Source: Bacteroidota bacterium
GTDB lineage: Bacteria > Bacteroidota > Bacteroidia > Chitinophagales > Saprospiraceae
Reading direction: 5' to 3'
Assembly: GCA_030147525.1 (NCBI GenBank)
Contig: JASBVF010000056.1
Coordinates: 124,001 to 188,000 of the forward strand
Length of the DNA: 64,000 bases
The notes below the pieces were generated by a model, which saw nothing but the letters and a program-made list of their open reading frames with translations, was not told the DNA's origin and searched no databases. Shown piece by piece: positions 1 through 64,000 of the stretch. A program made the position numbers and the translations under genes. Numbering within the stretch: position 1 is the stretch's first letter; the number at the start of each line of letters is the position of its first letter.

Positions 1-201
1 CGGAGTAGGGTTACCCTCCAGAATCATGTCAGCATTGATAATTGCCTGACAAGTATTTGGAGTCGGGTCAACAGACACTTGCACCAGGTTATTACAAACC
101 ATCGCTTGTGCCGCTGACTCGTTGAAGCTCACGAGGAGCAAGAGCAGCGTAAATAATGCGCAGTTAAAGACCGGCATTTTTGTAAAATTCGTTCTGATCA
201 T
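1..201 (-). CDS. N-terminus of a large secreted repeat protein (partial)
   Basis: Only the first 67 codons are present; the frame runs off the left edge of the window. The start is ATG at 201, with an alternative ATG at 177. Residues 9-32 form a signal peptide with a long Leu-rich core and an AAQA-type cleavage site. The mature part begins MVCNNLVQVSVDP and continues to ADMILEG. From memory, this pattern is typical of very large Saprospiria secreted proteins with repeated Cys-containing adhesin-like modules and a C-terminal T9SS or gliding-associated domain. That identity is inference, because the body of the protein lies outside the window. The gene is transcribed leftwards. Confidence 0.6.
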   Translation of the reverse strand, partial: MIRTNFTKMPVFNCALFTLLLLLVSFNESAAQAMVCNNLVQVSVDPTPNTCQAIINADMILEGNPTP

Positions 202-746
202 GGATAATAATTTGTTAAAAAATAATAGTGAACTAATCTCTGAACCGAATACACCTGTATCCTTTCCAAAGATTTCTCTTAAGATCTATGTGTGTGTAAG
301 ATTTTGGTTACCGGAATAACCTTTACAAAGAACTTTTTTGTTGTGGACAACATAATGCTGCCCGGCGAATTAGCTATCTAAGCTAAAAGCAATTGTTTTG
401 ATCAAAATCTGAACTTACAAACAGCAAACTTGAATCCAGGAGTGAATGAAAATAAAAGGTTAGGCAATAGGAAAGGAAAAAGGACTGGAGTGTACTTTTT
501 GAAGTTCATGGGAAACATTTTAAAATATTGCGACAAAATTAAAACTTTTCTGATCAATCCAAAAATGTTGGAATTAAATTTTGATTAAACGATTAAAATA
601 GTTTAAAAAAACAAATGTAATCATTTATAAAACTGAAGTCCTACCCAAATACTGGTATTTTGTTCCTAATAAACACTCTGTGCGAATAGCAAAATTAAGG
701 CCAACCAATATCACAAACATCATCAATTTCAGTTTGTATTAAAATT
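202..746. other. AT-rich intergenic region with no gene seen
   Basis: This 545-base stretch separates the start of the secreted-protein gene (minus) from the end of the response-regulator gene (also minus). It is A/T-rich and has stop codons in all frames apart from one unconvincing 65-codon frame. Small dyads are present, for example GGTTA/TAACC near 305-323 and TTAGC/GCTAA near 370-386. I found no exact TAnnTTTG promoter element ahead of the 201 start. The region probably holds the promoter for that gene and the 3' end of the regulator transcript. Confidence 0.4.
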
Positions 747-1430
747 TTACAGTAGATTATTCTCATAGGCCATCTTGATGAGACTGGCAGTACTGCTTAC
801 TCCAAGCTTACGCATGATGTTTTTTCTGTGTACACTGACCGTTTGATCACTGATGTAAAGCTCCTGTGCGATCTCCTTGTTGGTCATGGCCTTACCTACT
901 AGCTTCAACACTTCAATTTCTCTTTTCGTCAGGCTGAATTTCTTGATAAATCTGTCATCAAAGGATACGCTAAGCTTACCATTTTGGAGGAAGCGGGAGT
1001 TCATACCAGTCCCATTCGCAAAAGAAAGACCTTTGCTGATATATGTTTCTCCTTTGCGCACTGTCTCAATCGCTTCATACAACTCTCTGTAGTTACTTCC
1101 TTTGAGTACGTAAGCATCTGCTCCTGCCTTAAAGGCAGCCTTCACGATTTTGGGCTCGTCGTACACGCTGAATACAATAACTTGAAGGGAAGAGCCTCTC
1201 TCTTTCAGGTTACACAACACCTCCAAGCCATCCATGTCCGGCAAATTCAAATCTAACAGTAAAATGTCAGCTTCCATCTGTCCGGTTAATTTTAAAAGGC
1301 TATTTCCTGTGCCGGCTTCGCCTACTACAACACACTTAATTTCTTCATATCTTTCTAAAACAACCTTAATACCCTCGATAAAAATTTGGTGATCGTCGGC
1401 AACAAGAATTCTTAGTTCTGGTACGTTCAT
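747..1430 (-). CDS. NarL/FixJ-type response regulator
   Basis: A 227-residue two-domain DNA-binding response regulator. The receiver domain covers about residues 6-125. It has the acidic pair D12/D13, the phosphoacceptor D60 (in DILLLDLNLPDMDG), a switch Ser at S88 and the conserved K110. The LuxR-type helix-turn-helix covers about residues 165-225 (LTKREIEVLKLVGKAMTNKE, then a QTVSVHRKNIMRKLG recognition helix). Length is normal for the family. No histidine kinase gene is next to it, so it is an orphan here and its signal cannot be read from context. It is well separated from both neighbours and is probably monocistronic. Confidence 0.9.
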   Translation of the reverse strand: MNVPELRILVADDHQIFIEGIKVVLERYEEIKCVVVGEAGTGNSLLKLTGQMEADILLLDLNLPDMDGLEVLCNLKERGSSLQVIVFSVYDEPKIVKAAFKAGADAYVLKGSNYRELYEAIETVRKGETYISKGLSFANGTGMNSRFLQNGKLSVSFDDRFIKKFSLTKREIEVLKLVGKAMTNKEIAQELYISDQTVSVHRKNIMRKLGVSSTASLIKMAYENNLL

Positions 1431-1584
1431 GCAATCGTTAGTTTCTGAGAATTGAAGTCAAAGCTTTACCAAACAAATCCTAATAGATAATTAATTTAAT
1501 TAAGTTAAAAGAAAATATAATGCCACTTAGACGTTCTGTACCCTTACGAAAAGAAAACTTTTCAAAAAAAATAGAAAATTTTTC

Positions 1585-2574
1585 TCAGACGATAGAATTT
1601 GCATCAAGCACCACATTTTGTTTGGTTGTTTTTACAGCATAATTAAATCCTTTCTGAACACTGAACGCACCTGTTTCGCCTGATTTGTTTACAGCAATGA
1701 ACCCTACCTGAAAATCTTTGTAATTTTTATTTTTTTCCACAATCCGACTGACTGCCTCTTCGCAGGCCTCCTGCGGGCTTTGACCCATTCGCATCAACTC
1801 CACAATCAGAAAACTTCCCAGCGATTTGAGCACTATTTCGCCTAAACCAGTAGCAGCAGCACCTCCTACCTCATTATCAACGTATAAGCCTGCTCCGATT
1901 ATCGGCGAGTCCCCTACCCTACCCCTCATTTTAAACGCCAGACCACTCGTCGTACATGCCCCGGAAATATTTCCTTGCTGATCTACCGCCAGCATCCCGA
2001 TCGTATCGTGCAACTCAACATTTATTATCGGCTGGTATTTGGCCTCAACTTTCCACTCCTCCCACTTCACCTTAGCCTTTTCTGTCAGCAGGTTTTGCTT
2101 TTGAAACCCTTGAGCTACAGCAAACTCCAACGCACCTTCCCCAACCAGCATAACATGGGGCGTCTTTTCCATGACCGCTCTTGCTACTGAAATTGGGTGT
2201 AGAATATGCTCAAGAGCACAAACTGAACCAGCATTGCCCTCCGAATCCATAATACAAGCATCAAGCGCAACCCTGCCATCACGATCCGGCAGCCCGCCAA
2301 TGCCAACAGATTGGTTTTCTTCGTCAGCTTCAATCAGCTTAACACCCTCTTCTACCGCATCCAATGCGTTGCCTCCTGATCCAAGCACTCCCCAGGCAAC
2401 CTCGTTGGCTTTAGCTCCAAAATCCCACGTCGATATAACCACAGGAAGAGTGTTAATTTCTTTGGTAATTTCTCTACCATTAGCGTCGTTGCAGGAATTT
2501 AAAGACACCCCGCCCAAAAAGGCAGCAGCAGAGCCGAGAGCTGACTGACCAATAAATTTACGTCTCGAGAACAT
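1585..2574 (-). CDS. N4-(beta-N-acetylglucosaminyl)-L-asparaginase (glycosylasparaginase)
   Basis: An N-terminal nucleophile hydrolase that cleaves the GlcNAc-Asn bond left from N-glycoprotein breakdown. The nucleophile Thr sits in HDTIGMLAVD, where the precursor is expected to self-cleave into alpha and beta chains. GRVGDSP and the GGAAATGLGE segment also match the family. The frame is open to 2604, but I chose the ATG at 2574. A promoter -7 element lies at 2602-2609, and the 2574 product starts MFSRRKFIGQSA, a Tat-like twin-Arg motif, followed by a hydrophobic stretch and an LNSC lipobox-like site. The protein is therefore probably exported folded, and possibly lipidated. It is transcribed divergently from the acyltransferase gene. 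Confidence 0.87.
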   Translation of the reverse strand: MFSRRKFIGQSALGSAAAFLGGVSLNSCNDANGREITKEINTLPVVISTWDFGAKANEVAWGVLGSGGNALDAVEEGVKLIEADEENQSVGIGGLPDRDGRVALDACIMDSEGNAGSVCALEHILHPISVARAVMEKTPHVMLVGEGALEFAVAQGFQKQNLLTEKAKVKWEEWKVEAKYQPIINVELHDTIGMLAVDQQGNISGACTTSGLAFKMRGRVGDSPIIGAGLYVDNEVGGAAATGLGEIVLKSLGSFLIVELMRMGQSPQEACEEAVSRIVEKNKNYKDFQVGFIAVNKSGETGAFSVQKGFNYAVKTTKQNVVLDANSIV

Positions 2575-2601
2575 AATTAGTAATTTTGTGAAGTAAGCTC
2601 G

Positions 2602-2609
2602 CAAACATA
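2602..2609 (-). promoter_or_regulatory. Bacteroidota -7 element of the glycosylasparaginase gene
   Basis: On the minus strand this reads TATGTTTG, an exact match to TAnnTTTG. It lies 28 bases before the ATG at 2574 and overlaps the upstream in-frame start at 2604, which argues for the shorter protein. No clear TTTG -33 element is visible at the usual spacing, so this is a partial promoter match. Confidence 0.5.
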
Positions 2610-2641
2610 GCGATATTTAAAAGGGATTTTATAAAAAACAC

Positions 2642-3529
2642 ATGCAAAGAACCGGATCGTTTCTGCTTAAAACTCTTATTCTGACCTTTTCAGTAATCCC
2701 TTTACAACTGCTTTATTCTTTTTCTTACGTGCTCTTTTTCTGTCTGTCAAAAGTATTTCGTTACCGTCAAAAGGTCGTCTTAGCCAACTTGCAAAACTCT
2801 TTTCCGGAAAAAAATAAAAACAACCTTAAAAATCTTTCCAAACAATTCTACCGCCACTTCTGCGACCTCCTCCTCGAGTCCATCAAAGGCCTCACCCTGC
2901 CCAAAGCCGAACTCCAACTCCGCTTCATCTACAAGAACCCGGAAATTTTCGCCCCGCTTTTTGAAAAAAAACAAAGTGCCATCCTGCTCGGCAGCCACTA
3001 CGGCAACTGGGAATGGGGCGTGCTTTCCTTCCCGCTTGCCGTACAACACAAGGTCATCGGCATTTTCAAACCGCTCAAAAACCGGCGCCTCGACTCCTGG
3101 CTTAACTACCGACGCCGGCGCTGGGGCCTTCACCTCACCAGCATGCAGCAGGCAGGGCGGGCTGTCATCGAAAACCGCAACCAGCCCTGCATTTTCGTAC
3201 TCATCGCCGACCAGACGCCTTCCGATGTAAAAAATGCGCACTGGCTCCCCTTCCTTAACCAGGACACGCCCTTCCTGCACGGCCCGGACAAACTCGCCCG
3301 CCAAACCGGCTATCCTGTTTTTTATTTTGAAATACAGCGGGTGAAACGGGGGTTTTACGAAGTGACTTTTGAAGAAATTTGCCCAAACCCGAAAGAAAAA
3401 AAGGAAGGTGAAATCACAGCAGCCTTCGCCCACTGCCTGGAGGCAACCATTCGAAAAGATCCGGCAAACTGGCTCTGGTCGCACCGGCGCTGGAAAAGAA
3501 AGCGTCCAGCAGCCAACCCGCAGCCGTAG
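2642..3529 (+). CDS. Lysophospholipid/lipid A acyltransferase (LpxL/HtrB family)
   Basis: A 295-residue membrane-associated acyltransferase expected to add a secondary acyl chain to lipid A or a related lipid at the inner membrane. The N-terminal 40 residues form a hydrophobic anchor. The catalytic HX4(D/E) motif is H119-YGNW-E124. A second family block follows (FKPLKNRRLDSWLNYRRRR), then the ADQTP and WLPFL segments. The C-terminus ends in a basic tail rich in R, K and W. Length is typical. The gene is 27 bases upstream of the dioxygenase gene and may share its transcript. The exact acyl acceptor cannot be told from sequence. Confidence 0.85.
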   Translation: MQRTGSFLLKTLILTFSVIPLQLLYSFSYVLFFCLSKVFRYRQKVVLANLQNSFPEKNKNNLKNLSKQFYRHFCDLLLESIKGLTLPKAELQLRFIYKNPEIFAPLFEKKQSAILLGSHYGNWEWGVLSFPLAVQHKVIGIFKPLKNRRLDSWLNYRRRRWGLHLTSMQQAGRAVIENRNQPCIFVLIADQTPSDVKNAHWLPFLNQDTPFLHGPDKLARQTGYPVFYFEIQRVKRGFYEVTFEEICPNPKEKKEGEITAAFAHCLEATIRKDPANWLWSHRRWKRKRPAANPQP

Positions 3530-3556
3530 TTTTTGTCTTTTTTATAAAACACCGCC

Positions 3557-4213
3557 ATGAAATATTGCTGCCTCCCCATCCTCCTGATCATTTTTATTTC
3601 ACAAGCTGCTTGCCAACAGCCCGCCCGACCTGACAAGCAAACCGCCAGCACTAACCAGGACCGCCCCGTCGGCGGCCCCTGCGAATGCTGCGATGCCTGG
3701 AAAGACGGCATGCCTGAAAAACTCTCCTGGCAAACCACCATCGCTCCACCCGGCGAACCCGGCGAACTGCTTGAAATCGAAGGCATTATTTTTAAAAAAG
3801 ACGGAAAGACACCAGCCGGAGACATTATATTATATGTGTACCACACCGACGCTAGGGGATTTTACTCGAACGGCCCGGACGTTTCCACCTGCGCCAAACG
3901 CCACGGCCACCTGCGTGGCTGGATGAAAACCGGCCCCGATGGCCGCTACCGCTTCAGCACCATTCGCCCGGCGTCTTACCCGAATACGACCATCGAACAG
4001 CACATTCATCCCATCATCAAAGAACCAAGACTGAAAGAGTACTGGATCGACGAATTCCTGTTCGACGACGATCCGAATTTGACTCAAAAAACAGGAAACA
4101 ATCAGCAGAAACGGGGCGGGTCCGGCATTTTGACTTTGGCAAAAAATAAGGAAGGCGTCTGGATGGGCAGGAGAGACATCGTGCTGGGTTTGAACGTGCC
4201 AGCGTATCCTTGA
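3557..4213 (+). CDS. Lipoprotein of the intradiol ring-cleavage dioxygenase family
   Basis: A 218-residue protein resembling the catalytic domain of protocatechuate 3,4-dioxygenase. Residues 1-19 form a lipoprotein signal peptide with the lipobox SQAAC (C19). The dioxygenase fold starts around residue 65. A candidate non-heme Fe(III) ligand set is Y103 (GFY) or a nearby Tyr, Y141 (ASYPN), H149 and H151 (EQHIH). The signature RHGHLRGW...TGPDGRYRF is clear. Exported, lipid-anchored intradiol dioxygenases are known in Bacteroidota but their substrates mostly are not; no aromatic degradation genes are nearby. An extra Cys cluster, CECC, lies at residues 42-45. The stop TGA lies at the edge of a word-palindrome element. 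Confidence 0.75.
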   Translation: MKYCCLPILLIIFISQAACQQPARPDKQTASTNQDRPVGGPCECCDAWKDGMPEKLSWQTTIAPPGEPGELLEIEGIIFKKDGKTPAGDIILYVYHTDARGFYSNGPDVSTCAKRHGHLRGWMKTGPDGRYRFSTIRPASYPNTTIEQHIHPIIKEPRLKEYWIDEFLFDDDPNLTQKTGNNQQKRGGSGILTLAKNKEGVWMGRRDIVLGLNVPAYP

Positions 4214-4291
4214 TTTAAGATTACATGATTTTTGATTTTTGATGAAGTCTGGCTCCCGATCAAAAATCAGCAATCATGTAATCTTAAATCT
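4212..4291. repeat. Intergenic word-palindrome A (between dioxygenase and pgi)
   Basis: The left arm at 4212-4243 and the right arm at 4258-4290 are imperfect inverted copies. The shared core is GATTTAAGATTACATGATT, followed by TGATTTTTGAT. Each arm is a string of degenerate short words (GATTT, GATTA, TGATT). The element fills the gap between two convergent genes and could act as a bidirectional transcript end. It lacks the GC-rich stem of a classical intrinsic terminator. Confidence 0.75.
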
Positions 4292-4298
4292 TAAATAA

Positions 4299-5603
4299 CT
4301 ACGGCTTTCCCAGCAACCGGAACATATTTTTCTTGTAAGCCTCTACCCCCGGTTGATCGAACGGATTGACGCCGAGCAGGTAGCCACTCACGGCACAGGC
4401 TTTTTCAAAAAAGTAAAACAGGTAGCCCAGGTGATAAGGCGTTGCTGCCGGGATGCTGATTTTCAGGTTCGGCACACCTCCGTCCACATGGGCTTCGATG
4501 GTGCCTTCGGCAGCTTTTTTGTTGACAAAGTCAAAAGTTTTGCCCGTCAGGTAGTTCAGGCCGTCGAGGTTGTCTTCGTCATTTTCCAGCACGACGCCGA
4601 CTTCAGGCGACTCAATTTCCAGCAGTGTTTCAAACAAATGCCGCCGCCCGTCCTGGATGTACTGTCCCAGCGAGTGAAGGTCAGTGGTGAAGTCAGCGCT
4701 GGCGGGGAAAATACCCTTGCCGTCCTTGCCTTCGCTCTCGCCGTAGAGTTGTTTCCACCACTCAGCGACGTAGTGCAGGCCGGGTTCGTAGTTGATCAGC
4801 ATTTCAATGGCCAATCCCTTGCGGTACAAGACGTTACGCAGGGCAGCATACTGGTAGCAGGCGTTTTGATCGAAAGGCATTTTAAAATCCTTCATCGCAT
4901 CGGCAGCGCCTTGCATCATTCCTTCAATGTCAATGCCTACGGCAGCAATCGGCAACAGCCCCACCGCCGTGAGCACAGAAAAACGGCCACCTACATCGTC
5001 GGGCACGACGAAAGTCTCGTAGCCTTCCTGCGTAGCCAGTGTTTTAAGTGCTCCTTTTGCCTTGTCGGTCGTGGCGTAAATGCGCTCCCGGGCGCCCTCC
5101 TTGCCATATTTTTCTTCCAGTTTTTTTCTGAAAACCCGGAATGCCAGCGCCGGCTCGGTGGTGGTTCCCGATTTTGAAATGACGTTGACGGAAAAATCCC
5201 GGTCGCCGATCACATCGAGCAAATCCCGGAGGTAGGTGCCGGAAATGTTCGTGCCGGCGAAGTATATCTCAGGCGTTTTCCGCTTCTTTTTTGGCAGTTT
5301 ATTATAAAAAGTGTGGCACAGCATTTCGATAGCTGCCTTGGCTCCGAGGTACGAGCCACCGATACCGATGACGACCAGCACTTCGGACTGTTTCTGGATT
5401 TTTTTCGCTGCTTTCTGAATGCGGCGAAACTCTTCCCGGTCGTACTTTCGGGGCAGATCGAGCCAGCCGAGGAATTCGTTGCCGGGACCTTTGCGGCTCT
5501 CGAGGAGTTTGGCAGCAGCCTCGGTGGGTGCAGCCATGATTTCAATTTCGTGAGGTTGCACGAAGCGTGCGGCGTTGGAGTGATCAAAAGTGAGTTTTTC
5601 CAT
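4299..5603 (-). CDS. pgi: Glucose-6-phosphate isomerase
   Basis: Interconverts glucose-6-phosphate and fructose-6-phosphate in the cytosol. At 434 residues it matches the short (about 450-residue) bacterial form rather than the 550-residue E. coli-type form. Signature blocks, in order: [17 protein letters not shown] (residues 78-94), [14 protein letters not shown] (phosphate-binding loop of the SIS fold), [14 protein letters not shown], and the catalytic region [13 protein letters not shown] with the [15 protein letters not shown] motif. The gene converges with the dioxygenase gene and is flanked on both sides by word-palindrome repeats, so it appears to be its own unit. Confidence 0.96.
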
Positions 5604-5606
5604 TTT

Positions 5607-5688
5607 TTGGTAAATTGGTGAACTGGTAGATTAGTGAATTGGGTTGGGCGTGCGGCCTGATTTACCAATTCACCAATTTACCAATCAC
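5607..5688. repeat. Intergenic word-palindrome B (between pgi and yraN)
   Basis: The left arm at 5607-5637 and the right arm at 5657-5688 pair as TTGGTAAATTGGTGAA-type words, with a few mismatches over about 28 bases. The inner spacer also has GGGTTGGGCG. It lies in the divergent gap, so it may overlap the pgi and yraN promoters. It has the same architecture as the other word palindromes but a different word (TTGGTAAA / TTGGTGAA). Confidence 0.75.
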
Positions 5689-5724
5689 TGATTTTTTAAC
5701 TTCGGCGCTAATTTCAAAAAAATC

Positions 5725-6096
5725 ATGGCAAAACATAACGAAACCGGAAAAAGGGGCGAAGAAATTGCCGAATCGTTGCTCCGGGAAAAAGGTTTCACCA
5801 TCCTCGAAACCAACTGGCGGCACAAACGCCTGGAGGTTGACCTGATCGCCAAAGATGGCAACGTGCTCGTTTTCGTGGAGGTAAAAACCCGCAGCTACGA
5901 CTACTTCGGTAAGCCGGAGGAGTTCGTGGATAAAAAAAAGGAGCGCCACCTCGCCCGGGCCGCTGCCGAGTACATGCGGCAGACGGGGCACGAGTGGGCG
6001 ATTCGTTTCGATGTGGTGTCGGTTTTATTAAAAAATGAAAATGCGTGGGAAGTAGAGCATATCCGGGATGCGTTTTTTCCGGGGATAGAAATTTGA
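5725..6096 (+). CDS. YraN family (UPF0102) endonuclease-like protein
   Basis: A 123-residue protein of the UPF0102/YraN family, which has a restriction-endonuclease-like fold related to archaeal Holliday junction resolvases. The conserved residues are visible: G8-x-x-GEE near the N-terminus, the E-x-D pair in LEVDLIAKDG, and the EVKTR motif (VFVEVKTRS), which together form a PD-(D/E)XK-like site. Length is typical. Its role in the cell is not established; a DNA-processing role is inferred from the fold. Confidence 0.9.
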   Translation: MAKHNETGKRGEEIAESLLREKGFTILETNWRHKRLEVDLIAKDGNVLVFVEVKTRSYDYFGKPEEFVDKKKERHLARAAAEYMRQTGHEWAIRFDVVSVLLKNENAWEVEHIRDAFFPGIEI

Positions 6097-6166
6097 ACTT
6101 TACCAAAGGAGTCAGGGTTTGAATTATGGTTAAATTTTCCGAATCTTGTAAACTAAAATTTCAGCG

Positions 6167-6403
6167 ATGACCTTAGAGCTAAACTATAAAAAAGACCAGC
6201 AAAATAAACTCCTGCAGCATATTCAATGGCTGCTCGAAATCGGCATGATCGATTCTTATGACCTGAAAACACGGGATGATTTCGAGGTTTCCGATGAGGA
6301 TTTCGAGGGGTTGCTCAAAGCCAGGGAAGATGTCAAAAATGGTAATTACTTAACAAACGAAGATATCAAAACCAAATTCTCCGAATGGCGAAAATCACGT
6401 TAA
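6167..6403 (+). CDS. Probable antitoxin of a RelE/ParE-type module
   Basis: A 78-residue, highly charged small protein with no recognised domain. Its C-terminus (DVKNGNYLTNEDIKTKFSEW) resembles the acidic/aromatic tail by which many small antitoxins wrap their toxin. It overlaps the next gene by 19 bases in a different frame, so the two are translationally coupled. The antitoxin role is inferred from gene order, size and the RelE/ParE-like partner. No DNA-binding domain (ribbon-helix-helix or HTH) is obvious. Confidence 0.65.
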   Translation: MTLELNYKKDQQNKLLQHIQWLLEIGMIDSYDLKTRDDFEVSDEDFEGLLKAREDVKNGNYLTNEDIKTKFSEWRKSR

Positions 6404-6708
6404 ATCTTCTTTGGTCGCCCAAGACTTTTTTTGACCTTAAAGCCATCCACGAGCGAATTTCCAACGACCTTTCCATCCAGCGAGCGGATAGCTATATCGA
6501 CGAATTAACTGAACGAATTGAAAGATTGAGAAGCTATCCTGCCTCTTATGCAATTTGCCGAAATGTAAAACTTAGAATAGCAGGTTTTCGCTGTATTTAC
6601 CACAAAAAACAATACATCGTTGTTTATGAAATTAACGGAAATGAAATCTTCATTCTCGGAATTATCAGTGCAAAATATAACCCGAAAGAATTAGAATCCA
6701 TCCTTTGA
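6385..6708 (+). CDS. RelE/ParE-family toxin
   Basis: A 107-residue protein with the RelE/ParE pattern: an N-terminal beta-strand (ITLNLLWSPKTFFDLKAIHE), two helices (ADSYIDELTERIERLRSYP), then the strand block CRNVKLRIAGFRCIYHKKQY and a closing IVVYEING...FILGIISAK. The R in KLRIAGFR and the Y in CIYHKKQY fall where catalytic or gyrase-binding residues are found in this superfamily. Sequence alone does not separate an mRNA endonuclease (RelE) from a gyrase poison (ParE). The gene overlaps the antitoxin gene and ends 3 bases before the AlkC-like gene. Confidence 0.75.
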   Translation: MAKITLNLLWSPKTFFDLKAIHERISNDLSIQRADSYIDELTERIERLRSYPASYAICRNVKLRIAGFRCIYHKKQYIVVYEINGNEIFILGIISAKYNPKELESIL

Positions 6709-6711
6709 TCC

Positions 6712-7830
6712 ATGCCCGAAAACTTCCAAATCCGAGACGTCTTCAACCCGCAGGTTGTCAGCCAACTCGCCGCTTCCCTGAATTCCGTCTGGCCTGCTTT
6801 CGACCCTGTTTCTTTTTGTGAAAACATCAACCCAAGGCTACCGCAACTTACCTTCTCCGAGCGCTCCCAACTCATCACCGATGTACTGGCGAAACACCTG
6901 CCGGATGACTTCCCCACCGCTGTTGATGTCTTGTTGAAGTCGCTTCCCGGCAAAATCGAGAAACAGGAAATCGAAGGCTACGACGGCTTCATGATCATGC
7001 CACTGAGCATCTACGTCAGTCAGCACGGGCTCGAACATTTTGAGCTGTCCATGCAGGCTTTGTATGAAATGACACAGCGCTTCACTGCCGAGTTTGCCAT
7101 CCGTTTTTTCATCGAAAAATACCCGGAACGCACGCTGGCCGTGCTGGCTGAATGGGCCACTGACCCGAATCCGCACGTGCGGCGCCTTGTTTCCGAAGGA
7201 ACCCGGCCATTGCTGCCGTGGGCCATGCGGTTGCAGCAGTTTGTAAAAAACCCCACACCGACTTTACGGCTTTTGGATTTATTGAAAAACGACCCGGAAT
7301 TGTTCGTTCGCCGCTCCGTCGCCAACCACCTGAACGACCACGCCAAGAACCATCCCGACCTCGTCGTCGAAACGCTAAACCGCTGGAAATCAGAACATCC
7401 CGTCGAAGAAACGGATTGGCTGGTGAAACACGCTACCCGCACTTTGGTAAAAAAAGGCCACCCCGGTGCACTCGAGCTCATCGGTTTTAAAAAAGGCGCC
7501 GACGTAAAAGTGGAAAACCTCACGGTCACTCCCGCCGTCAAAACGGGCGATTACCTCGAATTCAGCTTCGACCTCGTTTCAACCGGAAAAAAACCGCAAA
7601 AACTGGTGATTGACTATGTGATTTATTTCAAAAAAGCAGACGGCTCGCTCGCCCCGAAGGTTTTCAAAATGACCACCAAATCGCTGCCGCCCGGCGAGCG
7701 GATTTCTTTGCAAAAGCGGCATTCTTTCAGGAAAATTACGACCCGGGTTTATTATCCCGGTGAACATGAGATGGCCATTCAGATAAATGGAATAGAAAAT
7801 GGAAAGACCCATTTTAAACTGACAAGCTGA
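6712..7830 (+). CDS. AlkC-like DNA alkylation repair glycosylase with C-terminal Ig-like domain
   Basis: A 372-residue protein. Residues about 1-260 are alpha-helical HEAT-like repeats of the AlkC/AlkD superfamily, which excises alkylated purines without base flipping. Family-like blocks include FFIEKYPERTLAVLAEW, DPNPHVRRLVSEGTRPLLPW, and DPELFVRRSVANHLNDHAK. Residues about 265-372 are beta-rich (VENLTVTPAVKTGDYLEFSF) and match the extra Ig-like domain seen in AlkC but not AlkD. The ATG is 3 bases after the toxin stop, so it may be cotranscribed with the toxin-antitoxin pair. Its stop codon lies at the start of a one-armed word repeat. Confidence 0.8.
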   Translation: MPENFQIRDVFNPQVVSQLAASLNSVWPAFDPVSFCENINPRLPQLTFSERSQLITDVLAKHLPDDFPTAVDVLLKSLPGKIEKQEIEGYDGFMIMPLSIYVSQHGLEHFELSMQALYEMTQRFTAEFAIRFFIEKYPERTLAVLAEWATDPNPHVRRLVSEGTRPLLPWAMRLQQFVKNPTPTLRLLDLLKNDPELFVRRSVANHLNDHAKNHPDLVVETLNRWKSEHPVEETDWLVKHATRTLVKKGHPGALELIGFKKGADVKVENLTVTPAVKTGDYLEFSFDLVSTGKKPQKLVIDYVIYFKKADGSLAPKVFKMTTKSLPPGERISLQKRHSFRKITTRVYYPGEHEMAIQINGIENGKTHFKLTS

Positions 7831-7861
7831 TTCTCCCATTCTCCCATTCTCTCATTCTCTC
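7830..7861. repeat. One-armed word repeat between convergent genes
   Basis: The pattern is ATTCTCCC, ATTCTCCC, ATTCTCTC, ATTCTCTC in a row: an 8-9 base degenerate tandem word. It fills the 20-base gap between two convergent genes and also supplies the TGA stop codon of the NrfD-type gene on the minus strand. Unlike the seven other elements it has no inverted partner arm nearby, so it may be a half-element. Confidence 0.6.
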
Positions 7862-9066
7862 TTTCCAAACCTCACCCTCCCCAACTCAATCGGAATCGCC
7901 ACTTTCACCAACAAGGTAAAAATAAACGCACCCATCGCCCAGATGCCGATAGTCACCATGATTTCTACCAGCGAAGGCGTGTATTCCACGATATCGCCCC
8001 AAGAGCCGGGGATGAAACCGGGCACGATGAGGCCCATGCCTTTTTCAATCCAGATGGCCACGAAGAGTAGTCCACAGGCGAGTGCAAGCCAGCGAAACTG
8101 GTTGCGGAGCGTATGAAATGTGAGGATGCCCGTTGCAATGACGTTAAGTGAAATGGCACTCCAAATCCAGGGCACCAGCCCGGTTTTTCCATGCAAACCA
8201 AAAAAGAGATAGACGGCACTTTGGCTGTGGTGCGTCGGTGAGTAAAATTCTTTGAACAGCTCGGAAATGAGCATGATGAGGTTAATCTGTGCGGCAACCG
8301 TGGTCACCAACGCCAGTTTGCGCAGCGTCGTGTTCGGGATTTTGTAATCCGTGTACCGGCGGATGAAGGATAAAATGAGGATGATGAGCGCCGGTCCAGC
8401 CGAGAATGCCGACGCCAGAAAACGTGGCCCCAACAGCGACGAATTCCAAAACGGACGGGCTGGCAGACCGGCATACAAAAACGCCGTGACCATGTGGATG
8501 CCCACTGCCCAGAAAACGGAAATCAGCACGCCGGGCAGGTAAACATTTTTGTTCGGTTCCTTGCCCTGATAGTGGTGAAATAATATGTACAGCGGGATGG
8601 TGATGTTGATGAAAAGGTAGCCGTTCAGCACGATGACGTCCCAGGCGAGCATGGAGTTCGGCCAGTTAAAATAGCCCAGTTTGGGAATCAGGTGCCACGC
8701 CCTTGCCGGGCCGCCCAAATCCACCGTCACGAAGGCCAGGCACATGATGAGCGCCGCCACTGCCAGCCCTTCCCCAATCAGCACCGCCTGTTTCAGGTTG
8801 ATGTCCTTCAACACGTAAGTGGGCAGTACGAGCATGACCGCCGCCGCCGCCACCCCCACCAGGAAGGTGAAATTCGAGATGTAAAGCCCCCAACTCACCT
8901 TGTCGCTCATGCCGGTAACGACCAGCCCGTCCCGCAGTTGGATGTAGTAGGCAAAAGTGCCCAGCAGCATCAGCACCGTCAGCGTGGCCATCCACACGTG
9001 GTAGGTGAAATTGCCTTTGGTGGCAGATTGAAAACCGTCTTTTATGAATTGAACAAAAACTTGCAT
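7852..9066 (-). CDS. NrfD/PsrC-type quinol-oxidising membrane subunit of the nap operon
   Basis: A 404-residue integral membrane protein with about ten hydrophobic helices, in the NrfD/PsrC/DsrP family. These proteins exchange electrons and protons between the menaquinone pool and a periplasmic Fe-S partner. Visible blocks include FTYHVWMATLTVLMLLG (helix 1), WGLYISNFTFLVGVAAA, DLGGPARAWHLIPKLG, and FNWPNSMLAWDVIVLNGY, all typical of the family. It carries no heme motifs. It is the last gene of the operon after a four-cluster ferredoxin, so it most likely replaces NapC as quinol dehydrogenase for nitrate reduction. The stop TGA lies inside a degenerate word repeat. Confidence 0.85.
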   Translation of the reverse strand: MQVFVQFIKDGFQSATKGNFTYHVWMATLTVLMLLGTFAYYIQLRDGLVVTGMSDKVSWGLYISNFTFLVGVAAAAVMLVLPTYVLKDINLKQAVLIGEGLAVAALIMCLAFVTVDLGGPARAWHLIPKLGYFNWPNSMLAWDVIVLNGYLFINITIPLYILFHHYQGKEPNKNVYLPGVLISVFWAVGIHMVTAFLYAGLPARPFWNSSLLGPRFLASAFSAGPALIILILSFIRRYTDYKIPNTTLRKLALVTTVAAQINLIMLISELFKEFYSPTHHSQSAVYLFFGLHGKTGLVPWIWSAISLNVIATGILTFHTLRNQFRWLALACGLLFVAIWIEKGMGLIVPGFIPGSWGDIVEYTPSLVEIMVTIGIWAMGAFIFTLLVKVAIPIELGRVRFGKRE

Positions 9067-9076
9067 GTGGTTGTGA

Positions 9077-9155
9077 TTAGCTGTTGGCCTTTGGCTGTTG
9101 GCTTTGCAAAATGGCTCGTCAAAGCCAAGCGCTAAAAGCCAACCGCCAAAAGCCG
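9077..9155. repeat. Word-palindrome C (between Fe-S and nrfD-type genes)
   Basis: The left arm at 9077-9107 and the right arm at 9119-9155 pair through repeated words of the type TTGGCTGTTGGCTTT / AAAGCCAACCGCCAAAAGCC. The core word is closely related to elements D and F. It sits between two cotranscribed genes, so it would form a hairpin in the mRNA rather than a transcript end. Confidence 0.75.
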
Positions 9156-9160
9156 GAAAA

Positions 9161-10225
9161 TCAGTCCATGTAATACCAAAACTTCGGCTCCGTGCCCAAG
9201 TCCTCTTTCAGCCGGAAGACCTTTTTATTTTCCAAAACCCAACGGATTTCGCTGTTCGGGTCGAGGATATTGCCGAAGATGCGGGCGCCCGTCGGGCAAG
9301 CCTCCACACAGGCGGGGTTCTTCCCGTTGCGGCTGCGTTGGATGCAGAAGGTGCATTTTTCCATCACCCCTTTGCTCCGCAAACGATTGCCGAGGTAGTG
9401 CTGTGTGTGGTTCACCTCTTCTTCCGGCACTTCCGGGGTTTGCCAGTTGAAACGGCGGCCATCGTAAGGGCAGGCTGCCATGCAATACCGGCAGCCAATG
9501 CACCAGTCGTAGTCAATCACCACGATGCCATCGTCCTCCTTCCACGTCGCCCCGACCGGACAGACCTTCACGCAGGGTGGATTTTCACAATGGTAGCATT
9601 GGGTTCCGAGGTAAAAATGCCCCTCGGCAGGTACTTCGTGGAAGTAGTTGTCGTCGGCATCATCGAAATTGAGCTGCCCATTTTCCATCTCATGGATGCG
9701 GATGTACTGCATCTGCGAACTTCGGTCCTGGTTGTTTTCCTTCACGCAGGCGTTCACACAATCCATGTAGCCCTGGCATTTTGAAATATTGAAAGCGTAG
9801 CCGTACAGCACATTCTCAACCGCCCCGTTGGTGGAGACGTTGATGGTCTTGCCGGTGTTAATTTCATACAGCCGCTCGAGGCGTTCCACCGTTTTAGACT
9901 TCTCTTCATCGGTCATCAGGCGGTAGTTCTTTTTGAAATATTCCTCCCATTTCAACTGCCCCTCCTCCCGTTTATCACCAGTGGAAGTGGCGCTGCACGA
10001 TGCCTGCACCATGCCTGCACCAGCCAGCAGCCCCGCCGTCATCTGGCGAAAAGCTGCCCGGCGGTTCATGGTTTTGCCCAGTTTCATGTCATAACCATCC
10101 GGTTCGGCGGTTGTAGGTTCCGGCGTTTTTTTACAGCCACAATTTCCAGAACCGCAGCCGTCGCTGGCCTGAGGTAAATCCTCTTCCACCGGTTTTCTTG
10201 TTTTAAAAAATAAGTCGAAAAGCAT
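9161..10225 (-). CDS. Four-cluster periplasmic ferredoxin-like Fe-S subunit (NrfC/DsrO type)
   Basis: A 354-residue electron-transfer protein that likely takes electrons from the NrfD-type subunit. Cys groups for four [4Fe-4S] clusters are visible: C150/C156/C160, C210/C213/C218/C222, C242/C245/C248/C252 and C291/C294/C306/C310. A twin-Arg motif (NRRAAFRQM) at residues 54-62, followed by a hydrophobic stretch and C77, indicates Tat export, possibly as a lipoprotein. The Tat signal is preceded by a 52-residue in-frame extension with the odd Cys cluster CGSGNCGC (residues 24-31). Either translation starts at the ATG at 10069, or this is a long N-terminal extension as seen in some related Fe-S subunits. 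Confidence 0.87.
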   Translation of the reverse strand: MLFDLFFKTRKPVEEDLPQASDGCGSGNCGCKKTPEPTTAEPDGYDMKLGKTMNRRAAFRQMTAGLLAGAGMVQASCSATSTGDKREEGQLKWEEYFKKNYRLMTDEEKSKTVERLERLYEINTGKTINVSTNGAVENVLYGYAFNISKCQGYMDCVNACVKENNQDRSSQMQYIRIHEMENGQLNFDDADDNYFHEVPAEGHFYLGTQCYHCENPPCVKVCPVGATWKEDDGIVVIDYDWCIGCRYCMAACPYDGRRFNWQTPEVPEEEVNHTQHYLGNRLRSKGVMEKCTFCIQRSRNGKNPACVEACPTGARIFGNILDPNSEIRWVLENKKVFRLKEDLGTEPKFWYYMD

Positions 10226-10239
10226 GTGAAGGTGTTGAT

Positions 10240-10306
10240 TTAGCTATTGGCTATTGGCTTTTAGCTATTGGCCAGCCAACAGCCAACAGCTAAAAGCCAA
10301 TAGCCC
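10240..10306. repeat. Word-palindrome D (between cytochrome and Fe-S genes)
   Basis: The left arm at 10240-10272 and the right arm at 10273-10305 pair almost end to end, sharing GGCTATTGGCTTTTAGCT, with TTGGC words repeated inside each arm. It fills the space between the tetraheme cytochrome stop and the Fe-S gene start. It is nearly the same sequence as element F in the napB-napA gap. Confidence 0.8.
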
Positions 10307-10950
10307 TATTTCAGCCATTCCGTATTCAAACGGGCAGGCAAACGTTTTTCAAAAGCAGGTTTGTGGGGGTTGTGACAGCCGGTGCAGGTCTGCGAAACAC
10401 GAGGCGGCGCCCAGCCTCCGACCTGCTTGCCATGCGCACCGCCCAGCCAGTCTTTTTGCTGAGTGGAATGGCATTGACCGCAGAGTTCGTAGCTGTGGTT
10501 AAATTCAATCGGCGCACCCGTCAGGCTGTGCAGTAGGTTGAAATTTTTGGGGTCGTGGCAGGTCGTACATTGCATGGTGACAGTCTTGGCATGAACGATT
10601 TCGATGTCCCAGTGCGACTTCTTCTCGCCGGGCGCCTTGCCTGCCTGCAATGCTTCGAGCGATTTGCTGTGGCAATTGGAGCAGGGATAGGATTTCATCT
10701 CCGCCATCCTGTCGGGAATCAAAAACTGCTCTGCTCCCTCCACCAGTTGGTGGATTTGCACCAGTTTCTCCTTATCCACCTGGTCGAAGCGGCTGAATTC
10801 ATAGTTCAGGCTGTCCACACTGATGTATTTTAGCTGTTCCAAAAGATGGTGGCTGCCATTATGCCCGCCCTCGTCATGTTGCCCGGGGGCGCATTTCACC
10901 CCCAAAACAATCAGCACAGCGAGTATTCCCAGCACGGCAAGTTGTTTCAT
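10306..10950 (-). CDS. Periplasmic tetraheme cytochrome c of the nap operon
   Basis: The frame is open to 11028, but the region above 10950 encodes only a translated palindrome repeat, so I start at the ATG at 10950 (MKQLAVLGILAVLIV signal/anchor, 214 residues). Four heme c motifs CxxCH are seen: C90-H94 (CSNCH), C128-H132 (CTTCH), C157-H161 (CGQCH) and C189-H193 (CTGCH). Extra His residues suit bis-His ligation, as in small c3/c7-like cytochromes. Lying between the Fe-S gene and napB, it is the likely electron bridge from the Fe-S subunit to NapB. It is not a NapC/NirT homologue by appearance. Confidence 0.85.
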   Translation of the reverse strand: MKQLAVLGILAVLIVLGVKCAPGQHDEGGHNGSHHLLEQLKYISVDSLNYEFSRFDQVDKEKLVQIHQLVEGAEQFLIPDRMAEMKSYPCSNCHSKSLEALQAGKAPGEKKSHWDIEIVHAKTVTMQCTTCHDPKNFNLLHSLTGAPIEFNHSYELCGQCHSTQQKDWLGGAHGKQVGGWAPPRVSQTCTGCHNPHKPAFEKRLPARLNTEWLK

Positions 10951-10983
10951 GTTATTGAACAATTTGGAATTGGTAGAACACAT

Positions 10984-11071
10984 TTTTTGAAACACATAGG
11001 CACATAGACCACATAGATTTTTAGCCAATGGGCTATGTGAACTATGTGTCTATGTGTTTCAAAAAAAATCT
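10984..11071. repeat. Word-palindrome E (between napB and cytochrome genes)
   Basis: The arms at 10984-11018 and 11033-11071 pair as TTTTTTGAAACACATAG followed by CACATAG words. Within each arm the word CACATAG(A/G) is repeated three times. It occupies the gap between napB and the cytochrome gene and is the reason the cytochrome frame appears to extend upstream. Confidence 0.8.
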
Positions 11072-11086
11072 TGTGTTCACAAAAAT

Positions 11087-11866
11087 TTATTGGTTGTTTT
11101 CCCTCACCCACTCCCCAATCGCACTAACTTCCTTTTCATCCAATTGCGTCCCATTCCGCTGCGAAGGCGAAACAGGACGTGTCCACGTCGAGGCATCCTC
11201 CATCAAAGGTTTTTCAAATAAATCATCCAGCCGGGCGGGCACGTGGCATTGTCGGCAATTCACCCGCTCCGGGTGGCTCACCTTGATAGCCTTAGGCGCA
11301 GCCGGCCCCGCATGGCAAGCCAGACAGTTTTCCCGCAACTGCAAAGTGTGCGGTATCACCGGCGGACTGCCCGGCATGGCGCTTTGCCCCAGCACCGGCG
11401 GGTCCGGTTTGGTGAAATTTGAATTGGCAAACAAGCCCTCCGTCGTCTTCGGCACGTGGCATTGGCGGCAATTCAGCAACTCCGGATGCGGCGTCACCGG
11501 GGCGAAAGCCTTGAACTGCTCGGTATAGCCGCCGTTCTCGTGGCATTGAAGGCAAGTCTTTCCGCCAATTCCTTTTTCAGAAACCAATGGGTGAGGGATG
11601 AGCGGCGGCGCTCCGGGATACGCCCGGTTTTCGTAGTACGTGCGCAAGTCCCTGCCGCCTTCGGGCATTTTCTGGTATTGCAGCGCCATTGCCAATCGCC
11701 GGAAAACGCCAGCCTCGGCAGGGATGGAGGGCGTATCGCCGGTCTGCATGTAATCCGTGTCGGCAGGGCGTTTGCTTTCCCGCAACGCTGCCAGAAAGAT
11801 GAACACCGCCGACGCCAGCAACGCCACGCAAAGTCCGATGATGAAATAGCTTGATTTTCTTTTCAT
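11087..11866 (-). CDS. napB: NapB-like cytochrome with two fused NapB units (tetraheme)
   Basis: A 259-residue periplasmic electron-transfer subunit of nitrate reductase. After an N-terminal membrane anchor (residues 6-27) come two copies of the NapB core. Copy 1 has YPGAPPLIPH, CLQCH, TPHPELLNCRQCHVP. Copy 2 has MPGSPPVIPH, CLACH, SHPERVNCRQCHVP. Standard NapB has one such unit with two hemes; this protein has four CxxCH motifs and about twice the core length. It also keeps its anchor instead of a clearly cleaved signal peptide. It is 69 bases downstream of napA in the transcript, with palindrome F between. Confidence 0.85.
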   Translation of the reverse strand: MKRKSSYFIIGLCVALLASAVFIFLAALRESKRPADTDYMQTGDTPSIPAEAGVFRRLAMALQYQKMPEGGRDLRTYYENRAYPGAPPLIPHPLVSEKGIGGKTCLQCHENGGYTEQFKAFAPVTPHPELLNCRQCHVPKTTEGLFANSNFTKPDPPVLGQSAMPGSPPVIPHTLQLRENCLACHAGPAAPKAIKVSHPERVNCRQCHVPARLDDLFEKPLMEDASTWTRPVSPSQRNGTQLDEKEVSAIGEWVRENNQ

Positions 11867-11870
11867 TTTT

Positions 11871-11934
11871 TGCTGTTAGCTTTTAGCTATTCGCTATTGG
11901 CTGTGCATGGCTAAAAGCCAACAGCCAATAGCCA
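11871..11934. repeat. Word-palindrome F (between napA and napB)
   Basis: The left arm from 11871 and the right arm at 11909-11934 pair over GCTGTTAGCTTTTAGC / GGCTAAAAGCCAACAGCC with one mismatch. The extra words TATTCGCTATTGGCT sit in the loop side. It belongs to the same word family as elements C and D. It fills essentially the whole napA-napB gap. Confidence 0.8.
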
Positions 11935-11935
11935 T

Positions 11936-14263
11936 TTACGCTTTCTCCACCTTCACCGCACATTTTTTATAATCAGGTTCCCGTGAAATGGGGCAAAAGC
12001 TGTCCAGCGTCAGTTCGTTGATGAGCAGCGACTCGTCGAAGAACGGCACAAACACCTGCCCCTCGGTCGGCAAACCCCGCTCGTTGACGGAGGCAGGCAG
12101 CACCAGCGAACCCCGGCGACTGGTCAGTTTCACCTTGTCGCCCGTTTTCACACCCAACCTCGAAGCATCGTTCGGATGCAACTCGGCGTAGGAGTGCGGC
12201 ATGGCCTGATGCAGCACCGCCACCCGGCGGGTCATCGAGCCGGTGTGCCAGTGTTCGAGCACCCGGCCGGTGTTCAGCCAGAATGGATAATCATTGTCCG
12301 GCGACTCTGCGGGTGGTTCGTAGGGGCGAACCCAAATCCAGGCTTTGCCGTCGGGTTTTCCATAAAAATCGAAACTGTCGCCCTTGGCTGCCGGGTCGTA
12401 TTTGGCATGGTAGCGCCACTTGGTGCTCTTGCCATTCACGTAGGGCCAGACCACACCCGATTCTTTTTTCAGCACCTCGTAAGGTGCGATGCCGTGTTTG
12501 TCGCCCTCATGAAACTTGTAGTATTCTTCCCAAATCTTCTCAACATGGTTCTCTTTTGTCCAGGGGAAATATTTTTCATAACCCATCCTGCGGGCCACTT
12601 CAATCATTTGCCATGCATCGCTAAATGCCTCGCCCTGTGGTTCCAGCATTTTTTCGAAATGTTGGGTGCGGCGCTCGGAGTTCCCAAACATCCCTTCCCG
12701 CTCAATCCACATGGCGGCGGGCAGCACCACATCCGCCACGTCGGTCGTCGGTGTGGGGTACACATCGGAGACAACGACGAAGCGGTCATCTTTTTTGGCG
12801 CCCTCCCGGTAGCGCTTTAGCTTGGGCATACTGACAAACGGATTGGTCGTTTGAATCCAGATGAATTTGATATCGCCCCGGTCGAGGGCACGGAACATTT
12901 CCACCGTGTGGTAGGTGGGTTTTGGTGAAATATTGGTGACGGGCACACCCCAGATTTTGGCGGCTTTCTCCCGGGCTTTTTCGTTGTCAACGGTGCCGTA
13001 GGGCAATGCGTGGGTCAGCGTTCCGACCTCCCTAACCGTACCACAGGCGCTGGGCTGGCCGGTGAGTGAAAATGGACTGTTGCCCGGTGTGGAAATTTTG
13101 CCCGTCAGCAGGTGGATGTTGTAAATGAGGTTATTCATCCAGGTGCCACGGGTGTGCTGGTTGGGGCCCATGCACCAGAGCGACATGACTTTTTTGTTCG
13201 GGTCGCCGTAGAGTGAGGCCATGTATTTGATGTCTTTTGCTGAAACACCGGAGAGCTTTTCGACCTTTTCCGGGCGGTAGTCTTCCAGGAAAGCTTTGAA
13301 CTGCTCCAGCGTCATGTCCTTCGGCTCGTCTTTGAACTGAAATTTATCTTCCAATCCGTAGCCGATGTTCGTTTTACCAGATTTGAAAACACAATGCTTC
13401 TGGAGAAAGCCACGGTTGTGCCAGTTGTTTTTCAAAATTTCATAGCAAATGGCATTCGCCACTGCAAGGTCGGTCTGAGGTTTGAACAAAATCGAACGGT
13501 CGCTGGCCATGCTCGTGCGGGTGGTCCGAGTGGCGAAGTCGATGATTTTCACCCCATTTCGCCGCAGGCGCTGGTCGAGCATCCGGGAGAAAAGCACGGG
13601 GTGCATCTCGGCCATGTTGTTGCCCCACATCACGAAAACGTCGGCGTGGTCGATGTCCTCGTAGCAGCCCATCGGCTCGTCCATGCCGAAGCTGGTCATG
13701 AAACCGGTCACGGCGCTTGCCATGCAAAGGCGGGCGTTTGCTTCGAGGTTGTTCGTGCCGATGACACCCTTCATGAATTTGGACGCCACGTATCCATCGG
13801 GAATCGTCCACTGCCCTGAGCCATAAATGGCAACCGAGTCCTTGCCGTGTTTGGCGATATTTTCCTTCATCTTGCTGGCGACGAGGTCGAGGGCCTCCTT
13901 CATGGTGGCCGGTTCCAGCTTGCCGTTGCGGCGGATGAGGGGCTTGGTCAGGCGGTCTTTTCCGTAAATGGCGAGTACCGAGTGGTAGCCTTTCACGCAA
14001 CAAAGCCCTTTGTTCACTTCGCTGGCCGGGTCGCCTTTCACGGCAACGGCCTTGCCTTTTTGCACGCCGATGAGCAACCCGCAGCCGACGCCGCAGAAGC
14101 GGCAGGGCGACTTTTTCCACTTGATATCATCGCCGTCCGGCAGCCCCTTCAACTGTTCGTTGGGGAAAATAATGCCGGGAAACAGGGTGGCCGCTGCCAT
14201 TGCCGCCGAGGCGATGGCCATCTTTTTGATGAAATTTCGTCTGTTGATTTGAGTCGAAGACAT
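11936..14263 (-). CDS. napA: Periplasmic nitrate reductase catalytic subunit NapA
   Basis: Reduces nitrate to nitrite in the periplasm with a bis-MGD molybdenum cofactor and one [4Fe-4S] cluster. The 775-residue protein starts with a Tat signal (INRRNFIKKM, residues 6-15, then an Ala-rich stretch). Cluster ligands are C54, C57, C61 and C89. The Mo ligand is C180 in NARLCMASAV, the sequence typical of NapA rather than of membrane Nar (Asp) or formate dehydrogenase (Sec/Cys in other context). The C-terminal cofactor block has GRVLEHWHTGSMTRR and ELHPNDASRLGV. It lies between napD and napB in one transcript direction. Confidence 0.96.
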   Translation of the reverse strand: MSSTQINRRNFIKKMAIASAAMAAATLFPGIIFPNEQLKGLPDGDDIKWKKSPCRFCGVGCGLLIGVQKGKAVAVKGDPASEVNKGLCCVKGYHSVLAIYGKDRLTKPLIRRNGKLEPATMKEALDLVASKMKENIAKHGKDSVAIYGSGQWTIPDGYVASKFMKGVIGTNNLEANARLCMASAVTGFMTSFGMDEPMGCYEDIDHADVFVMWGNNMAEMHPVLFSRMLDQRLRRNGVKIIDFATRTTRTSMASDRSILFKPQTDLAVANAICYEILKNNWHNRGFLQKHCVFKSGKTNIGYGLEDKFQFKDEPKDMTLEQFKAFLEDYRPEKVEKLSGVSAKDIKYMASLYGDPNKKVMSLWCMGPNQHTRGTWMNNLIYNIHLLTGKISTPGNSPFSLTGQPSACGTVREVGTLTHALPYGTVDNEKAREKAAKIWGVPVTNISPKPTYHTVEMFRALDRGDIKFIWIQTTNPFVSMPKLKRYREGAKKDDRFVVVSDVYPTPTTDVADVVLPAAMWIEREGMFGNSERRTQHFEKMLEPQGEAFSDAWQMIEVARRMGYEKYFPWTKENHVEKIWEEYYKFHEGDKHGIAPYEVLKKESGVVWPYVNGKSTKWRYHAKYDPAAKGDSFDFYGKPDGKAWIWVRPYEPPAESPDNDYPFWLNTGRVLEHWHTGSMTRRVAVLHQAMPHSYAELHPNDASRLGVKTGDKVKLTSRRGSLVLPASVNERGLPTEGQVFVPFFDESLLINELTLDSFCPISREPDYKKCAVKVEKA

Positions 14264-14342
14264 ATTTTTCTTGATTTGGCAGCATCGCCTTTGAACGGTG
14301 CTGTAAAATATCCTTTAGGTTTTTCGCCGCCTGAAGGCGACG

Positions 14343-14567
14343 TTACTCTGCAAATGCCGACACCAGCGTCAGGTGCCGCAGGTTTTTCATACTGTTCAGT
14401 TTTTCCAGCAAGGCTTTGTCCTCTTCTTCATTTTTTGTTTCTGAAATGACGATGAGCACGTCCTTGTTTTCAGCAGGAATGACCTCGCAGCCGAGTGCCA
14501 ATACTTCGGTGCGGAGGGCTTCCAGTTGATTTTCACACGCCAGGGCGAGATAGCTTTTGATGGGCAT
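14343..14567 (-). CDS. napD: NapD-type Tat proofreading chaperone
   Basis: A 74-residue protein starting at ATG 14567 (MPIKSYLALAC). The open frame extends to 14723 only through a palindrome repeat and the end of the porin gene, so the longer start is rejected. The ferredoxin-like pattern expected of NapD is visible: strand, helix (NQLEALRTEVLALG), CEVIPAENKDVLIVIS strands, a second helix (EEDKALLEKLNSMKN) and a last strand (LRHLTLVSAFAE). NapD binds the NapA Tat signal and holds back export until the cofactor is inserted. The call rests on size, fold pattern and position 79 bases before napA. Confidence 0.8.
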   Translation of the reverse strand: MPIKSYLALACENQLEALRTEVLALGCEVIPAENKDVLIVISETKNEEEDKALLEKLNSMKNLRHLTLVSAFAE

Positions 14568-14676
14568 TTGATGTTGTTTGATGGGTTTGAGGAGTTTGAT
14601 GGGTTTGAAGGGTTTGCGGATTCGCAGCAAAAAACTCAAACCATAAAAACCCATCAAACTCCTCAAACAACTCAAT
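14568..14676. repeat. Word-palindrome G (between porin and napD genes)
   Basis: The left arm at 14568-14618 and the right arm at 14633-14676 share a perfect inverted core, TTTGAGGAGTTTGATGGGTT, with TTTGA(T/G)G words repeated throughout. The TGA stop codon of the porin gene falls inside the right arm. It is the longest element in the set. Confidence 0.8.
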
Positions 14677-15949
14677 CTTTCTTGGTTGAAAACAGCACCG
14701 GCTTCACCGTTACCATGGTCCAAATCCAGGTGTTGAAGGAGTTGCGGTCGCCGCCTTTCACCTGCTGCAAAGTTTCCGTGCCGAACATTTGGGAATAGCC
14801 AAGATTCAGGCTCGCCATTCCATCAAAAAAATTATAGGTGTAAACCGCATCGAACTCTGTCCCGAGGTAGGAATTCATCTCTTTTCCAGATTCATCCATC
14901 ACAGTGGCCGGCGAACTAAATCCGTGTACGTGCAGGTCGAGTTTGCCGGACTTCCCGGCAGGGATGGCGGTTTTTACAAAAAAGTCAATCAGGCCGAGGG
15001 TTCTGCCAGCCTGCCTGTGAGGACTACCCACGTAGAAATAGTCCATGAAGCCGTAGAACTTGTGGTTGGTGCCGTAGAGCGGGTCAAAGGCGGTGTTTTT
15101 GGTTTCGCCTGCATCAGTGCCGGAGAGGTAATCCGTTCCGATGGTCAGGGTGGTCTTGCCGATTTTGGTGCTGAGATTGAGAGCAGCGAGGTAAGCGCTG
15201 ATGTCGGTTTGGGAAATGTCTTCGCCGGTCTGGTAGTACAGCTCGGCGTCGAGTTTGATTTTGCCAAAGGTCTGCATCCAGCGGGTGCCGAGGGTCTGGC
15301 GGTAAGATACTGTTGTGTCGGCGGACTGCTGCCCGTCGTTGTGCAGGAGGAAGGAGATATTTCCCTGCTCGTATTTTTTATTCAACCAGCCATACTGCAT
15401 GGTTTTGTAGTTGTTCACGCCGGTGTAGAAATTGCCGGTGAGCTTGCCCGGTTCGAAAGGCACATTCTGGTTGTAAGCCCCGCCGAAGTGGACTTTCCAG
15501 CCTTTTTCTGCATTTTCATATTTCACCAAAAGCGCATCATGCGTGCGGCTCTGCTGCGCCCAACTCAGGTCACCGAGGAAGCGGGCGCCGTCGTAGTCCA
15601 ACTCCTGCCGCCCGAATTTTGCCGACCAGTTATCAGTGATGGAAAGTTCTGCCCAAGCTTCATGCACATTGGTGAGCGCCGGGTCGGTTTTGTAAATCTG
15701 GCTGGCATTCCCCCAGATGCGCACGTCCTGCAGGTTGAGTTGAAATTTGACTTTGGGCGCCTGGTAGTTCATGTACAGGCGGGAGCGCTGCTCGATGAAA
15801 AACGCCGCATCGGCATCTTCGGGCAAGAGGCTTTTGAAACCCTGACGGTATTCCGCACGGGGGCGGACTTCGCCGGTGAGGGTGAATTGTGCGGTGGAAG
15901 ATTGAATGTAAAATACAGTCAAGAGAAAGAAAACCAGGTTTGACCTCAT
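14672..15949 (-). CDS. Outer-membrane porin of the alginate-export family
   Basis: A 425-residue predicted beta-barrel with a signal peptide (residues 1-20, cleavage near STAQ). The body follows the alginate_exp family: GEVRPRAEYRQGF, FFIEQRSRLYMNYQ, LQDVRIWGN, and AWAELSITDNWSAKFGRQEL with the LDYDGARFLGDLSW block. It ends in alternating-residue strands. It is the first gene of the nap operon, so it probably serves as an outer-membrane channel for anions such as nitrate or nitrite; alginate export itself is unlikely because no alginate genes are near. Its stop is supplied by palindrome G. Confidence 0.8.
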   Translation of the reverse strand: MRSNLVFFLLTVFYIQSSTAQFTLTGEVRPRAEYRQGFKSLLPEDADAAFFIEQRSRLYMNYQAPKVKFQLNLQDVRIWGNASQIYKTDPALTNVHEAWAELSITDNWSAKFGRQELDYDGARFLGDLSWAQQSRTHDALLVKYENAEKGWKVHFGGAYNQNVPFEPGKLTGNFYTGVNNYKTMQYGWLNKKYEQGNISFLLHNDGQQSADTTVSYRQTLGTRWMQTFGKIKLDAELYYQTGEDISQTDISAYLAALNLSTKIGKTTLTIGTDYLSGTDAGETKNTAFDPLYGTNHKFYGFMDYFYVGSPHRQAGRTLGLIDFFVKTAIPAGKSGKLDLHVHGFSSPATVMDESGKEMNSYLGTEFDAVYTYNFFDGMASLNLGYSQMFGTETLQQVKGGDRNSFNTWIWTMVTVKPVLFSTKKD

Positions 15950-16001
15950 TGCTCTTCAGTGTTTTTAAAAGTCAACTGCTGAGAGACGAATCTCGACTTG
16001 T

Positions 16002-16073
16002 GTGACTTTTTGCACTTAAAATTGTGGGTCAAAAGTAGGTTCGCGACAATCTCATGTCCGGTGACTTTTGTCA
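16002..16073 (-). promoter_or_regulatory. Predicted nap operon promoter with FNR/CRP-like dyad
   Basis: On the minus strand a -7 element TACTTTTG (exact TAnnTTTG) spans 16037-16030. A dyad TGAC-N4-GTCA lies at 16062-16073. Its centre is about 34 bases upstream of the -7 centre, which is near -41 from the implied start: the classic position of a class II FNR/CRP-family activator. A second copy of GTGACTTTTT is at 16002-16011 inside the leader, and an inverted copy AAAAGTCAA is at 15967-15975. Activation by an anaerobic or nitrogen-oxide sensor of the FNR family is inferred. Confidence 0.5.
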
Positions 16074-16115
16074 GTGTTGCGTCTGATGAAAATCACTAAG
16101 AAGAACTGGAAAGAA

Positions 16116-16162
16116 TTGCTTACAAGCCCAAAAGGATCAAATGTTTACAGGCTTGTAAGCAA
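16116..16162 (-). terminator. Hairpin after fhs
   Basis: A perfect 13-base inverted repeat, TTGCTTACAAGCC at 16116-16128 and GGCTTGTAAGCAA at 16150-16162, with a 21-base loop. It begins 8 bases past the fhs stop codon. The following bases are only weakly T-rich on the minus strand, so it may act as a 3' stabilising hairpin as well as, or instead of, an intrinsic terminator. Confidence 0.6.
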
Positions 16163-16169
16163 AATATTT

Positions 16170-17837
16170 TTAAAACAACCCCGAAATATTCCCCTCCGCA
16201 TCGATGTCGATATGCTCAGCAGAAGGAACATCCGGCAGGCCGGGCATACGCATCATGTCACCGGTGATGGGCACCACGAAACCCGCTCCCGCAGCAATTT
16301 CAATTTCCCGGACGGTAATTTTGAAACCCGTCGGGCGGCCAATTTTGGAAGGATCGTCGGACAGTGACTTTTGCGTTTTGGCAATGCAAACGGCAGAGCC
16401 TTCCAGGCCCAGCTTGGCGATGCGGCGCAGATGCATTTGTGCGTCGCTTGAGTATTCCACACCGTCAGCGCCGTAGATTTGCTTCGCAATGGTTTCAATC
16501 TTTTTTTCGATGGACCAATTCCAGTCGTACAGGGGGTTGAACTGGCCCTTTGAATTTTGAACGGCATCCACCACGGCATGCGCCAGGTTTTCGCCGCCCT
16601 TTCCACCTTCTCCCCAGATATTGGCGACCACGGCTTTGAAGCCCATTTCTTCACAGCGTTTTTGCACGATGCCGATTTCCTCGTCCGTGTCGGTCACGAA
16701 TTGGTTGATCGCCACAACCGCCGGAATGCCGAACAGGCGGGAGTTCTCCAGGTGCTTTTCCAGATTGACGAGGCCCTTGCGCACGGCCTCTGGGTTCGGT
16801 TCCTTGAGCGTTTTCAGGTCGCTGCCGCCGTGGTATTTCAGCGCCCGGATGGTGGCCACGAGCACGATAGCTTTGGGTGCAAGTCCGGCACTCTGGCACT
16901 TGATATCCATGAATTTTTCAGCGCCCAAATCGGAGCCGAAGCCCGCCTCGGTCACCACCCAATCGGCCAGCGAGAGGCCGGTTTTGGTAGCAATCACCGT
17001 ATTCGTGCCCTGCGCAATGTTGGCGAACGGCCCGCCGTGGATGATGGCAGGATAGCCCTCCAGCGTCTGCACGAGGTTGGGCTGGATGGCGTCTTTCAGC
17101 AAGGCAGCCATGGCGCCCTGCGCATTCAGGTCACGGGCGTAAACGGGCTGGCGGTCCATCGTGTAACCCACGAGGATATTCCCCAGCCTGCGTTTCAGGT
17201 CTTCAATATTGTTGGACAAACACAAAATTGCCATCACCTCCGAGGCCACAGCGATGTCGAAGCCGCTTTCCCGAGGCATCCCGTTGCCGGTGCCGCCGAG
17301 GCCGATGGTGATTTGGCGCAGCGAGCGGTCGTTCATGTCCATCACCCGTTTGAAAAAAATCTGGCGTGGGTCGAGACCGAGCGAGCGTTTTTTGCTTTGC
17401 AAATTATTGTCGATGAGCGCTGCCAGCAGGTTGTGGGCTTTTTCCACGGCGGAAATATCGCCGGTGAAATGCAGGTTGATGTCCTCCATCGGCAACACCT
17501 GCGAGTAGCCACCGCCGGTCGCCCCGCCTTTGATGCCGAACACCGGGCCAAGCGACGGTTCCCGCAGAACGACGCAGGTCTTCCTACCGATACGGTTAAG
17601 CCCTTGCGACAGGCCGATGCTCATCGTTGTTTTACCTTCACCCGCCGGCGTCGGCGAAATGGCGGAAACGAGAATGAGGTTGCTTTTCTTGATTTTCTCC
17701 TCGTCAATGAGGTGGAGCGGAAGTTTTGCCTTGTATTTTCCGTAGAGTTGGAGGTCGTCTTCAGAAATGTTGAGTTGAGCGGCTATTTGCTGAATAGGTT
17801 TCAGCGTGATGGTTCTCGCAATGTCCTGGTCAGTCAT
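16170..17837 (-). CDS. fhs: Formate--tetrahydrofolate ligase
   Basis: ATP-dependent synthesis of 10-formyl-tetrahydrofolate from formate in one-carbon metabolism. I start at the ATG at 17837 (MTDQDIARTITLKPI), giving 555 residues, the usual family length; the frame is open to 17924 but the added residues do not look like family sequence. The P-loop-like PTPAGEGKTTMSIGL is at about residues 60-75, followed by LREPSLGPVFGIKGGATGGG, the MDMNDRSLR and GMPRESGFDIAVASEVMA blocks, and PVYARDLNAQGAMAAL. All are hallmark Fhs blocks. The gene appears to be monocistronic. Confidence 0.95.
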   Translation of the reverse strand: MTDQDIARTITLKPIQQIAAQLNISEDDLQLYGKYKAKLPLHLIDEEKIKKSNLILVSAISPTPAGEGKTTMSIGLSQGLNRIGRKTCVVLREPSLGPVFGIKGGATGGGYSQVLPMEDINLHFTGDISAVEKAHNLLAALIDNNLQSKKRSLGLDPRQIFFKRVMDMNDRSLRQITIGLGGTGNGMPRESGFDIAVASEVMAILCLSNNIEDLKRRLGNILVGYTMDRQPVYARDLNAQGAMAALLKDAIQPNLVQTLEGYPAIIHGGPFANIAQGTNTVIATKTGLSLADWVVTEAGFGSDLGAEKFMDIKCQSAGLAPKAIVLVATIRALKYHGGSDLKTLKEPNPEAVRKGLVNLEKHLENSRLFGIPAVVAINQFVTDTDEEIGIVQKRCEEMGFKAVVANIWGEGGKGGENLAHAVVDAVQNSKGQFNPLYDWNWSIEKKIETIAKQIYGADGVEYSSDAQMHLRRIAKLGLEGSAVCIAKTQKSLSDDPSKIGRPTGFKITVREIEIAAGAGFVVPITGDMMRMPGLPDVPSAEHIDIDAEGNISGLF

Positions 17838-17957
17838 GATGTTTAGTTGGTTAGGTGAAAATGAGCGGCGGCTAAAGTATGGTTTTTTTAAAAAAAGTAA
17901 CAGTTGATTATGTGCAGGGGTCACGATATTGATAATTGATCAAAATGAAAATTCTAA

Positions 17958-19046
17958 ATTTTTCCCGTCACCTCCTTACTTGGTCCGAGGCAGGTTGGAA
18001 AGACAACGCTCGCAAAAACCTTTCAACCCGACCATATCTTTGATTTGGAAAACCCGAGGGACATGGCCTTGATGGAGTCGCCTCAGCTTGCACTGGAAAA
18101 CCTGAAGGGTTTGATCATGATTGATGAAATTCAACGGAAGTCTGAAATTTTCCCGCTGTTGCGTTTCCTCGTTGACAACCGGCCCGACCAACGCTATCTC
18201 ATTTTGGGCAGTGCATCCTCCACCCTCCGGCAGCAAAGCGGTGAATCGTTGGCAGGCCGGATCGGCTATTACTACCTGACTGGTCTGAACCTGACCGAAA
18301 CTGGAACTGCTTCACTTGAATCACTATGGCTAAGAGGCGGCTTTCCCCGGAGTTTTCTGGCACAATCGAACGAAAGCAGCCTGGTTTGGCGTCAGAATTT
18401 CATCTCTACTTTTCTTGAGCGTGACCTGAATATATTAGGCATATCAATTCCCGCTGCCACGATGTATCGGTTTTGGGTAATGCTTAGCCATTATCACGGA
18501 CAAACAATGAATTACAGCGAATTGGGCCGTTCCTTTGGCGTTAGTGATAAAACGGTAAAGCAATATCTTTCCATGCTGGAAGACACCTTTATGGTGAGAG
18601 TACTCATGCCTTGGCATGCCAATGTGGACAAACGATTGGTGAAAAGCCCCAAAATTTACATCCGTGATTCCGGAATTTTTCATGCGCTCCAGGATATTGG
18701 CAACATCGAAGCATTGAAAACGAATCCCAAACTCGGTGCCTCCTGGGAAGGATTTGCCCTTGAAGAAACGGTTTCCATGTTGCAAAAAAGAGATACCGAA
18801 GTGTTTTTTTACGGCTCACATGCAGGCGTAGAGGTTGACCTTTTTTGGCAGTCAGGCGGTAAAAACTATGCTGCCGAATTCAAATTCATGGATGCGCCCA
18901 AAACCACCAGATCCATGCAACAGGCCATTGAAGATCTTTCCCTGCATCAGCTTTGGGTAATTTATCCCGGCGATAAAAATTATGCACTTTCTGAAAATAT
19001 AACTGTGATACCCTTGCGGGATTTGGCAATTTTGAAAACCGCTTGA
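17958..19046 (+). CDS. AAA-family ATPase with DUF4143 domain, 5' end disrupted
   Basis: The open frame begins right after an in-frame TAA at 17955-17957. It encodes FPVTSLLGPRQVGKTTL, so the Walker A motif lies upstream of every standard start in this frame (first candidates TTG 18045, ATG 18063). Walker B (LIMIDEIQ), the arginine-rich sensor region and the C-terminal DUF4143 nuclease-like domain (KIYIRDSGIFHALQD, then EVDLFW and AEFKF) are intact. The usual 20 or so N-terminal residues are missing. An ATG at 17945 reads MKILNF in the +1 frame and meets this frame at a run of five T's, so one frameshift would restore an almost complete protein. It may be a recent pseudogene or an assembly error. 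Confidence 0.75.
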   Translation: MFPVTSLLGPRQVGKTTLAKTFQPDHIFDLENPRDMALMESPQLALENLKGLIMIDEIQRKSEIFPLLRFLVDNRPDQRYLILGSASSTLRQQSGESLAGRIGYYYLTGLNLTETGTASLESLWLRGGFPRSFLAQSNESSLVWRQNFISTFLERDLNILGISIPAATMYRFWVMLSHYHGQTMNYSELGRSFGVSDKTVKQYLSMLEDTFMVRVLMPWHANVDKRLVKSPKIYIRDSGIFHALQDIGNIEALKTNPKLGASWEGFALEETVSMLQKRDTEVFFYGSHAGVEVDLFWQSGGKNYAAEFKFMDAPKTTRSMQQAIEDLSLHQLWVIYPGDKNYALSENITVIPLRDLAILKTA

Positions 19047-19090
19047 AAATGCAAGTTTCAGCGCTAAAATTTTTAAAAATGAACTTAAAC

Positions 19091-20593
19091 ATGAAATACC
19101 TGCTCACTATCACCCTTGCCTTTTTTGCTTCGGTTGTCCCGGCTCAAAACCTCGACGACCTCGCCAACCGCCACGCCTTCCAGTCCCTCGACGAATTCCG
19201 GGAGTTGCTTTCCATCCCCTGCGACGCCCATTTTCCTGAGGATATTGAAAAAAACGTGCAGTGGTGCGAGACGGCATTTACGAAGCGGGGTTTCACCACC
19301 AAACGCCTCGAAACGGCCACCGTGCCGCTGCTGCTCGCCGAGCGCAAAACCTCCCGCCCGAATGCCAAAACCGTGCTCGCCTATTTGCAAATCGACGGGC
19401 AACCGGTCGATCCGCAGTTCTGGTTTCAGGAAAGCCCGTGGATTCCGGTTTTAAAAAAAGAAGTGGAAGGCGAAGGCTGGGTTGAAATTCCCTGGGACAA
19501 CCTGCGCAAGGGCATCAACCCCGACTGGCGCATTTTCGCCCGTGGCGCCTCCGATGCCAAAGGCCCGGCGGTTGCGTTCCTTGCTGCTCTCGACGCCATG
19601 AAAACACTAGGCGAAGAGCCGCCCTACCACCTCAAAGTCATCATGGATTTCGAGGAGGAACTCGGCTCGCCGCACCTGCCCAAAGCAGTTGAAGAATTCC
19701 GAAAAGACCTTGCTGCCGATGTACTCGTCATTTTCGACGGACCCCGCCACGTGAGCAACCAGCCTACGCTCAGCTTCGGCGCACGGGGCATTGCCGACGT
19801 GACGCTGACGGTGTACGGCCCGACCTTCCCGCAGCACAGCGGCCACTACGGCAACTACTGCCCGAACCCTGCCCTGCGCCTCTCCCAGCTGCTCGCCGGC
19901 ATGAAGGACGAGCAGGGCCGGGTGACAATCCCCGGTTTTTACGACGGCATTTTTATGGATGAAAAAACCAGGACCACGCTGGCGCAAGTGCCTGACGACG
20001 AGAATTTTATCAAAACAAAACTCGGCATCGCCCGGCCCGATGCCGTGGCCCCAAATCTCCAGGAAGCCCTGCAATACCCCAGCCTCAACATCCGGGGCAT
20101 GAGTTCCGGCTGGGTCGGCGAGGCAGCCCGGACGATCATCCCATCCACGGCCACAGCGGAGATCGACATCCGGCTGGTGCTGGAAAGTGACCCGGAGCGC
20201 CTCATCGGTTTGATCCGAAAATACGTGGAAGACCAGGGTTACACCATACTCGACCATGCGCCCGACAGCCGGGAGCGGGTGCAGTTTGATAAAATCTGCA
20301 GGTTCGACTACTCCGTTTCCTACCGGGCTTTCCGCACGGAACTGGACTCACCGGCGGGCCTCTGGCTTTCCCGAGCGATGGTCAAAGCCTTCGGTTCTGA
20401 GCCGGTGAAAATCCGCACGGCAGGCGGCTCCATCCCGATTTCGCCGTTCGTGAATACGCTGGGGATTCCCGCCGTCGCCGTGCCAACGGTTAACCCGGAC
20501 AACAACCAACACAGCCCGAACGAGAACATCCGACTGGGGAATTATGTGGATGCGGTGAAGACGGTGGTGGCGATTTTGAGGGAGGGGTTTTGA
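19091..20593 (+). CDS. Secreted M20-family metallopeptidase
   Basis: A 500-residue exported peptidase/deacylase of the M20 clan. I start at ATG 19091, which gives a clean signal peptide (MKYLLTITLAFFASVVPAQ). The frame is open from 19043 but upstream residues are not signal-like. Active-site blocks: LQIDGQPVD (the first metal-binding His position is Gln100; D102 kept), RGASDAKG (D155), DFEEELGS (E188/E189, general base and metal ligand), DGPRH, HSGHYGNYCPNP in the dimerisation lid, and NQHSPNEN near the end. The His-to-Gln change at the first ligand may be normal for this subfamily or may alter metal binding. Confidence 0.83.
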   Translation: MKYLLTITLAFFASVVPAQNLDDLANRHAFQSLDEFRELLSIPCDAHFPEDIEKNVQWCETAFTKRGFTTKRLETATVPLLLAERKTSRPNAKTVLAYLQIDGQPVDPQFWFQESPWIPVLKKEVEGEGWVEIPWDNLRKGINPDWRIFARGASDAKGPAVAFLAALDAMKTLGEEPPYHLKVIMDFEEELGSPHLPKAVEEFRKDLAADVLVIFDGPRHVSNQPTLSFGARGIADVTLTVYGPTFPQHSGHYGNYCPNPALRLSQLLAGMKDEQGRVTIPGFYDGIFMDEKTRTTLAQVPDDENFIKTKLGIARPDAVAPNLQEALQYPSLNIRGMSSGWVGEAARTIIPSTATAEIDIRLVLESDPERLIGLIRKYVEDQGYTILDHAPDSRERVQFDKICRFDYSVSYRAFRTELDSPAGLWLSRAMVKAFGSEPVKIRTAGGSIPISPFVNTLGIPAVAVPTVNPDNNQHSPNENIRLGNYVDAVKTVVAILREGF

Positions 20594-20609
20594 AGGAATC
20601 GGGAAGCGT

Positions 20610-20705
20610 TTATTTCACCCTCACGAGCTTCCCGTTCTTCACCTTCCTTCCTGTTTCCCTGATTTCATAAAAATACATGCCCGGCGGCGGAATGGTTTTC
20701 ACCGC
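20610..20705 (-). pseudogene. Orphan T9SS sorting-domain tail (relic)
   Basis: Directly after the stop of the T9SS protein gene, in another frame on the same strand, about 31 codons read ...PPPGMYFYEIRETG then a KVKNGKLVRVK end and TAA at 20612-20610. That is the last beta-strands of a type A T9SS C-terminal domain. The functional gene ends with its own, different tail (GVYFLQYREDGQLLATERF...), so this fragment is left over from another gene or an earlier 3' end. Confidence 0.65.
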
Positions 20706-22264
20706 TGCACCACAAACCGCTCTGTCGCCAGTAATTGCCCATCCTCCCGGTATTGCAGAAAATACACCCCTGCTGCCCAGTCGTGGACGGGCAGGATGAA
20801 CGTAGCGTCGTTCCGATCGGTTGCAAACTCACGAATGAGGCGGCCGTTCGCATCGAGGACACTGAAACTGCCTTTGTTTTTATTGAAATCAGGACTACGG
20901 AAATGAAAATTCAAGTACTCAGCAGCAGGGTTGGGATAAATGGCGAGCCGGAACCCGGAAACTTTCGATGACTCATCCGCTGAGTCTATCAAATAGCAGC
21001 CGGGCACGAGGCAGCTCCATTCGTCCACTTTTATGAGCCAGGCTTGTTGGGGGATGGTACCGGCATTGGTATAATCTACTGCCTGTCCACAAAAAATAAA
21101 ACCGCCATCAGAAGTCTCCTTTATGTCAAAAATTTCATGAGCATTCAGTTTATTGGTAAGGTAAACATATTCCCGCTCCCAGATACTTTCGCCATCATGT
21201 GAAATCTTGGCCAACCAACCCTTAATATGGTCATAGCCTTCTGATAGGCTATAGTCAGGGGCAGTACCGGCAAACAGAAAGCCGCTGTCATCGGAAAATT
21301 CTATCAGGTTGGTGGATTTCGTCCAACTGGATTCTTTCGGTTCCGGGAATTCACTTTCCCATTCCAACTCATGGTTCGGATCTAATTTAAATATCAATTT
21401 TTTAAACCACACCGCATTAACCGAAGGGTGTACATATTCTGTTCCATCACCGGAGGCGATCACCAGACTACCGTCGTCCAGCAACACCATATCATTGGCG
21501 GCATCCCGCAGCATGGTGCTGGGCGAGGTGAGGTAAGACCATTGTAAATTGCCTTCACTGTCCAATTGAAAAATTGAGACCTGAAACACATAATTTTCTG
21601 CCACCAGGTTATTATTCAACCGCATTGCTCCCACAATGATATTTCCCAACTCATCCACTATGACCGAACGTGGAATATCCCGGAATACGTCTCCGTAGAT
21701 TTTGTGCCATTGTTCATTGCCAATACTGTCTATTTTCAAAACCGAAACATCCGAGTTTCCCAATACCGCAGTACCCATCCAATTGACGATAACGTAGCCG
21801 CCATCTGGGGTTTCAGCGAAAGCCATCGGACGGATGAACTCCCCGGCCGGATAATGAGGATTGAGGTATGTTCTGGTGAATAGCGTGTCGCCGTCTGCAT
21901 CATATTTTATCAACAGGGCTTTCATAACTGGTGTAAAGGAATACCCTGTCAACAAAAAGCCCCCATCCGGGGTTGGTAGCAGGGTGTTCTCCCAGGTTTC
22001 CACTGAGATGAGTGTATCCGTCAGGGTTTTAAGATACACCGGGACGCCCTCCGTATCGAATTTGACGAAAATATTGCCGGTTTCGTAAGGGAACACTGTA
22101 TCGGAAATAATGCCGGTGGCATAATAACCGTCGTCAACCGGCAGGACACTCGTTAGAACAGCCGATGGGAAGCCAAAATGGTAGCGGTGATTGAATGTAG
22201 TTTGCCCTTGTAGCAGTAATGGAAAACACAATAGCGCCAACCACCAATAGCTGATTTTACCCAT
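20699..22264 (-). CDS. T9SS-sorted secreted beta-propeller-like protein
   Basis: About 521 residues from the ATG at 22264 (MGKISYWWLALLCFPLLLQGQ signal peptide); an in-frame ATG at 22306 only adds non-signal residues. The body carries repeated blades with the pattern TPDGGFLLTGY, TPDGGYVIVNW, DELGNIIVGAM, DDGSLVIASGDG and TSDGGFIFCGQA, each followed by a KID/KFD strand, as in secreted propeller proteins of Bacteroidota. The C-terminus is a type A T9SS sorting domain (LAIYPNPAAEYLNF, DANGRLIREF, AAGVYFLQY). It is expected on the cell surface or outside. It is flanked on both sides by decayed T9SS tails. The ligand is unknown. Confidence 0.85.
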   Translation of the reverse strand: MGKISYWWLALLCFPLLLQGQTTFNHRYHFGFPSAVLTSVLPVDDGYYATGIISDTVFPYETGNIFVKFDTEGVPVYLKTLTDTLISVETWENTLLPTPDGGFLLTGYSFTPVMKALLIKYDADGDTLFTRTYLNPHYPAGEFIRPMAFAETPDGGYVIVNWMGTAVLGNSDVSVLKIDSIGNEQWHKIYGDVFRDIPRSVIVDELGNIIVGAMRLNNNLVAENYVFQVSIFQLDSEGNLQWSYLTSPSTMLRDAANDMVLLDDGSLVIASGDGTEYVHPSVNAVWFKKLIFKLDPNHELEWESEFPEPKESSWTKSTNLIEFSDDSGFLFAGTAPDYSLSEGYDHIKGWLAKISHDGESIWEREYVYLTNKLNAHEIFDIKETSDGGFIFCGQAVDYTNAGTIPQQAWLIKVDEWSCLVPGCYLIDSADESSKVSGFRLAIYPNPAAEYLNFHFRSPDFNKNKGSFSVLDANGRLIREFATDRNDATFILPVHDWAAGVYFLQYREDGQLLATERFVVQR

Positions 22265-22320
22265 TTTTGAAAGGTGTTTCAATTGCCGTGAGGGTAAAAC
22301 TCCCACGGCAATTTTGTATT

Positions 22321-22500
22321 TTATCGAATAATGACCAAACGTTTGGTTTCAACGACATTTTTCCCAATTCTCAATCTGCAAAAATAAATCCCTTCCCAAG
22401 GACTTTGCCCTAAATAAGTCCAACTTAAAACGGGCATACTATTTTCAGTTTTTCCAATGCCGGTATCTTACCAGCTTTGGTTCAAGCTATAAGCAATAGC
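22321..22500 (-). pseudogene. Decayed 3' end of a second T9SS protein gene
   Basis: Reading the minus strand from about 22500, codons give SLNQSW, an in-frame TAA at 22470-22468, then DTGIGKTENSMPVLSWTYLG, QSPWEGIYFCRLRIGKN, VVETKRLVIIR and TAA at 22323-22321. The second part is a recognisable T9SS C-terminal tail (WEGIYFCRLRIG...KRLVI). No matching open frame continues upstream, so the body of the gene has been lost. It lies 57 bases upstream of the intact T9SS gene in the same orientation. Confidence 0.65.
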
Positions 22501-22688
22501 TTAAATAAATATTCGTATAGCGGCAGTATAAGTATTCATCATTCCTAACTCTGTGAACACTACTGTAGCGACGATTTTAGCACCAACCATTCAGCATCTC
22601 GTTACCTGTGGCTGTCAATATGACTGCGCATAAGAAACCCTACCCCTACTGTAAATTAGGGTTAGACGATTCAGACGATATAGGCCAT
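22501..22688. other. Intergenic stretch with no recognised gene
   Basis: Between the decayed T9SS tail and the promoter of the lipoprotein gene. Frames are short and interrupted on both strands. It is probably further eroded sequence of the same lost gene, but nothing identifiable remains. Confidence 0.35.
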
Positions 22689-22721
22689 TTTGCAAAAGTT
22701 TTTTTTGAAAGAGTAAATTTG
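22689..22721 (+). promoter_or_regulatory. Complete Bacteroidota-type promoter
   Basis: A -33 TTTG at 22689-22692, a 21-base spacer and a -7 TAAATTTG at 22714-22721 match the TTTG-N19-21-TAnnTTTG consensus exactly. It lies 33 bases before the lipoprotein ATG at 22755. Confidence 0.65.
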
Positions 22722-22754
22722 CAGATCAGAAATCAATATTAATAAACTGATTCA

Positions 22755-23474
22755 ATGAAAAAAATCACCTCCTCACTCGCTTCCCTCTTTCTGCTTCTGG
22801 CATGCGGCCAAAACCCTCCAACCGGCAAGGACGGATGGACAGCCAACGAAACCCGTGCCGTCGAAGCCATCAAAACCACCTACGGCGGCAAAGCCGTTTA
22901 TTCAAAAACAGCACCTACTGAAGGTGGGAAAAACTTCTTCCACATTGAACTGAGCGAAAGCAAAACCATCGAAGATCAGATCGACCTAACGGGTATGTTT
23001 GCTTCGCACGTGGCCTGGCTGTTTTATGAAAATATCGGCGATGAAAAAAGTCAGTACGGCGGCGTGGAGGTGACGGTGAAACTGTCCACCGGGGAATCGC
23101 CGGCTTTTCAATACAGATTCGACGAGTTGGAAAAGGTGAAAAACGCCATGCCTGTACTCGAAAAAACGGTAGCATTGCTGAAAACCTTTGATTACGATGG
23201 CCTATACGCCTTGCTTGCTCCTGAACGGGCCGCCACGTTGCCGAAAGAATCGTTAGTGACAGATTGCAGCTCGTATGACAAAAACAACGGAAAAGTGACG
23301 GACTTTCAATTCCAGGGCTTCGGTTTTTTCATGCCATCCGGCAGCCAAAAAGAATTCCTGCACCTTGCCGGGAAGCTAAAACGCACAGGCTACGATACGC
23401 CGCTGAGCATTTTCGTGGATCCGGCCAGCCCGAAAATGGAAGGCTCGGTGCAGTACATCAATTTTGATTATTGA
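22755..23474 (+). CDS. Lipoprotein of unknown function
   Basis: A 239-residue protein with a lipoprotein signal (MKKITSSLASLFLLLAC, lipobox LLAC, C17). The mature part has no recognised domain. It contains a Lys/Thr-rich first half, a segment FDELEKVKNAMPVLEKTVAL and a second half (LLKTFDYDGLYALLAP ... QFQGFGFFMPSGS) that resembles small alpha/beta folds often found in secreted Bacteroidota proteins. It is expected at the periplasmic face of the inner or outer membrane. It is preceded by a full promoter and followed by its own gap, so it appears monocistronic. Function unknown. Confidence 0.8.
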   Translation: MKKITSSLASLFLLLACGQNPPTGKDGWTANETRAVEAIKTTYGGKAVYSKTAPTEGGKNFFHIELSESKTIEDQIDLTGMFASHVAWLFYENIGDEKSQYGGVEVTVKLSTGESPAFQYRFDELEKVKNAMPVLEKTVALLKTFDYDGLYALLAPERAATLPKESLVTDCSSYDKNNGKVTDFQFQGFGFFMPSGSQKEFLHLAGKLKRTGYDTPLSIFVDPASPKMEGSVQYINFDY

Positions 23475-23503
23475 TTTTACCATACAATTTTGACAGCTGC
23501 GCA

Positions 23504-23537
23504 ACGCCGTTTTTTACTAAAAAAGAGCCTACCTTTG
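23504..23537 (+). promoter_or_regulatory. Promoter of the LysM-CAP gene
   Basis: The -7 element TACCTTTG at 23530-23537 is an exact TAnnTTTG match. A T-run near 23504-23511 stands at the -33 position without an exact TTTG. The element lies about 54 bases before the ATG at 23592, and inside the upstream in-frame extension, so it supports the ATG at 23592 as start. Confidence 0.5.
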
Positions 23538-23591
23538 ACTGAGGGTGCGCCGCTGCCCCGCTATTTTTTGACCAAAATAAAATCAATTTTC

Positions 23592-24830
23592 ATGAGATAT
23601 TTTCTTCTGACTGTGCTGTTTGCGGGTTTTACATTTTGTTTCGCAAACGCTCAATGTCCCCCTGCGAAAACATCCGGCGTCCACGTCGTCCAGAAAGGTG
23701 AAACGCTGTACCGCATTTCAAAAAAATACAACGTGACGGTGGATCAGTTACGGCAATGGAACAACTTGTCGTCCGATGCCATCTCCGTTTGCCAGGAACT
23801 CAAAGTGACCACTGCCTCCACTGCAACGACCTCCGCACCGGCTACTTCCACGCCGGTTTACCCTAAGCAATCAGGCCCGACGCACATCGTGCAGCGGGGT
23901 GAAACCGTCGCCAGCATTGCCCGGCTGTACGGCTATACCGAACCACGATTCCGGCAGTTCAACAACCTGCAACCCGGACAGGAAGTCACCCAGGGTATGG
24001 TACTCAAATCCGATGATTGCCAATGCCCTGAACTGGTCCAGCCTGCCAGCGAACCAATTGTTGGCTACGAAAATTCTGACCAAACCATCAGGCCGACCTC
24101 CATCTTCAGTTCACCTCAAACAGCGACTCAACCAGGATCAACCTCTCAACCCATCACTCAACCTGACGGACAGGCAGCGCCCGGTGTGCCAACAACGACT
24201 TACACCCCTGCTGAGGAAGTACTCGCCGACAGAAAGGATGCCCCAAAGGTCAGTACTGATAAAACACCATCAGTTCCTGCTGTTTCCGCCGACTTCAAAC
24301 CCATCATTGCACCATACATGGCAGCTGAAGAACGTGCCATGACTGATGAAATCAACCTCGTTCGTACGAATCCCGCAGGCTACATTCCGATGATCGAGAG
24401 CTACAAGCAAAATATTCAGAATGGCTCGGCATCCGGCTCAGTGGAAGCTTGCGACGAACTTATTGGGGAGTTGAAAAATATGAAACCGTTAAGCCTGCTC
24501 GAACCGGCTCAATGCATTTATGAGGCGGCCAAAAAACACGGAGAGGAACTACGCACTGCCGGTGCGCTCAACCACAAAGGCGCCGACGGCTCCTGGCCCT
24601 GGGACCGGGTGCAAAGGGCCTGTCCAAACATGAAAGACGGGAATGAAAATTTCATTGGCGGCGTAGCAGATGTCAGGAATGCAGTGGTGCGGCTGCTGGT
24701 TGATTCTGAGGTATCCAGCCGGGGCCACCGTCGCATCATGCTCAATAAAGACTGGCAATACATTGCGTGCTATAAAATCGGCAAAGCAGGCGTTACCGAC
24801 AATGTCTGGCTGCAACAATTCGGGCGATAG
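23592..24830 (+). CDS. Secreted LysM and CAP (SCP/PR1) domain protein
   Basis: Starts at ATG 23592, the first Met with a signal peptide (MRYFLLTVLFAGFTFCFANA). Two LysM domains follow: HVVQKGETLYRISKKYNVT and HIVQRGETVASIARLYGYT, which bind peptidoglycan or other GlcNAc polymers. A Thr/Ser/Pro/Gln-rich linker of about 90 residues (near mature residues 140-230) leads to a C-terminal CAP domain with EINLVRTNPAGYIPMIESY, the helix AAKKHGEELRTAGALNHKG, GNENFIGG and SSRGHRRIMLNKDWQYIACY. In CAP proteins the two His (here in LNHKG and RGHR) and Glu (GNENF) form the cavity. It likely acts in the periplasm or at the cell surface. Confidence 0.88.
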   Translation: MRYFLLTVLFAGFTFCFANAQCPPAKTSGVHVVQKGETLYRISKKYNVTVDQLRQWNNLSSDAISVCQELKVTTASTATTSAPATSTPVYPKQSGPTHIVQRGETVASIARLYGYTEPRFRQFNNLQPGQEVTQGMVLKSDDCQCPELVQPASEPIVGYENSDQTIRPTSIFSSPQTATQPGSTSQPITQPDGQAAPGVPTTTYTPAEEVLADRKDAPKVSTDKTPSVPAVSADFKPIIAPYMAAEERAMTDEINLVRTNPAGYIPMIESYKQNIQNGSASGSVEACDELIGELKNMKPLSLLEPAQCIYEAAKKHGEELRTAGALNHKGADGSWPWDRVQRACPNMKDGNENFIGGVADVRNAVVRLLVDSEVSSRGHRRIMLNKDWQYIACYKIGKAGVTDNVWLQQFGR

Positions 24831-24841
24831 GCTACATTCTG

Positions 24842-25345
24842 CTATCTTTCAGCGGCCACCTTCTCCAGACTTTCGCCTGTGAGACGGAACATCGTCCAGT
24901 CGTGTAAGTCAATGGCGCCCAGACTTTTATAAAAATCGATGGCGGGCGTGTTCCAGTCGAGTACCGACCATTCGAGGCGGCCACAGTTGCGCTCGACAGC
25001 GATTTTTGCGAGCGTTGAAAGCATGATTTTTCCAAATCCCCGGCGCCGGAATTCCGGCTTCACAAACAAATCTTCGAGGTAAATACCCGGCTTGCCGAGG
25101 AAGGTGGAGTAGTTGTGAAAAAACAGGGCAAATGCGGCAGGCTGCCCGTCCGAAAATCCAAATATAACTTCTGCTACTTTTCGCTCACCGAACAGGGTTT
25201 CCCGCAGCAATTCTTCGGTAGCTACGACTTTGTCCGAAAGTTTCTCGTATTCGGCTAAGTCTTTGATAAACTGCAAGATGAGCGGCACATCAGCTGCGGT
25301 GGCAGGTCTGATTTCCAGCATTTTTTCTGATGAGTTGGTTGGCAT
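24842..25345 (-). CDS. GNAT-family N-acetyltransferase
   Basis: A 167-residue acetyl-CoA-dependent acetyltransferase close to the diamine/thialysine (SSAT-like) branch. It shows IRPATAADVPLILQFIKDLA at the N-terminus, the acceptor-side block GIYLEDLFVKPEFR, the acetyl-CoA loop RRRGFGKIMLSTLA (motif A), then CGRLEWSVLDWNTPAIDFYK. Two in-frame starts exist, 25345 and 25321; the second (MLEIRPATA) is the more family-like. The gene follows the subtilase gene by 20 bases in the same orientation. The substrate is not predictable with confidence. Confidence 0.85.
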   Translation of the reverse strand: MPTNSSEKMLEIRPATAADVPLILQFIKDLAEYEKLSDKVVATEELLRETLFGERKVAEVIFGFSDGQPAAFALFFHNYSTFLGKPGIYLEDLFVKPEFRRRGFGKIMLSTLAKIAVERNCGRLEWSVLDWNTPAIDFYKSLGAIDLHDWTMFRLTGESLEKVAAER

Positions 25346-25365
25346 TTCGTTGAACGTTTTCAGTT

Positions 25366-26943
25366 TTATTTCAATAAATATTTCACGGCAGCGCCGGGCT
25401 GGATCAACCTCCCCGTCTCCGCTTTGCTTTTCGTCTCGATACCCGTTTTATTCAAAATGTCAAAAGCCTGCCTGGTGGTCAAATCCGGTTTCAGGCTTTT
25501 CAGCAAACCCACAAGTCCGGAGACGTAGGGCGTGGCCATCGAAGTGCCGTTGAACGTCTGGTACTGGCTGCCGGGGAAGGTCGAGTAGATTTTAACGCCC
25601 GGCGCCGCCACAGCCATGTTCAGATCCTGCACAAAATTGGAAAAAGAGGCCCGGTTCACCAGGGTATCCACTGCGCTGACCGTGATCACGCCGGAAACGT
25701 TGGCCGGGGTAAAACCTTTCGCATTTCGATTGGAATTGCCAGCTGCCACGACGAGGATTGCACCCTTTTTATTGGCATATTGAACTGCTTTGTCGTAAGC
25801 CCTTTGCCGTGCCTGATTCGAAGGACCTCCAAGCGATAGCGACAGCACATCGGCACCAGCGTCCGCTGCCTCGAGGATGCCGTTGATGATCATCTGCTGG
25901 GTGCCGAAGCCGCCGTCACTCAGCACTTTAACACTCGTAACCTGCACAAAATCATTGTTTTGTGAAAAAGAAGCAACGCCCAGATTGTTATTCGAAACGG
26001 CAGCAGCGATGCCTGCGCAATGCGTGCCGTGGCCGGCTTTGTCGGTATCGTATTTTGATTTGGTAGAGGTGAAATTGGCTTTCAGATCTTCGTGCTCAGC
26101 ATCCACGCCGGTGTCAAGGATGGCGATTAGGGCTTTTTTGACGGGTTTTATATTTTTTAAAACCTCATACAAATCGGCCACTTTCATTGCTTCGAAACCC
26201 CAGAGGTTTTCAAGGCCGGGATCGTTGATGCCGTATTTTTTATTGATGCCGGGCAAGGGCCGCATGGGCGTGGCTTCGATGGGTGAAATAGCAATTCGTT
26301 CGTTCTCTTCCAGCCATTCGACAAGACCGGTGGCGTTCAGCGCATTTTTCACTTCGGCTAAATTCTGCTCGTACTTCGGCGGCACGTTGATCAGAAAATA
26401 GTCATCCAGATCAGTCGATTCCGTGTCTTTCATCGTGAATGCGGGGGTGGCATCGAGGCCAAATTCGTTCAAAACATCCTGAATTTCAGCAATTTGGTGC
26501 AGGTCTTTGATCTCGATGAGCAGTTCGCCGTTGGGGTCCAGTTCGTAATCCCCTGCCTCAGCCGGGTTTGTATTTTTGATGTTTGGCGCTTCTGTTAAAT
26601 CGCTTTTGGGCTGTGGAAAGGTAGCCGCCAGTTTTTCAAAATAAAAGAACTTCAACACCACCAGCATACCCGCCAGCGCCAGGAAGTAGCCCCATTTCAT
26701 TTTGCGAAGCAAACTCAACAGCACAGGTACGAGCGCCAGGATGAGCAACTCACGACCCAGCGCAGGTATTTTGTATGAAAACGATCCGTCCGCCATGAGC
26801 CAACTCAGGCCAAAAGCGGCGAAGCTGCCAAAGAATATTTTCCTGAAAAAGTCGCTGCGGACTTCGTTGTCACGGAAGTAAAACCAACCGGTGAGCGAGG
26901 CGAGGCTGATGATGAAAGTGACGGGATACAATTGTGCGAACAT
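25366..26943 (-). CDS. Membrane-anchored subtilisin-like serine protease (S8)
   Basis: A 525-residue protein whose first 105 residues form about four transmembrane helices and carry no cleavable signal. Residues about 140-220 look like an inhibitor-type prodomain (ELLIEIKDLHQ...DLDDYFLINVPP). The S8 catalytic domain has D277 (AILDTGVD), H305 (GHGTHCAGIAA), the oxyanion N403 (VAAGNSNRNA) and S468 (NGTSMATPYVSG). A polytopic N-terminus on a subtilase is unusual and would tether the protease to the inner membrane, probably with the catalytic domain outside. The GNAT gene follows in the same operon direction. The substrate is unknown. Confidence 0.87.
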   Translation of the reverse strand: MFAQLYPVTFIISLASLTGWFYFRDNEVRSDFFRKIFFGSFAAFGLSWLMADGSFSYKIPALGRELLILALVPVLLSLLRKMKWGYFLALAGMLVVLKFFYFEKLAATFPQPKSDLTEAPNIKNTNPAEAGDYELDPNGELLIEIKDLHQIAEIQDVLNEFGLDATPAFTMKDTESTDLDDYFLINVPPKYEQNLAEVKNALNATGLVEWLEENERIAISPIEATPMRPLPGINKKYGINDPGLENLWGFEAMKVADLYEVLKNIKPVKKALIAILDTGVDAEHEDLKANFTSTKSKYDTDKAGHGTHCAGIAAAVSNNNLGVASFSQNNDFVQVTSVKVLSDGGFGTQQMIINGILEAADAGADVLSLSLGGPSNQARQRAYDKAVQYANKKGAILVVAAGNSNRNAKGFTPANVSGVITVSAVDTLVNRASFSNFVQDLNMAVAAPGVKIYSTFPGSQYQTFNGTSMATPYVSGLVGLLKSLKPDLTTRQAFDILNKTGIETKSKAETGRLIQPGAAVKYLLK

Positions 26944-27014
26944 GGTCGAATATTTTTTTTAATGGAATGAAACGAAAATAAACAAGATTAACCTGCCGGA
27001 CGCTGATATTTCGA

Positions 27015-28502
27015 CTAAACTTCAGTTTTTGCGAACGCTCCCTCCAGTCGCCGGTAGATATCGCCGAATTTTTCGAGTTGACCCCGGTAAATCCGGTAGT
27101 TTTTTTCGTTTGGATGAAAAGTTTTTTGCGGCTGCATCCTGTTTTTCACCAGAGAAAAATCTTCGATGTAGCCGAGCGATTTCATCGCCATCAAAACGGC
27201 CCCGAGCGCCGGACTGTCCTCACTTTCAAAGGTTTGCACCTCCTTCCCGAAAATATCAGCGGCCATTTGCACCCAAAAATCCATTTTGGTAAAACCACCA
27301 TTGGCCAGAATTCTGCTGATGGGGGCGACGGTTTCCTCTAAAACCTGCCCAACCAGACAAAGGTTGAGCAGAATCCCCTCCAGCACGGCACGGTGAAAGT
27401 GTGCGGTGGTGTGTTTTGTGGTAATTCCGAAGAAAATACCCTGCGCAGCAGCATTCCAAACCGGTGCCCGTTCGCCTAACAGATATGGTAAAAACAGCAA
27501 CCCTTCCGAACCGGCAGGCACCTGCCTCAGTTGCTCCAGGTGCGATTGCATCTTCGTTGCCGATGGTTCCAACCCAAAAAACTGCCGGGTAAACCACTCG
27601 TAAATCACGGCTCCGTTGTTGCTCGCTCCACCTGTAACATATTGATTTTCAGCCAGCAAATAGTTAAAAATTCGCTCTTCCGGATCATAACTTGGCGAGG
27701 AGGCCGTCATGCGGATTGCTCCGCTCGTACCGATGGTCAGCACGGCTTCCCCCGCTTCAACAGCCCCGTTGCCGAGGTTGGCCAGGCAACCGTCAGAGGC
27801 GCCGACCACCAACGGGACGCCTTCGGTAAGGCCGGTTTGGCGCCGGATTTCTGGTTTCAGTTTTTTCAAAATGAAAAAAGGCGACACGGGCTGTGGCAGC
27901 TTTTCGGGTGAAATGCCTGCGAAGGAAAGTGCGGGAGTGAACCACTCAACCCTCTTCCCGTCGAACAGTCCGGTGGCTGAAGCAATTGAAAAATCCGTCA
28001 AAAACTCGCCGGAAAGTTTGAAAATCAGGTATTCTTTGATGCCCGTGAATTTGAAGGTTTTCTGAAAAATGATGGGTTCGTGATCCTTCAGCCAGGCGAT
28101 TTTTGGCAGGGGTGACATGGCATGAACGGGAGTGCCTGTGGCACGGTAGATTTCCTTCCCGGCCTCGCTGTTTTTCAGCGATTCGGCGATGCCGGCGCTT
28201 CGGGTGTCAGACCAGAGGATGCAGCGGGTCAGCGGCTGGCCGTTTTCATCCACCGCTATGAGGCTATGCATGGCGCTGCTGAGGGCAACGGCAATCGGCT
28301 GGCCATTTTCAGCAACAAGCTGCCTGATCACCTCCGACACGGACTCAACAAGTGTTTCCGGATTCTGCTCCTGCCAGCCCGGCTGCGGGGAAATGGTGTG
28401 GCAGGGTATCGATTTTTTATTTAAAAAATGGCCATGCCGGTCAAACGCAACCGCTTTTACGCTGGAGGTGCCGATGTCGAGGCCGAGGAAATAATCTTGC
28501 AT
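27015..28502 (-). CDS. FGGY-family sugar kinase, probably gluconokinase
   Basis: A 495-residue ATP-dependent carbohydrate kinase. The N-terminal phosphate-binding loop is LGLDIGTSSVKAVAFD, with SSAMHSLIAVDENGQPL and LWSDTRS next. The middle contains GTPVHAMSPLPKIAWL and GASDGCLANLGNGAV, with LTIGTSGAIRM, blocks I associate with gluconate kinases of this fold rather than xylulokinases or glycerol kinases. The C-terminal actin-fold block is SRILANGGFTKMDFWVQMAA. The gene is transcribed divergently from the EAD-trypsin gene with only 56 bases between. Xylulokinase is the main alternative. Confidence 0.8.
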   Translation of the reverse strand: MQDYFLGLDIGTSSVKAVAFDRHGHFLNKKSIPCHTISPQPGWQEQNPETLVESVSEVIRQLVAENGQPIAVALSSAMHSLIAVDENGQPLTRCILWSDTRSAGIAESLKNSEAGKEIYRATGTPVHAMSPLPKIAWLKDHEPIIFQKTFKFTGIKEYLIFKLSGEFLTDFSIASATGLFDGKRVEWFTPALSFAGISPEKLPQPVSPFFILKKLKPEIRRQTGLTEGVPLVVGASDGCLANLGNGAVEAGEAVLTIGTSGAIRMTASSPSYDPEERIFNYLLAENQYVTGGASNNGAVIYEWFTRQFFGLEPSATKMQSHLEQLRQVPAGSEGLLFLPYLLGERAPVWNAAAQGIFFGITTKHTTAHFHRAVLEGILLNLCLVGQVLEETVAPISRILANGGFTKMDFWVQMAADIFGKEVQTFESEDSPALGAVLMAMKSLGYIEDFSLVKNRMQPQKTFHPNEKNYRIYRGQLEKFGDIYRRLEGAFAKTEV

Positions 28503-28558
28503 TTTGTGGAATTGATTTGAATTGATATTTTGTCCAAAATTTCAAAAAAACTTTAAAC

Positions 28559-29578
28559 ATGCAAAAAGCCCAAGCCAGTTACTTGCGCAATGTTAAAGAG
28601 CTCATCGAAGAAGATGAAATTGAAGACGCCCTGCAATTACTGGATAAAATAGACACCGACCTCCAGATTGGCATTGAAAACGATCTCGTGCTGCAAAAAA
28701 GCCGCTTCAAAAGCAATGAAAAAGACATGCAGCGGGGCATCATGCCGCTTGAGTATTACCAACGCACCAAGGCACAAGTCAGGTTTGCCCTGTTGAGTAT
28801 TGTTGATGGCATTCCCCGCAAAATCGAGTTGAACAACATGCTCAGCGGCGTGAAAGCCATGAATTTTTCCGTGCCCGATGACGAGGCACTTGAAAAAATC
28901 GTTGGGGACAAGAGCAGGTTGGTGAAAATCGGCTGGCTGGAAATGGCGCTCAAAGCCACCAAAAGCGTGGGTCGGATCGTTTGTCCGGATGGAAGCACCG
29001 GAACGGGCTTCATGCTCGAAGGCGGCTATCTGCTGACCAACAATCACGTACTGCCAAACGAAGACACAGCCGAAAGTGCTTACGTGGAGTTCAATTTTGA
29101 AGAAGACGCATCCGGAGCGAGGAAGACCCGCTACCAGTATAAATTCGATGCAGATACCTTCCTTACCAGCAACTACAAAGAGCTTGATTACACCCGGATT
29201 AAGGTAATTGACAACACGGATTCAATTCCGTTGAAAGACTGGGGTTTTCTCCAAGTGGCGCCGGATGCGCTGCCTGTGGTCGGCGACCCCGTCAACATCA
29301 TTCAGCATCCGAAAGGCGACGTGAAACAAATCGCCCTGACGGCCAACGACGTGCTTTCCATTTGGGATAAATACCTGTTTTACAAAGCGGATACCGAGCC
29401 GGGCTCAAGCGGTTCGCCGGTGTTCAACCAGTCATGGCAGGTCGTGGCATTGCACCACGCCGGAAAGCTGATGTCGGAAGGAGGTTTGCAGATCAATGCG
29501 AAAGGCGACAAAGCGAGCGCCAACCGGGGCATTCTCATTTCGAACATCCTGGCAGACATTCGTTCCAAAACAGGTTGA
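28559..29578 (+). CDS. Trypsin-like protease with an effector-associated (EAD-type) N-terminal domain
   Basis: A 339-residue cytosolic protein with no signal peptide or membrane helix. Residues 5-90 are helical and follow the EAD11-like pattern: ...VKELIEEDEIEDALQLLDK, DLVLQKSRFKSNEKDMQRG, then RTKAQVRFALLSIVDGI. A second short segment, DDEALEKIVG...IGWLEMALKATKSVGRI (residues 107-140), resembles the linker seen before trypsin domains in related conflict proteins. The protease domain follows with H163 (TNNHV), D210 (ELDYTRI) and S284 (GSSGSP). EAD domains act as adaptors that recruit effectors in bacterial conflict systems. A substrate- or phage-triggered role is inference; no partner with the same EAD is seen in this window. 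Confidence 0.75.
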   Translation: MQKAQASYLRNVKELIEEDEIEDALQLLDKIDTDLQIGIENDLVLQKSRFKSNEKDMQRGIMPLEYYQRTKAQVRFALLSIVDGIPRKIELNNMLSGVKAMNFSVPDDEALEKIVGDKSRLVKIGWLEMALKATKSVGRIVCPDGSTGTGFMLEGGYLLTNNHVLPNEDTAESAYVEFNFEEDASGARKTRYQYKFDADTFLTSNYKELDYTRIKVIDNTDSIPLKDWGFLQVAPDALPVVGDPVNIIQHPKGDVKQIALTANDVLSIWDKYLFYKADTEPGSSGSPVFNQSWQVVALHHAGKLMSEGGLQINAKGDKASANRGILISNILADIRSKTG

Positions 29579-29584
29579 CGGCGG

Positions 29585-29989
29585 TCAGCGCCTTCCTCCA
29601 CCGTAGTCAACGCATGCACGCAGCAGACTTGCCCATCCTGCGACGAATAACAACCCACCGATCGGAGTTATGGGTCCGATAACTTTTTGCATGTACTGGA
29701 TTTCCAGAAACTCGGTGAGTGAAAGCAGGTAAAGCGAACCCGAAAACAGGATAATACCCACCAAAAACAACCATCCGGCAATGGTCGTCCATCGTTTGCT
29801 GGTGTACCTGCTGAGCAGTGCGACTGCAATCAGCGCAAAGGTGTGGAAGAATTGATACCGGACGCCGGTTTCAAAAACCAGGACTTGCTGCTCGGAAAGT
29901 ATCCGCTTCAGGATGTGAGCGCCAAATGCGCCGAATATTACTGCCGTAAGGCCGGAAATACAAGCGAAAATGAGGAAACGTTTGGTCAT
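29585..29989 (-). CDS. DUF423 family membrane protein
   Basis: A 134-residue protein with about four transmembrane helices and the family blocks ISGLTAVIFGAFGAHILK, FETGVRYQFFHTFALIAVAL, then LFSGSLYLLSLTEFL and PIGGLLFVAGWASLL. The family (YgdD-like) is widespread but has no established function. The gene converges with the EAD-trypsin gene, leaving a 6-base gap. Confidence 0.87.
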   Translation of the reverse strand: MTKRFLIFACISGLTAVIFGAFGAHILKRILSEQQVLVFETGVRYQFFHTFALIAVALLSRYTSKRWTTIAGWLFLVGIILFSGSLYLLSLTEFLEIQYMQKVIGPITPIGGLLFVAGWASLLRACVDYGGGRR

Positions 29990-30047
29990 ATCGGATCGGA
30001 CTAATTTTTGTGTTAAAAACTGCGGTCTGGTCTTTCTTGTTTTCCGG

Positions 30048-30536
30048 CTATTCCATCTCGATCAGAAGTTCGCCTTTCTCGACAGCTTTTCCTTTTGCAA
30101 CATGAATTTTCTTCACCTTCCCTTCACCCGGCGACTTGATGACGTTCTCCATTTTCATGGCCTCCAAAATCAACAGCTGATCGCCCTGCACCACTTCCAT
30201 TCCCGGTTCTACAGCAATATTAAGTACGAGACCCGGCATCGGAGCTTTGATTTCGCTAATCTTATGAATGATGTTGGCGCTAAGTCCCATCTTTTTAACA
30301 AGCAAATCAAAATGATCAGCAATTTTCACCTCGTGGTGATTGCCATTGATTTTTAATTGAACCGTTTTTGACTCAAACTCCATCGAAATGAGCTCAGCCC
30401 GATAGGATTTGCCGTTATGAATCAGGTGAAACTGGCCTTCATCCAACGTCACCACATCCAATGATTCGACATCGGAAGAATTGAGATTAGCGTTGAAAAT
30501 GTCATTGATTGTTAACTGGAAGTCTCCGTTCTGCAT
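30048..30536 (-). CDS. Biotin carboxyl carrier protein of an acyl-CoA carboxylase
   Basis: A 162-residue biotin-attachment protein. The C-terminal biotinyl domain covers about residues 92-162, with the biotin-accepting K128 in EAMKMENV and the PMPGLVLNIAVEPGMEV entry. The N-terminal half (GKSYRAELISMEFESKTVQL) is a beta-rich segment typical of the carrier of propionyl/methylmalonyl-type carboxylases in Bacteroidota, which differs from the AccB N-terminus. No carboxylase or carboxyltransferase gene is in the window. It is 27 bases downstream of the membrane protein gene and probably cotranscribed with it. Confidence 0.88.
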   Translation of the reverse strand: MQNGDFQLTINDIFNANLNSSDVESLDVVTLDEGQFHLIHNGKSYRAELISMEFESKTVQLKINGNHHEVKIADHFDLLVKKMGLSANIIHKISEIKAPMPGLVLNIAVEPGMEVVQGDQLLILEAMKMENVIKSPGEGKVKKIHVAKGKAVEKGELLIEME

Positions 30537-30563
30537 GAGTTAAATTACATTTTCCGGCGGAAT

Positions 30564-30950
30564 TTATCTGGCTTTGATTTTTCCAAGCCGGGTCATAAAT
30601 ATGGTTTCAAATACCGTAAAAACGATGTAAATAAAGAAAAAAGGAATGAGATAGTAATTACTCTCCGGCTTCAGTAATTTTTGAAAAGCAAGGATCAGCA
30701 CTACAGTCAGCAGCATTTTTCCGAAAGTAAAAAGCATGATCAGGCTGGTGAACGCATTCTTATCTTTACTGATCGCAGCTTTTGCTGCAATGAAATACAT
30801 CGCTATACTCATCAACAAAAAAAACGCAAGCGTAATGGTTGAAATAACTTTGAAGGCAGCAAACGGCTGAAAAATATGCAGGAAAATCAGGACGACCAGA
30901 ACAATAGCAGTAACCAGACCTAATTGCAGGAAGAAGCGTCTGCGATTCAT
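30564..30950 (-). CDS. Small four-helix membrane protein of unknown function
   Basis: A 128-residue protein with four hydrophobic helices (residues about 8-28, 36-56, 70-90 and 98-118) and a basic N-terminus (MNRRRFFLQ). The helix pattern resembles small AtpI-like or DUF membrane proteins of Bacteroidota, but I cannot name a family from sequence. It lies directly upstream of the biotin carrier gene in the same orientation. Confidence 0.75.
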   Translation of the reverse strand: MNRRRFFLQLGLVTAIVLVVLIFLHIFQPFAAFKVISTITLAFFLLMSIAMYFIAAKAAISKDKNAFTSLIMLFTFGKMLLTVVLILAFQKLLKPESNYYLIPFFFIYIVFTVFETIFMTRLGKIKAR

Positions 30951-31046
30951 TAAAAGGTGAGTTTTTGGTGATTTCTGTCTTTTAACCTAAAAAACAAGTC
31001 TATGAAGATCAGGGTAAAATGACTAAAAAAATTTGCAAAGTCTCCC

Positions 31047-31135
31047 GGGGTTAGATGAGTAGGGGCGCTCATTGGCAAACTTTAAGCCAGTGACCGCCCC
31101 TACTCTTGCAGGATATTCATCTGAAATGCTAACCC
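31047..31135. repeat. GC-rich nested palindrome after the bactofilin gene
   Basis: The core stem is GAGTAGGGGCG (31057-31067) with CGCCCCTACTC (31095-31105). An inner stem is TCATTGGC/GCCAGTGA and an outer stem is GGGTTAG (31048-31054) with CTAACCC (31129-31135). It starts 19 bases past the bactofilin stop codon. It may be a 3' end hairpin, or a copy of a dispersed palindromic repeat of the GTAGGGGCG type. Confidence 0.65.
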
Positions 31136-31153
31136 TGCTATTTCAGGCCTGAA

Positions 31154-31645
31154 TTAATTGGCCTTTGAAAATTCCTGTGTTTTCCCGGAAATCCCGGCCG
31201 TTTCTGATTTCGGCTCGCTGGCAACCTTCTTCGATTCTGATGGATTTTTCATGGAGCCGTTGGATTTCCCGCCACCCATTTCGTAGGATCCGCTAATGAC
31301 TGCACCCGACTGAACAATGAGTTTACCGTAGGTGACATCGCCGGTAACTTTGGCCGTTTCACGGATATTCAGCAGTTCTTTTACCTGCATCGTGCCTTCG
31401 AAGCTTCCTTCGATCACAGCGTTTTCGCACTTGATGGTACCTTCTACGACACCGGAAGGCCCGATGATAACTTTCGCATCACAGACGAGGTCGCCTTTGA
31501 TGGATCCGTCGATCCGAATGTCGCTGGTTGCTTTGACTTTTCCTTCTACAGCAGTGCCTTGAACCAGGCTGTTGAGTGAGTGAGAAGAAGAAGACGGCAT
31601 AATGCTGGTTTTACCCGCATCCTTTTTTTTGTTACTTCCAAACAT
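31154..31645 (-). CDS. Bactofilin-family polymer-forming protein
   Basis: A 163-residue cytoskeletal protein of the bactofilin (DUF583) family. The central beta-helix is visible as hexapeptide-like repeats: GTAVEGKVKATSDIRIDG, IKGDLVCDAKVIIGPSG, VEGTIKCENAVIEGSFEG, and VTGDVTYGKLIVQSGAVISG. The short N-terminal part (MFGSNKKKDAGK) and the Ser/Lys-rich C-terminal tail are unstructured, as is usual. It probably assembles filaments at the membrane and may organise the cell envelope. It is flanked by a 400-base upstream gap and a hairpin downstream. Confidence 0.93.
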   Translation of the reverse strand: MFGSNKKKDAGKTSIMPSSSSHSLNSLVQGTAVEGKVKATSDIRIDGSIKGDLVCDAKVIIGPSGVVEGTIKCENAVIEGSFEGTMQVKELLNIRETAKVTGDVTYGKLIVQSGAVISGSYEMGGGKSNGSMKNPSESKKVASEPKSETAGISGKTQEFSKAN

Positions 31646-32047
31646 AGGATTGCTTTTTAGTCAGATGAATAAATTTTCACAAATGCCCTCGCAGGGATTA
31701 ATCCGGCGATCAAACTGATCACCTTTGTTTTAGCCTCCCTTTTTAACGTTCACATCACAATTTTTCAGTGCATGTAAGTGAGAAATATTCAGCCGAAGGC
31801 TCTCTCAAAGATTGTTTAGAAAGCCCAAGATAGAACTTTTTCTTTTTTTGAAATAACTCCCTGAAAAAAAATGAAGTCGCAGATTCTCATGCTGTTTACA
31901 AAATCGCCAGGTACGTACAGGTATCCGGCAGTTCGAAAAATCAAACAAAAATATCCCGTCAGCAACATGTGCTAACGGGATATTTTGTTCAGCTATTATT
32001 TTTTATAAACTATTCAGTGCAGCAGGGTATGAGCTGCTGTTTTCTTA
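31646..32047. other. Intergenic region between bactofilin and PorP genes
   Basis: A 402-base AT-rich gap. Both flanking genes are on the minus strand, so it holds the promoter of the bactofilin gene and the terminator of the PorP gene at 31950-31986. No protein-coding signal was seen, and I found no exact TAnnTTTG match close to the bactofilin ATG. Confidence 0.5.
31950..31986 (-). terminator. Intrinsic terminator of the PorP gene
   Basis: The stem AATATCCCGT and its partner ACGGGATATT, with an AGCA/TGCT inner pairing and an ACATG loop, is flanked by A- and T-rich sequence on both sides. It lies 62 bases past the PorP stop codon and could work in both directions. Confidence 0.7.
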
Positions 32048-33103
32048 TTAGAAATTCGGGCAATAAACACCCCGGCGCTCGTTGCCGCAGAATTTGTAAA
32101 TCAATGCAAATTCGAAGGCGCCGTTGTTGCTGCTCGCAGGCTTCAGTGCAGATACGTTCACATCGTAGCTGAAGCCAAGGCTGAACTGGTTGTAATCAAA
32201 ACGAGTGGACAGGATGACGGCATCTGTCAGGATTCCGGTCTCCACTTTGTTTGAGATACGCACCCAGCTACCCAGGTAAAATGCCTGGTAGTTGCTGAAA
32301 CCACCTCTGCCGCTTCCCAGCAAAAACTTAAAACTGGTACCGGAGTTCACCTGGAAAGATGGCCCTTGGAACATGGTGATAACGCCGGGTACCAAACCGA
32401 ATTTAGGCGCAATTTCAAATTCACCACCGGCGTGGATCGTGAAACGGCTGTAGAGAAAATCTTCCTCATTGCTGTTGAACGACTGGTTGGCCCGGTTCAG
32501 GTGATGGTATGCTGCACCGAGATACAGGTTATTATTTTCATCAAAAACAGAGAACCAGAGCAAACCGGCACCTGCGTCAGCGAACAGGAAGTTATCCTGA
32601 TCAAAGCTTTCTTCAAATGAAGGACAGCCATTGCAAAATCCGCCGTCGCCGTCGTGCTGTGTTCCCCAGCGAAGTTTCAAAAAGTCGATGCTGCGCTGAG
32701 CAAGGCCTGCCTCCGCACCCACTACGAGGTAGTGCGATTCTTTGCGGCTGCCGCCCATGCGCTTGCTATACGAAGCGGAAATCTTACCGGTTGTTGTGGC
32801 GAAATTACCTTCACCGGCACGGTCTCCCCAGAAAGTTCCACCGATCCCGAAGTAATCGTAACGGCCTACCGGAATTTTCTGATCGTAGGATGCATTGTAA
32901 GTCGAGTAGGAGTTGTTTTTCAAAACACTGGCCCACTGATTACGGTAATTGCCTGTCAACCTGATGTTACAGTTCATCAAGCCCGTCATAGCAGGATTCA
33001 GGTTGAGAGGTGAGAGGTAGAACTGGGAGAAGTGAATATCCTGAGCATTCACTGAAAACCCAATTGCAACGAGAAGGACAAGGAGTAAATGTTTGAATTT
33101 CAT
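32048..33103 (-). CDS. PorP/SprF family outer-membrane protein
   Basis: A 351-residue outer-membrane beta-barrel from the ATG at 33103 (MKFKHLLLVLLVAIGFSVNAQ signal peptide). The frame is open to 33172 but the added residues are not signal-like. It shows the PorP/SprF start DIHFSQFYLSPLNLNPAMTG, then RLTGNYRNQW, DQKIPVG and repeated strand pairs (GISASY..., FLGVSYD... types). The family acts with type IX secretion and gliding in Bacteroidota and often lies next to large adhesin genes; here it stands alone. A -7-like TAATATTG is at 33170-33177. A terminator hairpin follows. Confidence 0.88.
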   Translation of the reverse strand: MKFKHLLLVLLVAIGFSVNAQDIHFSQFYLSPLNLNPAMTGLMNCNIRLTGNYRNQWASVLKNNSYSTYNASYDQKIPVGRYDYFGIGGTFWGDRAGEGNFATTTGKISASYSKRMGGSRKESHYLVVGAEAGLAQRSIDFLKLRWGTQHDGDGGFCNGCPSFEESFDQDNFLFADAGAGLLWFSVFDENNNLYLGAAYHHLNRANQSFNSNEEDFLYSRFTIHAGGEFEIAPKFGLVPGVITMFQGPSFQVNSGTSFKFLLGSGRGGFSNYQAFYLGSWVRISNKVETGILTDAVILSTRFDYNQFSLGFSYDVNVSALKPASSNNGAFEFALIYKFCGNERRGVYCPNF

Positions 33104-33382
33104 TGTGTAAAAGTTTAAAAATCCTGAATAACGAAGGATTATTTTTTGACCGTCAGGACTTTCAGAACGCAATATTAGAGAATAAGAAATAATTAAGAGG
33201 GGATTTGGTGTTAAAACCTAAATTTTTGTCGTTCAAGCGGTATTCTTCACCTCTCCATGCAAAATTGAAACCAATTTTTCGGGTGTCCGCTGCATGAACG
33301 GGATTTTTTGTGGAATTATTATTTTTAGCGTATTTCAAAACCAAATTAATTCAGGTTCACAGAGCTGATTTTTTCCTGTTTT

Positions 33383-33778
33383 TCACAATTTTCTTCGCTC
33401 AATGGCTGACATCATTTGTTTTCTTTCCATCCAAAGCGTGACGGCGCTTCCGGCAAATACGGCAAGTGCCAGGTGAAACAAAGCTCCTCCGTCCCCCTGC
33501 ACTTCAATGCCGAGCGAGGTCAGGTGAAAAAAGATAGCACCACTGATAACACCCAACGCCAGCAGGGCTCCCAGCCAGGCCGTCCGGGGGATGAGCAACA
33601 AAATTCCTGCGATCAACTCCATTACCCCACTGCCAATACGCCCGACATCTCCGGCGCCGGTTTTTTCAAAAATGAATAAACTCTCCGGCGCTCCCGTGAA
33701 CTTGAAATACAGCGTTTGAAAAAGAATAATGGCTACTCCGATACGAACAAGCCAAAGAGTGATTTTTATCATGATCAA
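33383..33778 (-). CDS. DoxX-like four-helix membrane protein
   Basis: A 131-residue integral membrane protein with four helices. It has the DoxX-type pattern WLVRIGVAIILFQTLYFKF, VGRIGSGVMELIAGILLLIP, TAWLGALLALGVISGAIFFH and a final helix with LFHLALAVFAGS. Alternative starts at 33778 and 33772 give the same helices. DoxX-like proteins in Bacteroidota have mostly unknown roles, some linked to quinone or thiosulfate metabolism. It lies 16 bases downstream of the GMC oxidoreductase gene and is probably cotranscribed. Confidence 0.75.
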   Translation of the reverse strand: MIMIKITLWLVRIGVAIILFQTLYFKFTGAPESLFIFEKTGAGDVGRIGSGVMELIAGILLLIPRTAWLGALLALGVISGAIFFHLTSLGIEVQGDGGALFHLALAVFAGSAVTLWMERKQMMSAIERRKL

Positions 33779-33794
33779 AAAATTGAGTTTTACT

Positions 33795-35522
33795 TCATAA
33801 ATCTCCCCTCTTCAATGCTTTAACTGCAAAATCACAGGCTCGTGCCGTCAGCGCCATGTAAGTAAGGGAAGGATTTTGAAAAGCGGAGGAAGCCATACAT
33901 GCGCCATCGGTTACGAATACATTTTTCACGGCCCAGAGCTGATTATTGGCGTTGAGTATGCTCGTTTTCGGGTCACGGCCCATCCGGGCGGTTCCCATTT
34001 CGTGAATGCCAAAACCGGGTGCAGTTTCATCCTGAAAAGTCCGGATGTTTTTAAAACCAATGGCATTCAGCATTTCAGCACTGTCGTTGAGCATGTCTTT
34101 GGTCATTTCCCGCTCGTTTTTGTGAAACTGCATGTCCATAGCCAATACGGGCAGGCCCCACTTGTCTTTTTTTGTCAAATCCAGAAAAACCCGATTGTCT
34201 TCGTAAGGCAGGCATTCGCCAAACGGATAGAAAGTCAGCGTCCAGTTTCCATTGCGTGGGTCAGTGATAGCGTCTTTCCATTCGGCGCCAAAACCAAATT
34301 CCGCTTCTTTGATCGCTGCCACCTCTCCCCAGCCCTGATGGGCGCCCCAGCCATACATCCCGAACCCACGCAGGTAGTTTTCCCGGACGTCCTTACCGAT
34401 GTTACGATATCGGGGAATGAGAAAAATATTGGGCGAACGCCCGTAGTAATATTTGTCTTTAAGCCCGTCGTACTCGCCGGTTGCACCTACCTGAAAATGA
34501 TGGTCCATCAAATAATGCCCGAGCACACCGCTATCGTTGCCCAAACCATTCGGGAAGCGACTGGAAGTGGAGTGCAACAACATCCAGGTAGTATTCAGGG
34601 TACTGCCGCAAAGGAAAACGATGCGGGCAAAAAACTCCATCGTCTCGCCGGTTTCGGCGTCGAGCACTTCAACGCCGGTGGCACGTTGGGTTTTATCATC
34701 GAATAAAACTTTCGTAACGATGCTGTGATTTCGCAGGGTAAAATTTCCAGTTTTCTGCGCATCGGGAATCAGCGAACTGACGCTTGAGAAATAACCGCCG
34801 AACGGACAGCCCCTGACACACATGTTCCGGTACTGGCACCGGCCCCGCTCTTTGTGGGTATCGTCGGTGAGGTGTGCAAGGCGGCCGGGAATCATGACCC
34901 GGTCAGGATAAATGGATTCGATTTTTTCCTTGGCTACCTGCTCCACACAATTCAACTCCATCGGCGGCAGAAAGTGCGGGCTGTCCGGCACCTGCGGTAA
35001 GCCGGCAGCTTTACCGCTGATGCCCACATATTTTTCCACGTAACTGTACCAGGGTTCAATGTCTTTGTAGCGAATGGGCCAGTCCGTGCCATGGCCGTCC
35101 CGTTCGTTTTCCTCAAAATCCCGCTCACTCCAACGGTAGCACTGACGCCCCCAAAGCAGGGATTTGCCGCCGGTTTGATAGCCACGAATCCAGTAAAACG
35201 GCTTCACCTGTGTATAAGGGCTTTCAGTGTCTTTCACGAAAAACTGCTTGGTCTCTTCGGAGAATGCGTAGTTTTTGCTTTGAATGGGGTATTCCCGCCG
35301 GGTTTCCTCACTGTCCCGGCCGCCATACTTATCCTGCCAGGGCGCCTGCATCGCCGTGGGATAATCTTTTACGTGTTCGACGTTCCGGCCCCGCTCCAGG
35401 CAGAGCACTTTCAGACCTTTTTCGCTGAGTTCTTTGGCCGCCCAGCCACCCGTAATCCCTGCACCTACGACGATAGCGTCGTAAGTCATTGATTGTTTTG
35501 CTTTACCGTTGATTTGTGGCAT
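33795..35522 (-). CDS. GMC-family FAD-dependent oxidoreductase
   Basis: A 575-residue glucose-methanol-choline-type dehydrogenase. The N-terminus has the FAD dinucleotide fold IVVGAGITGGWAAKELSEKG with the following acidic/Arg residue (CLERG). GKSLLWGRQCYRWSERDF and the Cys-rich QYRNMCVRGCPFGGY are middle blocks. The C-terminal substrate domain contains the catalytic pair His (GIHEMGTARMG) and Asn (SSAFQNPSLT). It is the large subunit of a membrane-linked sugar or alcohol dehydrogenase; its partner, the subunit-3-type protein, is encoded upstream. The substrate is not predictable. Confidence 0.9.
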   Translation of the reverse strand: MPQINGKAKQSMTYDAIVVGAGITGGWAAKELSEKGLKVLCLERGRNVEHVKDYPTAMQAPWQDKYGGRDSEETRREYPIQSKNYAFSEETKQFFVKDTESPYTQVKPFYWIRGYQTGGKSLLWGRQCYRWSERDFEENERDGHGTDWPIRYKDIEPWYSYVEKYVGISGKAAGLPQVPDSPHFLPPMELNCVEQVAKEKIESIYPDRVMIPGRLAHLTDDTHKERGRCQYRNMCVRGCPFGGYFSSVSSLIPDAQKTGNFTLRNHSIVTKVLFDDKTQRATGVEVLDAETGETMEFFARIVFLCGSTLNTTWMLLHSTSSRFPNGLGNDSGVLGHYLMDHHFQVGATGEYDGLKDKYYYGRSPNIFLIPRYRNIGKDVRENYLRGFGMYGWGAHQGWGEVAAIKEAEFGFGAEWKDAITDPRNGNWTLTFYPFGECLPYEDNRVFLDLTKKDKWGLPVLAMDMQFHKNEREMTKDMLNDSAEMLNAIGFKNIRTFQDETAPGFGIHEMGTARMGRDPKTSILNANNQLWAVKNVFVTDGACMASSAFQNPSLTYMALTARACDFAVKALKRGDL

Positions 35523-35586
35523 TTGAAAGGTGTATTTGAATGCTTACCTGAGGATAGTTTTTTTTTGACCAACACCAATTTATATG

Positions 35587-36168
35587 TTAAACTGCCCAGG
35601 CCCGTTGCCCATCCGGCATGTCAGCGCAGGTATCCAGCCGGGCTGGAATGGGCAGGTATTCGAGTGCTTCGGTGGCGCCGATTTCAGAAGTAAAATAACC
35701 CACCAAAGTCAATTCTTTCAGGCGCAGCCAGGCAGCCTGAAGCGGCGCCAATGCTTGCTGATCCTTCTGTGCAGCCCTTGCTGCCTCATCTGTTTTTTTT
35801 AAAAACGCTACCTGTTTTTCGGTGGATAATTTTAAAAACCGGCGTCCCTGGTCAGCCTTTGCAGCGGCATCCAGTTCATTCAACCCCAGAGCGAAGGCCT
35901 GACGGTCTTCCTCCGAAAAGCAATCCTGCAACACTGTGAAAATGAAAGCAGGAACACCCGCCTCCACCGCCCCGGGCGTTGATGTATTTGGTAAAATGAG
36001 GTCCGTCATGATCGAAACTATTTTTTCCTGACCGGCAGAGAGGAAGGTTGTCGACGGGGGGAGTGAAGGGTCAGCCTTGCAGCCTTGCATGACGGCAGCA
36101 ATTACCGGCGCAGAAATTACACCACCTAAAAGCATGGCAGCATTTGTGAGGGCTTCTCTTCTGGTCAT
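35587..36168 (-). CDS. Gluconate 2-dehydrogenase subunit 3 family protein
   Basis: A 193-residue protein with an N-terminal export signal (MTRREALTNAAMLLGGVIS, ending near a QGC Cys site), consistent with Tat or lipoprotein export. The body is helical: QEKIVSIMTDLILPNT, TPGAVEAGVPAFIFTVL, then FSEEDRQAFALGLNELDAAA. This is the gamma/subunit-3 family that docks onto GMC flavoprotein subunits and supports their export and activity. It precedes the GMC gene by 64 bases in the same direction, forming a dehydrogenase pair. A cytochrome subunit is not encoded beside it. Confidence 0.85.
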   Translation of the reverse strand: MTRREALTNAAMLLGGVISAPVIAAVMQGCKADPSLPPSTTFLSAGQEKIVSIMTDLILPNTSTPGAVEAGVPAFIFTVLQDCFSEEDRQAFALGLNELDAAAKADQGRRFLKLSTEKQVAFLKKTDEAARAAQKDQQALAPLQAAWLRLKELTLVGYFTSEIGATEALEYLPIPARLDTCADMPDGQRAWAV

Positions 36169-36406
36169 AACAAAAATCTGTCTGATGGATGGTTCGCAGT
36201 AAATTGAATTGCGGGGCTAATGTATTGAAAAATTATTGCAGCCCGGTTCAGAAATCTTTTTTTTGCAAAACGCCCGTCATTCCACCAGAGGCTGCATGAA
36301 TGTAGAGCCTGAACTTTAAAAAATTTCTAATTTCCCGCTCCGAAAAAGAAAAGGGCCTGTCTTTTACCGCCCTGATTTGCAGGCGCTCAAATCTCAATCT
36401 GCATTT

Positions 36407-37486
36407 ATGAAAGAAGTAATCGAAAAATACCGGGACGTGATCATCCAGATCGCAACGCCATACAGCACGGGTACGGGATTTTACCTTCGTGATTCCGGTT
36501 TTATCATTACCAACGAACACGTCGTGAGAGGCAACCGGGAAGTGGTCATTGACGGCACCATGATGCCCCGGCAACTCGCACGGGTCGTTTTCACCGATCC
36601 GAAATTCGACCTGGCATTTATCGAAGCGCCGAAATCAGAACTGCCGGAAGTGCCGCTGGGCCTGTCCCGAACCGTGAAGGAAGGCGACAATGTCGTCGCT
36701 ATCGGTCATCCGTTCGGGTTAAAGTTTACGGCTACGCAGGGCATCGTTTCGAACACCCTTCACAAAGAAAAAGGTATTCGCTACATCCAGCATGACGCTG
36801 CGCTGAACCCCGGCAACAGCGGAGGGCCGCTGGTAAATGAGTTCAGCGAAGTGATTGGCGTCAACACATTTATTATTAACCAGAGCGACAACCTTGGCTT
36901 TTCACTGCCTGCACATTATCTGAATGAGTCCATTCGTGCATTTATAGAAAAAAATGGAGCCGTAGCAACCCGCTGCATCAATTGCAGCAATATCGTTTTT
37001 GAAAACAGCTCGGAAGATGGGTTTTGTCCGCATTGCGGCTCCGGCATCGAGCTGCCTTCCGAAGCTGAGGAGTATGAGGCTGCCGGCATTGCCCGCACCA
37101 TTGAAGGAATTCTCGAACAGTGCGGCCACGATATTCGCCTCTCCCGCCGGGGCCCCAACCTTTGGGAAGTCAGGGAAGGCAGCGCCAATATTTTCATCAG
37201 CTATTACGAGCCTCACGGCGTCATTGCCGGCGATGCCATTCTTTGCGACCTGCCGAAAGAAAATATCCGTGAAGTTTACGAATACCTGCTCCGCCAAAAT
37301 CATGAAATGGAAACCCTCTCGCTAAGCGTCAGGGAGCAGGAGGTCGTGCTTTCCCTCATCATTTTCGACAAATACCTGAACCTGGAAACCGGTCTGAAAA
37401 TGTTCAAATACCTGTTTAAAAAAGCCGACTACTACGACAACATTCTCGTAGAGCAATTCGGAGCTGTCTGGAAGGAGGAGGGGTAA
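36407..37486 (+). CDS. Cytosolic trypsin-like protease with zinc ribbon and YbjN/CesT-like domain
   Basis: A 359-residue protein with no signal peptide, starting at ATG 36407; an upstream in-frame TTG at 36377 is less likely. The S1-type domain (residues 5-180) has H38 (TNEHVV), D68 (KFDLAF) and S138 (NPGNSGGP). A zinc ribbon follows: RCINC (C190, C193) and FCPHCG (C207, C210). The last 150 residues (AGIARTIEGILEQCGHDIRL..., ISYYEPHGVIAGDAILCDLP) match the alpha/beta layout of YbjN or type III chaperone-like domains. Such a domain order suggests a substrate-sensing cytosolic protease. It is the second trypsin-fold gene within 8 kb. Confidence 0.75.
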   Translation: MKEVIEKYRDVIIQIATPYSTGTGFYLRDSGFIITNEHVVRGNREVVIDGTMMPRQLARVVFTDPKFDLAFIEAPKSELPEVPLGLSRTVKEGDNVVAIGHPFGLKFTATQGIVSNTLHKEKGIRYIQHDAALNPGNSGGPLVNEFSEVIGVNTFIINQSDNLGFSLPAHYLNESIRAFIEKNGAVATRCINCSNIVFENSSEDGFCPHCGSGIELPSEAEEYEAAGIARTIEGILEQCGHDIRLSRRGPNLWEVREGSANIFISYYEPHGVIAGDAILCDLPKENIREVYEYLLRQNHEMETLSLSVREQEVVLSLIIFDKYLNLETGLKMFKYLFKKADYYDNILVEQFGAVWKEEG

Positions 37487-37597
37487 AGTCGCCGATAACA
37501 AAATGATGAAATTCCGGCAAGCACAGGTCTTTTTGTCCTATTGCATTTCATTAACAATCTTTAAAACACCTCAAGCCGATTGTGCCTGAAAAATTGC

Positions 37598-37713
37598 TAC
37601 TTTTGCGGCGCTTTTTTTAAAATTCAGAGAAGGCAAACACGAAACGCAGTCGCAATATTTTAACCAAAATGACTGTTTTTGTCCTCTCTGAATTTTCACA
37701 TTTGTTAACCTAA
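37598..37713 (+). promoter_or_regulatory. Promoter, leader hairpin and 14-codon leader frame upstream of the parvulin gene
   Basis: The -7 element TACTTTTG is exact at 37598-37605. Inside the leader an inverted repeat, AAAATTCAGAGAAGG (37619-37633) with CCTCTCTGAATTTT (37683-37696), encloses a 49-base loop. A short frame ATG at 37669 reads MTVFVLSEFSHLLT and stops at 37711-37713, 8 bases before the parvulin gene start. The right hairpin arm lies inside this frame, so translation of the leader could open or close the structure. This is inference from position. Confidence 0.45.
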
Positions 37714-37720
37714 ACAATTT

Positions 37721-39712
37721 ATGACAATGGCAAACAGACTGATGATTTTGCTTTTTGTTGTTTCGTTCTCTCAGTTGCTTTTCGCCCAAAAAGACGAAGA
37801 CCCCGTACTTTTCAGCATTGAAAATACGCCGGTGCATCTATCTGAGTTCAAATACATCTACACCAAAACTAACGGGGACAAGGCCGACTTTTCAAAAGCC
37901 TCCCTCAAGGAATACCTTGACCTTTACACCAATTTCAAGCTGAAAGTCAGGAAAGCGAAGGACATGAGGCTCGACACCATCGTCTCCCTTCAGCAGGAAC
38001 TCGCCGGATATCGCCGGCAGCTCGCCGATTCGTACCTCATCGACCGGGAGGTAACGGAAAAACTGGTGCAGGAAGCCTACGAGCGTACCAAGCAGGACGT
38101 TGACCTCAGCCACATTATGATCCGGTTCCCGGAAAACCCCACACCTGCGGACACGCTCATTGCCTGGAACAAGACCATGGAGGCAAAAAGTAAAATAGGA
38201 AATGGCGAAAGCTTTGAAGATGTAGCCGTCGCCTACTCAAACGATGAGTCGGTCGCTAAAAACAGGGGCCGCATCGGCTACGTTACCGCCCTTTTCCCGA
38301 ATGGATTTTATGCGCTTGAAACGGCCGCATACGAAATCCCAACCGGCAAAGTGCATGGGCCTGTGCGGACCAGCGCTGGTTACCATCTGCTGAAAATCCA
38401 CGACCGCCGTCCGGCAAGGGGTGAGATTGAAGTGGCACACATTCTGGTGCGCAACGACAAGTTTCCCAACATGATCAAGGTCAGGGAACATATCGACTCG
38501 GTTTACAACCAACTGAAAGCCGGCGCTGACTTCGAACAGTTGGCGAGAAGTTATTCCGATGATAAAATTACGTCCAACAAAGGCGGTTACATCGGTTTTT
38601 TTGGTATCAACCGCTATGAAAAAGCCTTTGAAGACGCAGCTTTTTCACTGAAAAACGATGGTGATTACACCTCACCCATTCAGACCTCCATTGGCTGGCA
38701 CATCATCAAACGGATCAGCCTGAAACGGGACGAACCCTTCCCGATCGTGAAATCACGCCTGCAAACCCAGGTGAAGCAGGATGCCCGCTTCGAACTGGCC
38801 CGCACCAAAATGATTGAGCGCATCAAAAAAGAAGGGAACTTCACGGAAAATCGTACAACCCTCAATAATTTTATTGCCACCTTAATGGCGGATACCACCG
38901 AAAGTTTTTTGACATATAAATGGAAAGCGCCGGAAAATTCCTCCAAGGAAGTGTTATTCACCTTTGGCGGTGACATGAAAGTTACCGAAGGCGATTTTGC
39001 CGACTATCTCGAGAGAGCCTCCCGCATGCGCCAGCAAATGGCCCGGCAAGGAGTTGCCAGCGTTGCTACAGAGCTCTATGATGCGTTCGTAGATGAAAAT
39101 GCCCTAAAATTTGAAGAACGCCAGCTCGAAACCAAATACCCCGAATTCAAATCACTGATGCGGGAGTACGAAGAGGGCGTTTTGCTTTTCGAGGTCACCA
39201 AAATGGAAGTTTGGGACAAAGCTTCGCAGGACACCGTCGGATTGCAGCAATTTTTTGAGAACAACAAAAGCAAGTACCAGTGGGACGAACGTGCCGTCGT
39301 CAGCCAATACACTCTGGTGGATAATGCCAAGGACAAAATCAACGAAGTCCGGGAGTTTGCTGCCAAAAACCCGGTTGAAAAAGTCCTGGAAAAATTCAAC
39401 ACCGGCCCGGAGATCATCCTCACCGTGCAGGAGCGGAAATATGAAAAAGGCCGCAATGAACTGCTCGACCGAATGACCTGGAAGGTTGGCGAACTCTCCA
39501 TCGTGGAAATCAGCAAACGGGATAAATCCCTGAACTTCCTTAAAATCGAGGAACTGCTGCCGGCCAGTGCAAAATCCCTGCAGGAAGCACGGGGCTACAT
39601 AGTGGCTGATTATCAGGATTTTCTGGAGAAAAAATGGCTGGAGGACCTCATGAAAACCTACAAAGTGAAGGTCAATGAAAAAGTCTTCAACAGCTTGGTC
39701 AGGAAAGGATAA
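37721..39712 (+). CDS. Periplasmic peptidyl-prolyl isomerase with two parvulin domains
   Basis: A 663-residue protein with a signal peptide (residues 1-22, cleavage near LLFAQ). The first 110 residues are helical, SurA-N-like. Two parvulin domains follow: residues about 127-228 (LSHIMIRF, SFEDVAVAYSND, GRIGYVTALFPNGF, AGYHLLKIHDRR) and about 236-334 (VAHILVRNDKF, DFEQLARSYSDD, GGYIGFFGINRY, IGWHIIKRISL). The C-terminal 330 residues are helical and of unknown role. It probably assists outer-membrane and T9SS proteins through the periplasm. It is first of a three-gene cluster, the other two of which lie 55 and 72 bases downstream. Confidence 0.9.
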   Translation: MTMANRLMILLFVVSFSQLLFAQKDEDPVLFSIENTPVHLSEFKYIYTKTNGDKADFSKASLKEYLDLYTNFKLKVRKAKDMRLDTIVSLQQELAGYRRQLADSYLIDREVTEKLVQEAYERTKQDVDLSHIMIRFPENPTPADTLIAWNKTMEAKSKIGNGESFEDVAVAYSNDESVAKNRGRIGYVTALFPNGFYALETAAYEIPTGKVHGPVRTSAGYHLLKIHDRRPARGEIEVAHILVRNDKFPNMIKVREHIDSVYNQLKAGADFEQLARSYSDDKITSNKGGYIGFFGINRYEKAFEDAAFSLKNDGDYTSPIQTSIGWHIIKRISLKRDEPFPIVKSRLQTQVKQDARFELARTKMIERIKKEGNFTENRTTLNNFIATLMADTTESFLTYKWKAPENSSKEVLFTFGGDMKVTEGDFADYLERASRMRQQMARQGVASVATELYDAFVDENALKFEERQLETKYPEFKSLMREYEEGVLLFEVTKMEVWDKASQDTVGLQQFFENNKSKYQWDERAVVSQYTLVDNAKDKINEVREFAAKNPVEKVLEKFNTGPEIILTVQERKYEKGRNELLDRMTWKVGELSIVEISKRDKSLNFLKIEELLPASAKSLQEARGYIVADYQDFLEKKWLEDLMKTYKVKVNEKVFNSLVRKG

Positions 39713-39767
39713 TTTCTTCGCAAGAGAGCATCCTTCCATCATCCACTGCTGATGAAAGAAATTTTGA

Positions 39768-40703
39768 ATGAAAACTGAGATGAGGATTTTACATAAAACA
39801 GATCAAAATTTCAAACAGAACGAACCTGGTGGGTTTTTAAAATCCACCAGGTTTCTGCTTTATTTTTTGGTCATTTTCGCAGGTGCCGCCAGCCTCGTCA
39901 GTTGCGGCTCCAAAGGTGAAAAACGGTCGAAGGATGATCGGTTGCTGGCAAAGGTTTACGACAAGCCGCTTTACCTTTCAGATATGGACGGGATGATTCC
40001 CGAAGGTATGTCATCAGAGGACAGTGCCTTGATTATCAACGCTTTCGTTCGTAGCTGGGTGCGGGAAGCAGCCTTGCTCAGAGAAGCCGAACGCAACATC
40101 CCTTCCGGACTCGATATTGACAAACTGGTGCAGGACTATCGGGCCTCCCTGATCAAACACAACTACGAAAACATTGCTGTTGACAAGTTGCTTGATTCCA
40201 CGGTGACGCAGAGCCAGCTGGCAGCTTTTTACGAAAAAAATAAAGAGCAGTATCAGCTAGAGACGCCAATCATTCGCTGTTATTTCATCAAAGCCCCCCG
40301 AAATGCACCTCAGTTGAGCCGGGCGCAGGAATGGTGGAACGGCAATACTGCAGCTGATTCCACAGCGCTTGCCAATTGGTGTAATGCCAACGCCGTCATC
40401 CATCATTTGCAATCCAATATCTGGTACAAAGTGGAAGACATTGGCGCCTACATGCCGCAAGGTTCACTTACGGTGGATAATGTGAAAACCCGGCGGGATT
40501 TCGTGCAGCGGGATGAGAATTTCATCTATTTTTTCAAAGTGCTCGAACTGGTATCCAAAAAAGAAATAGCCCCGCTCGCCTACATCGAAGACCAGGCCCG
40601 GAAGGTTATTTTACACAAACGAAAAACGCAGCTTCTTGAAGAACTAAAAGACAAAATCTACAATGAAGCGATGAATAAAAAACAGGTAACTATCTTTGAA
40701 TGA
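39768..40703 (+). CDS. SurA-like lipoprotein lacking a clear parvulin domain
   Basis: A 311-residue protein. The N-terminus (first 23 residues charged, then FLLYFLVIFAGAASLVSC) is a lipoprotein signal; lipobox LVSC. An ATG at 39780 (MRILHK) is an alternative start. The next part (AKVYDKPLYLSDMDGMIPEG, RSWVREAALLREAERN) follows the SurA N-domain helix plan, and ITQSQLAAFYEKNKEQYQLE-like sequence starts a PPIase-type linker. No catalytic parvulin domain is evident. It is likely a lipid-anchored chaperone partner of the two flanking isomerases. Confidence 0.75.
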   Translation: MKTEMRILHKTDQNFKQNEPGGFLKSTRFLLYFLVIFAGAASLVSCGSKGEKRSKDDRLLAKVYDKPLYLSDMDGMIPEGMSSEDSALIINAFVRSWVREAALLREAERNIPSGLDIDKLVQDYRASLIKHNYENIAVDKLLDSTVTQSQLAAFYEKNKEQYQLETPIIRCYFIKAPRNAPQLSRAQEWWNGNTAADSTALANWCNANAVIHHLQSNIWYKVEDIGAYMPQGSLTVDNVKTRRDFVQRDENFIYFFKVLELVSKKEIAPLAYIEDQARKVILHKRKTQLLEELKDKIYNEAMNKKQVTIFE

Positions 40704-40775
40704 CCGGAAACGGTGATATAGCGGCTGGTTATTTCAATTTACCGCTATTGACCGGACTAAAGAAAATACGATTTC

Positions 40776-42140
40776 ATGTTAAAAAAATTAATGCTCGCCC
40801 TTTCAGTAGTTTGTTTTGCCTCCGGCGTGTTTGCGCAGCGAGAGGTGATTGAGAAAGTAATTGCCAATGTTGGCAGCGAATACGTACTGCTCTCTGAACT
40901 CGAAGAACAGTATGCCCTGCTGAAAGAAAGACAGGGGGGTAAAATCCCAAAAGATGCACGCTGCTTCATTCTGGACAACATCCTCACCCAAAAACTGCTG
41001 GTCAACCAGGCCAAGCTCGACAGCGTGGAAGTTACGGACGACGAGGTGGAGGCACAACTCAACGCCCGTATCGACCAGATCCTGGAATACATGGGTGGCG
41101 ATATTACCCAGTTTGAAGACTACTACGGCCAAACGGTCAGCGAGGTAAAAGAAGCCTTCCGGGATGACCTCCGCAGTCAGTTGCTTTCCGATCGGATGCG
41201 CTCGGAGGTCATGCAAAATATCAAAGTGACGCCCTCCGAGGTAAAAGCTTTTTTCAAACGAATTCCCCGTGACAGCCTCCCCTACTTCAACTCGGAAGTG
41301 GAAGTTGGCGAAATCGTGTACAAGCCAAAAGTCAACGAAGAGGAGCGCCAAAAAGCAATTAATAAACTGGAGTCGCTGCGCAAACGAATCGTGGAAGGTG
41401 GTGAAAAGTTTGAAGAAATTGCCCGAACCTATTCCGACGATTTTGCAAGTGCCCGCATCGGAGGCGACCTTGGCTGGACGAAACGTGGGAAATTCGTACC
41501 GGCGTTTGAAGCTGCGGCTTACAAGTTGAACGAAGGAGAAATTTCGGAGGTTGTGGAATCGGAGTTTGGTTTTCACCTCATTCAGCTGATCGGACGCCGG
41601 GGTAATACCATCAATACCCGCCACATCCTGGTCAAGCCCGAAATCACCAACGCTGATCTGGACCTGGCCAAAGCCAAACTCGATACGGTTCGCATGTTGA
41701 TCCTCAACGACAGCATCTCGTTTTCTGCAGCTGTTAAAAGATATGGCTACGATCAGGTACAGAGCTATAACAACGATGGTAAAATGATCAATCCGGCCAC
41801 CGGGAATACCTTTTTTGAAATTGGAGATCTGGAGCCTGACATCTACTTCGCCCTCGACACCATGAAGGTGGGAGGAGTCTCAAAACCTTTCAGCTTCACC
41901 GACCCGAGAGGTGAAACCTATTTCCGGGTCATTCAGCTGCAAAGCAGAACAGAGCCTCACGTAGCCAGCCTTCAAAAAGATTATTCCAAAATTCAAACCG
42001 CTACCATCGAGGAAAAACGCTCAACTTTTCTCTCGGAATGGATTGAGCAAAAAGTCCACTCGACTTACATCCGGGTCAGCGAAGCTTATCACGGCTGCCC
42101 CAATATTGACAAGTGGATTGATGACGCCGGTAATCCCTGA
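40776..42140 (+). CDS. SurA-type periplasmic chaperone / peptidyl-prolyl isomerase
   Basis: A 454-residue protein with a signal peptide (MLKKLMLALSVVCFASGVFA). Residues 25-165 are the SurA N-domain (VIANVGSEYVLLSELEEQY, ILDNILTQKLLVNQAKLDSV, ending in IKVTPSEVKAFF). A parvulin domain covers about 175-275 (VGEIVYKPKVNEEERQKAI, FEEIARTYSDDFASARIGGD, FGFHLIQLIGRRG). A second, more degenerate parvulin-like domain follows (NTRHILVKPEITNADLD). It matches the two-domain plan of SurA, which shepherds outer-membrane proteins. It closes the three-gene cluster and is followed by a strong terminator. Confidence 0.9.
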   Translation: MLKKLMLALSVVCFASGVFAQREVIEKVIANVGSEYVLLSELEEQYALLKERQGGKIPKDARCFILDNILTQKLLVNQAKLDSVEVTDDEVEAQLNARIDQILEYMGGDITQFEDYYGQTVSEVKEAFRDDLRSQLLSDRMRSEVMQNIKVTPSEVKAFFKRIPRDSLPYFNSEVEVGEIVYKPKVNEEERQKAINKLESLRKRIVEGGEKFEEIARTYSDDFASARIGGDLGWTKRGKFVPAFEAAAYKLNEGEISEVVESEFGFHLIQLIGRRGNTINTRHILVKPEITNADLDLAKAKLDTVRMLILNDSISFSAAVKRYGYDQVQSYNNDGKMINPATGNTFFEIGDLEPDIYFALDTMKVGGVSKPFSFTDPRGETYFRVIQLQSRTEPHVASLQKDYSKIQTATIEEKRSTFLSEWIEQKVHSTYIRVSEAYHGCPNIDKWIDDAGNP

Positions 42141-42150
42141 TTCCGGGCGA

Positions 42151-42196
42151 GAAGGATGAACCATGAGCTGCACTTTTCAGTCATGGTTCATCCTTC
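42151..42196 (+). terminator. Intrinsic terminator after the surA-type gene
   Basis: A perfect 16-base inverted repeat, GAAGGATGAACCATGA (42151-42166) with TCATGGTTCATCCTTC (42181-42196), followed by ATTATTTTTATT. It starts 10 bases past the stop codon. Confidence 0.85.
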
Positions 42197-42502
42197 ATTA
42201 TTTTTATTCCCCCTCCTGACAAAAGCATTTCCCCACCCGCATTTCATTCAGTTATTCCCGCCGCTATTCAGTTTTGTTTGAATCAAATTCCATTTTGTGG
42301 GTCAGTTCTGAGCTTCAGGTATTGAACTCAGTCAAATTATGGATACAGGCAGAACTTAAACTTTGTAGCCGGATAGTGGTTTTTTAACCCTGAAAGTCAT
42401 CTTGCGGAAACAATGAAGACAAATTCATACATCCGAAAGCCATGGCAGCAAATATTATCTCAATCGATGCCCTCACAACAGAAGGCGACAAATAAATACA
42501 AC

Positions 42503-43195
42503 ATGAAAGTAGAAATATGGAGTGATATCGTTTGCCCGTTTTGTTACATCGGCAAGCGTAAATTCGAAATAGCGCTGGAAAATTTCAGCGCAAAAGAAGA
42601 AGTAGAAATCGAATGGAAAAGCTTTCAACTCGACCCCGAAATGGACAACAACAAGGGCTTGAACGTACACGAATATCTCGGCAAAAGAAAAGGCGGAACA
42701 CCCGCCGATGGAAAGCGAATGAATGATCAGATGACTGCGATTGCCAAAGAAGTGGGCCTGCACTACGACTTTGACAATGCCATCATCAACAATACCATGT
42801 CAGCCCACCGGCTTTTGCATTTCGCTAAAGAAAAAGGATTGCAAAACGAGCTGAAGGAAAGAATTTTTAAGGCTTATTATTCCGAAGGGAAAGATATCGC
42901 CGACAACGAGACGCTGGTCCAGCTGGCTTCAGAAGTGGGTTTGGAGAAAGGCGAATCCCAAAAAGTGTTGGTGGAAAATTTGTATGAAAAAGAAGTACGT
43001 GAAGACCAGTACCACGCTTTTCAGCTGGGCGTGCAAGGCGTACCGTTCTTTGTTTTTAATCAAAAATACGCCGTCAGTGGTGCGCAGGCTCCTGAAGTAT
43101 TTGCGCAGGTGCTGGATAAAGTCTGGGAAGAGGAAAAGCCAACCCTGATCGTGCAGGAAGGTGAAGGCTTTTGCGATATCAACGGCAACTGTTAG
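42503..43195 (+). CDS. DsbA-family oxidoreductase, FrnE-like
   Basis: A 230-residue cytosolic protein starting at ATG 42503 (MKVEIWSDIVCPFCYIGKR). The frame is open from 42413 but the upstream residues lack family similarity. It has the thioredoxin-like active site CPFC, the inserted helical domain (AHRLLHFAKEKGLQNELKE, IFKAYYSEGKDI), and the closing GVQGVPFFVFNQKYAVSGAQ with the cis-Pro (VPFF). This is the FrnE/DsbA-thioredoxin-like polyketide-type branch, thought to work on disulfides or glutathione-linked substrates in the cytosol. Confidence 0.88.
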   Translation: MKVEIWSDIVCPFCYIGKRKFEIALENFSAKEEVEIEWKSFQLDPEMDNNKGLNVHEYLGKRKGGTPADGKRMNDQMTAIAKEVGLHYDFDNAIINNTMSAHRLLHFAKEKGLQNELKERIFKAYYSEGKDIADNETLVQLASEVGLEKGESQKVLVENLYEKEVREDQYHAFQLGVQGVPFFVFNQKYAVSGAQAPEVFAQVLDKVWEEEKPTLIVQEGEGFCDINGNC

Positions 43196-43221
43196 CCTGC
43201 GAATTCCAATTGAAAGGCATC

Positions 43222-43665
43222 TCACAATTCAAGTCCGTACTCTTTCTCAAACGCCTCTTTTGACGGAATCGTCAGAAAGAAAACCGCTACGCCAATTGCA
43301 AAAAGCAGCATCATCCGGCTGTTTACTTCCATAAATGCAATGCCGATCACCGCAAGGTTTCCAATTTCCAGCATTGCCCACCGGAAAATGTTGCTCGTCC
43401 GGTAATGGCTCAGTTGCAGGGGCAGGGATTTCAGGTGAATGCCCCGCTTCAGCCGGTTCCTGTACAGTACGAAGGAAGCGATAATCATCCAAACCAGGAT
43501 GATACCGGCCAGAAAGCTGTAGTTGGTGAACATCGACCGGCCTTCCTCAGGCTGATTCCATAAAAACCACCAGACGACACCTCCGAATAAGACCTGCCCG
43601 GCCAAAAAGAAAGCGAACAGCATCCGGAGGGTTTTAAAAAATTGAGGAATATTTGTTTGGATCAT
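43222..43665 (-). CDS. Four-helix membrane protein of unknown function
   Basis: A 147-residue protein from the ATG at 43665 (MIQTNIPQFFKTL); the open frame reaches 43692 with basic residues only. Four hydrophobic segments are seen (LRMLFAFFLAGQVLFGGVVW, SFLAGIILVWMIIASFVLY, FRWAMLEIGNLAVIGIAF, MLLFAIGVAVFFLTIP). I cannot assign a family. The gene stands alone between the convergent FrnE-like gene and the POT transporter gene. Confidence 0.75.
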   Translation of the reverse strand: MIQTNIPQFFKTLRMLFAFFLAGQVLFGGVVWWFLWNQPEEGRSMFTNYSFLAGIILVWMIIASFVLYRNRLKRGIHLKSLPLQLSHYRTSNIFRWAMLEIGNLAVIGIAFMEVNSRMMLLFAIGVAVFFLTIPSKEAFEKEYGLEL

Positions 43666-43806
43666 CGATTTTGCTTTGCGGCGATCAGGCATTGGTGGGC
43701 CGAACGCCTGTATCCATAAACTTTTTTGAGACTGCCCGGGACCTTAGATTTGAAGCCTGAGTCCTAACGGGCTCACGAGCTTGTACCAAAACTTTCGCCG
43801 GCCATT

Positions 43807-45462
43807 TCAATCAGCCCCGTGCATCATCCTACGCAACGGGAACGAGAGTACGAACAAGATGCCACCGGCAATACCCGACATCATCACGAAGATCCAAAAG
43901 AATTCGTAGAGGTCGGTAACCGGGTTGCCAAGAAATGTTGGAAACTCCATTGGCAAACTCACCTCACTGGCCTTTGCCAACTGATCGGGCGTAGGTTCGA
44001 TGGTGCCTTCAAGAATACCTCTGTAAGTATCATTCTCAATTCCATTGGCTGCTGCCAGTTGGTACTCAGCACCCGAGGGCGGGTACAGGCTGCTAAGCTG
44101 TCCGGCGGCCTTGCTGGCAACCGCATTTGACAAAAACCAAACCCCGAACAGCAATGAAACAAAGCGCACCGGAGATAATTTTGAAACGAGGCTCAGCCCG
44201 ATCGGTGAGAGGCAAAGTTCCCCAATCGTATGGATCACGTATAGCGCCAGGAGCCAACCCATGCTCACTTTCACACCAATACCGGCGCCTTTCACGCCGT
44301 AGGCAATCACTACGTAACCCATCGCCAGAATGACCAACCCGACCGCTTGTTTTACCAGGGAATTTGGCTCCAGTTTTCTTTTTGATAAAAACACCCACAA
44401 CCCCGCCAGCACCGGCGCCAAAATCACGACCGAAGCCGCCGGCACCGACTGAAAAGTACTTGCAGGGATGGTTCCTCCCATCAAACTCCGGTTAGTTTGT
44501 TCTTCCGCAAAAAACGTCAGAGAGGCCCCAGCCTGCTCGTAAGCCGCCCAGAAAAAAATGACGAAAAATGCAGAAACAAAAATGACGATGATGCGGTCCC
44601 GCTCCACTTTACTCAGTGAATTGTCGATGAAAATCAGCGTCGGCACCGCAATGCAGAGGGCATAAATCAGTGAACCGATGATGTCAAAGTCTGCCGCCAG
44701 CCACAGCAGCAGAAAAGCTGCTAAACCAGTGACCGCCGCAATCATAATCTGCCTGGGATCTAAGTCAGCTGAGGGCAAACCGTCTTTGTCTGGCATGGCT
44801 TTGTTCGGCAACGCACCCACTGGTAGGCCATCCGGCGTGACGACGTATTTGTTTTTAAAAAAATAGAAAACCAGCGTACCGGTGATCATTCCGCCGCATG
44901 CGGCCAAAAAGCCCCACTTGAAGTCTTCCGGTCTGCCGGTATCGCCCAAAAAGCCACATGCCAGCGGCGCCAGAAAAGCTCCCATGTTGATGCCCATGTA
45001 AAAAATGGTGAAAGCTGCGTCCCTTCTCCGGTCGCCCTCTTCGTAGAGTTGGCCCACCATGGAGGAAATGTTGGGTTTGAAAAAGCCATTTCCCAGAATA
45101 AGAAAGGCCAGACCACTCCACATGAACGGTATCGCAAACGCCTGATCTTCGTAAAACCACCCGCTAAGAAACATGAAAAACTGCCCAAGCGCCATCGACA
45201 TTCCGCCGGCAAGGATGCTGCGTTGATTGCCCCAGTACCGGTCGGCGACGTACCCGCCGAGCAGCGGTGTCAGGTAAACAAGACCCGTGTAACTGCCGTA
45301 GATTTCGGAGGCTTTTGCTTTTGAAAACATCAGGGCATTGATCATGTACAGTGAAAAAATCGCCCTCATGCCGTAGTAGCTGAAGCGCTCCCACATTTCC
45401 GTCAGGAAGAGTAAAGCAAGGCCTCGCGGATGGCCAAGGATTTCGTTTTTGTGTTGAGCCAT
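43807..45462 (-). CDS. POT-family proton-coupled peptide transporter (first copy)
   Basis: A 551-residue major facilitator protein with 12-14 transmembrane helices. It has the POT/PTR2 signatures: LLFLTEMWERFSYYGMRAIF at the N-terminus (the ERFSYYG motif) and FYMGINMGAFLAPLACGFLG (PTR2 signature FYxxINxG). It imports di- or tripeptides together with protons. The C-terminal half carries a cytosolic loop and a conserved TIGELCLSPIGLSLVSKLSP. It lies downstream of a second POT gene in the same direction, separated by an intrinsic terminator, so they are tandem paralogues transcribed as separate units. Confidence 0.92.
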   Translation of the reverse strand: MAQHKNEILGHPRGLALLFLTEMWERFSYYGMRAIFSLYMINALMFSKAKASEIYGSYTGLVYLTPLLGGYVADRYWGNQRSILAGGMSMALGQFFMFLSGWFYEDQAFAIPFMWSGLAFLILGNGFFKPNISSMVGQLYEEGDRRRDAAFTIFYMGINMGAFLAPLACGFLGDTGRPEDFKWGFLAACGGMITGTLVFYFFKNKYVVTPDGLPVGALPNKAMPDKDGLPSADLDPRQIMIAAVTGLAAFLLLWLAADFDIIGSLIYALCIAVPTLIFIDNSLSKVERDRIIVIFVSAFFVIFFWAAYEQAGASLTFFAEEQTNRSLMGGTIPASTFQSVPAASVVILAPVLAGLWVFLSKRKLEPNSLVKQAVGLVILAMGYVVIAYGVKGAGIGVKVSMGWLLALYVIHTIGELCLSPIGLSLVSKLSPVRFVSLLFGVWFLSNAVASKAAGQLSSLYPPSGAEYQLAAANGIENDTYRGILEGTIEPTPDQLAKASEVSLPMEFPTFLGNPVTDLYEFFWIFVMMSGIAGGILFVLSFPLRRMMHGAD

Positions 45463-45485
45463 GTTCCTGTTTTTTTTACCGAAAT

Positions 45486-45526
45486 AAAAAAGCCCTCAAC
45501 CACTCGAGCCGGTTGAGGGCTTTTTT
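45486..45526 (-). terminator. Intrinsic terminator between the two POT genes
   Basis: A 16-base perfect inverted repeat, AAAAAAGCCCTCAACC (45486-45501) with GGTTGAGGGCTTTTTT (45511-45526), and a 9-base loop, flanked by A and T tracts on both sides. It ends the upstream POT gene (45549-47141). Confidence 0.9.
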
Positions 45527-45548
45527 TACGCTGATATTTTAAAAAGCA

Positions 45549-47141
45549 CTAGTGAATACCGTGCATCCATTTTTTCAAAATGGGCGACAGGATTAGCAAA
45601 AGTCCCGCTGCTGCCAGCGTGACATAGACCCCCCAATTCATGTAAACATCAGCGAAGGCTTTCAATGCAGTGGCCGCATCACCTCCCTCAGTAGGTGTAG
45701 CAATCATTTTACCCAGTTCCCCTGCAATTTTGTGTGCAAAAGCGATGGATAAAAACCATGATCCCATGATGAAACCTACCATTCTTGCCGGAGAAAGCTT
45801 TGTCACTACGGAAAGCCCTACCGGTGAAAGGCTCAGCTCACCAGTGGTGTGGAACAGGTACATCCCTACGATGAAAACCAATGGAATAAGTGAGGCTGCC
45901 GGAATTTCACCATCGATGGGTAAACCTTCCAAACCTGGCAACGCTGCTCTTGCTCCCCAAACGATGATAAAATAACCCAGTGCCATTTGAAGCAGACCGT
46001 AGAAAAACTTCATCGGTGTCCGTGGTTCTTTTTTAGCTTTTGACAGTTTCAACCATATCCAGGAGAAAACCGGGGCAAGCAGCATGATAAACAACGGGTT
46101 GATCGACTGAAGCTGACCAGCCGTGAACCCTTCCCGGTTTACGTAACGATCAGCAAGGATCGTCAACGAACCGCCTGCCTGTTCAAACAGCATCCAGAAA
46201 ATCATGTGGAAGAAAAAGAGGAAGAAAAAGACCAGCAACCGCTGACCGTCTTCCTTGTCGGGCATGGTGATCGCTCCGTAAACGATGTATCCTAACACAC
46301 CCAAACCACCAAAAACCAGGATGTAATTCGTGATTTGTTCCAGGTCAATCAGGAATGCAAAAACCGGAATAGCGATGACGGAAGCAAGAATAACAGCTGT
46401 TTCCCGTGAAATACCGGCAAAAACTTTTTCCTTGAGTGCTTCCATGCTGGGCGGATTGCCTTTGTCTTCGTACTTCGACATGTTTTTCCAAAACACGACA
46501 ATTCCCAACACCATACCGATACCGGCTGCCAAAAAGCCTAATGACCAGTCAACCTCCTGGGCAAGGTATGCACAGGTAAGCGGCGCAAGGAACGCACCGA
46601 TATTAATACCCATGTAGAATATGGTGAACGCACCATCTTTCCGGGGGTCATTTTTATCATAAAAAGTTCCGAGGAAACTGGAGATATTCGGCTTGAAAAA
46701 GCCGTTACCTACCGCCAAAAGTCCAAGTGCGATAAAAAATACAATTTCATTTCCGAGAAAGGCCGCATTGCCTGCGAGGGTAAATTGTGCCAGCGCCATA
46801 CAAATACCACCCAGCATAATCGTACGCCGGAAGCCAAGTAACTTGTCGGCCACCATCCCCCCGATCACCGGGGCTGCGTAAAGCAGGGCGTTGAAAGCTC
46901 CATAAATTCCGTAAGCCCGTGCATCTGCCTCGCCTTGAATCATTTGCTGGAACAACACTCCTGTCATATAAAGCACGAGGAAAGCCCTCATACCGTAGAA
47001 AGAGAAGCGCTCCCACATTTCGGCAAAAAACAACGTAAACAGCGCTTTGGGATGAACTTTTCTTTGGGATAATACCACCAACGGCACCCACACCAAAACA
47101 AATAACCATCCGAAAATCATTAATCCAATTGCTGCATCCAT
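45549..47141 (-). CDS. POT-family proton-coupled peptide transporter (second copy)
   Basis: A 530-residue paralogue of the neighbouring transporter. The same signatures are present: LFTLFFAEMWERFSFYGMRA (ERFSFYG) and FYMGINIGAFLAPLTCAYLA. An extra hydrophobic helix at the N-terminus (IGLMIFGWLFVLVWVPLVVL) precedes the usual first helix. The closing block is TTGELSLSPVGLSVVTKLSP. Together with the first copy it suggests strong peptide use by this organism. The two copies differ enough that they probably have different peptide preferences. Confidence 0.92.
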   Translation of the reverse strand: MDAAIGLMIFGWLFVLVWVPLVVLSQRKVHPKALFTLFFAEMWERFSFYGMRAFLVLYMTGVLFQQMIQGEADARAYGIYGAFNALLYAAPVIGGMVADKLLGFRRTIMLGGICMALAQFTLAGNAAFLGNEIVFFIALGLLAVGNGFFKPNISSFLGTFYDKNDPRKDGAFTIFYMGINIGAFLAPLTCAYLAQEVDWSLGFLAAGIGMVLGIVVFWKNMSKYEDKGNPPSMEALKEKVFAGISRETAVILASVIAIPVFAFLIDLEQITNYILVFGGLGVLGYIVYGAITMPDKEDGQRLLVFFFLFFFHMIFWMLFEQAGGSLTILADRYVNREGFTAGQLQSINPLFIMLLAPVFSWIWLKLSKAKKEPRTPMKFFYGLLQMALGYFIIVWGARAALPGLEGLPIDGEIPAASLIPLVFIVGMYLFHTTGELSLSPVGLSVVTKLSPARMVGFIMGSWFLSIAFAHKIAGELGKMIATPTEGGDAATALKAFADVYMNWGVYVTLAAAGLLLILSPILKKWMHGIH

Positions 47142-47315
47142 GAGTTAGGTTTTTAATTGCCGGCGTGATGAAAAATTTCTCTCTCAAGCCTGCCGGCTGT
47201 CTCGTTTTGTTAAGAATTTATTTTTAAAAGTGACGTAGTTTTAAAATCGGGCTAAAATTAGATTTTTTTAGCTTTATCCTAAGGAAATGCGATGTTTTGT
47301 TTCGTCAGCGGTTGG

Positions 47316-47924
47316 CTATTCCAATTTGTCGTCCAGAAACGTATCGTTTTCCAGCCCTTCGATTTCTACTTCCCAGCCCATACCCTCTGCCATGATCCGA
47401 ATGGTTTCAAAAACCAGGTTGCGTTGGCCGGCTGCCTGATCCATCAGCTCACTGTCCAGCGCCTTTTCCCTGATGAATTCCTTGGCTCTGGCGTTCAGCT
47501 TATTGTAATCTTCCGTGGTGAAACTGTTGAAAAAACCTTCCTGCACATCGTAGTACTCAATGTCGTGCTCAATCGACAGGATTGTCACCGGCGGAATGCC
47601 GGAGATGCGAATAATTTTTGCCTCCGGGAAGGCGGTAACTTTCATTTTTTCGAGGTCGTAACCGGCTGACACTTTGGCTTTTACTTTCAGCAGCGCTTTT
47701 TTGGTGAAAAAGCTCATGTCGTAGCCGTAGTAATCCTTGTAGTCGTAAATTTCAGAAAAGTACCCTTCCACGGTCACCAGTTTTGCCACTTGTTTGATGC
47801 GCTCCAGCAGTATGGTGGAGTTTTCCGTTTCCACTTTATGTGTTCGTTGAAAATACCAGCGGGTAAGTAAAACGCCGAGGACAAATGCGAAAAGCAGCAC
47901 GGCCGCCCAGATGAGTTTTTTCAT
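47316..47924 (-). CDS. DUF4230 family protein
   Basis: A 202-residue protein from the ATG at 47924 (MKKLIWAAVLLFAFVLGVL anchor); the longer start at 47972 only adds charged residues. After the N-terminal helix comes a beta-rich domain (AKLVTVEGYFSEIYDYKDYY, KKALLKVKAKVSAGYDLEKM, AKIIRISGIPPVTILSIEHD) and a helical end (DYNKLNARAKEFIREKALDS). This matches DUF4230, a family of anchored proteins with no established role. The domain probably faces the periplasm. Confidence 0.87.
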   Translation of the reverse strand: MKKLIWAAVLLFAFVLGVLLTRWYFQRTHKVETENSTILLERIKQVAKLVTVEGYFSEIYDYKDYYGYDMSFFTKKALLKVKAKVSAGYDLEKMKVTAFPEAKIIRISGIPPVTILSIEHDIEYYDVQEGFFNSFTTEDYNKLNARAKEFIREKALDSELMDQAAGQRNLVFETIRIMAEGMGWEVEIEGLENDTFLDDKLE

Positions 47925-48145
47925 GGCAGATGATTGCAAAACAGGTTTTTGATCAGCAGGTATGTTTTTCACGAATTGTTGACTGAGTTCAGGCCAATTC
48001 TCTGCATTTATTAAAACGCATTAAATGCACCTGATCCGTTTCATTGAAGCCGGATTTCAGCTAAAAATCGAAAGGAAAAGAATCTTTGTCAGTAAACAAA
48101 ACGATAGTCTGAAAATCGGGTGAATTGTAAAAAATACCCAAATTT

Positions 48146-49030
48146 TCAGTTTCCAATTTTAGCCGCCACGGGAAACCTTAGTCCTTTGTGATTTTTTAAA
48201 ACTGCCTTCACCGACCCAACGGACAGCGGCGACTCAATGATGAGCGGAAGCCGGTTAGAGTCGTCGGTAACCCAGACATTCATTTCCGTATCTTCCGGAA
48301 ACAGGTCGCCTTCAATCACCTGCGGTGAAAATTTCATGGTGTTGTAGCGGCCAAGCTCCTTGATTTTTTTGTCTTTCTCCCGGCCGCCGTAAGTGACGGT
48401 GAGTGGCCAGATTTTCTTGTCTGCAAAAATTTTTACAGGAAAGGTATCTCCGGTTTTGTAGTTTTTAAAATCAAGATTGCGGGCATAGTAAAGAATGCTG
48501 ACCATGTCGTGCATACACCCGTCCAATTTGTAGGTTTTGCGCTCTCGAATATCGTCTTTGGCTTTGCCCCGTTCGTTGTAAGCCGTCTTGCGAAACTGAT
48601 CGAAGGTGACGTAGTCGTAGAGGCGGTATTTTCCTTCGAGTTGGGATTTGATGCCCATGATAGGCAGCAGGTTATCCTTCTGCACCCAGGTATCGTAGTA
48701 GTCCCGGACCTTGAAAAACCAGTCGTAACTTTCATACGTCTCCCCGATCACCTGAAAATGGTATTGATCATCGTCATCAATTACCCGAAAAGTAACCTCG
48801 CCCGCCGCAATCCAGATGAAATTCCAGTTGTAATAAACTTTGTAGGTCAGTTCCTCGCCGGATAGGAAAACGGTATTGATCGTCTTGCAGGGGTTGGCAG
48901 TTTGGGCTTTAAGCGTCTTTTTTTTGGCATACAAAGCCAATTCGTAGTCAACATTCTTTAAATTCAAGGGTGACAATCCAAAGATTAACAGGCTGAAAGA
49001 CAATATTTTAGGAGCCATTACCATTTTCAT
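48146..49030 (-). CDS. DUF3108 domain protein
   Basis: A 294-residue protein with an N-terminal hydrophobic signal (MKMVMAPKILSFSLLIFGLS). The body has the DUF3108 pattern: FLSGEELTYKVYYNWNFIWI, AAGEVTFRVIDDDDQYHFQV, and YESYDWFFKVRDYYDTWVQK, with further strands to FPVAAKIGN. It probably folds as a periplasmic beta-barrel-like domain and may act in envelope or polysaccharide assembly. It overlaps the flippase-like gene by 23 bases, so the two are translationally coupled. Confidence 0.85.
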   Translation of the reverse strand: MKMVMAPKILSFSLLIFGLSPLNLKNVDYELALYAKKKTLKAQTANPCKTINTVFLSGEELTYKVYYNWNFIWIAAGEVTFRVIDDDDQYHFQVIGETYESYDWFFKVRDYYDTWVQKDNLLPIMGIKSQLEGKYRLYDYVTFDQFRKTAYNERGKAKDDIRERKTYKLDGCMHDMVSILYYARNLDFKNYKTGDTFPVKIFADKKIWPLTVTYGGREKDKKIKELGRYNTMKFSPQVIEGDLFPEDTEMNVWVTDDSNRLPLIIESPLSVGSVKAVLKNHKGLRFPVAAKIGN

Positions 49031-50009
49031 AACCCAGTGATTTAAGAATATTTACCTGAATGATGAATACCAACCCGAGTAACGCCGGTACAGCAATATT
49101 TATTACGAAAAGTGAAAAGGTGGCGGCCAGAATGCTCACCTGGCTTTCCGCAAAATGCCCCCAAACGAACAGAGCAATTTCTCCCCTCGCCAGAAGCCCC
49201 ATGACAGGCGGCAGGGGTACGCTCGCTTGAACCAGAAAGATCGTAGCAACACCAGCCATGCCAGTTAAGAATGGCGCAGGAATATCATAAAACTGAAGTA
49301 AAAAATAGTATTGCAGCGAGTAAGTAAAGTACCGCAGAAATGCATACCCCAACGCTCCGCTCAACTCCTTCCAGTGGTAGTGCTTGAGTACGGTGAGGTG
49401 GCGCAGGTGTTTCTTTATTTTATCAATTTGAGGAATGCGTTTTGCCAATGGCACCATCAGGTCGATGTTGAAAAAGGTGAAAAACAGCAACCCGACAAAG
49501 GATACGCCGAGAAAAGAAACCACCGGAACGACGTAAGGCTCCGGGTCCAGAAATTTCAATGAAAAATAAATAGCCCCCAGCAACCCGACTGACAAAAGCG
49601 CCAGCAACTGGCTGAGGCTCCCCACCATCGTAGCGATGACGGCTTTCCAGCCCTGCCCCTTTTCCACGAAAAGCACACGGCCGCCATACTCCCCTACCCT
49701 GTTTGGTGTAAAAATAGCAATGGTCGTTCCTGCAAGAACAGCCTGAAATGTTCTCCAGAAATTCAGCTTTGAAAATCCCCGGATGAGCTCCCGCCATTTC
49801 AGCGCTTCCAGGGCAATGTTCACCGGTGCCAATGCAACTACCACAACCAACCAGATCAGGTCCGGATACTCGAAGTGCAATTTAAACGCCTGCCACAGGT
49901 CCGTAAAGTTTTCCCGTGCAAACACCTGCCGGTAAATAGCCCAAAGCAAAAGCGAGGCAATGGCCGCCTTGACGGCGATGTTGAAGATTTTTTTGAAAGA
50001 AGGTTTCAC
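49008..50009 (-). CDS. Flippase-like lysylphosphatidylglycerol synthase TM-region family protein
   Basis: A 333-residue polytopic membrane protein with seven or more helices. It shows the family block EALKWRELIRGFSKLNFWRT (near residues 65-88) and LAGTTIAIFTPNRVGEYGGR, characteristic of the UPF0104/aglD-like and LPG-synthase-TM region proteins. These are thought to be lipid flippase or glycolipid-handling proteins. Its coupling with the DUF3108 protein suggests a shared envelope pathway. No aminoacyl-transfer domain is present, so MprF-type lysinylation is unlikely. Confidence 0.85.
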   Translation of the reverse strand: MKPSFKKIFNIAVKAAIASLLLWAIYRQVFARENFTDLWQAFKLHFEYPDLIWLVVVVALAPVNIALEALKWRELIRGFSKLNFWRTFQAVLAGTTIAIFTPNRVGEYGGRVLFVEKGQGWKAVIATMVGSLSQLLALLSVGLLGAIYFSLKFLDPEPYVVPVVSFLGVSFVGLLFFTFFNIDLMVPLAKRIPQIDKIKKHLRHLTVLKHYHWKELSGALGYAFLRYFTYSLQYYFLLQFYDIPAPFLTGMAGVATIFLVQASVPLPPVMGLLARGEIALFVWGHFAESQVSILAATFSLFVINIAVPALLGLVFIIQVNILKSLGYENGNGS

Positions 50010-50086
50010 TCAATCATCAGTTTTTCGGTCTGAAGGACGGATATCCTCCGCTGCGAAGTTAGCTTTACGCCCGGAAAGCAAATCAA

Positions 50087-50653
50087 ATGAGTGAAAAAAT
50101 AAAATATCGTCTGCTCGGCGTGGATCCCGGTACCAACGTGCTTGGGTACGGAATCATCGAAGTGGAAAACCGCCAGCTTCGACTAGTAGATCTTGGTGTC
50201 ATCACGATGCATAACCTTGATGAACAGCAACTTAAGCTCAAAAAAATTTTTGAAGAGCTACAAAAGGTTATCAAGCAATTTAAGCCAAAGGAGATGGCCA
50301 TCGAGGCGCCTTTTTATGGAAAAAACGTGCAGTCCATGCTGAAACTGGGCCGGGCCCAGGGCGTAGCCATCGCTGCAGCCATCACCAAAGGCGTCGAAAT
50401 TACGGAGTACTCGCCTAAAAAAATCAAGCAATCTGTCACCGGCAACGGGAATGCATCAAAAGAGCAGGTTGCCTCTATGCTGGAGACTATTTTGAAAGTA
50501 AAACTTAACGAAAGTTACCTTGATGCTACGGACGCACTGGCTACGGCTGTTTGTCATTATTACCAATCCAGTTCAGTGCTGGGCGGTGGAAAAAAATACA
50601 AGGACTGGAGCAGTTTTTTAAAAGATAATCCTGACCGGAAATCAAAAACCTGA
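50087..50653 (+). CDS. ruvC: Holliday junction resolvase RuvC
   Basis: Cuts Holliday junctions together with RuvAB. The 188-residue protein has the catalytic acidic residues D13 (LGVDPGTNVLGYG), E73 (MAIEAPFYGKN), D146 and D149 (YLDATDALATAV), and the DNA-binding KQSVTGNGNASKEQV segment. Length is typical plus a short Lys/Ser-rich tail. It is transcribed divergently from the flippase-like gene and ends at a strong bidirectional terminator. Confidence 0.96.
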   Translation: MSEKIKYRLLGVDPGTNVLGYGIIEVENRQLRLVDLGVITMHNLDEQQLKLKKIFEELQKVIKQFKPKEMAIEAPFYGKNVQSMLKLGRAQGVAIAAAITKGVEITEYSPKKIKQSVTGNGNASKEQVASMLETILKVKLNESYLDATDALATAVCHYYQSSSVLGGGKKYKDWSSFLKDNPDRKSKT

Positions 50654-50671
50654 GGCCCAAGACATGAAAAC

Positions 50672-50706
50672 AAAAAAGGGAGCTACCTGACATAGCTCCC
50701 TTTTTT
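50672..50706. terminator. Bidirectional intrinsic terminator between ruvC and the HIT gene
   Basis: The stem AAAAAAGGGAGCTA (50672-50685) pairs with TAGCTCCCTTTTTT (50693-50706) around a 7-base loop, with A and T tracts on the two sides. It serves both convergent genes. Confidence 0.9.
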
Positions 50707-50731
50707 GCTTGTATCGCAGACGAATTGAAAA

Positions 50732-51127
50732 TCAGACGAAATTAGAGCGAATAGCCGATGCTATTTCGGCCATTTCTTCGCTGGAATATTGAAGTTTTGA
50801 GGATGAAATATCCATCTGCCGCTCCGACTGAAACGGAATCAGGTGAACATGAGCATGCGGCACCTCCGTTCCGATCACCAACACGCCCACCCGCTTGCAA
50901 ACAATGGACGCCTCAAGTGCTTTGGCTACCCGTTTTGAAAAGCGCATCAAACCGGAAAGTGTATCGTCGTCCAGGTCAAAAATGTAATCCACTTCCTTTT
51001 TCGGCACGCAAAGCGTATGGCCTTTCGCTGTTGGATGAATATCCAGAAACGCAAGATAATCATCCGTTTCGGCAACTTTGTGGCTTGGGATTTCTCCGTT
51101 GATAATTTTTGTAAAAATACTGGCCAT
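50732..51127 (-). CDS. HIT-family nucleotide hydrolase
   Basis: A 131-residue histidine-triad protein. The triad is H91-x-H93-x-H95 (PHAHVHLIPF), with the leading FTKIINGEIPSHKVAE and DIHPTAKGHTLCVPKK blocks. Such Hint-type proteins hydrolyse adenosine phosphoramidates and related nucleotides in the cytosol. It lies 79 bases downstream of greA in the same direction and may share its transcript. Confidence 0.94.
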   Translation of the reverse strand: MASIFTKIINGEIPSHKVAETDDYLAFLDIHPTAKGHTLCVPKKEVDYIFDLDDDTLSGLMRFSKRVAKALEASIVCKRVGVLVIGTEVPHAHVHLIPFQSERQMDISSSKLQYSSEEMAEIASAIRSNFV

Positions 51128-51206
51128 GACTTGAAAATTAGGAGTTTAATTATTTGCTATACGGTTGATTGTCAACAACTAATAACTCGCATGCTTCCTT
51201 AAATGT

Positions 51207-51680
51207 TTAAATGGTAATGTCGAGCACTTCGAATTCCATTAAACCGGCAGGGGTTTGAACCTGGGCAACTTCCCCAATCTTTTTTCCGAGCAGGCCGCTG
51301 CCAATGGGAGAGGAAGCCGAGATTTTTTTTGCCTTCAGATCCGCTTCCGATTCAGAAACAATCTTGTACGTCAATTGCGCTCCGTTCTTTTTGTTTTTGA
51401 TAGTGACGCTGGTCAGAAGCCGCACTTCCGAAGTGTCCATATCGCTTTCGTTCAGGATACGGGCGTGCGCCAGCGTTTTTTCGAGTTCATTAATTTTCAT
51501 TTCGAGCATGCCCTGCGCATCTTTAGCGGCATCGTATTCTGCATTTTCCGAAAGGTCGCCCTTTTCCCTTGCTTCGGCAATAGCTTTTGCCACATCCTGG
51601 CGGCCTGTTGTTTTCATTTCATCCAGTTCAGCCTTTAATCTGTCGTACCCTTCCTGGGTCAGATAAGTGTAATTTGCCAT
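51207..51680 (-). CDS. greA: Transcription elongation factor GreA
   Basis: A 157-residue factor that stimulates RNA cleavage in backtracked RNA polymerase. The N-terminal coiled coil (YLTQEGYDRLKAELDEMK, DVAKAIAEAREKGDLSENAE with the acidic tip D/E) and the C-terminal FKBP-like domain (VTIKNKKNGAQLTYKIVSES, ISASSPIGSGLLGKKIGEVA) are complete. Length is typical of GreA. Confidence 0.96.
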   Translation of the reverse strand: MANYTYLTQEGYDRLKAELDEMKTTGRQDVAKAIAEAREKGDLSENAEYDAAKDAQGMLEMKINELEKTLAHARILNESDMDTSEVRLLTSVTIKNKKNGAQLTYKIVSESEADLKAKKISASSPIGSGLLGKKIGEVAQVQTPAGLMEFEVLDITI

Positions 51681-52109
51681 GATTGATAATTTTATAATTG
51701 CCTGTTGGCATGCCAGAATAGAAACTTTGAGACGAAAAGCGCTTCACTGGCTGTTTTTACCCAATGCTTCTGATTCCTAAGGTAGTCTGTTTAATAAAAA
51801 GCCTCTCTTCTGCTAAACTAAAGCTTGATCTCTCAAGGGCAAAAGCCTTGAAAAATCAGGCGTTTCAGCAAAAAAGTGGAAATCCCCCCGTTCAAGCAAT
51901 ACTGTTTTTCAAAAAATACAAAAAAAACGGCTCGACCCAGGGCTATTTGATCTGATTGCTTAAAAGGCAAGAACGCTTTCACCTCAATGGATGAAAACGT
52001 TCTTGCCTTTTCGAGTTTGCAAATTTAAAGATTGCCCTTGAAAGATGAAACTTTCGGGCTGAAAATTCAAGGGCGGGGCTGCTCAGAAACCAGGCTCGCC
52101 GTTTGAAAA
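51681..52109. other. Intergenic region between greA and the PorV-like gene
   Basis: A 429-base gap holding the greA promoter side and, at its right end, the terminator of the PorV-like operon. No convincing gene is present; the longest frame (63 codons at 51764-51955) has no family pattern, promoter or ribosome-binding context. Confidence 0.5.
51962..52011 (-). terminator. Terminator of the TonB/T9SS/PorV operon
   Basis: A perfect 14-base inverted repeat, AAAAGGCAAGAACG (51962-51975) with CGTTCTTGCCTTTT (51998-52011). A further TTTCA/TGAAA pairing extends the inner stem, offset by one unpaired C. It follows the PorV-like stop codon (52110) by about 100 bases. Confidence 0.8.
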
Positions 52110-53174
52110 TCAGAGATTGATACGCACAGAAAGGTTGTGCGTACCATCGTAAATCTTAGTCGTGCGATAAGCATAGTCAAATGCTATTTTAGGAGCATCT
52201 TCCTTCTTGCTTACAGGAACGTTCAGTGTAACGCCTGTAGCAATACCTGTGTAAAGTGGTTCTGCGTTAGCATTGTTTTGTGCTACCTGTCCGAAATCAA
52301 GTTTGTAACCAGCTCTCAACATAACCATCTCCTTGAAGGAAAATTCGAGTCCACCGCCGATCTGATCTTCAGAAAATGCGTTGGAGGTGAAATTACCCAA
52401 GGCAGTGATACGGTTGTTGCCTGCAATATAAAAGTCGTAGGACAAACCGATGTTAAGCACTGACTGCAATTCGAAGCTGGTCGGACGCTGGTTTGCGACG
52501 ATGCCATGCTCATTGTCAAAAGACGGAATTTGAAACTCCTGAGACAAACCCTCACCTCTGAATTGCATACGGCCACCTACGTTGCGGAGGGAGATACCAA
52601 ATTTGAAGTTCTCCCGCTCACCGGTAACGTACTGAACACCTGCATCAAGCGCTACCGCAGAAGCAGTGGCATCTTCGACACCTTCAGAGACCATGCGCAC
52701 CAATGCACCAACAGATACCTTGTTTTCAAAAATGTGAGAGAAACCCACACCCAGGTTGAAGTATCTGGGCGAGAAAGTAGCGCCGGTGCCTTCCGGCTGA
52801 AGGGCTGTTGTCCGGCGGATTTCACCAAAATCAAGGGACATCAGGCTGATGCCGATGGCACTGTTTTTTCCAATTCTTTGAGCTACGCCCAAAGCATTGA
52901 TTGAAATATCCGTACCTCTGAGGTAGATTGTATGACCAAAAACAACCTCAGTTTTAGGAATGCGTGCAAGGCCTGCTACGTTCAGGCGCATAGCCTCAAC
53001 ACCGCCAACCATCGAGGTTGTCATGGTATGTAAGCCTGAGCTGCGAGCCCAGGGATTCATCAGCAACTCAGGCGCTCCGGCTTCGCCCTGACGGTCAGGG
53101 TTGCCAGCCCAGGATGGCACGGAAACCAGCCCGATAAGCGCTAATGAAAAGAAAAAGTATATAGACCTATTCAT
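52110..53174 (-). CDS. PorV/PorQ-family outer-membrane protein
   Basis: A 354-residue outer-membrane barrel with signal peptide (residues 1-23, cleavage after SWA). It shows the family opening GAPELLMNPWARSSGLHTMT (mature N-terminus), repeated glycine-rich strands (AIGISLMSLDFGEIRRTTAL, YFNLGVGFSHIFENKVSVGA) and the closing NLSVRINL. PorV shuttles T9SS cargo at the outer membrane. Its position at the end of an operon with a T9SS-type cargo gene suggests a dedicated carrier for that cargo. A 15-base hairpin separates it from the preceding gene. Confidence 0.88.
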   Translation of the reverse strand: MNRSIYFFFSLALIGLVSVPSWAGNPDRQGEAGAPELLMNPWARSSGLHTMTTSMVGGVEAMRLNVAGLARIPKTEVVFGHTIYLRGTDISINALGVAQRIGKNSAIGISLMSLDFGEIRRTTALQPEGTGATFSPRYFNLGVGFSHIFENKVSVGALVRMVSEGVEDATASAVALDAGVQYVTGERENFKFGISLRNVGGRMQFRGEGLSQEFQIPSFDNEHGIVANQRPTSFELQSVLNIGLSYDFYIAGNNRITALGNFTSNAFSEDQIGGGLEFSFKEMVMLRAGYKLDFGQVAQNNANAEPLYTGIATGVTLNVPVSKKEDAPKIAFDYAYRTTKIYDGTHNLSVRINL

Positions 53175-53230
53175 AGATTTTCTTTTGAAAAAAATGATAG
53201 TTGAATGGTTAGTTCGTCAGCTTGGAAGAG

Positions 53231-53289
53231 GGTTGGATTGTTAAAAGCTATCAAAATATTCATTTAGACCAGCATTTAACAATCCAACC
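53231..53289. promoter_or_regulatory. Intercistronic hairpin before the PorV-like gene
   Basis: A perfect 15-base inverted repeat, GGTTGGATTGTTAAA (53231-53245) with TTTAACAATCCAACC (53275-53289), plus outer pairing of GTCAG with CTGAC. It sits between the 1,338-residue protein gene and the PorV-like gene and lacks a T-run, so it may set relative expression rather than end transcription. Confidence 0.65.
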
Positions 53290-53321
53290 AACTAACATTC
53301 TGACAATTAAGCCATTAGCGA

Positions 53322-56300
53322 TTAATTCCCTGACGGGTCAAACTGCCTGTTGATGCCAAACCATTTGAGCGTACGCTCTCCAAGTCCTGGAGCTCTCACG
53401 TGAATGAGGTAAACACCTGCAGCAACCGGAATACCCTTGTTGTTCTTAATATCCCACTCAAGGTCAGGGATGATTTGAGCACTCGGGATTCCGTTACCTG
53501 TCGGAGATGGCGGTTGCTCGTCTCTGTTATACTGGCGGATGAACTTACCATCAAGTGAGTAGATAGTTACCACACACTTCGCCGGCAGGTTAGTGATTTT
53601 CACAATATTGGACACCCGGGCATCTTCATACTCTGAAAATGCGTAGTACGGGTTAGGTACTATATTGATCATATCCAATGCATTCTCAACTCCGATAGCA
53701 TCCAATGGCTCAGCCTGTTTTCCTTCAATGGTGAAGCGGTAAGTAGGATAACCTTTGAATTCGTTGGTTCCTACAGCCACAGCGTATGGGTTATCAACAC
53801 GCAGCTTAATTGTTGCTTCGTTTGGAATAAGTCCCTGAGCGTAAGGCAGCATCTTAGTATTGGTTGCCATAATTGGCAGACCAGCCCACAGTACACGCTT
53901 CAAGCCATTTACTTTTCTAAGTGGCGTTTCTTTAGGATCGAAACGAGATCTCAGATAAGCACAGCTATCGTACTTTTCGTTGGTGACATAAACAAAGTGC
54001 TGACCACCGGCATAGTAATGCATTGGGTTAAACGGTGTGAATGCACTCAAGACCGCCTCTGAAGTCGGGTTGAACATCATGTCTGCACCGTTTGGCTTGC
54101 CGTCCTGGTAAGCATTCAGGAAGCCGTTTGCAGCAGAGTAAGCAGAGTTTTCACTGAAGAAAACGTTCAGGCGTTCGCCGGTTTCAACGTCGATGGCGTA
54201 TCCTGGGAACCATCCCATACCTTTGCCATCTCCATCTTTATCTGGAAGACCGTCGCCGTCGCTGTCTTCTTTGCCTACGGAATCGCCGTTACGGAGGTCG
54301 AACTGCACGTTACCTCCGTCAGAGGTAATAGGCGAACCGTTCTCGTTGAGTGCCAATCCGTATTGATTAATCATTGATTCGACAATCACACAGCGGCTCC
54401 ATTTACTCTTGTCGGCAGTAAAGACAATATCAACATTTCTCAGGTTTTTCAACAAAGCTTCATCGTTGACGAGGTTGGCATTACCCTGCTTCCATGCCGG
54501 ACTGATGTAGAAAGCCTCGTTTTGTTGTGGCCTTGCTTCCCAGTCAGCGATCATGTAAGGAATAAAATAACCAGGTCCGATTTGCGCCAATACTTCATGC
54601 CTGCGGTTCAGCCATTTATCCTTGTAACGAACGTAGTCAAAAACAAGGCTGGTCAATGGGTTACTGGCTGTAGAAAATCCATCCGGAATACCTCTGAACC
54701 AGAATGGTTTATCCGGATCCCGGTAGGTTGCCTCGTAGCCAATAGCTCCATCGGTTGGATCGGCCCATGTGCCCACATCAGCTGTTTGCCCGATAGAGAT
54801 AGAGAATCCGTACTGGCCAAAAATCTGTTCGTTGAGTGAGGCAATCGTCGTGTCAGAAAGAATAGGAGCATCGTTGCTGTTCAAATCCCTGAACAACCAA
54901 GATACTCTGGAGTCCAGTTTGTTGTTGCTCATGTCTTCATCTACGAAGGTCACCTCGAAGTCACCGTCAACAATATCAAGTGGGTTGTAAATTCTTACAT
55001 CGATCGGTCCCCTGCCTTCCTTATAAACGATTTCGCCATTGAAGCTTCCGTCGAGGATTTTGGCACGAGTCTCATCTGAGATATCTACAAAGTTTCCACC
55101 TACGCCAACACCGTCGATACGGGTGATGACAGGGCCATCGCCATACTTGGCATTGAGCGATCTGTCAAGAATAGGCCTTGGAATCGGCGAATAAGTCCTG
55201 ATATTCCGGCGACCTTCCAGATAAGTTATCTTTTGGCCGCTTTGCGTAAGCGGATCGAACTGCTCGTAGTTGTTATGAGCATATGCTTTTGCAGAGAAGT
55301 AGTACTTCCGATGGTTAATCAAACGACGGTCACCCGTAGCAAATTGATCTTCCTTGATCGGGAATGTATGTCTGATCCCCTGATCGAGGCCTTCAATTTT
55401 CACTTCGGGGAAGAAGATGAAGTCAGGCGCACTTGGATCAGTGGCAGCACCTGGGTTTTCAACAGCCTTCCAATTATACAGTGTTTTGATGCCGTTTTTA
55501 ACATCCACCCACTGGATCAACCTTGCTTTGTTAGGATCGTCAAAGTCAGCTGGTCCAACATTTGGGCCATTCAACTGATACAGCAGGTAACCTTCGAAGT
55601 TGTAGGTATTGTCAACATCTTCAGGGAAACCGATTCCTTCTTCTTCGTAACTCTCAAGGTAGTTGTTGGAAGTCTTGGAATTTGTGAAAACAGCGATCAG
55701 TTCCTGATCCAATTCGATCCAGTCAACATCCGGAGCATCCGGGCCATCAACCAGGTCAAAACAGTTATCGAATAAATCCTGAGCAATATCGTCTGCATTT
55801 TTCAGTCTGGAAATATCCGGACATGGGTATTCAAGATTTGGTACCCATACAGCTCCGATGATCAGCTCGTTTACAGCACCTGGCTGAAGAATGAACGGAC
55901 CTGAAGCCTGAACCGTACGGCGATCGTATGCAGGCAGCGTTGCTGTACACATGGACCAACCATTCAGGTCATTTGGATCGTCGATAAATGCATATTTGAT
56001 AAACTCGTTGCTACCCGGGTTAAACGCATCATCACCAAAGGTGAAAGGCGTTCCGTCCCTCCAGCTGCCTGAGAGGTATCGATAAAATTCCACGTCTGTA
56101 CCAGGGTCAGTAGTTGCAGGGTCTGGTGGTGGCTGACCTGAACCGGCACGGTTAATATAAGTAAAGGATGACATCCCCAATTCATTCCGGTTCTCATCCA
56201 ATGGGCCACGGAAGTAGTCAACTCCGATGATCGGAATTTCAGTGCCGTAGGTTGGCGTGTTGGAACCAAATACCGGACAAGTAGTACCGACTGTTCCATC

Positions 56301-57338
56301 TTCAGCGTCTGCGTTGTAAGTGTAAGCAAGGCTTCGGCTTGTATCACAACCAATAAAGTCATCTTCAGAACAACCAAGGTCTGCATCCACCCACATGGCG
56401 AAGAAGGTACTGTCAATATCCTCATTTGCACGGTTGATCAGCTTGTAGCGCTGGAAAGTCATGTCATTGATCTGGTCGTTGGTAGCGTAAGCGAAAGCTT
56501 GTACCTGAACTTCCATACGAATGGTAAATCCATTGGATTCACCGTGAGTTGCTCCACCACCTTCATCGTTGTAGATCCAGAAAAACATCTGGTCAGGATA
56601 CTGAGGAGGCAGTCTGTTTCCCTGTGCATCCTCTTCGCAACCTCTAATCTCGATAATCGGGAAGTCACCTTGCAGCGGATCATAAAACAAATCGCCGTCT
56701 TCATCCCAGAAACCAGCCAAACCCTGATCAGTATCAGGCAGGTCAAACTGATTGATTGAGAAGAAATAAGGATTACGCTTAGCTGGCCATCCTCTCACAC
56801 CGGGAGGAATCATGTCCTCCGTGTAATCGGCGCCTTCGTCTCTTGCAGCTGCAAAAAGCTCCAGGTGAAGCTCAATTTCTTCACGGGTTACTTCGAAAAA
56901 GCGATCCCAACGGTCACATACATCTTTTGACGTTGTTCCACCGTCCGGCGTGAGCGGGCCCGTCCAGAAATCGGAGTTGTTGTTACTGTTTCCGTACTGC
57001 TGGCAAGCAATTTTCAGGTTACCTCCCGGGTCAACACCACCAAGCCAAACAGCACCGGCGAAGATGGAAGAAACTTCCGTTTGGCCAGGCTCAACTTTCG
57101 GCACCACATACTTTCCATCACTTCGGTTCCACCAAACGTCACCGCCGGTGGTCAACGTAGCGCGTATGTTGTTCACATCTTGCTGAGTCTGCCGTTTCGC
57201 AGTCGTGCACTCTTCCCGGTACTTAATCCGGGAGTTCGGCTTAGGAGCTTGCTCTTTCGGGTTATAATAGGCAAATGCCGATGTAGATATAACCCACAAG
57301 CTTACTGCGACCGCAAATATTTTTTTAAAACTACGCAT
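53322..57338 (-). CDS. Large secreted protein with T9SS-like C-terminal domain
   Basis: A 1,338-residue protein with signal peptide (residues 1-23, ending ISTSAFA). The body contains repeated Asp/Asn/Gly-rich blocks and segments such as TRTSLAYTYNADAEDG-type sequences, but no catalytic domain I can name. The end (LPAKCVVTIYSLDGKFIRQY, then WDIKNNKGIPVAAGVYLIHV) is a T9SS-type sorting domain, followed by an unusual extra tail (GERTLKWFGINRQFDPSGN). It lies between a TonB receptor gene and a PorV-like gene in the same direction, a known Saprospiria arrangement. It probably works with the receptor at the cell surface. Confidence 0.8.
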   Translation of the reverse strand: MRSFKKIFAVAVSLWVISTSAFAYYNPKEQAPKPNSRIKYREECTTAKRQTQQDVNNIRATLTTGGDVWWNRSDGKYVVPKVEPGQTEVSSIFAGAVWLGGVDPGGNLKIACQQYGNSNNNSDFWTGPLTPDGGTTSKDVCDRWDRFFEVTREEIELHLELFAAARDEGADYTEDMIPPGVRGWPAKRNPYFFSINQFDLPDTDQGLAGFWDEDGDLFYDPLQGDFPIIEIRGCEEDAQGNRLPPQYPDQMFFWIYNDEGGGATHGESNGFTIRMEVQVQAFAYATNDQINDMTFQRYKLINRANEDIDSTFFAMWVDADLGCSEDDFIGCDTSRSLAYTYNADAEDGTVGTTCPVFGSNTPTYGTEIPIIGVDYFRGPLDENRNELGMSSFTYINRAGSGQPPPDPATTDPGTDVEFYRYLSGSWRDGTPFTFGDDAFNPGSNEFIKYAFIDDPNDLNGWSMCTATLPAYDRRTVQASGPFILQPGAVNELIIGAVWVPNLEYPCPDISRLKNADDIAQDLFDNCFDLVDGPDAPDVDWIELDQELIAVFTNSKTSNNYLESYEEEGIGFPEDVDNTYNFEGYLLYQLNGPNVGPADFDDPNKARLIQWVDVKNGIKTLYNWKAVENPGAATDPSAPDFIFFPEVKIEGLDQGIRHTFPIKEDQFATGDRRLINHRKYYFSAKAYAHNNYEQFDPLTQSGQKITYLEGRRNIRTYSPIPRPILDRSLNAKYGDGPVITRIDGVGVGGNFVDISDETRAKILDGSFNGEIVYKEGRGPIDVRIYNPLDIVDGDFEVTFVDEDMSNNKLDSRVSWLFRDLNSNDAPILSDTTIASLNEQIFGQYGFSISIGQTADVGTWADPTDGAIGYEATYRDPDKPFWFRGIPDGFSTASNPLTSLVFDYVRYKDKWLNRRHEVLAQIGPGYFIPYMIADWEARPQQNEAFYISPAWKQGNANLVNDEALLKNLRNVDIVFTADKSKWSRCVIVESMINQYGLALNENGSPITSDGGNVQFDLRNGDSVGKEDSDGDGLPDKDGDGKGMGWFPGYAIDVETGERLNVFFSENSAYSAANGFLNAYQDGKPNGADMMFNPTSEAVLSAFTPFNPMHYYAGGQHFVYVTNEKYDSCAYLRSRFDPKETPLRKVNGLKRVLWAGLPIMATNTKMLPYAQGLIPNEATIKLRVDNPYAVAVGTNEFKGYPTYRFTIEGKQAEPLDAIGVENALDMINIVPNPYYAFSEYEDARVSNIVKITNLPAKCVVTIYSLDGKFIRQYNRDEQPPSPTGNGIPSAQIIPDLEWDIKNNKGIPVAAGVYLIHVRAPGLGERTLKWFGINRQFDPSGN

Positions 57339-57359
57339 GGTAAACTTTTTAGATTAAAC

Positions 57360-57393
57360 GTGTGTAAAACCGGTGAATACCGGTTTTACACAC
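57360..57393. promoter_or_regulatory. Intercistronic hairpin after the TonB receptor gene
   Basis: A perfect 15-base inverted repeat, GTGTGTAAAACCGGT (57360-57374) with ACCGGTTTTACACAC (57379-57393), and a GAAT loop. It lies 16 bases past the receptor stop codon and 22 bases before the next start codon. No T-run follows, so partial termination or mRNA processing is possible. Confidence 0.7.
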
Positions 57394-57408
57394 TGTGAAA
57401 ATTTATCG

Positions 57409-60400
57409 TTAAAAATCGAAGATAGCGCCAAAGAAAATTCTTCTTGGAAGGCTGTAATTGTTTGGATTCAACAACCTCCAGGAATAAGCAGCAAGGAATG
57501 CTTCCTGACTTTCTCCTGCGTTGAATCCTCCTGCGAGGAAGTTAACACCCTGAGAAGAATTGAGGAAACCATCGTCCTTTGGTGAACCTGTGAAGCGATA
57601 AACGCTCTGGATATTCCGACGGTCGAAAACATTCGATACACGCAGGTATATATTTAAACCAAGGGAATTAGTCGATCCTGGCTTCGTCAGGTTGAAAGAT
57701 TTGTCAACCTGAGCGTTGATGGTCATGTTCCATGGAAGTCTCGCTCCGTTCACAGAACCCCTGATACCGGAAGCACCAAGGATTTCCGGACGAAGTGCTG
57801 AAGTATATGGACGACCTGACACTGCAATACCCGTTATGTTCAAACCTGTATTTGCAAGAATGTCAACACCTCCGATCGTTGGACCATTGTAAGACCTGCC
57901 GGAACCGTAGCGATAGTCAACAATACCACTGATACGGTGACGCTCATCATAGCTCATCGGGAACAGGGTCCGCTGAATACCACGACCACCAACACCCCGT
58001 GAAGAGTTAGCGTCAGAACCAGTACCGTCAGCAAACTGAAGCGTATAGGAAAGGTTCATCGAGATATTACCCGTTCTGCGCATGTCATAGCTGATAGAGA
58101 AACCCTTAACTGTCGCAAAGTCGAGGTTGTCATAGGTCTCGTAGTTATTGACAGGAGCAGGAATGAACTGGAAGAAGCGGCTCTGAATCATGTCCCGCAA
58201 TTCCTTGTAGTATGCTGAAATTTTCAGCGCTGTAGAGTTGCTGAGTTTCTGCTGGAAACCTACTTCGTAATCTACGGTGCGTTCCGGCTTCAGGTTAGCA
58301 TTGGCACGAAGGCCGCTACCGTTGGTTTCCCAATAGAAATAAGTCAACGGGCTAACAAAGCTGTTGCTCGGTGGGCGCTGTACAAGCACATCATAGTGAG
58401 CAAAGAAGTTAGCTTCGTCTGAAATCGGGAACGAGAAGGCCAAACGAGGCATCCAGTTAATCTGTGGCTCATAATCTTCGAAAGAAACATCAGGATCGAA
58501 GCCTTTGCTGGTGATGTTACGCTTAACTTCATCATCTTCAGCGTAGCGAGGGTAAACCAGACCACCACCGAAAATTTCAAAACCGTTATTCGCCGGCTGA
58601 CCAGTCGGGAAGTACCAGGTATCACCATCACGGTATGCCTGAACCGATTCACCACCTTCGCTGGTAACATACACTTTGAAATCATCGCCAATGTTGCCCG
58701 GGATTTGTGTTCCAAAACGATTCCTGAAGTCACCTGCGTTGATCACATCGTAGAGCGAGTAGGGATCTTTCAGCACTTTGCTGTTGGCGTCAAAACGATC
58801 AACACGCAAACCAACACGGAAAATGACATCTTTGAAGGTAAACTTATCCTGGATGTAGGCAGCCTGATAGTTTGGTGAAAAGGCTGCTACCGGGAAGGTA
58901 CGGATGCCGTTTGCGTCTTCAGCTGTAAAGAAATCTTCAAAAGTAACACCATCCAGTCTGTTTCCAAGATAGTCATAACCCCAATAGTTGAGGCCAATAT
59001 TGTTGAAGTCGTTCAACTCTCTCGCAGAGAACATTGAAAGGCTCAGATCATTGGGGTTCATTCCATCAATGTTTACATACTCATTGATCTGTGCACCCAA
59101 TACGTCACGTACATTTCTGAAAAACTGCTTGTCTGTAGCGTCCAGCTGAACACCGGCAGCATAAACTGCATAGGCAGAATCCGGTACATAAAGGATCGTA
59201 TCACCTGTAAACGCATCAATTGAAAGGTATGGAGCGTTGAAAGAACCGACGATTTGCGTTGTATCAACTGCCTGACCGTCAAGGTGCTGATTGGCCAGCA
59301 ATCGTGCTACCGTCCAGAGTTGGCGTGGGTTGATATCATAACCTCTGCTCACTGTTTGCTCATAAAGCAAACCGAACTGGATGTTGTGACGGGCGCCGCC
59401 GGAACCCTTAGGAACAAGCTCAAAAGATGTATTGGCATTGAAGGTGTAGAGGTCTCTGTCTCTCTTACTGTTCAGGTTATAAATCTGGCCTATGTTAGTG
59501 TGCAGGTTGGTCCAAACGTTACCAAGGAAGTCTGGTACCCGGCCATTGATTACGTCGAAATCCGCAAAGTCATCATTATCTTCCGGATTAGGAATGTAAC
59601 GAGTCAGAACAGGGTTAATGTCGGTGTTAGGCGTGTAGCCCATAAACCGGCGAGTATAATCTGTATGTGTAAAGTTAAAAGGCACTAAAATAGAATCGCC
59701 GATCGCACCCGGGGTGAAATCGATGAAAGGCTCCCACTGCAAGTCGTAGTCTCCAATATAACCGTAGTTAAAAAGGTTGTCACCATGATGCTTGTCAGCA
59801 GTGCTGGTTACGCTCTTTTCGTAACCGAACTGAAGAATGTAAACTGCGTTCTGAATCAAAGAGCCTGCTTTGTTGTCCGCAGTAGCAGCATTTGAGGTAC
59901 CCAAACGGTGGCGAAGACGGAAGTTACCCCGGTAGCGGGTATCGTTGTTTGTCGGGTTGTTGTGGCTATTGAAAACACGCCAGTTACCCGGCGTAAACTT
60001 GTTCCTGATATTGTAGTAAGTACCTGAGAAGGTAACATCAACGTTTTTGCCCAGGCTGGCATCCAACTTTGCCGTAAAGTCGTAAGTTGTTCTCTCCTCG
60101 TTAGGCCTAAAGTTGGATTTATTGACATCTGCATTGGTTAACACTTCCGCTGCAGGCTTGGCTGTGTTGCCAATCAAACGGATTGGCTGCTGCTCAAGTG
60201 CATCCCTTACTTCGTCTTTTACTACGTAAACCGGGATGGCAGGAGGATCGTCATCCTTATTATATTGGTATTGACCGCCAAGGCGGTAACCAAGAACCGT
60301 TTTTCCTTTGCTCTTCAAAAGTGGACCACTCAGGGTCAAACTTGCCAGTCGCTGATCGTAAGGATCCAGAAACTTGGAAGTTTCCAACTCCAAACCACCG

Positions 60401-61080
60401 CCGAAACGCTCGGAAGGTCCCCTGGTGGTAATAGAAATGATACCCCCCGTCACGTCACCGTAGCGGGCTTCCACACCACCGGTGATAACCTGTAGCTGTT
60501 CGATCTGCTGCTTCGGAACCATACGACCGCTTACCCGAATACCATCAATGTAGTAGTTGGTAGCATCTGAACGTGAACCACGGATACTGATGGCGCCTCC
60601 CTCATCAGCGGAAGCTACACCCGCACCCAGTGAGGCCAGAGCGTTGACATCACGAGTTGGAAGGTTTCTGATTTGTTCGCTCGAAAGCGTATTCCCCTGG
60701 GTTGTATTGTCCTGCTCGATCAGTGGTTTTTCGTATTTTACCACGATCTCCTGCAAGGTAACACCAGAGGAAAGTTTTGCGTCCACCTTATTGGCCTTAC
60801 CGGCACTGATGGTTACACCGGCAATCCGGGTTTCCTGATAACCTGTGTAGGAGAACACAACGTCGTAATTACCAGGGTCAATTTCAGTGATACTGTAGTA
60901 CCCGTCGAAGTCGGTTTCCGTTCCGGTAACCAGCACTCCATTTTTGTAGAGGGCTACCGTACCAAGAATAATCGGCTCGCCTGAGTCAGCATCTTTCACC
61001 GATCCCTGCAGCGAAGTTTGGGCCATGGCCGCAAAACCCGCAAACAGCAATGCGATGGTGAGTAGTAAATAACGTGCCAT
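57409..61080 (-). CDS. TonB-dependent receptor with carboxypeptidase-regulatory-like N-terminal domain
   Basis: A 1,223-residue outer-membrane receptor. The signal peptide (residues 1-20) is followed by a CarboxypepD_reg-like domain (about 22-105: LQGSVKDADSGEPIILGTVA, GYYSITEIDPGNYDVVFSYT). The plug domain is about 120-225 (NLPTRDVNALASLGAGVASA, ISIRGSRSDATNYYIDGIRV, ARYGDVTGGIISITTRGPSE). The rest is a 22-strand beta-barrel ending in an aromatic residue (F). It probably imports a peptide, glycan or siderophore-like ligand. It leads an operon with the large secreted protein and the PorV-like gene, and has a full promoter upstream. Confidence 0.93.
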   Translation of the reverse strand: MARYLLLTIALLFAGFAAMAQTSLQGSVKDADSGEPIILGTVALYKNGVLVTGTETDFDGYYSITEIDPGNYDVVFSYTGYQETRIAGVTISAGKANKVDAKLSSGVTLQEIVVKYEKPLIEQDNTTQGNTLSSEQIRNLPTRDVNALASLGAGVASADEGGAISIRGSRSDATNYYIDGIRVSGRMVPKQQIEQLQVITGGVEARYGDVTGGIISITTRGPSERFGGGLELETSKFLDPYDQRLASLTLSGPLLKSKGKTVLGYRLGGQYQYNKDDDPPAIPVYVVKDEVRDALEQQPIRLIGNTAKPAAEVLTNADVNKSNFRPNEERTTYDFTAKLDASLGKNVDVTFSGTYYNIRNKFTPGNWRVFNSHNNPTNNDTRYRGNFRLRHRLGTSNAATADNKAGSLIQNAVYILQFGYEKSVTSTADKHHGDNLFNYGYIGDYDLQWEPFIDFTPGAIGDSILVPFNFTHTDYTRRFMGYTPNTDINPVLTRYIPNPEDNDDFADFDVINGRVPDFLGNVWTNLHTNIGQIYNLNSKRDRDLYTFNANTSFELVPKGSGGARHNIQFGLLYEQTVSRGYDINPRQLWTVARLLANQHLDGQAVDTTQIVGSFNAPYLSIDAFTGDTILYVPDSAYAVYAAGVQLDATDKQFFRNVRDVLGAQINEYVNIDGMNPNDLSLSMFSARELNDFNNIGLNYWGYDYLGNRLDGVTFEDFFTAEDANGIRTFPVAAFSPNYQAAYIQDKFTFKDVIFRVGLRVDRFDANSKVLKDPYSLYDVINAGDFRNRFGTQIPGNIGDDFKVYVTSEGGESVQAYRDGDTWYFPTGQPANNGFEIFGGGLVYPRYAEDDEVKRNITSKGFDPDVSFEDYEPQINWMPRLAFSFPISDEANFFAHYDVLVQRPPSNSFVSPLTYFYWETNGSGLRANANLKPERTVDYEVGFQQKLSNSTALKISAYYKELRDMIQSRFFQFIPAPVNNYETYDNLDFATVKGFSISYDMRRTGNISMNLSYTLQFADGTGSDANSSRGVGGRGIQRTLFPMSYDERHRISGIVDYRYGSGRSYNGPTIGGVDILANTGLNITGIAVSGRPYTSALRPEILGASGIRGSVNGARLPWNMTINAQVDKSFNLTKPGSTNSLGLNIYLRVSNVFDRRNIQSVYRFTGSPKDDGFLNSSQGVNFLAGGFNAGESQEAFLAAYSWRLLNPNNYSLPRRIFFGAIFDF

Positions 61081-61138
61081 AAACTTGAGTTTTTTTTAAT
61101 ATGAATGATGATCTGAATTGCCTTTTCAGAGAGTGGCG

Positions 61139-61169
61139 CAATATTAGTGAAAACTAAATTGCCCACAAA
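61139..61169 (-). promoter_or_regulatory. Promoter of the TonB receptor operon
   Basis: On the minus strand: -33 TTTG (61169-61166), a 19-base spacer, then TAATATTG (61146-61139), a one-mismatch form of TAnnTTTG. It lies 59 bases upstream of the receptor ATG. The same -7 variant occurs upstream of the PorP gene at 33170-33177. Confidence 0.6.
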
Positions 61170-61540
61170 ATGCTCTCACGGGTACGCCAATTCCCCAAAT
61201 TGATTCGTGATTTGATTCATCTCGCCTCTGAAAATTTGAAGGAACAGCAAGTCCACAACACAAAAGTATTCTTCGTTAAAGTGTTTTCACCACCAAATTC
61301 TCGCAAAAGTCAGTTTTTTGATTCTCGATTTCTGAGAGGAGTTCCACCGGGAGCTTAAGTTTAGTAACCCAATCAACAAAGAGCACGAAGGTCTAATTTT
61401 AAAGCAATTCTGCCTATTTGCCCCTCCAAAAACTCTCGTTCTTGTCAGGGGAACAACAAAAGCAGTTTATCTTGCCTTTGTCAGGTTGCTGGTAAAATCT
61501 TCACAACAAGACTTTCACTTTTCTCGGTTCTGATTTTACC

Positions 61541-61548
61541 TACCTTTG
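61541..61548 (+). promoter_or_regulatory. Promoter -7 element of the lipoprotein gene
   Basis: TACCTTTG is an exact TAnnTTTG match, 46 bases before the ATG at 61595. A T-rich stretch stands near the -33 position without an exact TTTG. Confidence 0.5.
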
Positions 61549-61594
61549 GGGCCTTTGAATAAATCAGGTTTTTATTTAAATATTTTCCTTAAAA

Positions 61595-62263
61595 ATGAAG
61601 CAAAGCTATTTTCTTTTCGCTCTGGCTATTTTTTTTCTCGCTTGCAGCAAACCTGACAGCCCTGCCGTTTTTGCTGACATTTACACCCGCTACGAACAGG
61701 ACGTCAAAACCCTGAAAGCTGAGTCAATTTTTGCAGAAAAAACCCCATCCGGTAAGACCAGCTCTGTTGTTTTTCAAAATGGCGTTAAATTTTTGGGAAA
61801 TAACATGGAAGCCAAAACACTGCCCGGCGGCGTCATTCGCTACGAATTAGAGCTCAAAGCTAACCTTCCTGAAACCATTCCGGTCCATTTTACTGATAAT
61901 TTGAAGAAAGAAAAAAAGATCGACTTCCATGTTCCATCCATTCAGGGGTTCGAAATTTCCGATTCCATCATTAAAAATTCAGAAGGCTTCACCCTGAAAC
62001 TCGATGCGAAACCTTTCGATGGAAAGGAAAAACTGGTGCTCATTTTTACCGATGCCAACAACCAAAGCCTGACCCTCGAAGTCAATGCTTCGTCCGCCAA
62101 ACCGGAGATCACCTTTGCCCCCCGCCAGCTTTCCAGGCTGGCACCCGGAAAGGTAAAAGTCTACCTCGTCCGCACGGGTAGCGTGGTAAAAAACGATGGG
62201 CGCTACACTTTTAATTTTCAAACGGAATTCTACTCGCAAACGAAACAGGTGGAGTTGGAGTGA
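61595..62263 (+). CDS. Lipoprotein of unknown function
   Basis: A 222-residue protein with lipoprotein signal (MKQSYFLFALAIFFLAC, lipobox FLAC, C17). The mature part is beta-rich with repeated KTSSVVFQNGVKF, GVIRYELELKANLPETIPV and FTLKLDAKPFDGKEKLVLIF strands, like an Ig-like or beta-sandwich fold. No family is recognised. It converges with the helicase gene on the minus strand. Confidence 0.8.
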   Translation: MKQSYFLFALAIFFLACSKPDSPAVFADIYTRYEQDVKTLKAESIFAEKTPSGKTSSVVFQNGVKFLGNNMEAKTLPGGVIRYELELKANLPETIPVHFTDNLKKEKKIDFHVPSIQGFEISDSIIKNSEGFTLKLDAKPFDGKEKLVLIFTDANNQSLTLEVNASSAKPEITFAPRQLSRLAPGKVKVYLVRTGSVVKNDGRYTFNFQTEFYSQTKQVELE

Positions 62264-62314
62264 CCAGGTTTTACCGTCTGCATCAAAGCCGGAGAGCTTA
62301 ACACAGAAAATTTG

Positions 62315-64000
62315 TCAGGCAAATTCGCTGCCGCTGTTCCGCAAATGTTCCAGCACCATTTTTATTTCACTGTAGGAATATTTCTCTCCAAAATTCGCCT
62401 TTGCTGCCGAGCTGGACTGCGTCTGATTCGTCACAAAAAACTGACTGATTTCCTCCACCTTCTCCTTTTCCATTAATCTGAAAACATCCAGTTGTCCGAG
62501 GCTGACGAAATGTGCCAGATGCCCTTCGATGGTTCCCCGGACGAAGCCCCGCTCTGCGGCTATTTCATCAATGGTTTTTCCTGCCTCAAACAGCTCGAAA
62601 CTGAGAGCTTTGGTGTCTGGTTTTGAACTTTTCACAGGCTCGGCCTGCGTCATCAGATTGGTTGAAATATTATTTGCTTCGCAATATTTTTCAATGATCC
62701 CGATGATGGCTGCGCCAAAGCGCCTGACCTTCACTTCACCAATGCCCCGTACTTTTTTCAAGGCTGCAGAATTCGCCGGAAGACTCTGTACCAGTTCAAT
62801 CAGCGAACGGGTGGACAGCACTTCGAAACGCTCCAGGCCATTTTCATCGGCCACCTCATCCCGCCATCGAGAGAGCCGGGCGTAGAGTTCCGGGTGTGGC
62901 AGATCTTTCGGCCCCCTGGAAAAGCCTGAAGATGATGGCTGACTACTCTGCGCAGCAGTAAAATCCAACTCTGCGTTCGTGGTTGTCTGCACGTAGGCCC
63001 GCGTGAAAAACCCATCTTTACACGCCGTAAAGCAGGCATTTTTGATAAAAATTTCCTTCTGAAGGTTCTCCAGCAACTCCGAGACTGTTTTTCGCACAGC
63101 TTTGTTGTCGGTCAGAATTTGAATGTTTTTTGCCTCCGGCAACAGGTCGTCATACAGGTGTTTGGAGAAATATACGCTGGCTTTTTTAAGCCGCCCCTGA
63201 AGCGGCTCAAACGCTTCCGGCATATCGGCCTGAGAAAAGTAATACGACAGCTGCGGCAGAAACTTTTCCGCCATTGAAAAAACATGTTCTTCAGCTTTGC
63301 CTGCCAGTGCTTTCAGTTGTGAAGCAGCACTACCTTGCAGGGAACCTTCATGTTCAAGAAATTGCCGGCTCAACTGACCAAGGGTTCGCTTCATCCCCGT
63401 AAAATCAAAGAGTTCCCGCAAAAGCGTCTGCTGATAAGCTTGCTTGGACTGTTTCAAATGTGCCTCGTCAGGGGCATTTTTTTCTGCCTCTTCGGTATAG
63501 TTTATGACCACCGAGTCAGTTTTTACGCTGGAGTGCGCAATCCTGGAACGGAGCACAATCCCGTCGAAACTCTTGCACCGGCTCAGTGCCACGTACACCT
63601 GCCCGTGAGCGAAAGCCGCTTGTGCGTCGATGATGGCCCGCTCGAAAGTGAGGCCCTGGCTTTTGTGGATGGTGATCGCCCAAGCCAGTTTCAGCGGATA
63701 CTGCGTGAAGGTGCCGGCGATTTCCTCGCTGACTTCTTTAGTCGTTTCGTTCAGCGTGTATTTTACGTTGTGCCAATCCACCGACGTGACGCTGATCTCC
63801 ACCCTGTCGTCAGGGCATTTTACATAAATCACCCCCTCTTCGATCCTGGTGATTTGACCGATTTTACCGTTATAGTAAAGCTTGGCAGCGGAAATATCGT
63901 TTTTCACAAACATCACCTGGGCGCCTTTTTTAAACTCCAGCACTTCGTCGGTCGGGTACGCATGGCCCGGAAAATCACCCTCGATTTTTGCCTTGAAAGT
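62315..64000 (-). CDS. Pif1-like helicase C-terminal part with HRDC and HTH tails (5' end outside window)
   Basis: The frame is open through the right window edge (562 codons seen), so the start and the helicase motor N-terminus are missing. The visible part holds the C-terminal helicase block AWAITIHKSQGLTFERAIID and QVYVALSRCKSFDGIVLRS of the Pif1/RecD2-like superfamily 1B. An HRDC domain follows (LPHPELYARLSRWRDEVADE, with LIELVQSLPANSAALKKVRG), then a RecQ-type HTH domain (TIDEIAAERGFVRGTIEGHL). The combination of Pif1-like motor with RecQ-type tails is known in Bacteroidota, and suggests a role in replication-fork or G-quadruplex repair. Confidence 0.85.
   Translation of the reverse strand, partial: TFKAKIEGDFPGHAYPTDEVLEFKKGAQVMFVKNDISAAKLYYNGKIGQITRIEEGVIYVKCPDDRVEISVTSVDWHNVKYTLNETTKEVSEEIAGTFTQYPLKLAWAITIHKSQGLTFERAIIDAQAAFAHGQVYVALSRCKSFDGIVLRSRIAHSSVKTDSVVINYTEEAEKNAPDEAHLKQSKQAYQQTLLRELFDFTGMKRTLGQLSRQFLEHEGSLQGSAASQLKALAGKAEEHVFSMAEKFLPQLSYYFSQADMPEAFEPLQGRLKKASVYFSKHLYDDLLPEAKNIQILTDNKAVRKTVSELLENLQKEIFIKNACFTACKDGFFTRAYVQTTTNAELDFTAAQSSQPSSSGFSRGPKDLPHPELYARLSRWRDEVADENGLERFEVLSTRSLIELVQSLPANSAALKKVRGIGEVKVRRFGAAIIGIIEKYCEANNISTNLMTQAEPVKSSKPDTKALSFELFEAGKTIDEIAAERGFVRGTIEGHLAHFVSLGQLDVFRLMEKEKVEEISQFFVTNQTQSSSAAKANFGEKYSYSEIKMVLEHLRNSGSEFA

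Follow-up and report, generated by a model that had tools for sequence, protein, structure and literature searches.

How a bacterial genome comes to hold long imperfect palindromes between its genes, with arms that repeat a short word and words that differ from site to site, is the question raised by this stretch of 64,000 nucleotides (the window), G000:C54:124001-188000 of a 7.08 Mb genome. A sequence-only reading had placed seven such palindromes in it, and reading of the letters together with arm finding located all seven where they had been put. Palindrome A (4212..4290; arms 4212-4243/4259-4290, 94% complementary) is made of TTTTTGAT words and separates the stop codons of two convergent genes, its edges being the ends of the ORFs 3557-4213(+) and 4299-5603(-). 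Palindrome B (5607..5684; arms 5607-5634/5657-5684, 89% complementary) has the word GGTRAATT and lies in a divergent gap, just upstream of a PGI-like start codon. The next four occupy gaps between successive genes of a nap-like run on the minus strand, 7852..14263(-), whose Pfam matches are NrfD-like, a 4Fe-4S protein, a multihaem cytochrome, NapB-like and a molybdopterin oxidoreductase (NapA-like). These are palindrome C (9077..9154; word TTGGCT; arms 9077-9106/9120-9149, 80% complementary), palindrome D (10243..10305; word TTGGCTATTGGCT; arms 10249-10272/10282-10305, 96%), palindrome E (10983..11066; word CACATAG; arms 10983-11016/11033-11066, 91%) and palindrome F (11869..11932; words TTGGCT and TTAGCT), which stands between the NapB-like and NapA-like genes with arms 11869-11890/11907-11928 (86%) and 11893-11904/11921-11932 (100%). 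Palindrome G (14573..14675; arms 14578-14616/14637-14675, 85% complementary) has the word GTTTGATGG and overlaps the stop codon of an alginate-export-like gene. Reading also bore out that the sites at 9077, 10240 and 11871 have the TTGGCT word in common and that an eighth element (7830..7866), a run of the word ATTCTCYC that begins inside the stop codon of a DNA_alkylation gene, is confined to one arm. The window also encodes a protein with a T9SS sorting domain (TIGR04183), a domain typical of Bacteroidota.

In folding, all seven palindromes beat every one of 200 dinucleotide shuffles, with z from -5.3 to -9.6. No Rfam 15 family matched at its gathering score anywhere in the window. A hairpin scan (+1/-2, threshold 14) picked up six of the sites; the seventh, at 11871, was below threshold. 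The sequence-only reading had found none between 15 and 64 kb; there is indeed no clear word palindrome in that part, but it does contain eight shorter hairpins with arms of 15-20 nt, and a hairpin at 42151 is a borderline word palindrome.

The same kind of hairpin was sought in a genome sample of 61 stretches (1,225,247 bases, window included), with one second-order Markov surrogate per stretch as the control. At a score of at least 16 the sample held 132 hairpins and the surrogates none, so the palindromes are more frequent than chance, as had been proposed; the surrogate count and the shuffle folding together rule out chance inverted repeats. Raising the score to at least 18 left 98 hairpins, 48 of them with a strong tandem word. 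By tandem score 62 of the 132 hairpins were word elements, or 66 if three further words were admitted by name, and this set of 66 includes five of the seven window sites and the hairpin at 42151, sites C and F scoring too low. Confinement to 4-15 kb did not hold, since the rest of the sampled genome is full of such hairpins and the apparent restriction is merely local.

About two dozen word types occur in the genome, which agrees with the view that the sites do not hold copies of a single repeat. That each site has its own independent word was not supported, because many words are families dispersed through the genome and found in part in a related species and in other genomes of the genus. 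The typical arm is about 30 nt long and consists of some two to six degenerate copies of a 7-10 nt word, with a variable loop between the arms; the median arm of 30 nt gives more than 60 nt overall, and the arms have 38% G+C. Words recurred at lags of 8, 7, 9, 10 and 13 in 36, 15, 8, 2 and 1 of the 62 elements. Loose clustering chained 36 of the 66 elements together, because the words grade into each other, and strict picking gave 26 representative words, several of them borderline. The pattern of the site B family had 23 matches in its own genome, overlapping ones included; as exact, strict patterns, those of sites B and E had none in 197 other genomes of the phylum. Copies within one family mostly differ in loop and flanks, and although some 6-mers recur among loops, they did not establish a common core motif. 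Near neighbours were of the same family more often than expected: among those less than 5 kb apart, 8 of 33 pairs were same-family against 1.5 expected (0/5000 permutations), six of the eight coming from one cluster of four elements. Hairpin families that lack words are also present, one of them constant and REP-like.

The location at gene ends, which had been read from the window, was supported across the sample by stop-codon distances and gap types. Of 79 stop codons facing a palindrome, 62 lay within 25 nt and 23 overlapped it, in keeping with the idea that the palindromes supply or abut stops. With genes called by our own hexamer-based method, the 66 word elements fell into 39 co-directional, 20 convergent and 5 divergent gaps (of the remaining two, one was within a gene and the other could not be assigned a pair of flanking genes), compared with 374, 55 and 121 among all gaps of at least 80 nt. 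Hairpins without words showed a similar bias (35 co-directional, 17 convergent, 3 divergent), which means that this placement is general to gene-end hairpins and not special to word palindromes. Inverted repeats 3' of stop codons are indeed described as common across bacteria in the available part of PMC13155455.

Comparison with a related genome of the same genus (G006; NapA 91% identical, nap-region DNA about 78%) revealed gain or loss at individual gaps. Among the six comparable window gaps, B-G, with A and the half site at 7830 not alignable, the palindrome was lacking in five (B, D, E, F and G); gap C of G006 had a related degenerate sequence, seen by eye and below the scan threshold. G006 carries the same word families at other places. 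One of four sites tried in another stretch, L050, was comparable with G006, and in this gap (L050:2730) the palindrome of G006 is built from another word and has a perfect stem of 17 bp. The TTGGCT palindrome was present in 4 of 14 genomes of the genus, its own included, at one or two places each. Other relatives, sampled as 15 stretches of 20 kb, yielded two word palindromes recognised by eye at a score of at least 19, compared with 50 at that score in the sample of the own genome, so the density differs strongly between species.

One word led far beyond the genus. The genome has a CACAGAG palindrome at L095:4396 and a variant at L038:592, and a strict CACAGAG pattern matched 97 stretches in GTDB species genomes. 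The matches listed (80 titles of the 97 stretches) come from at least eight phyla, with carriers in Proteobacteria, Bacteroidetes, Gemmatimonadetes, Planctomycetes, Acidobacteria, Chloroflexi, Abditibacterium (Abditibacteriota) and Desulfuromonadales (Thermodesulfobacteriota). Although metagenome bins make up many of these records, isolates (Azospirillum, Roseateles, Magnetospirillum and Bacteroides) are represented as well, so contamination is not the whole explanation. Several genomes hold many copies. The arms are conserved more than the loops, which vary yet are alike within Prevotella and within Abditibacterium. When copies from five genomes were aligned, the flanks differed between copies in Gemmatimonadetes, Azospirillum and Abditibacterium; two copies in Roseateles had some flank in common, and in Prevotella RGIG4603 the palindrome was embedded in a longer conserved dispersed repeat with flanks common to the copies. 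By inspection, the Prevotella version, and this version only, may have short terminal repeats. The CACAGAG loci also hold other word palindromes, for example of CCAAGACA and CGCAAAGA.

Position was examined for all 97 loci with their 98 matches. The median distance from the CACAGAG palindrome to a stop codon was 23 nt, 56 of 87 distances lying between -30 and 60, and the gaps were convergent in 26, co-directional in 35 and divergent in 10 cases, against 102, 260 and 85 overall. Sixteen of the 98 matches were inside long ORFs, according to a crude ORF caller whose calls are not reliable at high G+C. The pattern had no match in viral contigs, and a 76-base query had none in a plasmid collection, where a low-complexity filter could hide one. 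Spread by phages or plasmids was set aside on these two results, the plasmid result being for one query.

The CACAGAG copies also allowed the two arms to be compared position by position, in the 81 of 82 matches (loci L186-L266) that had 40 nt on both sides. At arm position 7 the arms agreed in all 81 (44 G/G, 37 A/A), and at position 13 they agreed in 76 of 81. No constraint from the search pattern applied to the outer positions 6-8, and these were mirrored at frequencies of 0.95, 0.91 and 0.63 compared with 0.53, 0.60 and 0.28 expected, many of the 81 members being related copies. In the genome of the window, the best match of an arm was its own partner in 83 of 114 arms with relatives (tie in 6), whereas the arm of another element beat the partner in 25 of 114; across 77 alignable pairs of copies, 102 of 231 differences were mirrored and 129 were not. 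Arm agreement in this genome is inflated because the hairpin score favours matching arms, a bias of which the outer CACAGAG positions are free.

Four genomes of the Azospirillum group could be compared gap by gap. A. canadense and A. rugosum align over whole loci at 93% and 91%; A. isscasi and Roseomonas genomospecies 6, as one record is titled, are less closely related. At L190:2092, with the word CCAAGACA, and at L237:6331, with CACAGAG, the element was present in A. canadense and A. rugosum and the other two had a short empty gap; the gaps measured 110 and 117 nt with the element, and 2 and 29-56 nt without it. A palindrome is present in all four genomes at L190:3044. The element there is common to A. 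canadense and A. rugosum, with additional 8-nt words on one arm in A. canadense, and in A. isscasi and Roseomonas genomospecies 6 both arms are built from another word (CACGAAGA or CACAAAGA). This one gap shows the trace that slippage and concerted word replacement would be expected to leave.

The word palindromes of the window's genome are also asymmetric in composition. The arm met first on either strand was G-rich and C-poor, with G exceeding C in 58 of 62 elements and the reverse in 2, compared with 28 and 19 of 54 hairpins without words; the representative words gave 22 and 2 of 26, and the G:C count of the inward arms was 1148:207. Since a palindrome is identical on both strands, such an asymmetry must have a directional source, for example transcription, translation or the direction of a polymerase. 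Stop codons followed the same direction, at 3.27 per arm inward against 0.83 the other way; stops in three frames were found in 52 of 124 arms read inward and 3 of 124 read oppositely, and stops were commoner inward in 21 of the 26 representative words and the other way in 1. The inward excess was only slightly above the expectation from composition. The CACAGAG core has balanced G and C, with purines at 14 of its 18 bases, and its arms are nearly devoid of stop codons, and among 21 other word hairpins near the CACAGAG loci G exceeded C in 8 and fell short in 10. Selection for stops in all frames was therefore rejected as the cause, the excess being mostly a consequence of the C-poor inward arm, with CACAGAG lacking stops and the other phyla lacking the skew. 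The offer of stop codons in the arms is possibly a filter, in this genome only.

Given the observed dispersal, gene-end placement, gain and loss, mirrored variation and differing words at one gap, on balance we lean towards a reading in which the seven sites belong to a population of gene-end hairpin repeats scattered over the whole genome and shaped by slippage, arm copying and copying from gap to gap. Polymerase slippage on the tandem words would gain and lose words. Template switching across the hairpin would copy one arm to the other, so that a changed word appears on both while the loop drifts; the available parts of PMC8604942 and PMC8794818 describe template switching as homogenising inverted-repeat arms and inverting spacers, and as able to create and repair stems when it occurs across a hairpin. 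By a putative route, a hairpin or a single arm would occasionally be copied into another gap, perhaps often nearby; this copying step is our proposal, and its enzyme is hypothetical. Copies would be retained where they are least harmful, 3' of genes, and in the genome of the window the arms would offer stops in several frames. The long stable stem that would form in the transcript may cap the 3' end of an mRNA, set cistrons apart or slow the ribosome where it meets the stop codon; that it protects mRNA 3' ends, separates cistrons or acts on translation close to the stop is plausible.

A different source of the dispersal would be mobilisation as single-stranded hairpins by Y1/HUH transposases of the RAYT or IS200/IS605 type, the palindromes then being REP- or MITE-like elements. 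Such transposases insert without target duplication, and target duplications were not seen at the word palindromes: TSD-like 5-mers flanked 2 of 66 elements against a control mean of 2.7. That result, together with the diversity of words, rules out one mobile family with target duplications; neither such a family nor an abundance of the elements in surrogate sequence, the two outcomes that would have spoken against the sequence-only reading, was observed. A Y1_Tnp domain has four matches in the genome of the window, is present in 33 of the 40 genomes in which it was sought (the window's own among them), and has a match in 12 of 14 CACAGAG-bearing genomes; it has none in the other two, whose completeness is not given. 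The longer conserved repeat with possible terminal repeats in Prevotella RGIG4603 and the flank common to two Roseateles copies also speak for mobilisation. Three RAYT-like genes were examined: a word palindrome lies a few hundred nucleotides from one of them, but another (G000:C48:85851) is flanked by constant REP-like hairpins instead of words, and the third has no word palindrome close by. A single recognition sequence is, moreover, hard to fit with about two dozen word types in one genome, and we regard transposase mobilisation as unlikely.

We rate just as low the explanation that selection for an RNA or DNA function maintains the match between the arms, be it stabilisation of mRNA 3' ends, keeping cistrons apart, control of translation close to the stop codon or protein binding, with mirroring as ordinary compensatory mutation. 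The mirrored changes could indeed stem from selection for pairing without any template switching, and gene-end location in this genome and in other phyla, stable folds and arms more conserved than loops all suit a function. So do the effects of REPs in Escherichia coli, which according to the available text of PMC12306157 stall ribosomes or reduce translation when they lie within 15 nt of a stop codon. Against this, entire tandem words differ together on both arms, related species differ by gains and losses of sites, and the variety of words inside one genome is wide.

That the palindromes are transcription terminators is very improbable and intrinsic terminators found no support: the over-representation of convergent and under-representation of divergent gaps would suit them, as would the enrichment of perfect inverted repeats 50-80 nt past stops across bacteria that part of PMC13155455 attributes to termination, but T-rich tails (at least 5 T in 8) followed 9 of 132 arm exits, near the random 5.4%, the arms have 38% G+C, a terminator scan of 3800-15200 found 19 sites against 16.5 in shuffles, with one 5-bp stem (9085-9097) inside palindrome C and none spanning a whole palindrome, and C-F are flanked by same-strand genes that resemble one operon.

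Among known systems, REP- and MITE-like repeats are the nearest kind, and the tandem-word arms are the new part. Like REPs and BIMEs, the word palindromes are dispersed intergenic hairpins, mostly 3' of genes and in many copies. REPs are described in the available part of PMC3733652 as repeats of 20-40 bp, most of them tagged GTAG or CGTC, whereas the word palindromes exceed 60 nt, have variable tandem words and come in many word types per genome, and no end tag was seen on looking through the seven sites of the window; the same genome also has a constant REP-like hairpin next to a RAYT-like gene. MITEs are likewise short, non-coding, dispersed and capable of forming hairpins. The word palindromes match them in all of this and differ in that no target duplication was found, length is not constant and, for three of the five aligned genomes, copies have no flank in common. 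Tandem short words in gaps, with lags here mostly of 7-9, and an identical word in distant phyla are also features of the TAACTGA heptamer repeats, for which the available part of PMC4679880 reports occurrence in Beggiatoaceae, Cyanobacteria and Bacteroidetes and strain-specific gain and loss with 7-nt indels. Those repeats form direct arrays, with 169 direct sets and one indirect, and in the main genome they lie mostly upstream of starts (same part of PMC4679880), whereas the word palindromes are inverted and at gene 3' ends, the element at 7830 being the only one that is direct alone. Quasipalindrome correction has the homogenised arms and free spacers in common with them, but it is described, in what is available of PMC8794818 and PMC8604942, as a mutation process at inverted repeats and not as a dispersed repeat population. 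Among the open-access papers listed by our literature searches we found no description of inverted tandem-word palindromes at gene ends, and the available parts of PMC4666352 and PMC2267715 hold none.

Returning to slippage, arm copying and copying between gaps, a wider form of this reading is one that we hold only tentatively and with some doubt. The word palindromes would be minimal selfish replicators found throughout bacteria, free of genes and of a transposase of their own, with arms that template themselves. Slippage would supply new words, foldback switching would put them on both arms, and ectopic copying would take arms from one gene end to another and, through horizontal transfer, from phylum to phylum. 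Each genome would then have its own evolving vocabulary of words. The presence of the same 18-nt arm core at gene ends in at least eight phyla raises the question of how it came to be there, since no transposase has so far been tied to these hairpins. If the explanation is true, many unexplained short gaps in bacterial genomes would belong to a class of mobile hairpins outside the definitions of REPs and MITEs, and they would provide a natural system in which slippage and template switching can be observed at work on sequence.

The genome that contains the window (G000) also carries hairpins of other kinds. A RAYT-like Y1 transposase gene, located at 5500-6428 of the sampled stretch L167 (G000:C48:80001-92000), had constant hairpins on its flanks (CCGGGTTAT...ACCCGGCG), and these are a REP-like family separate from the word palindromes of the same genome. 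A further family of hairpins without words, approximately 100 nt long and made up of TTGTCATTGYCG...GACAATGACAA and variants, was seen in sampled stretches at L044:9566, L044:11844, L051:12811 and L039:4228. At 7830-7866 of the window, a word run that adjoins a stop codon occupied one arm only, possibly as a decayed or incipient word palindrome.

Among the loci with CACAGAG matches in other genomes, L190 held a second word palindrome (2092-2175, CCAAGACA), and Azospirillum canadense has over 20 places that resemble it. Prevotella RGIG4603 carries a dispersed repeat that is longer than the CACAGAG palindrome and has this palindrome as its core (L187, L189, L195, L224, L230, L234, L241 and L266), with TAAGTAT/ATACTTA as its possible ends.

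When 39 other genomes were searched with the NapA-like protein (window 11936-14263), a close relative (91%) was found only in G006, a genome of the same genus, and the next best match was 32% identical, which suggests that the nap-like cluster of the window may have been acquired.
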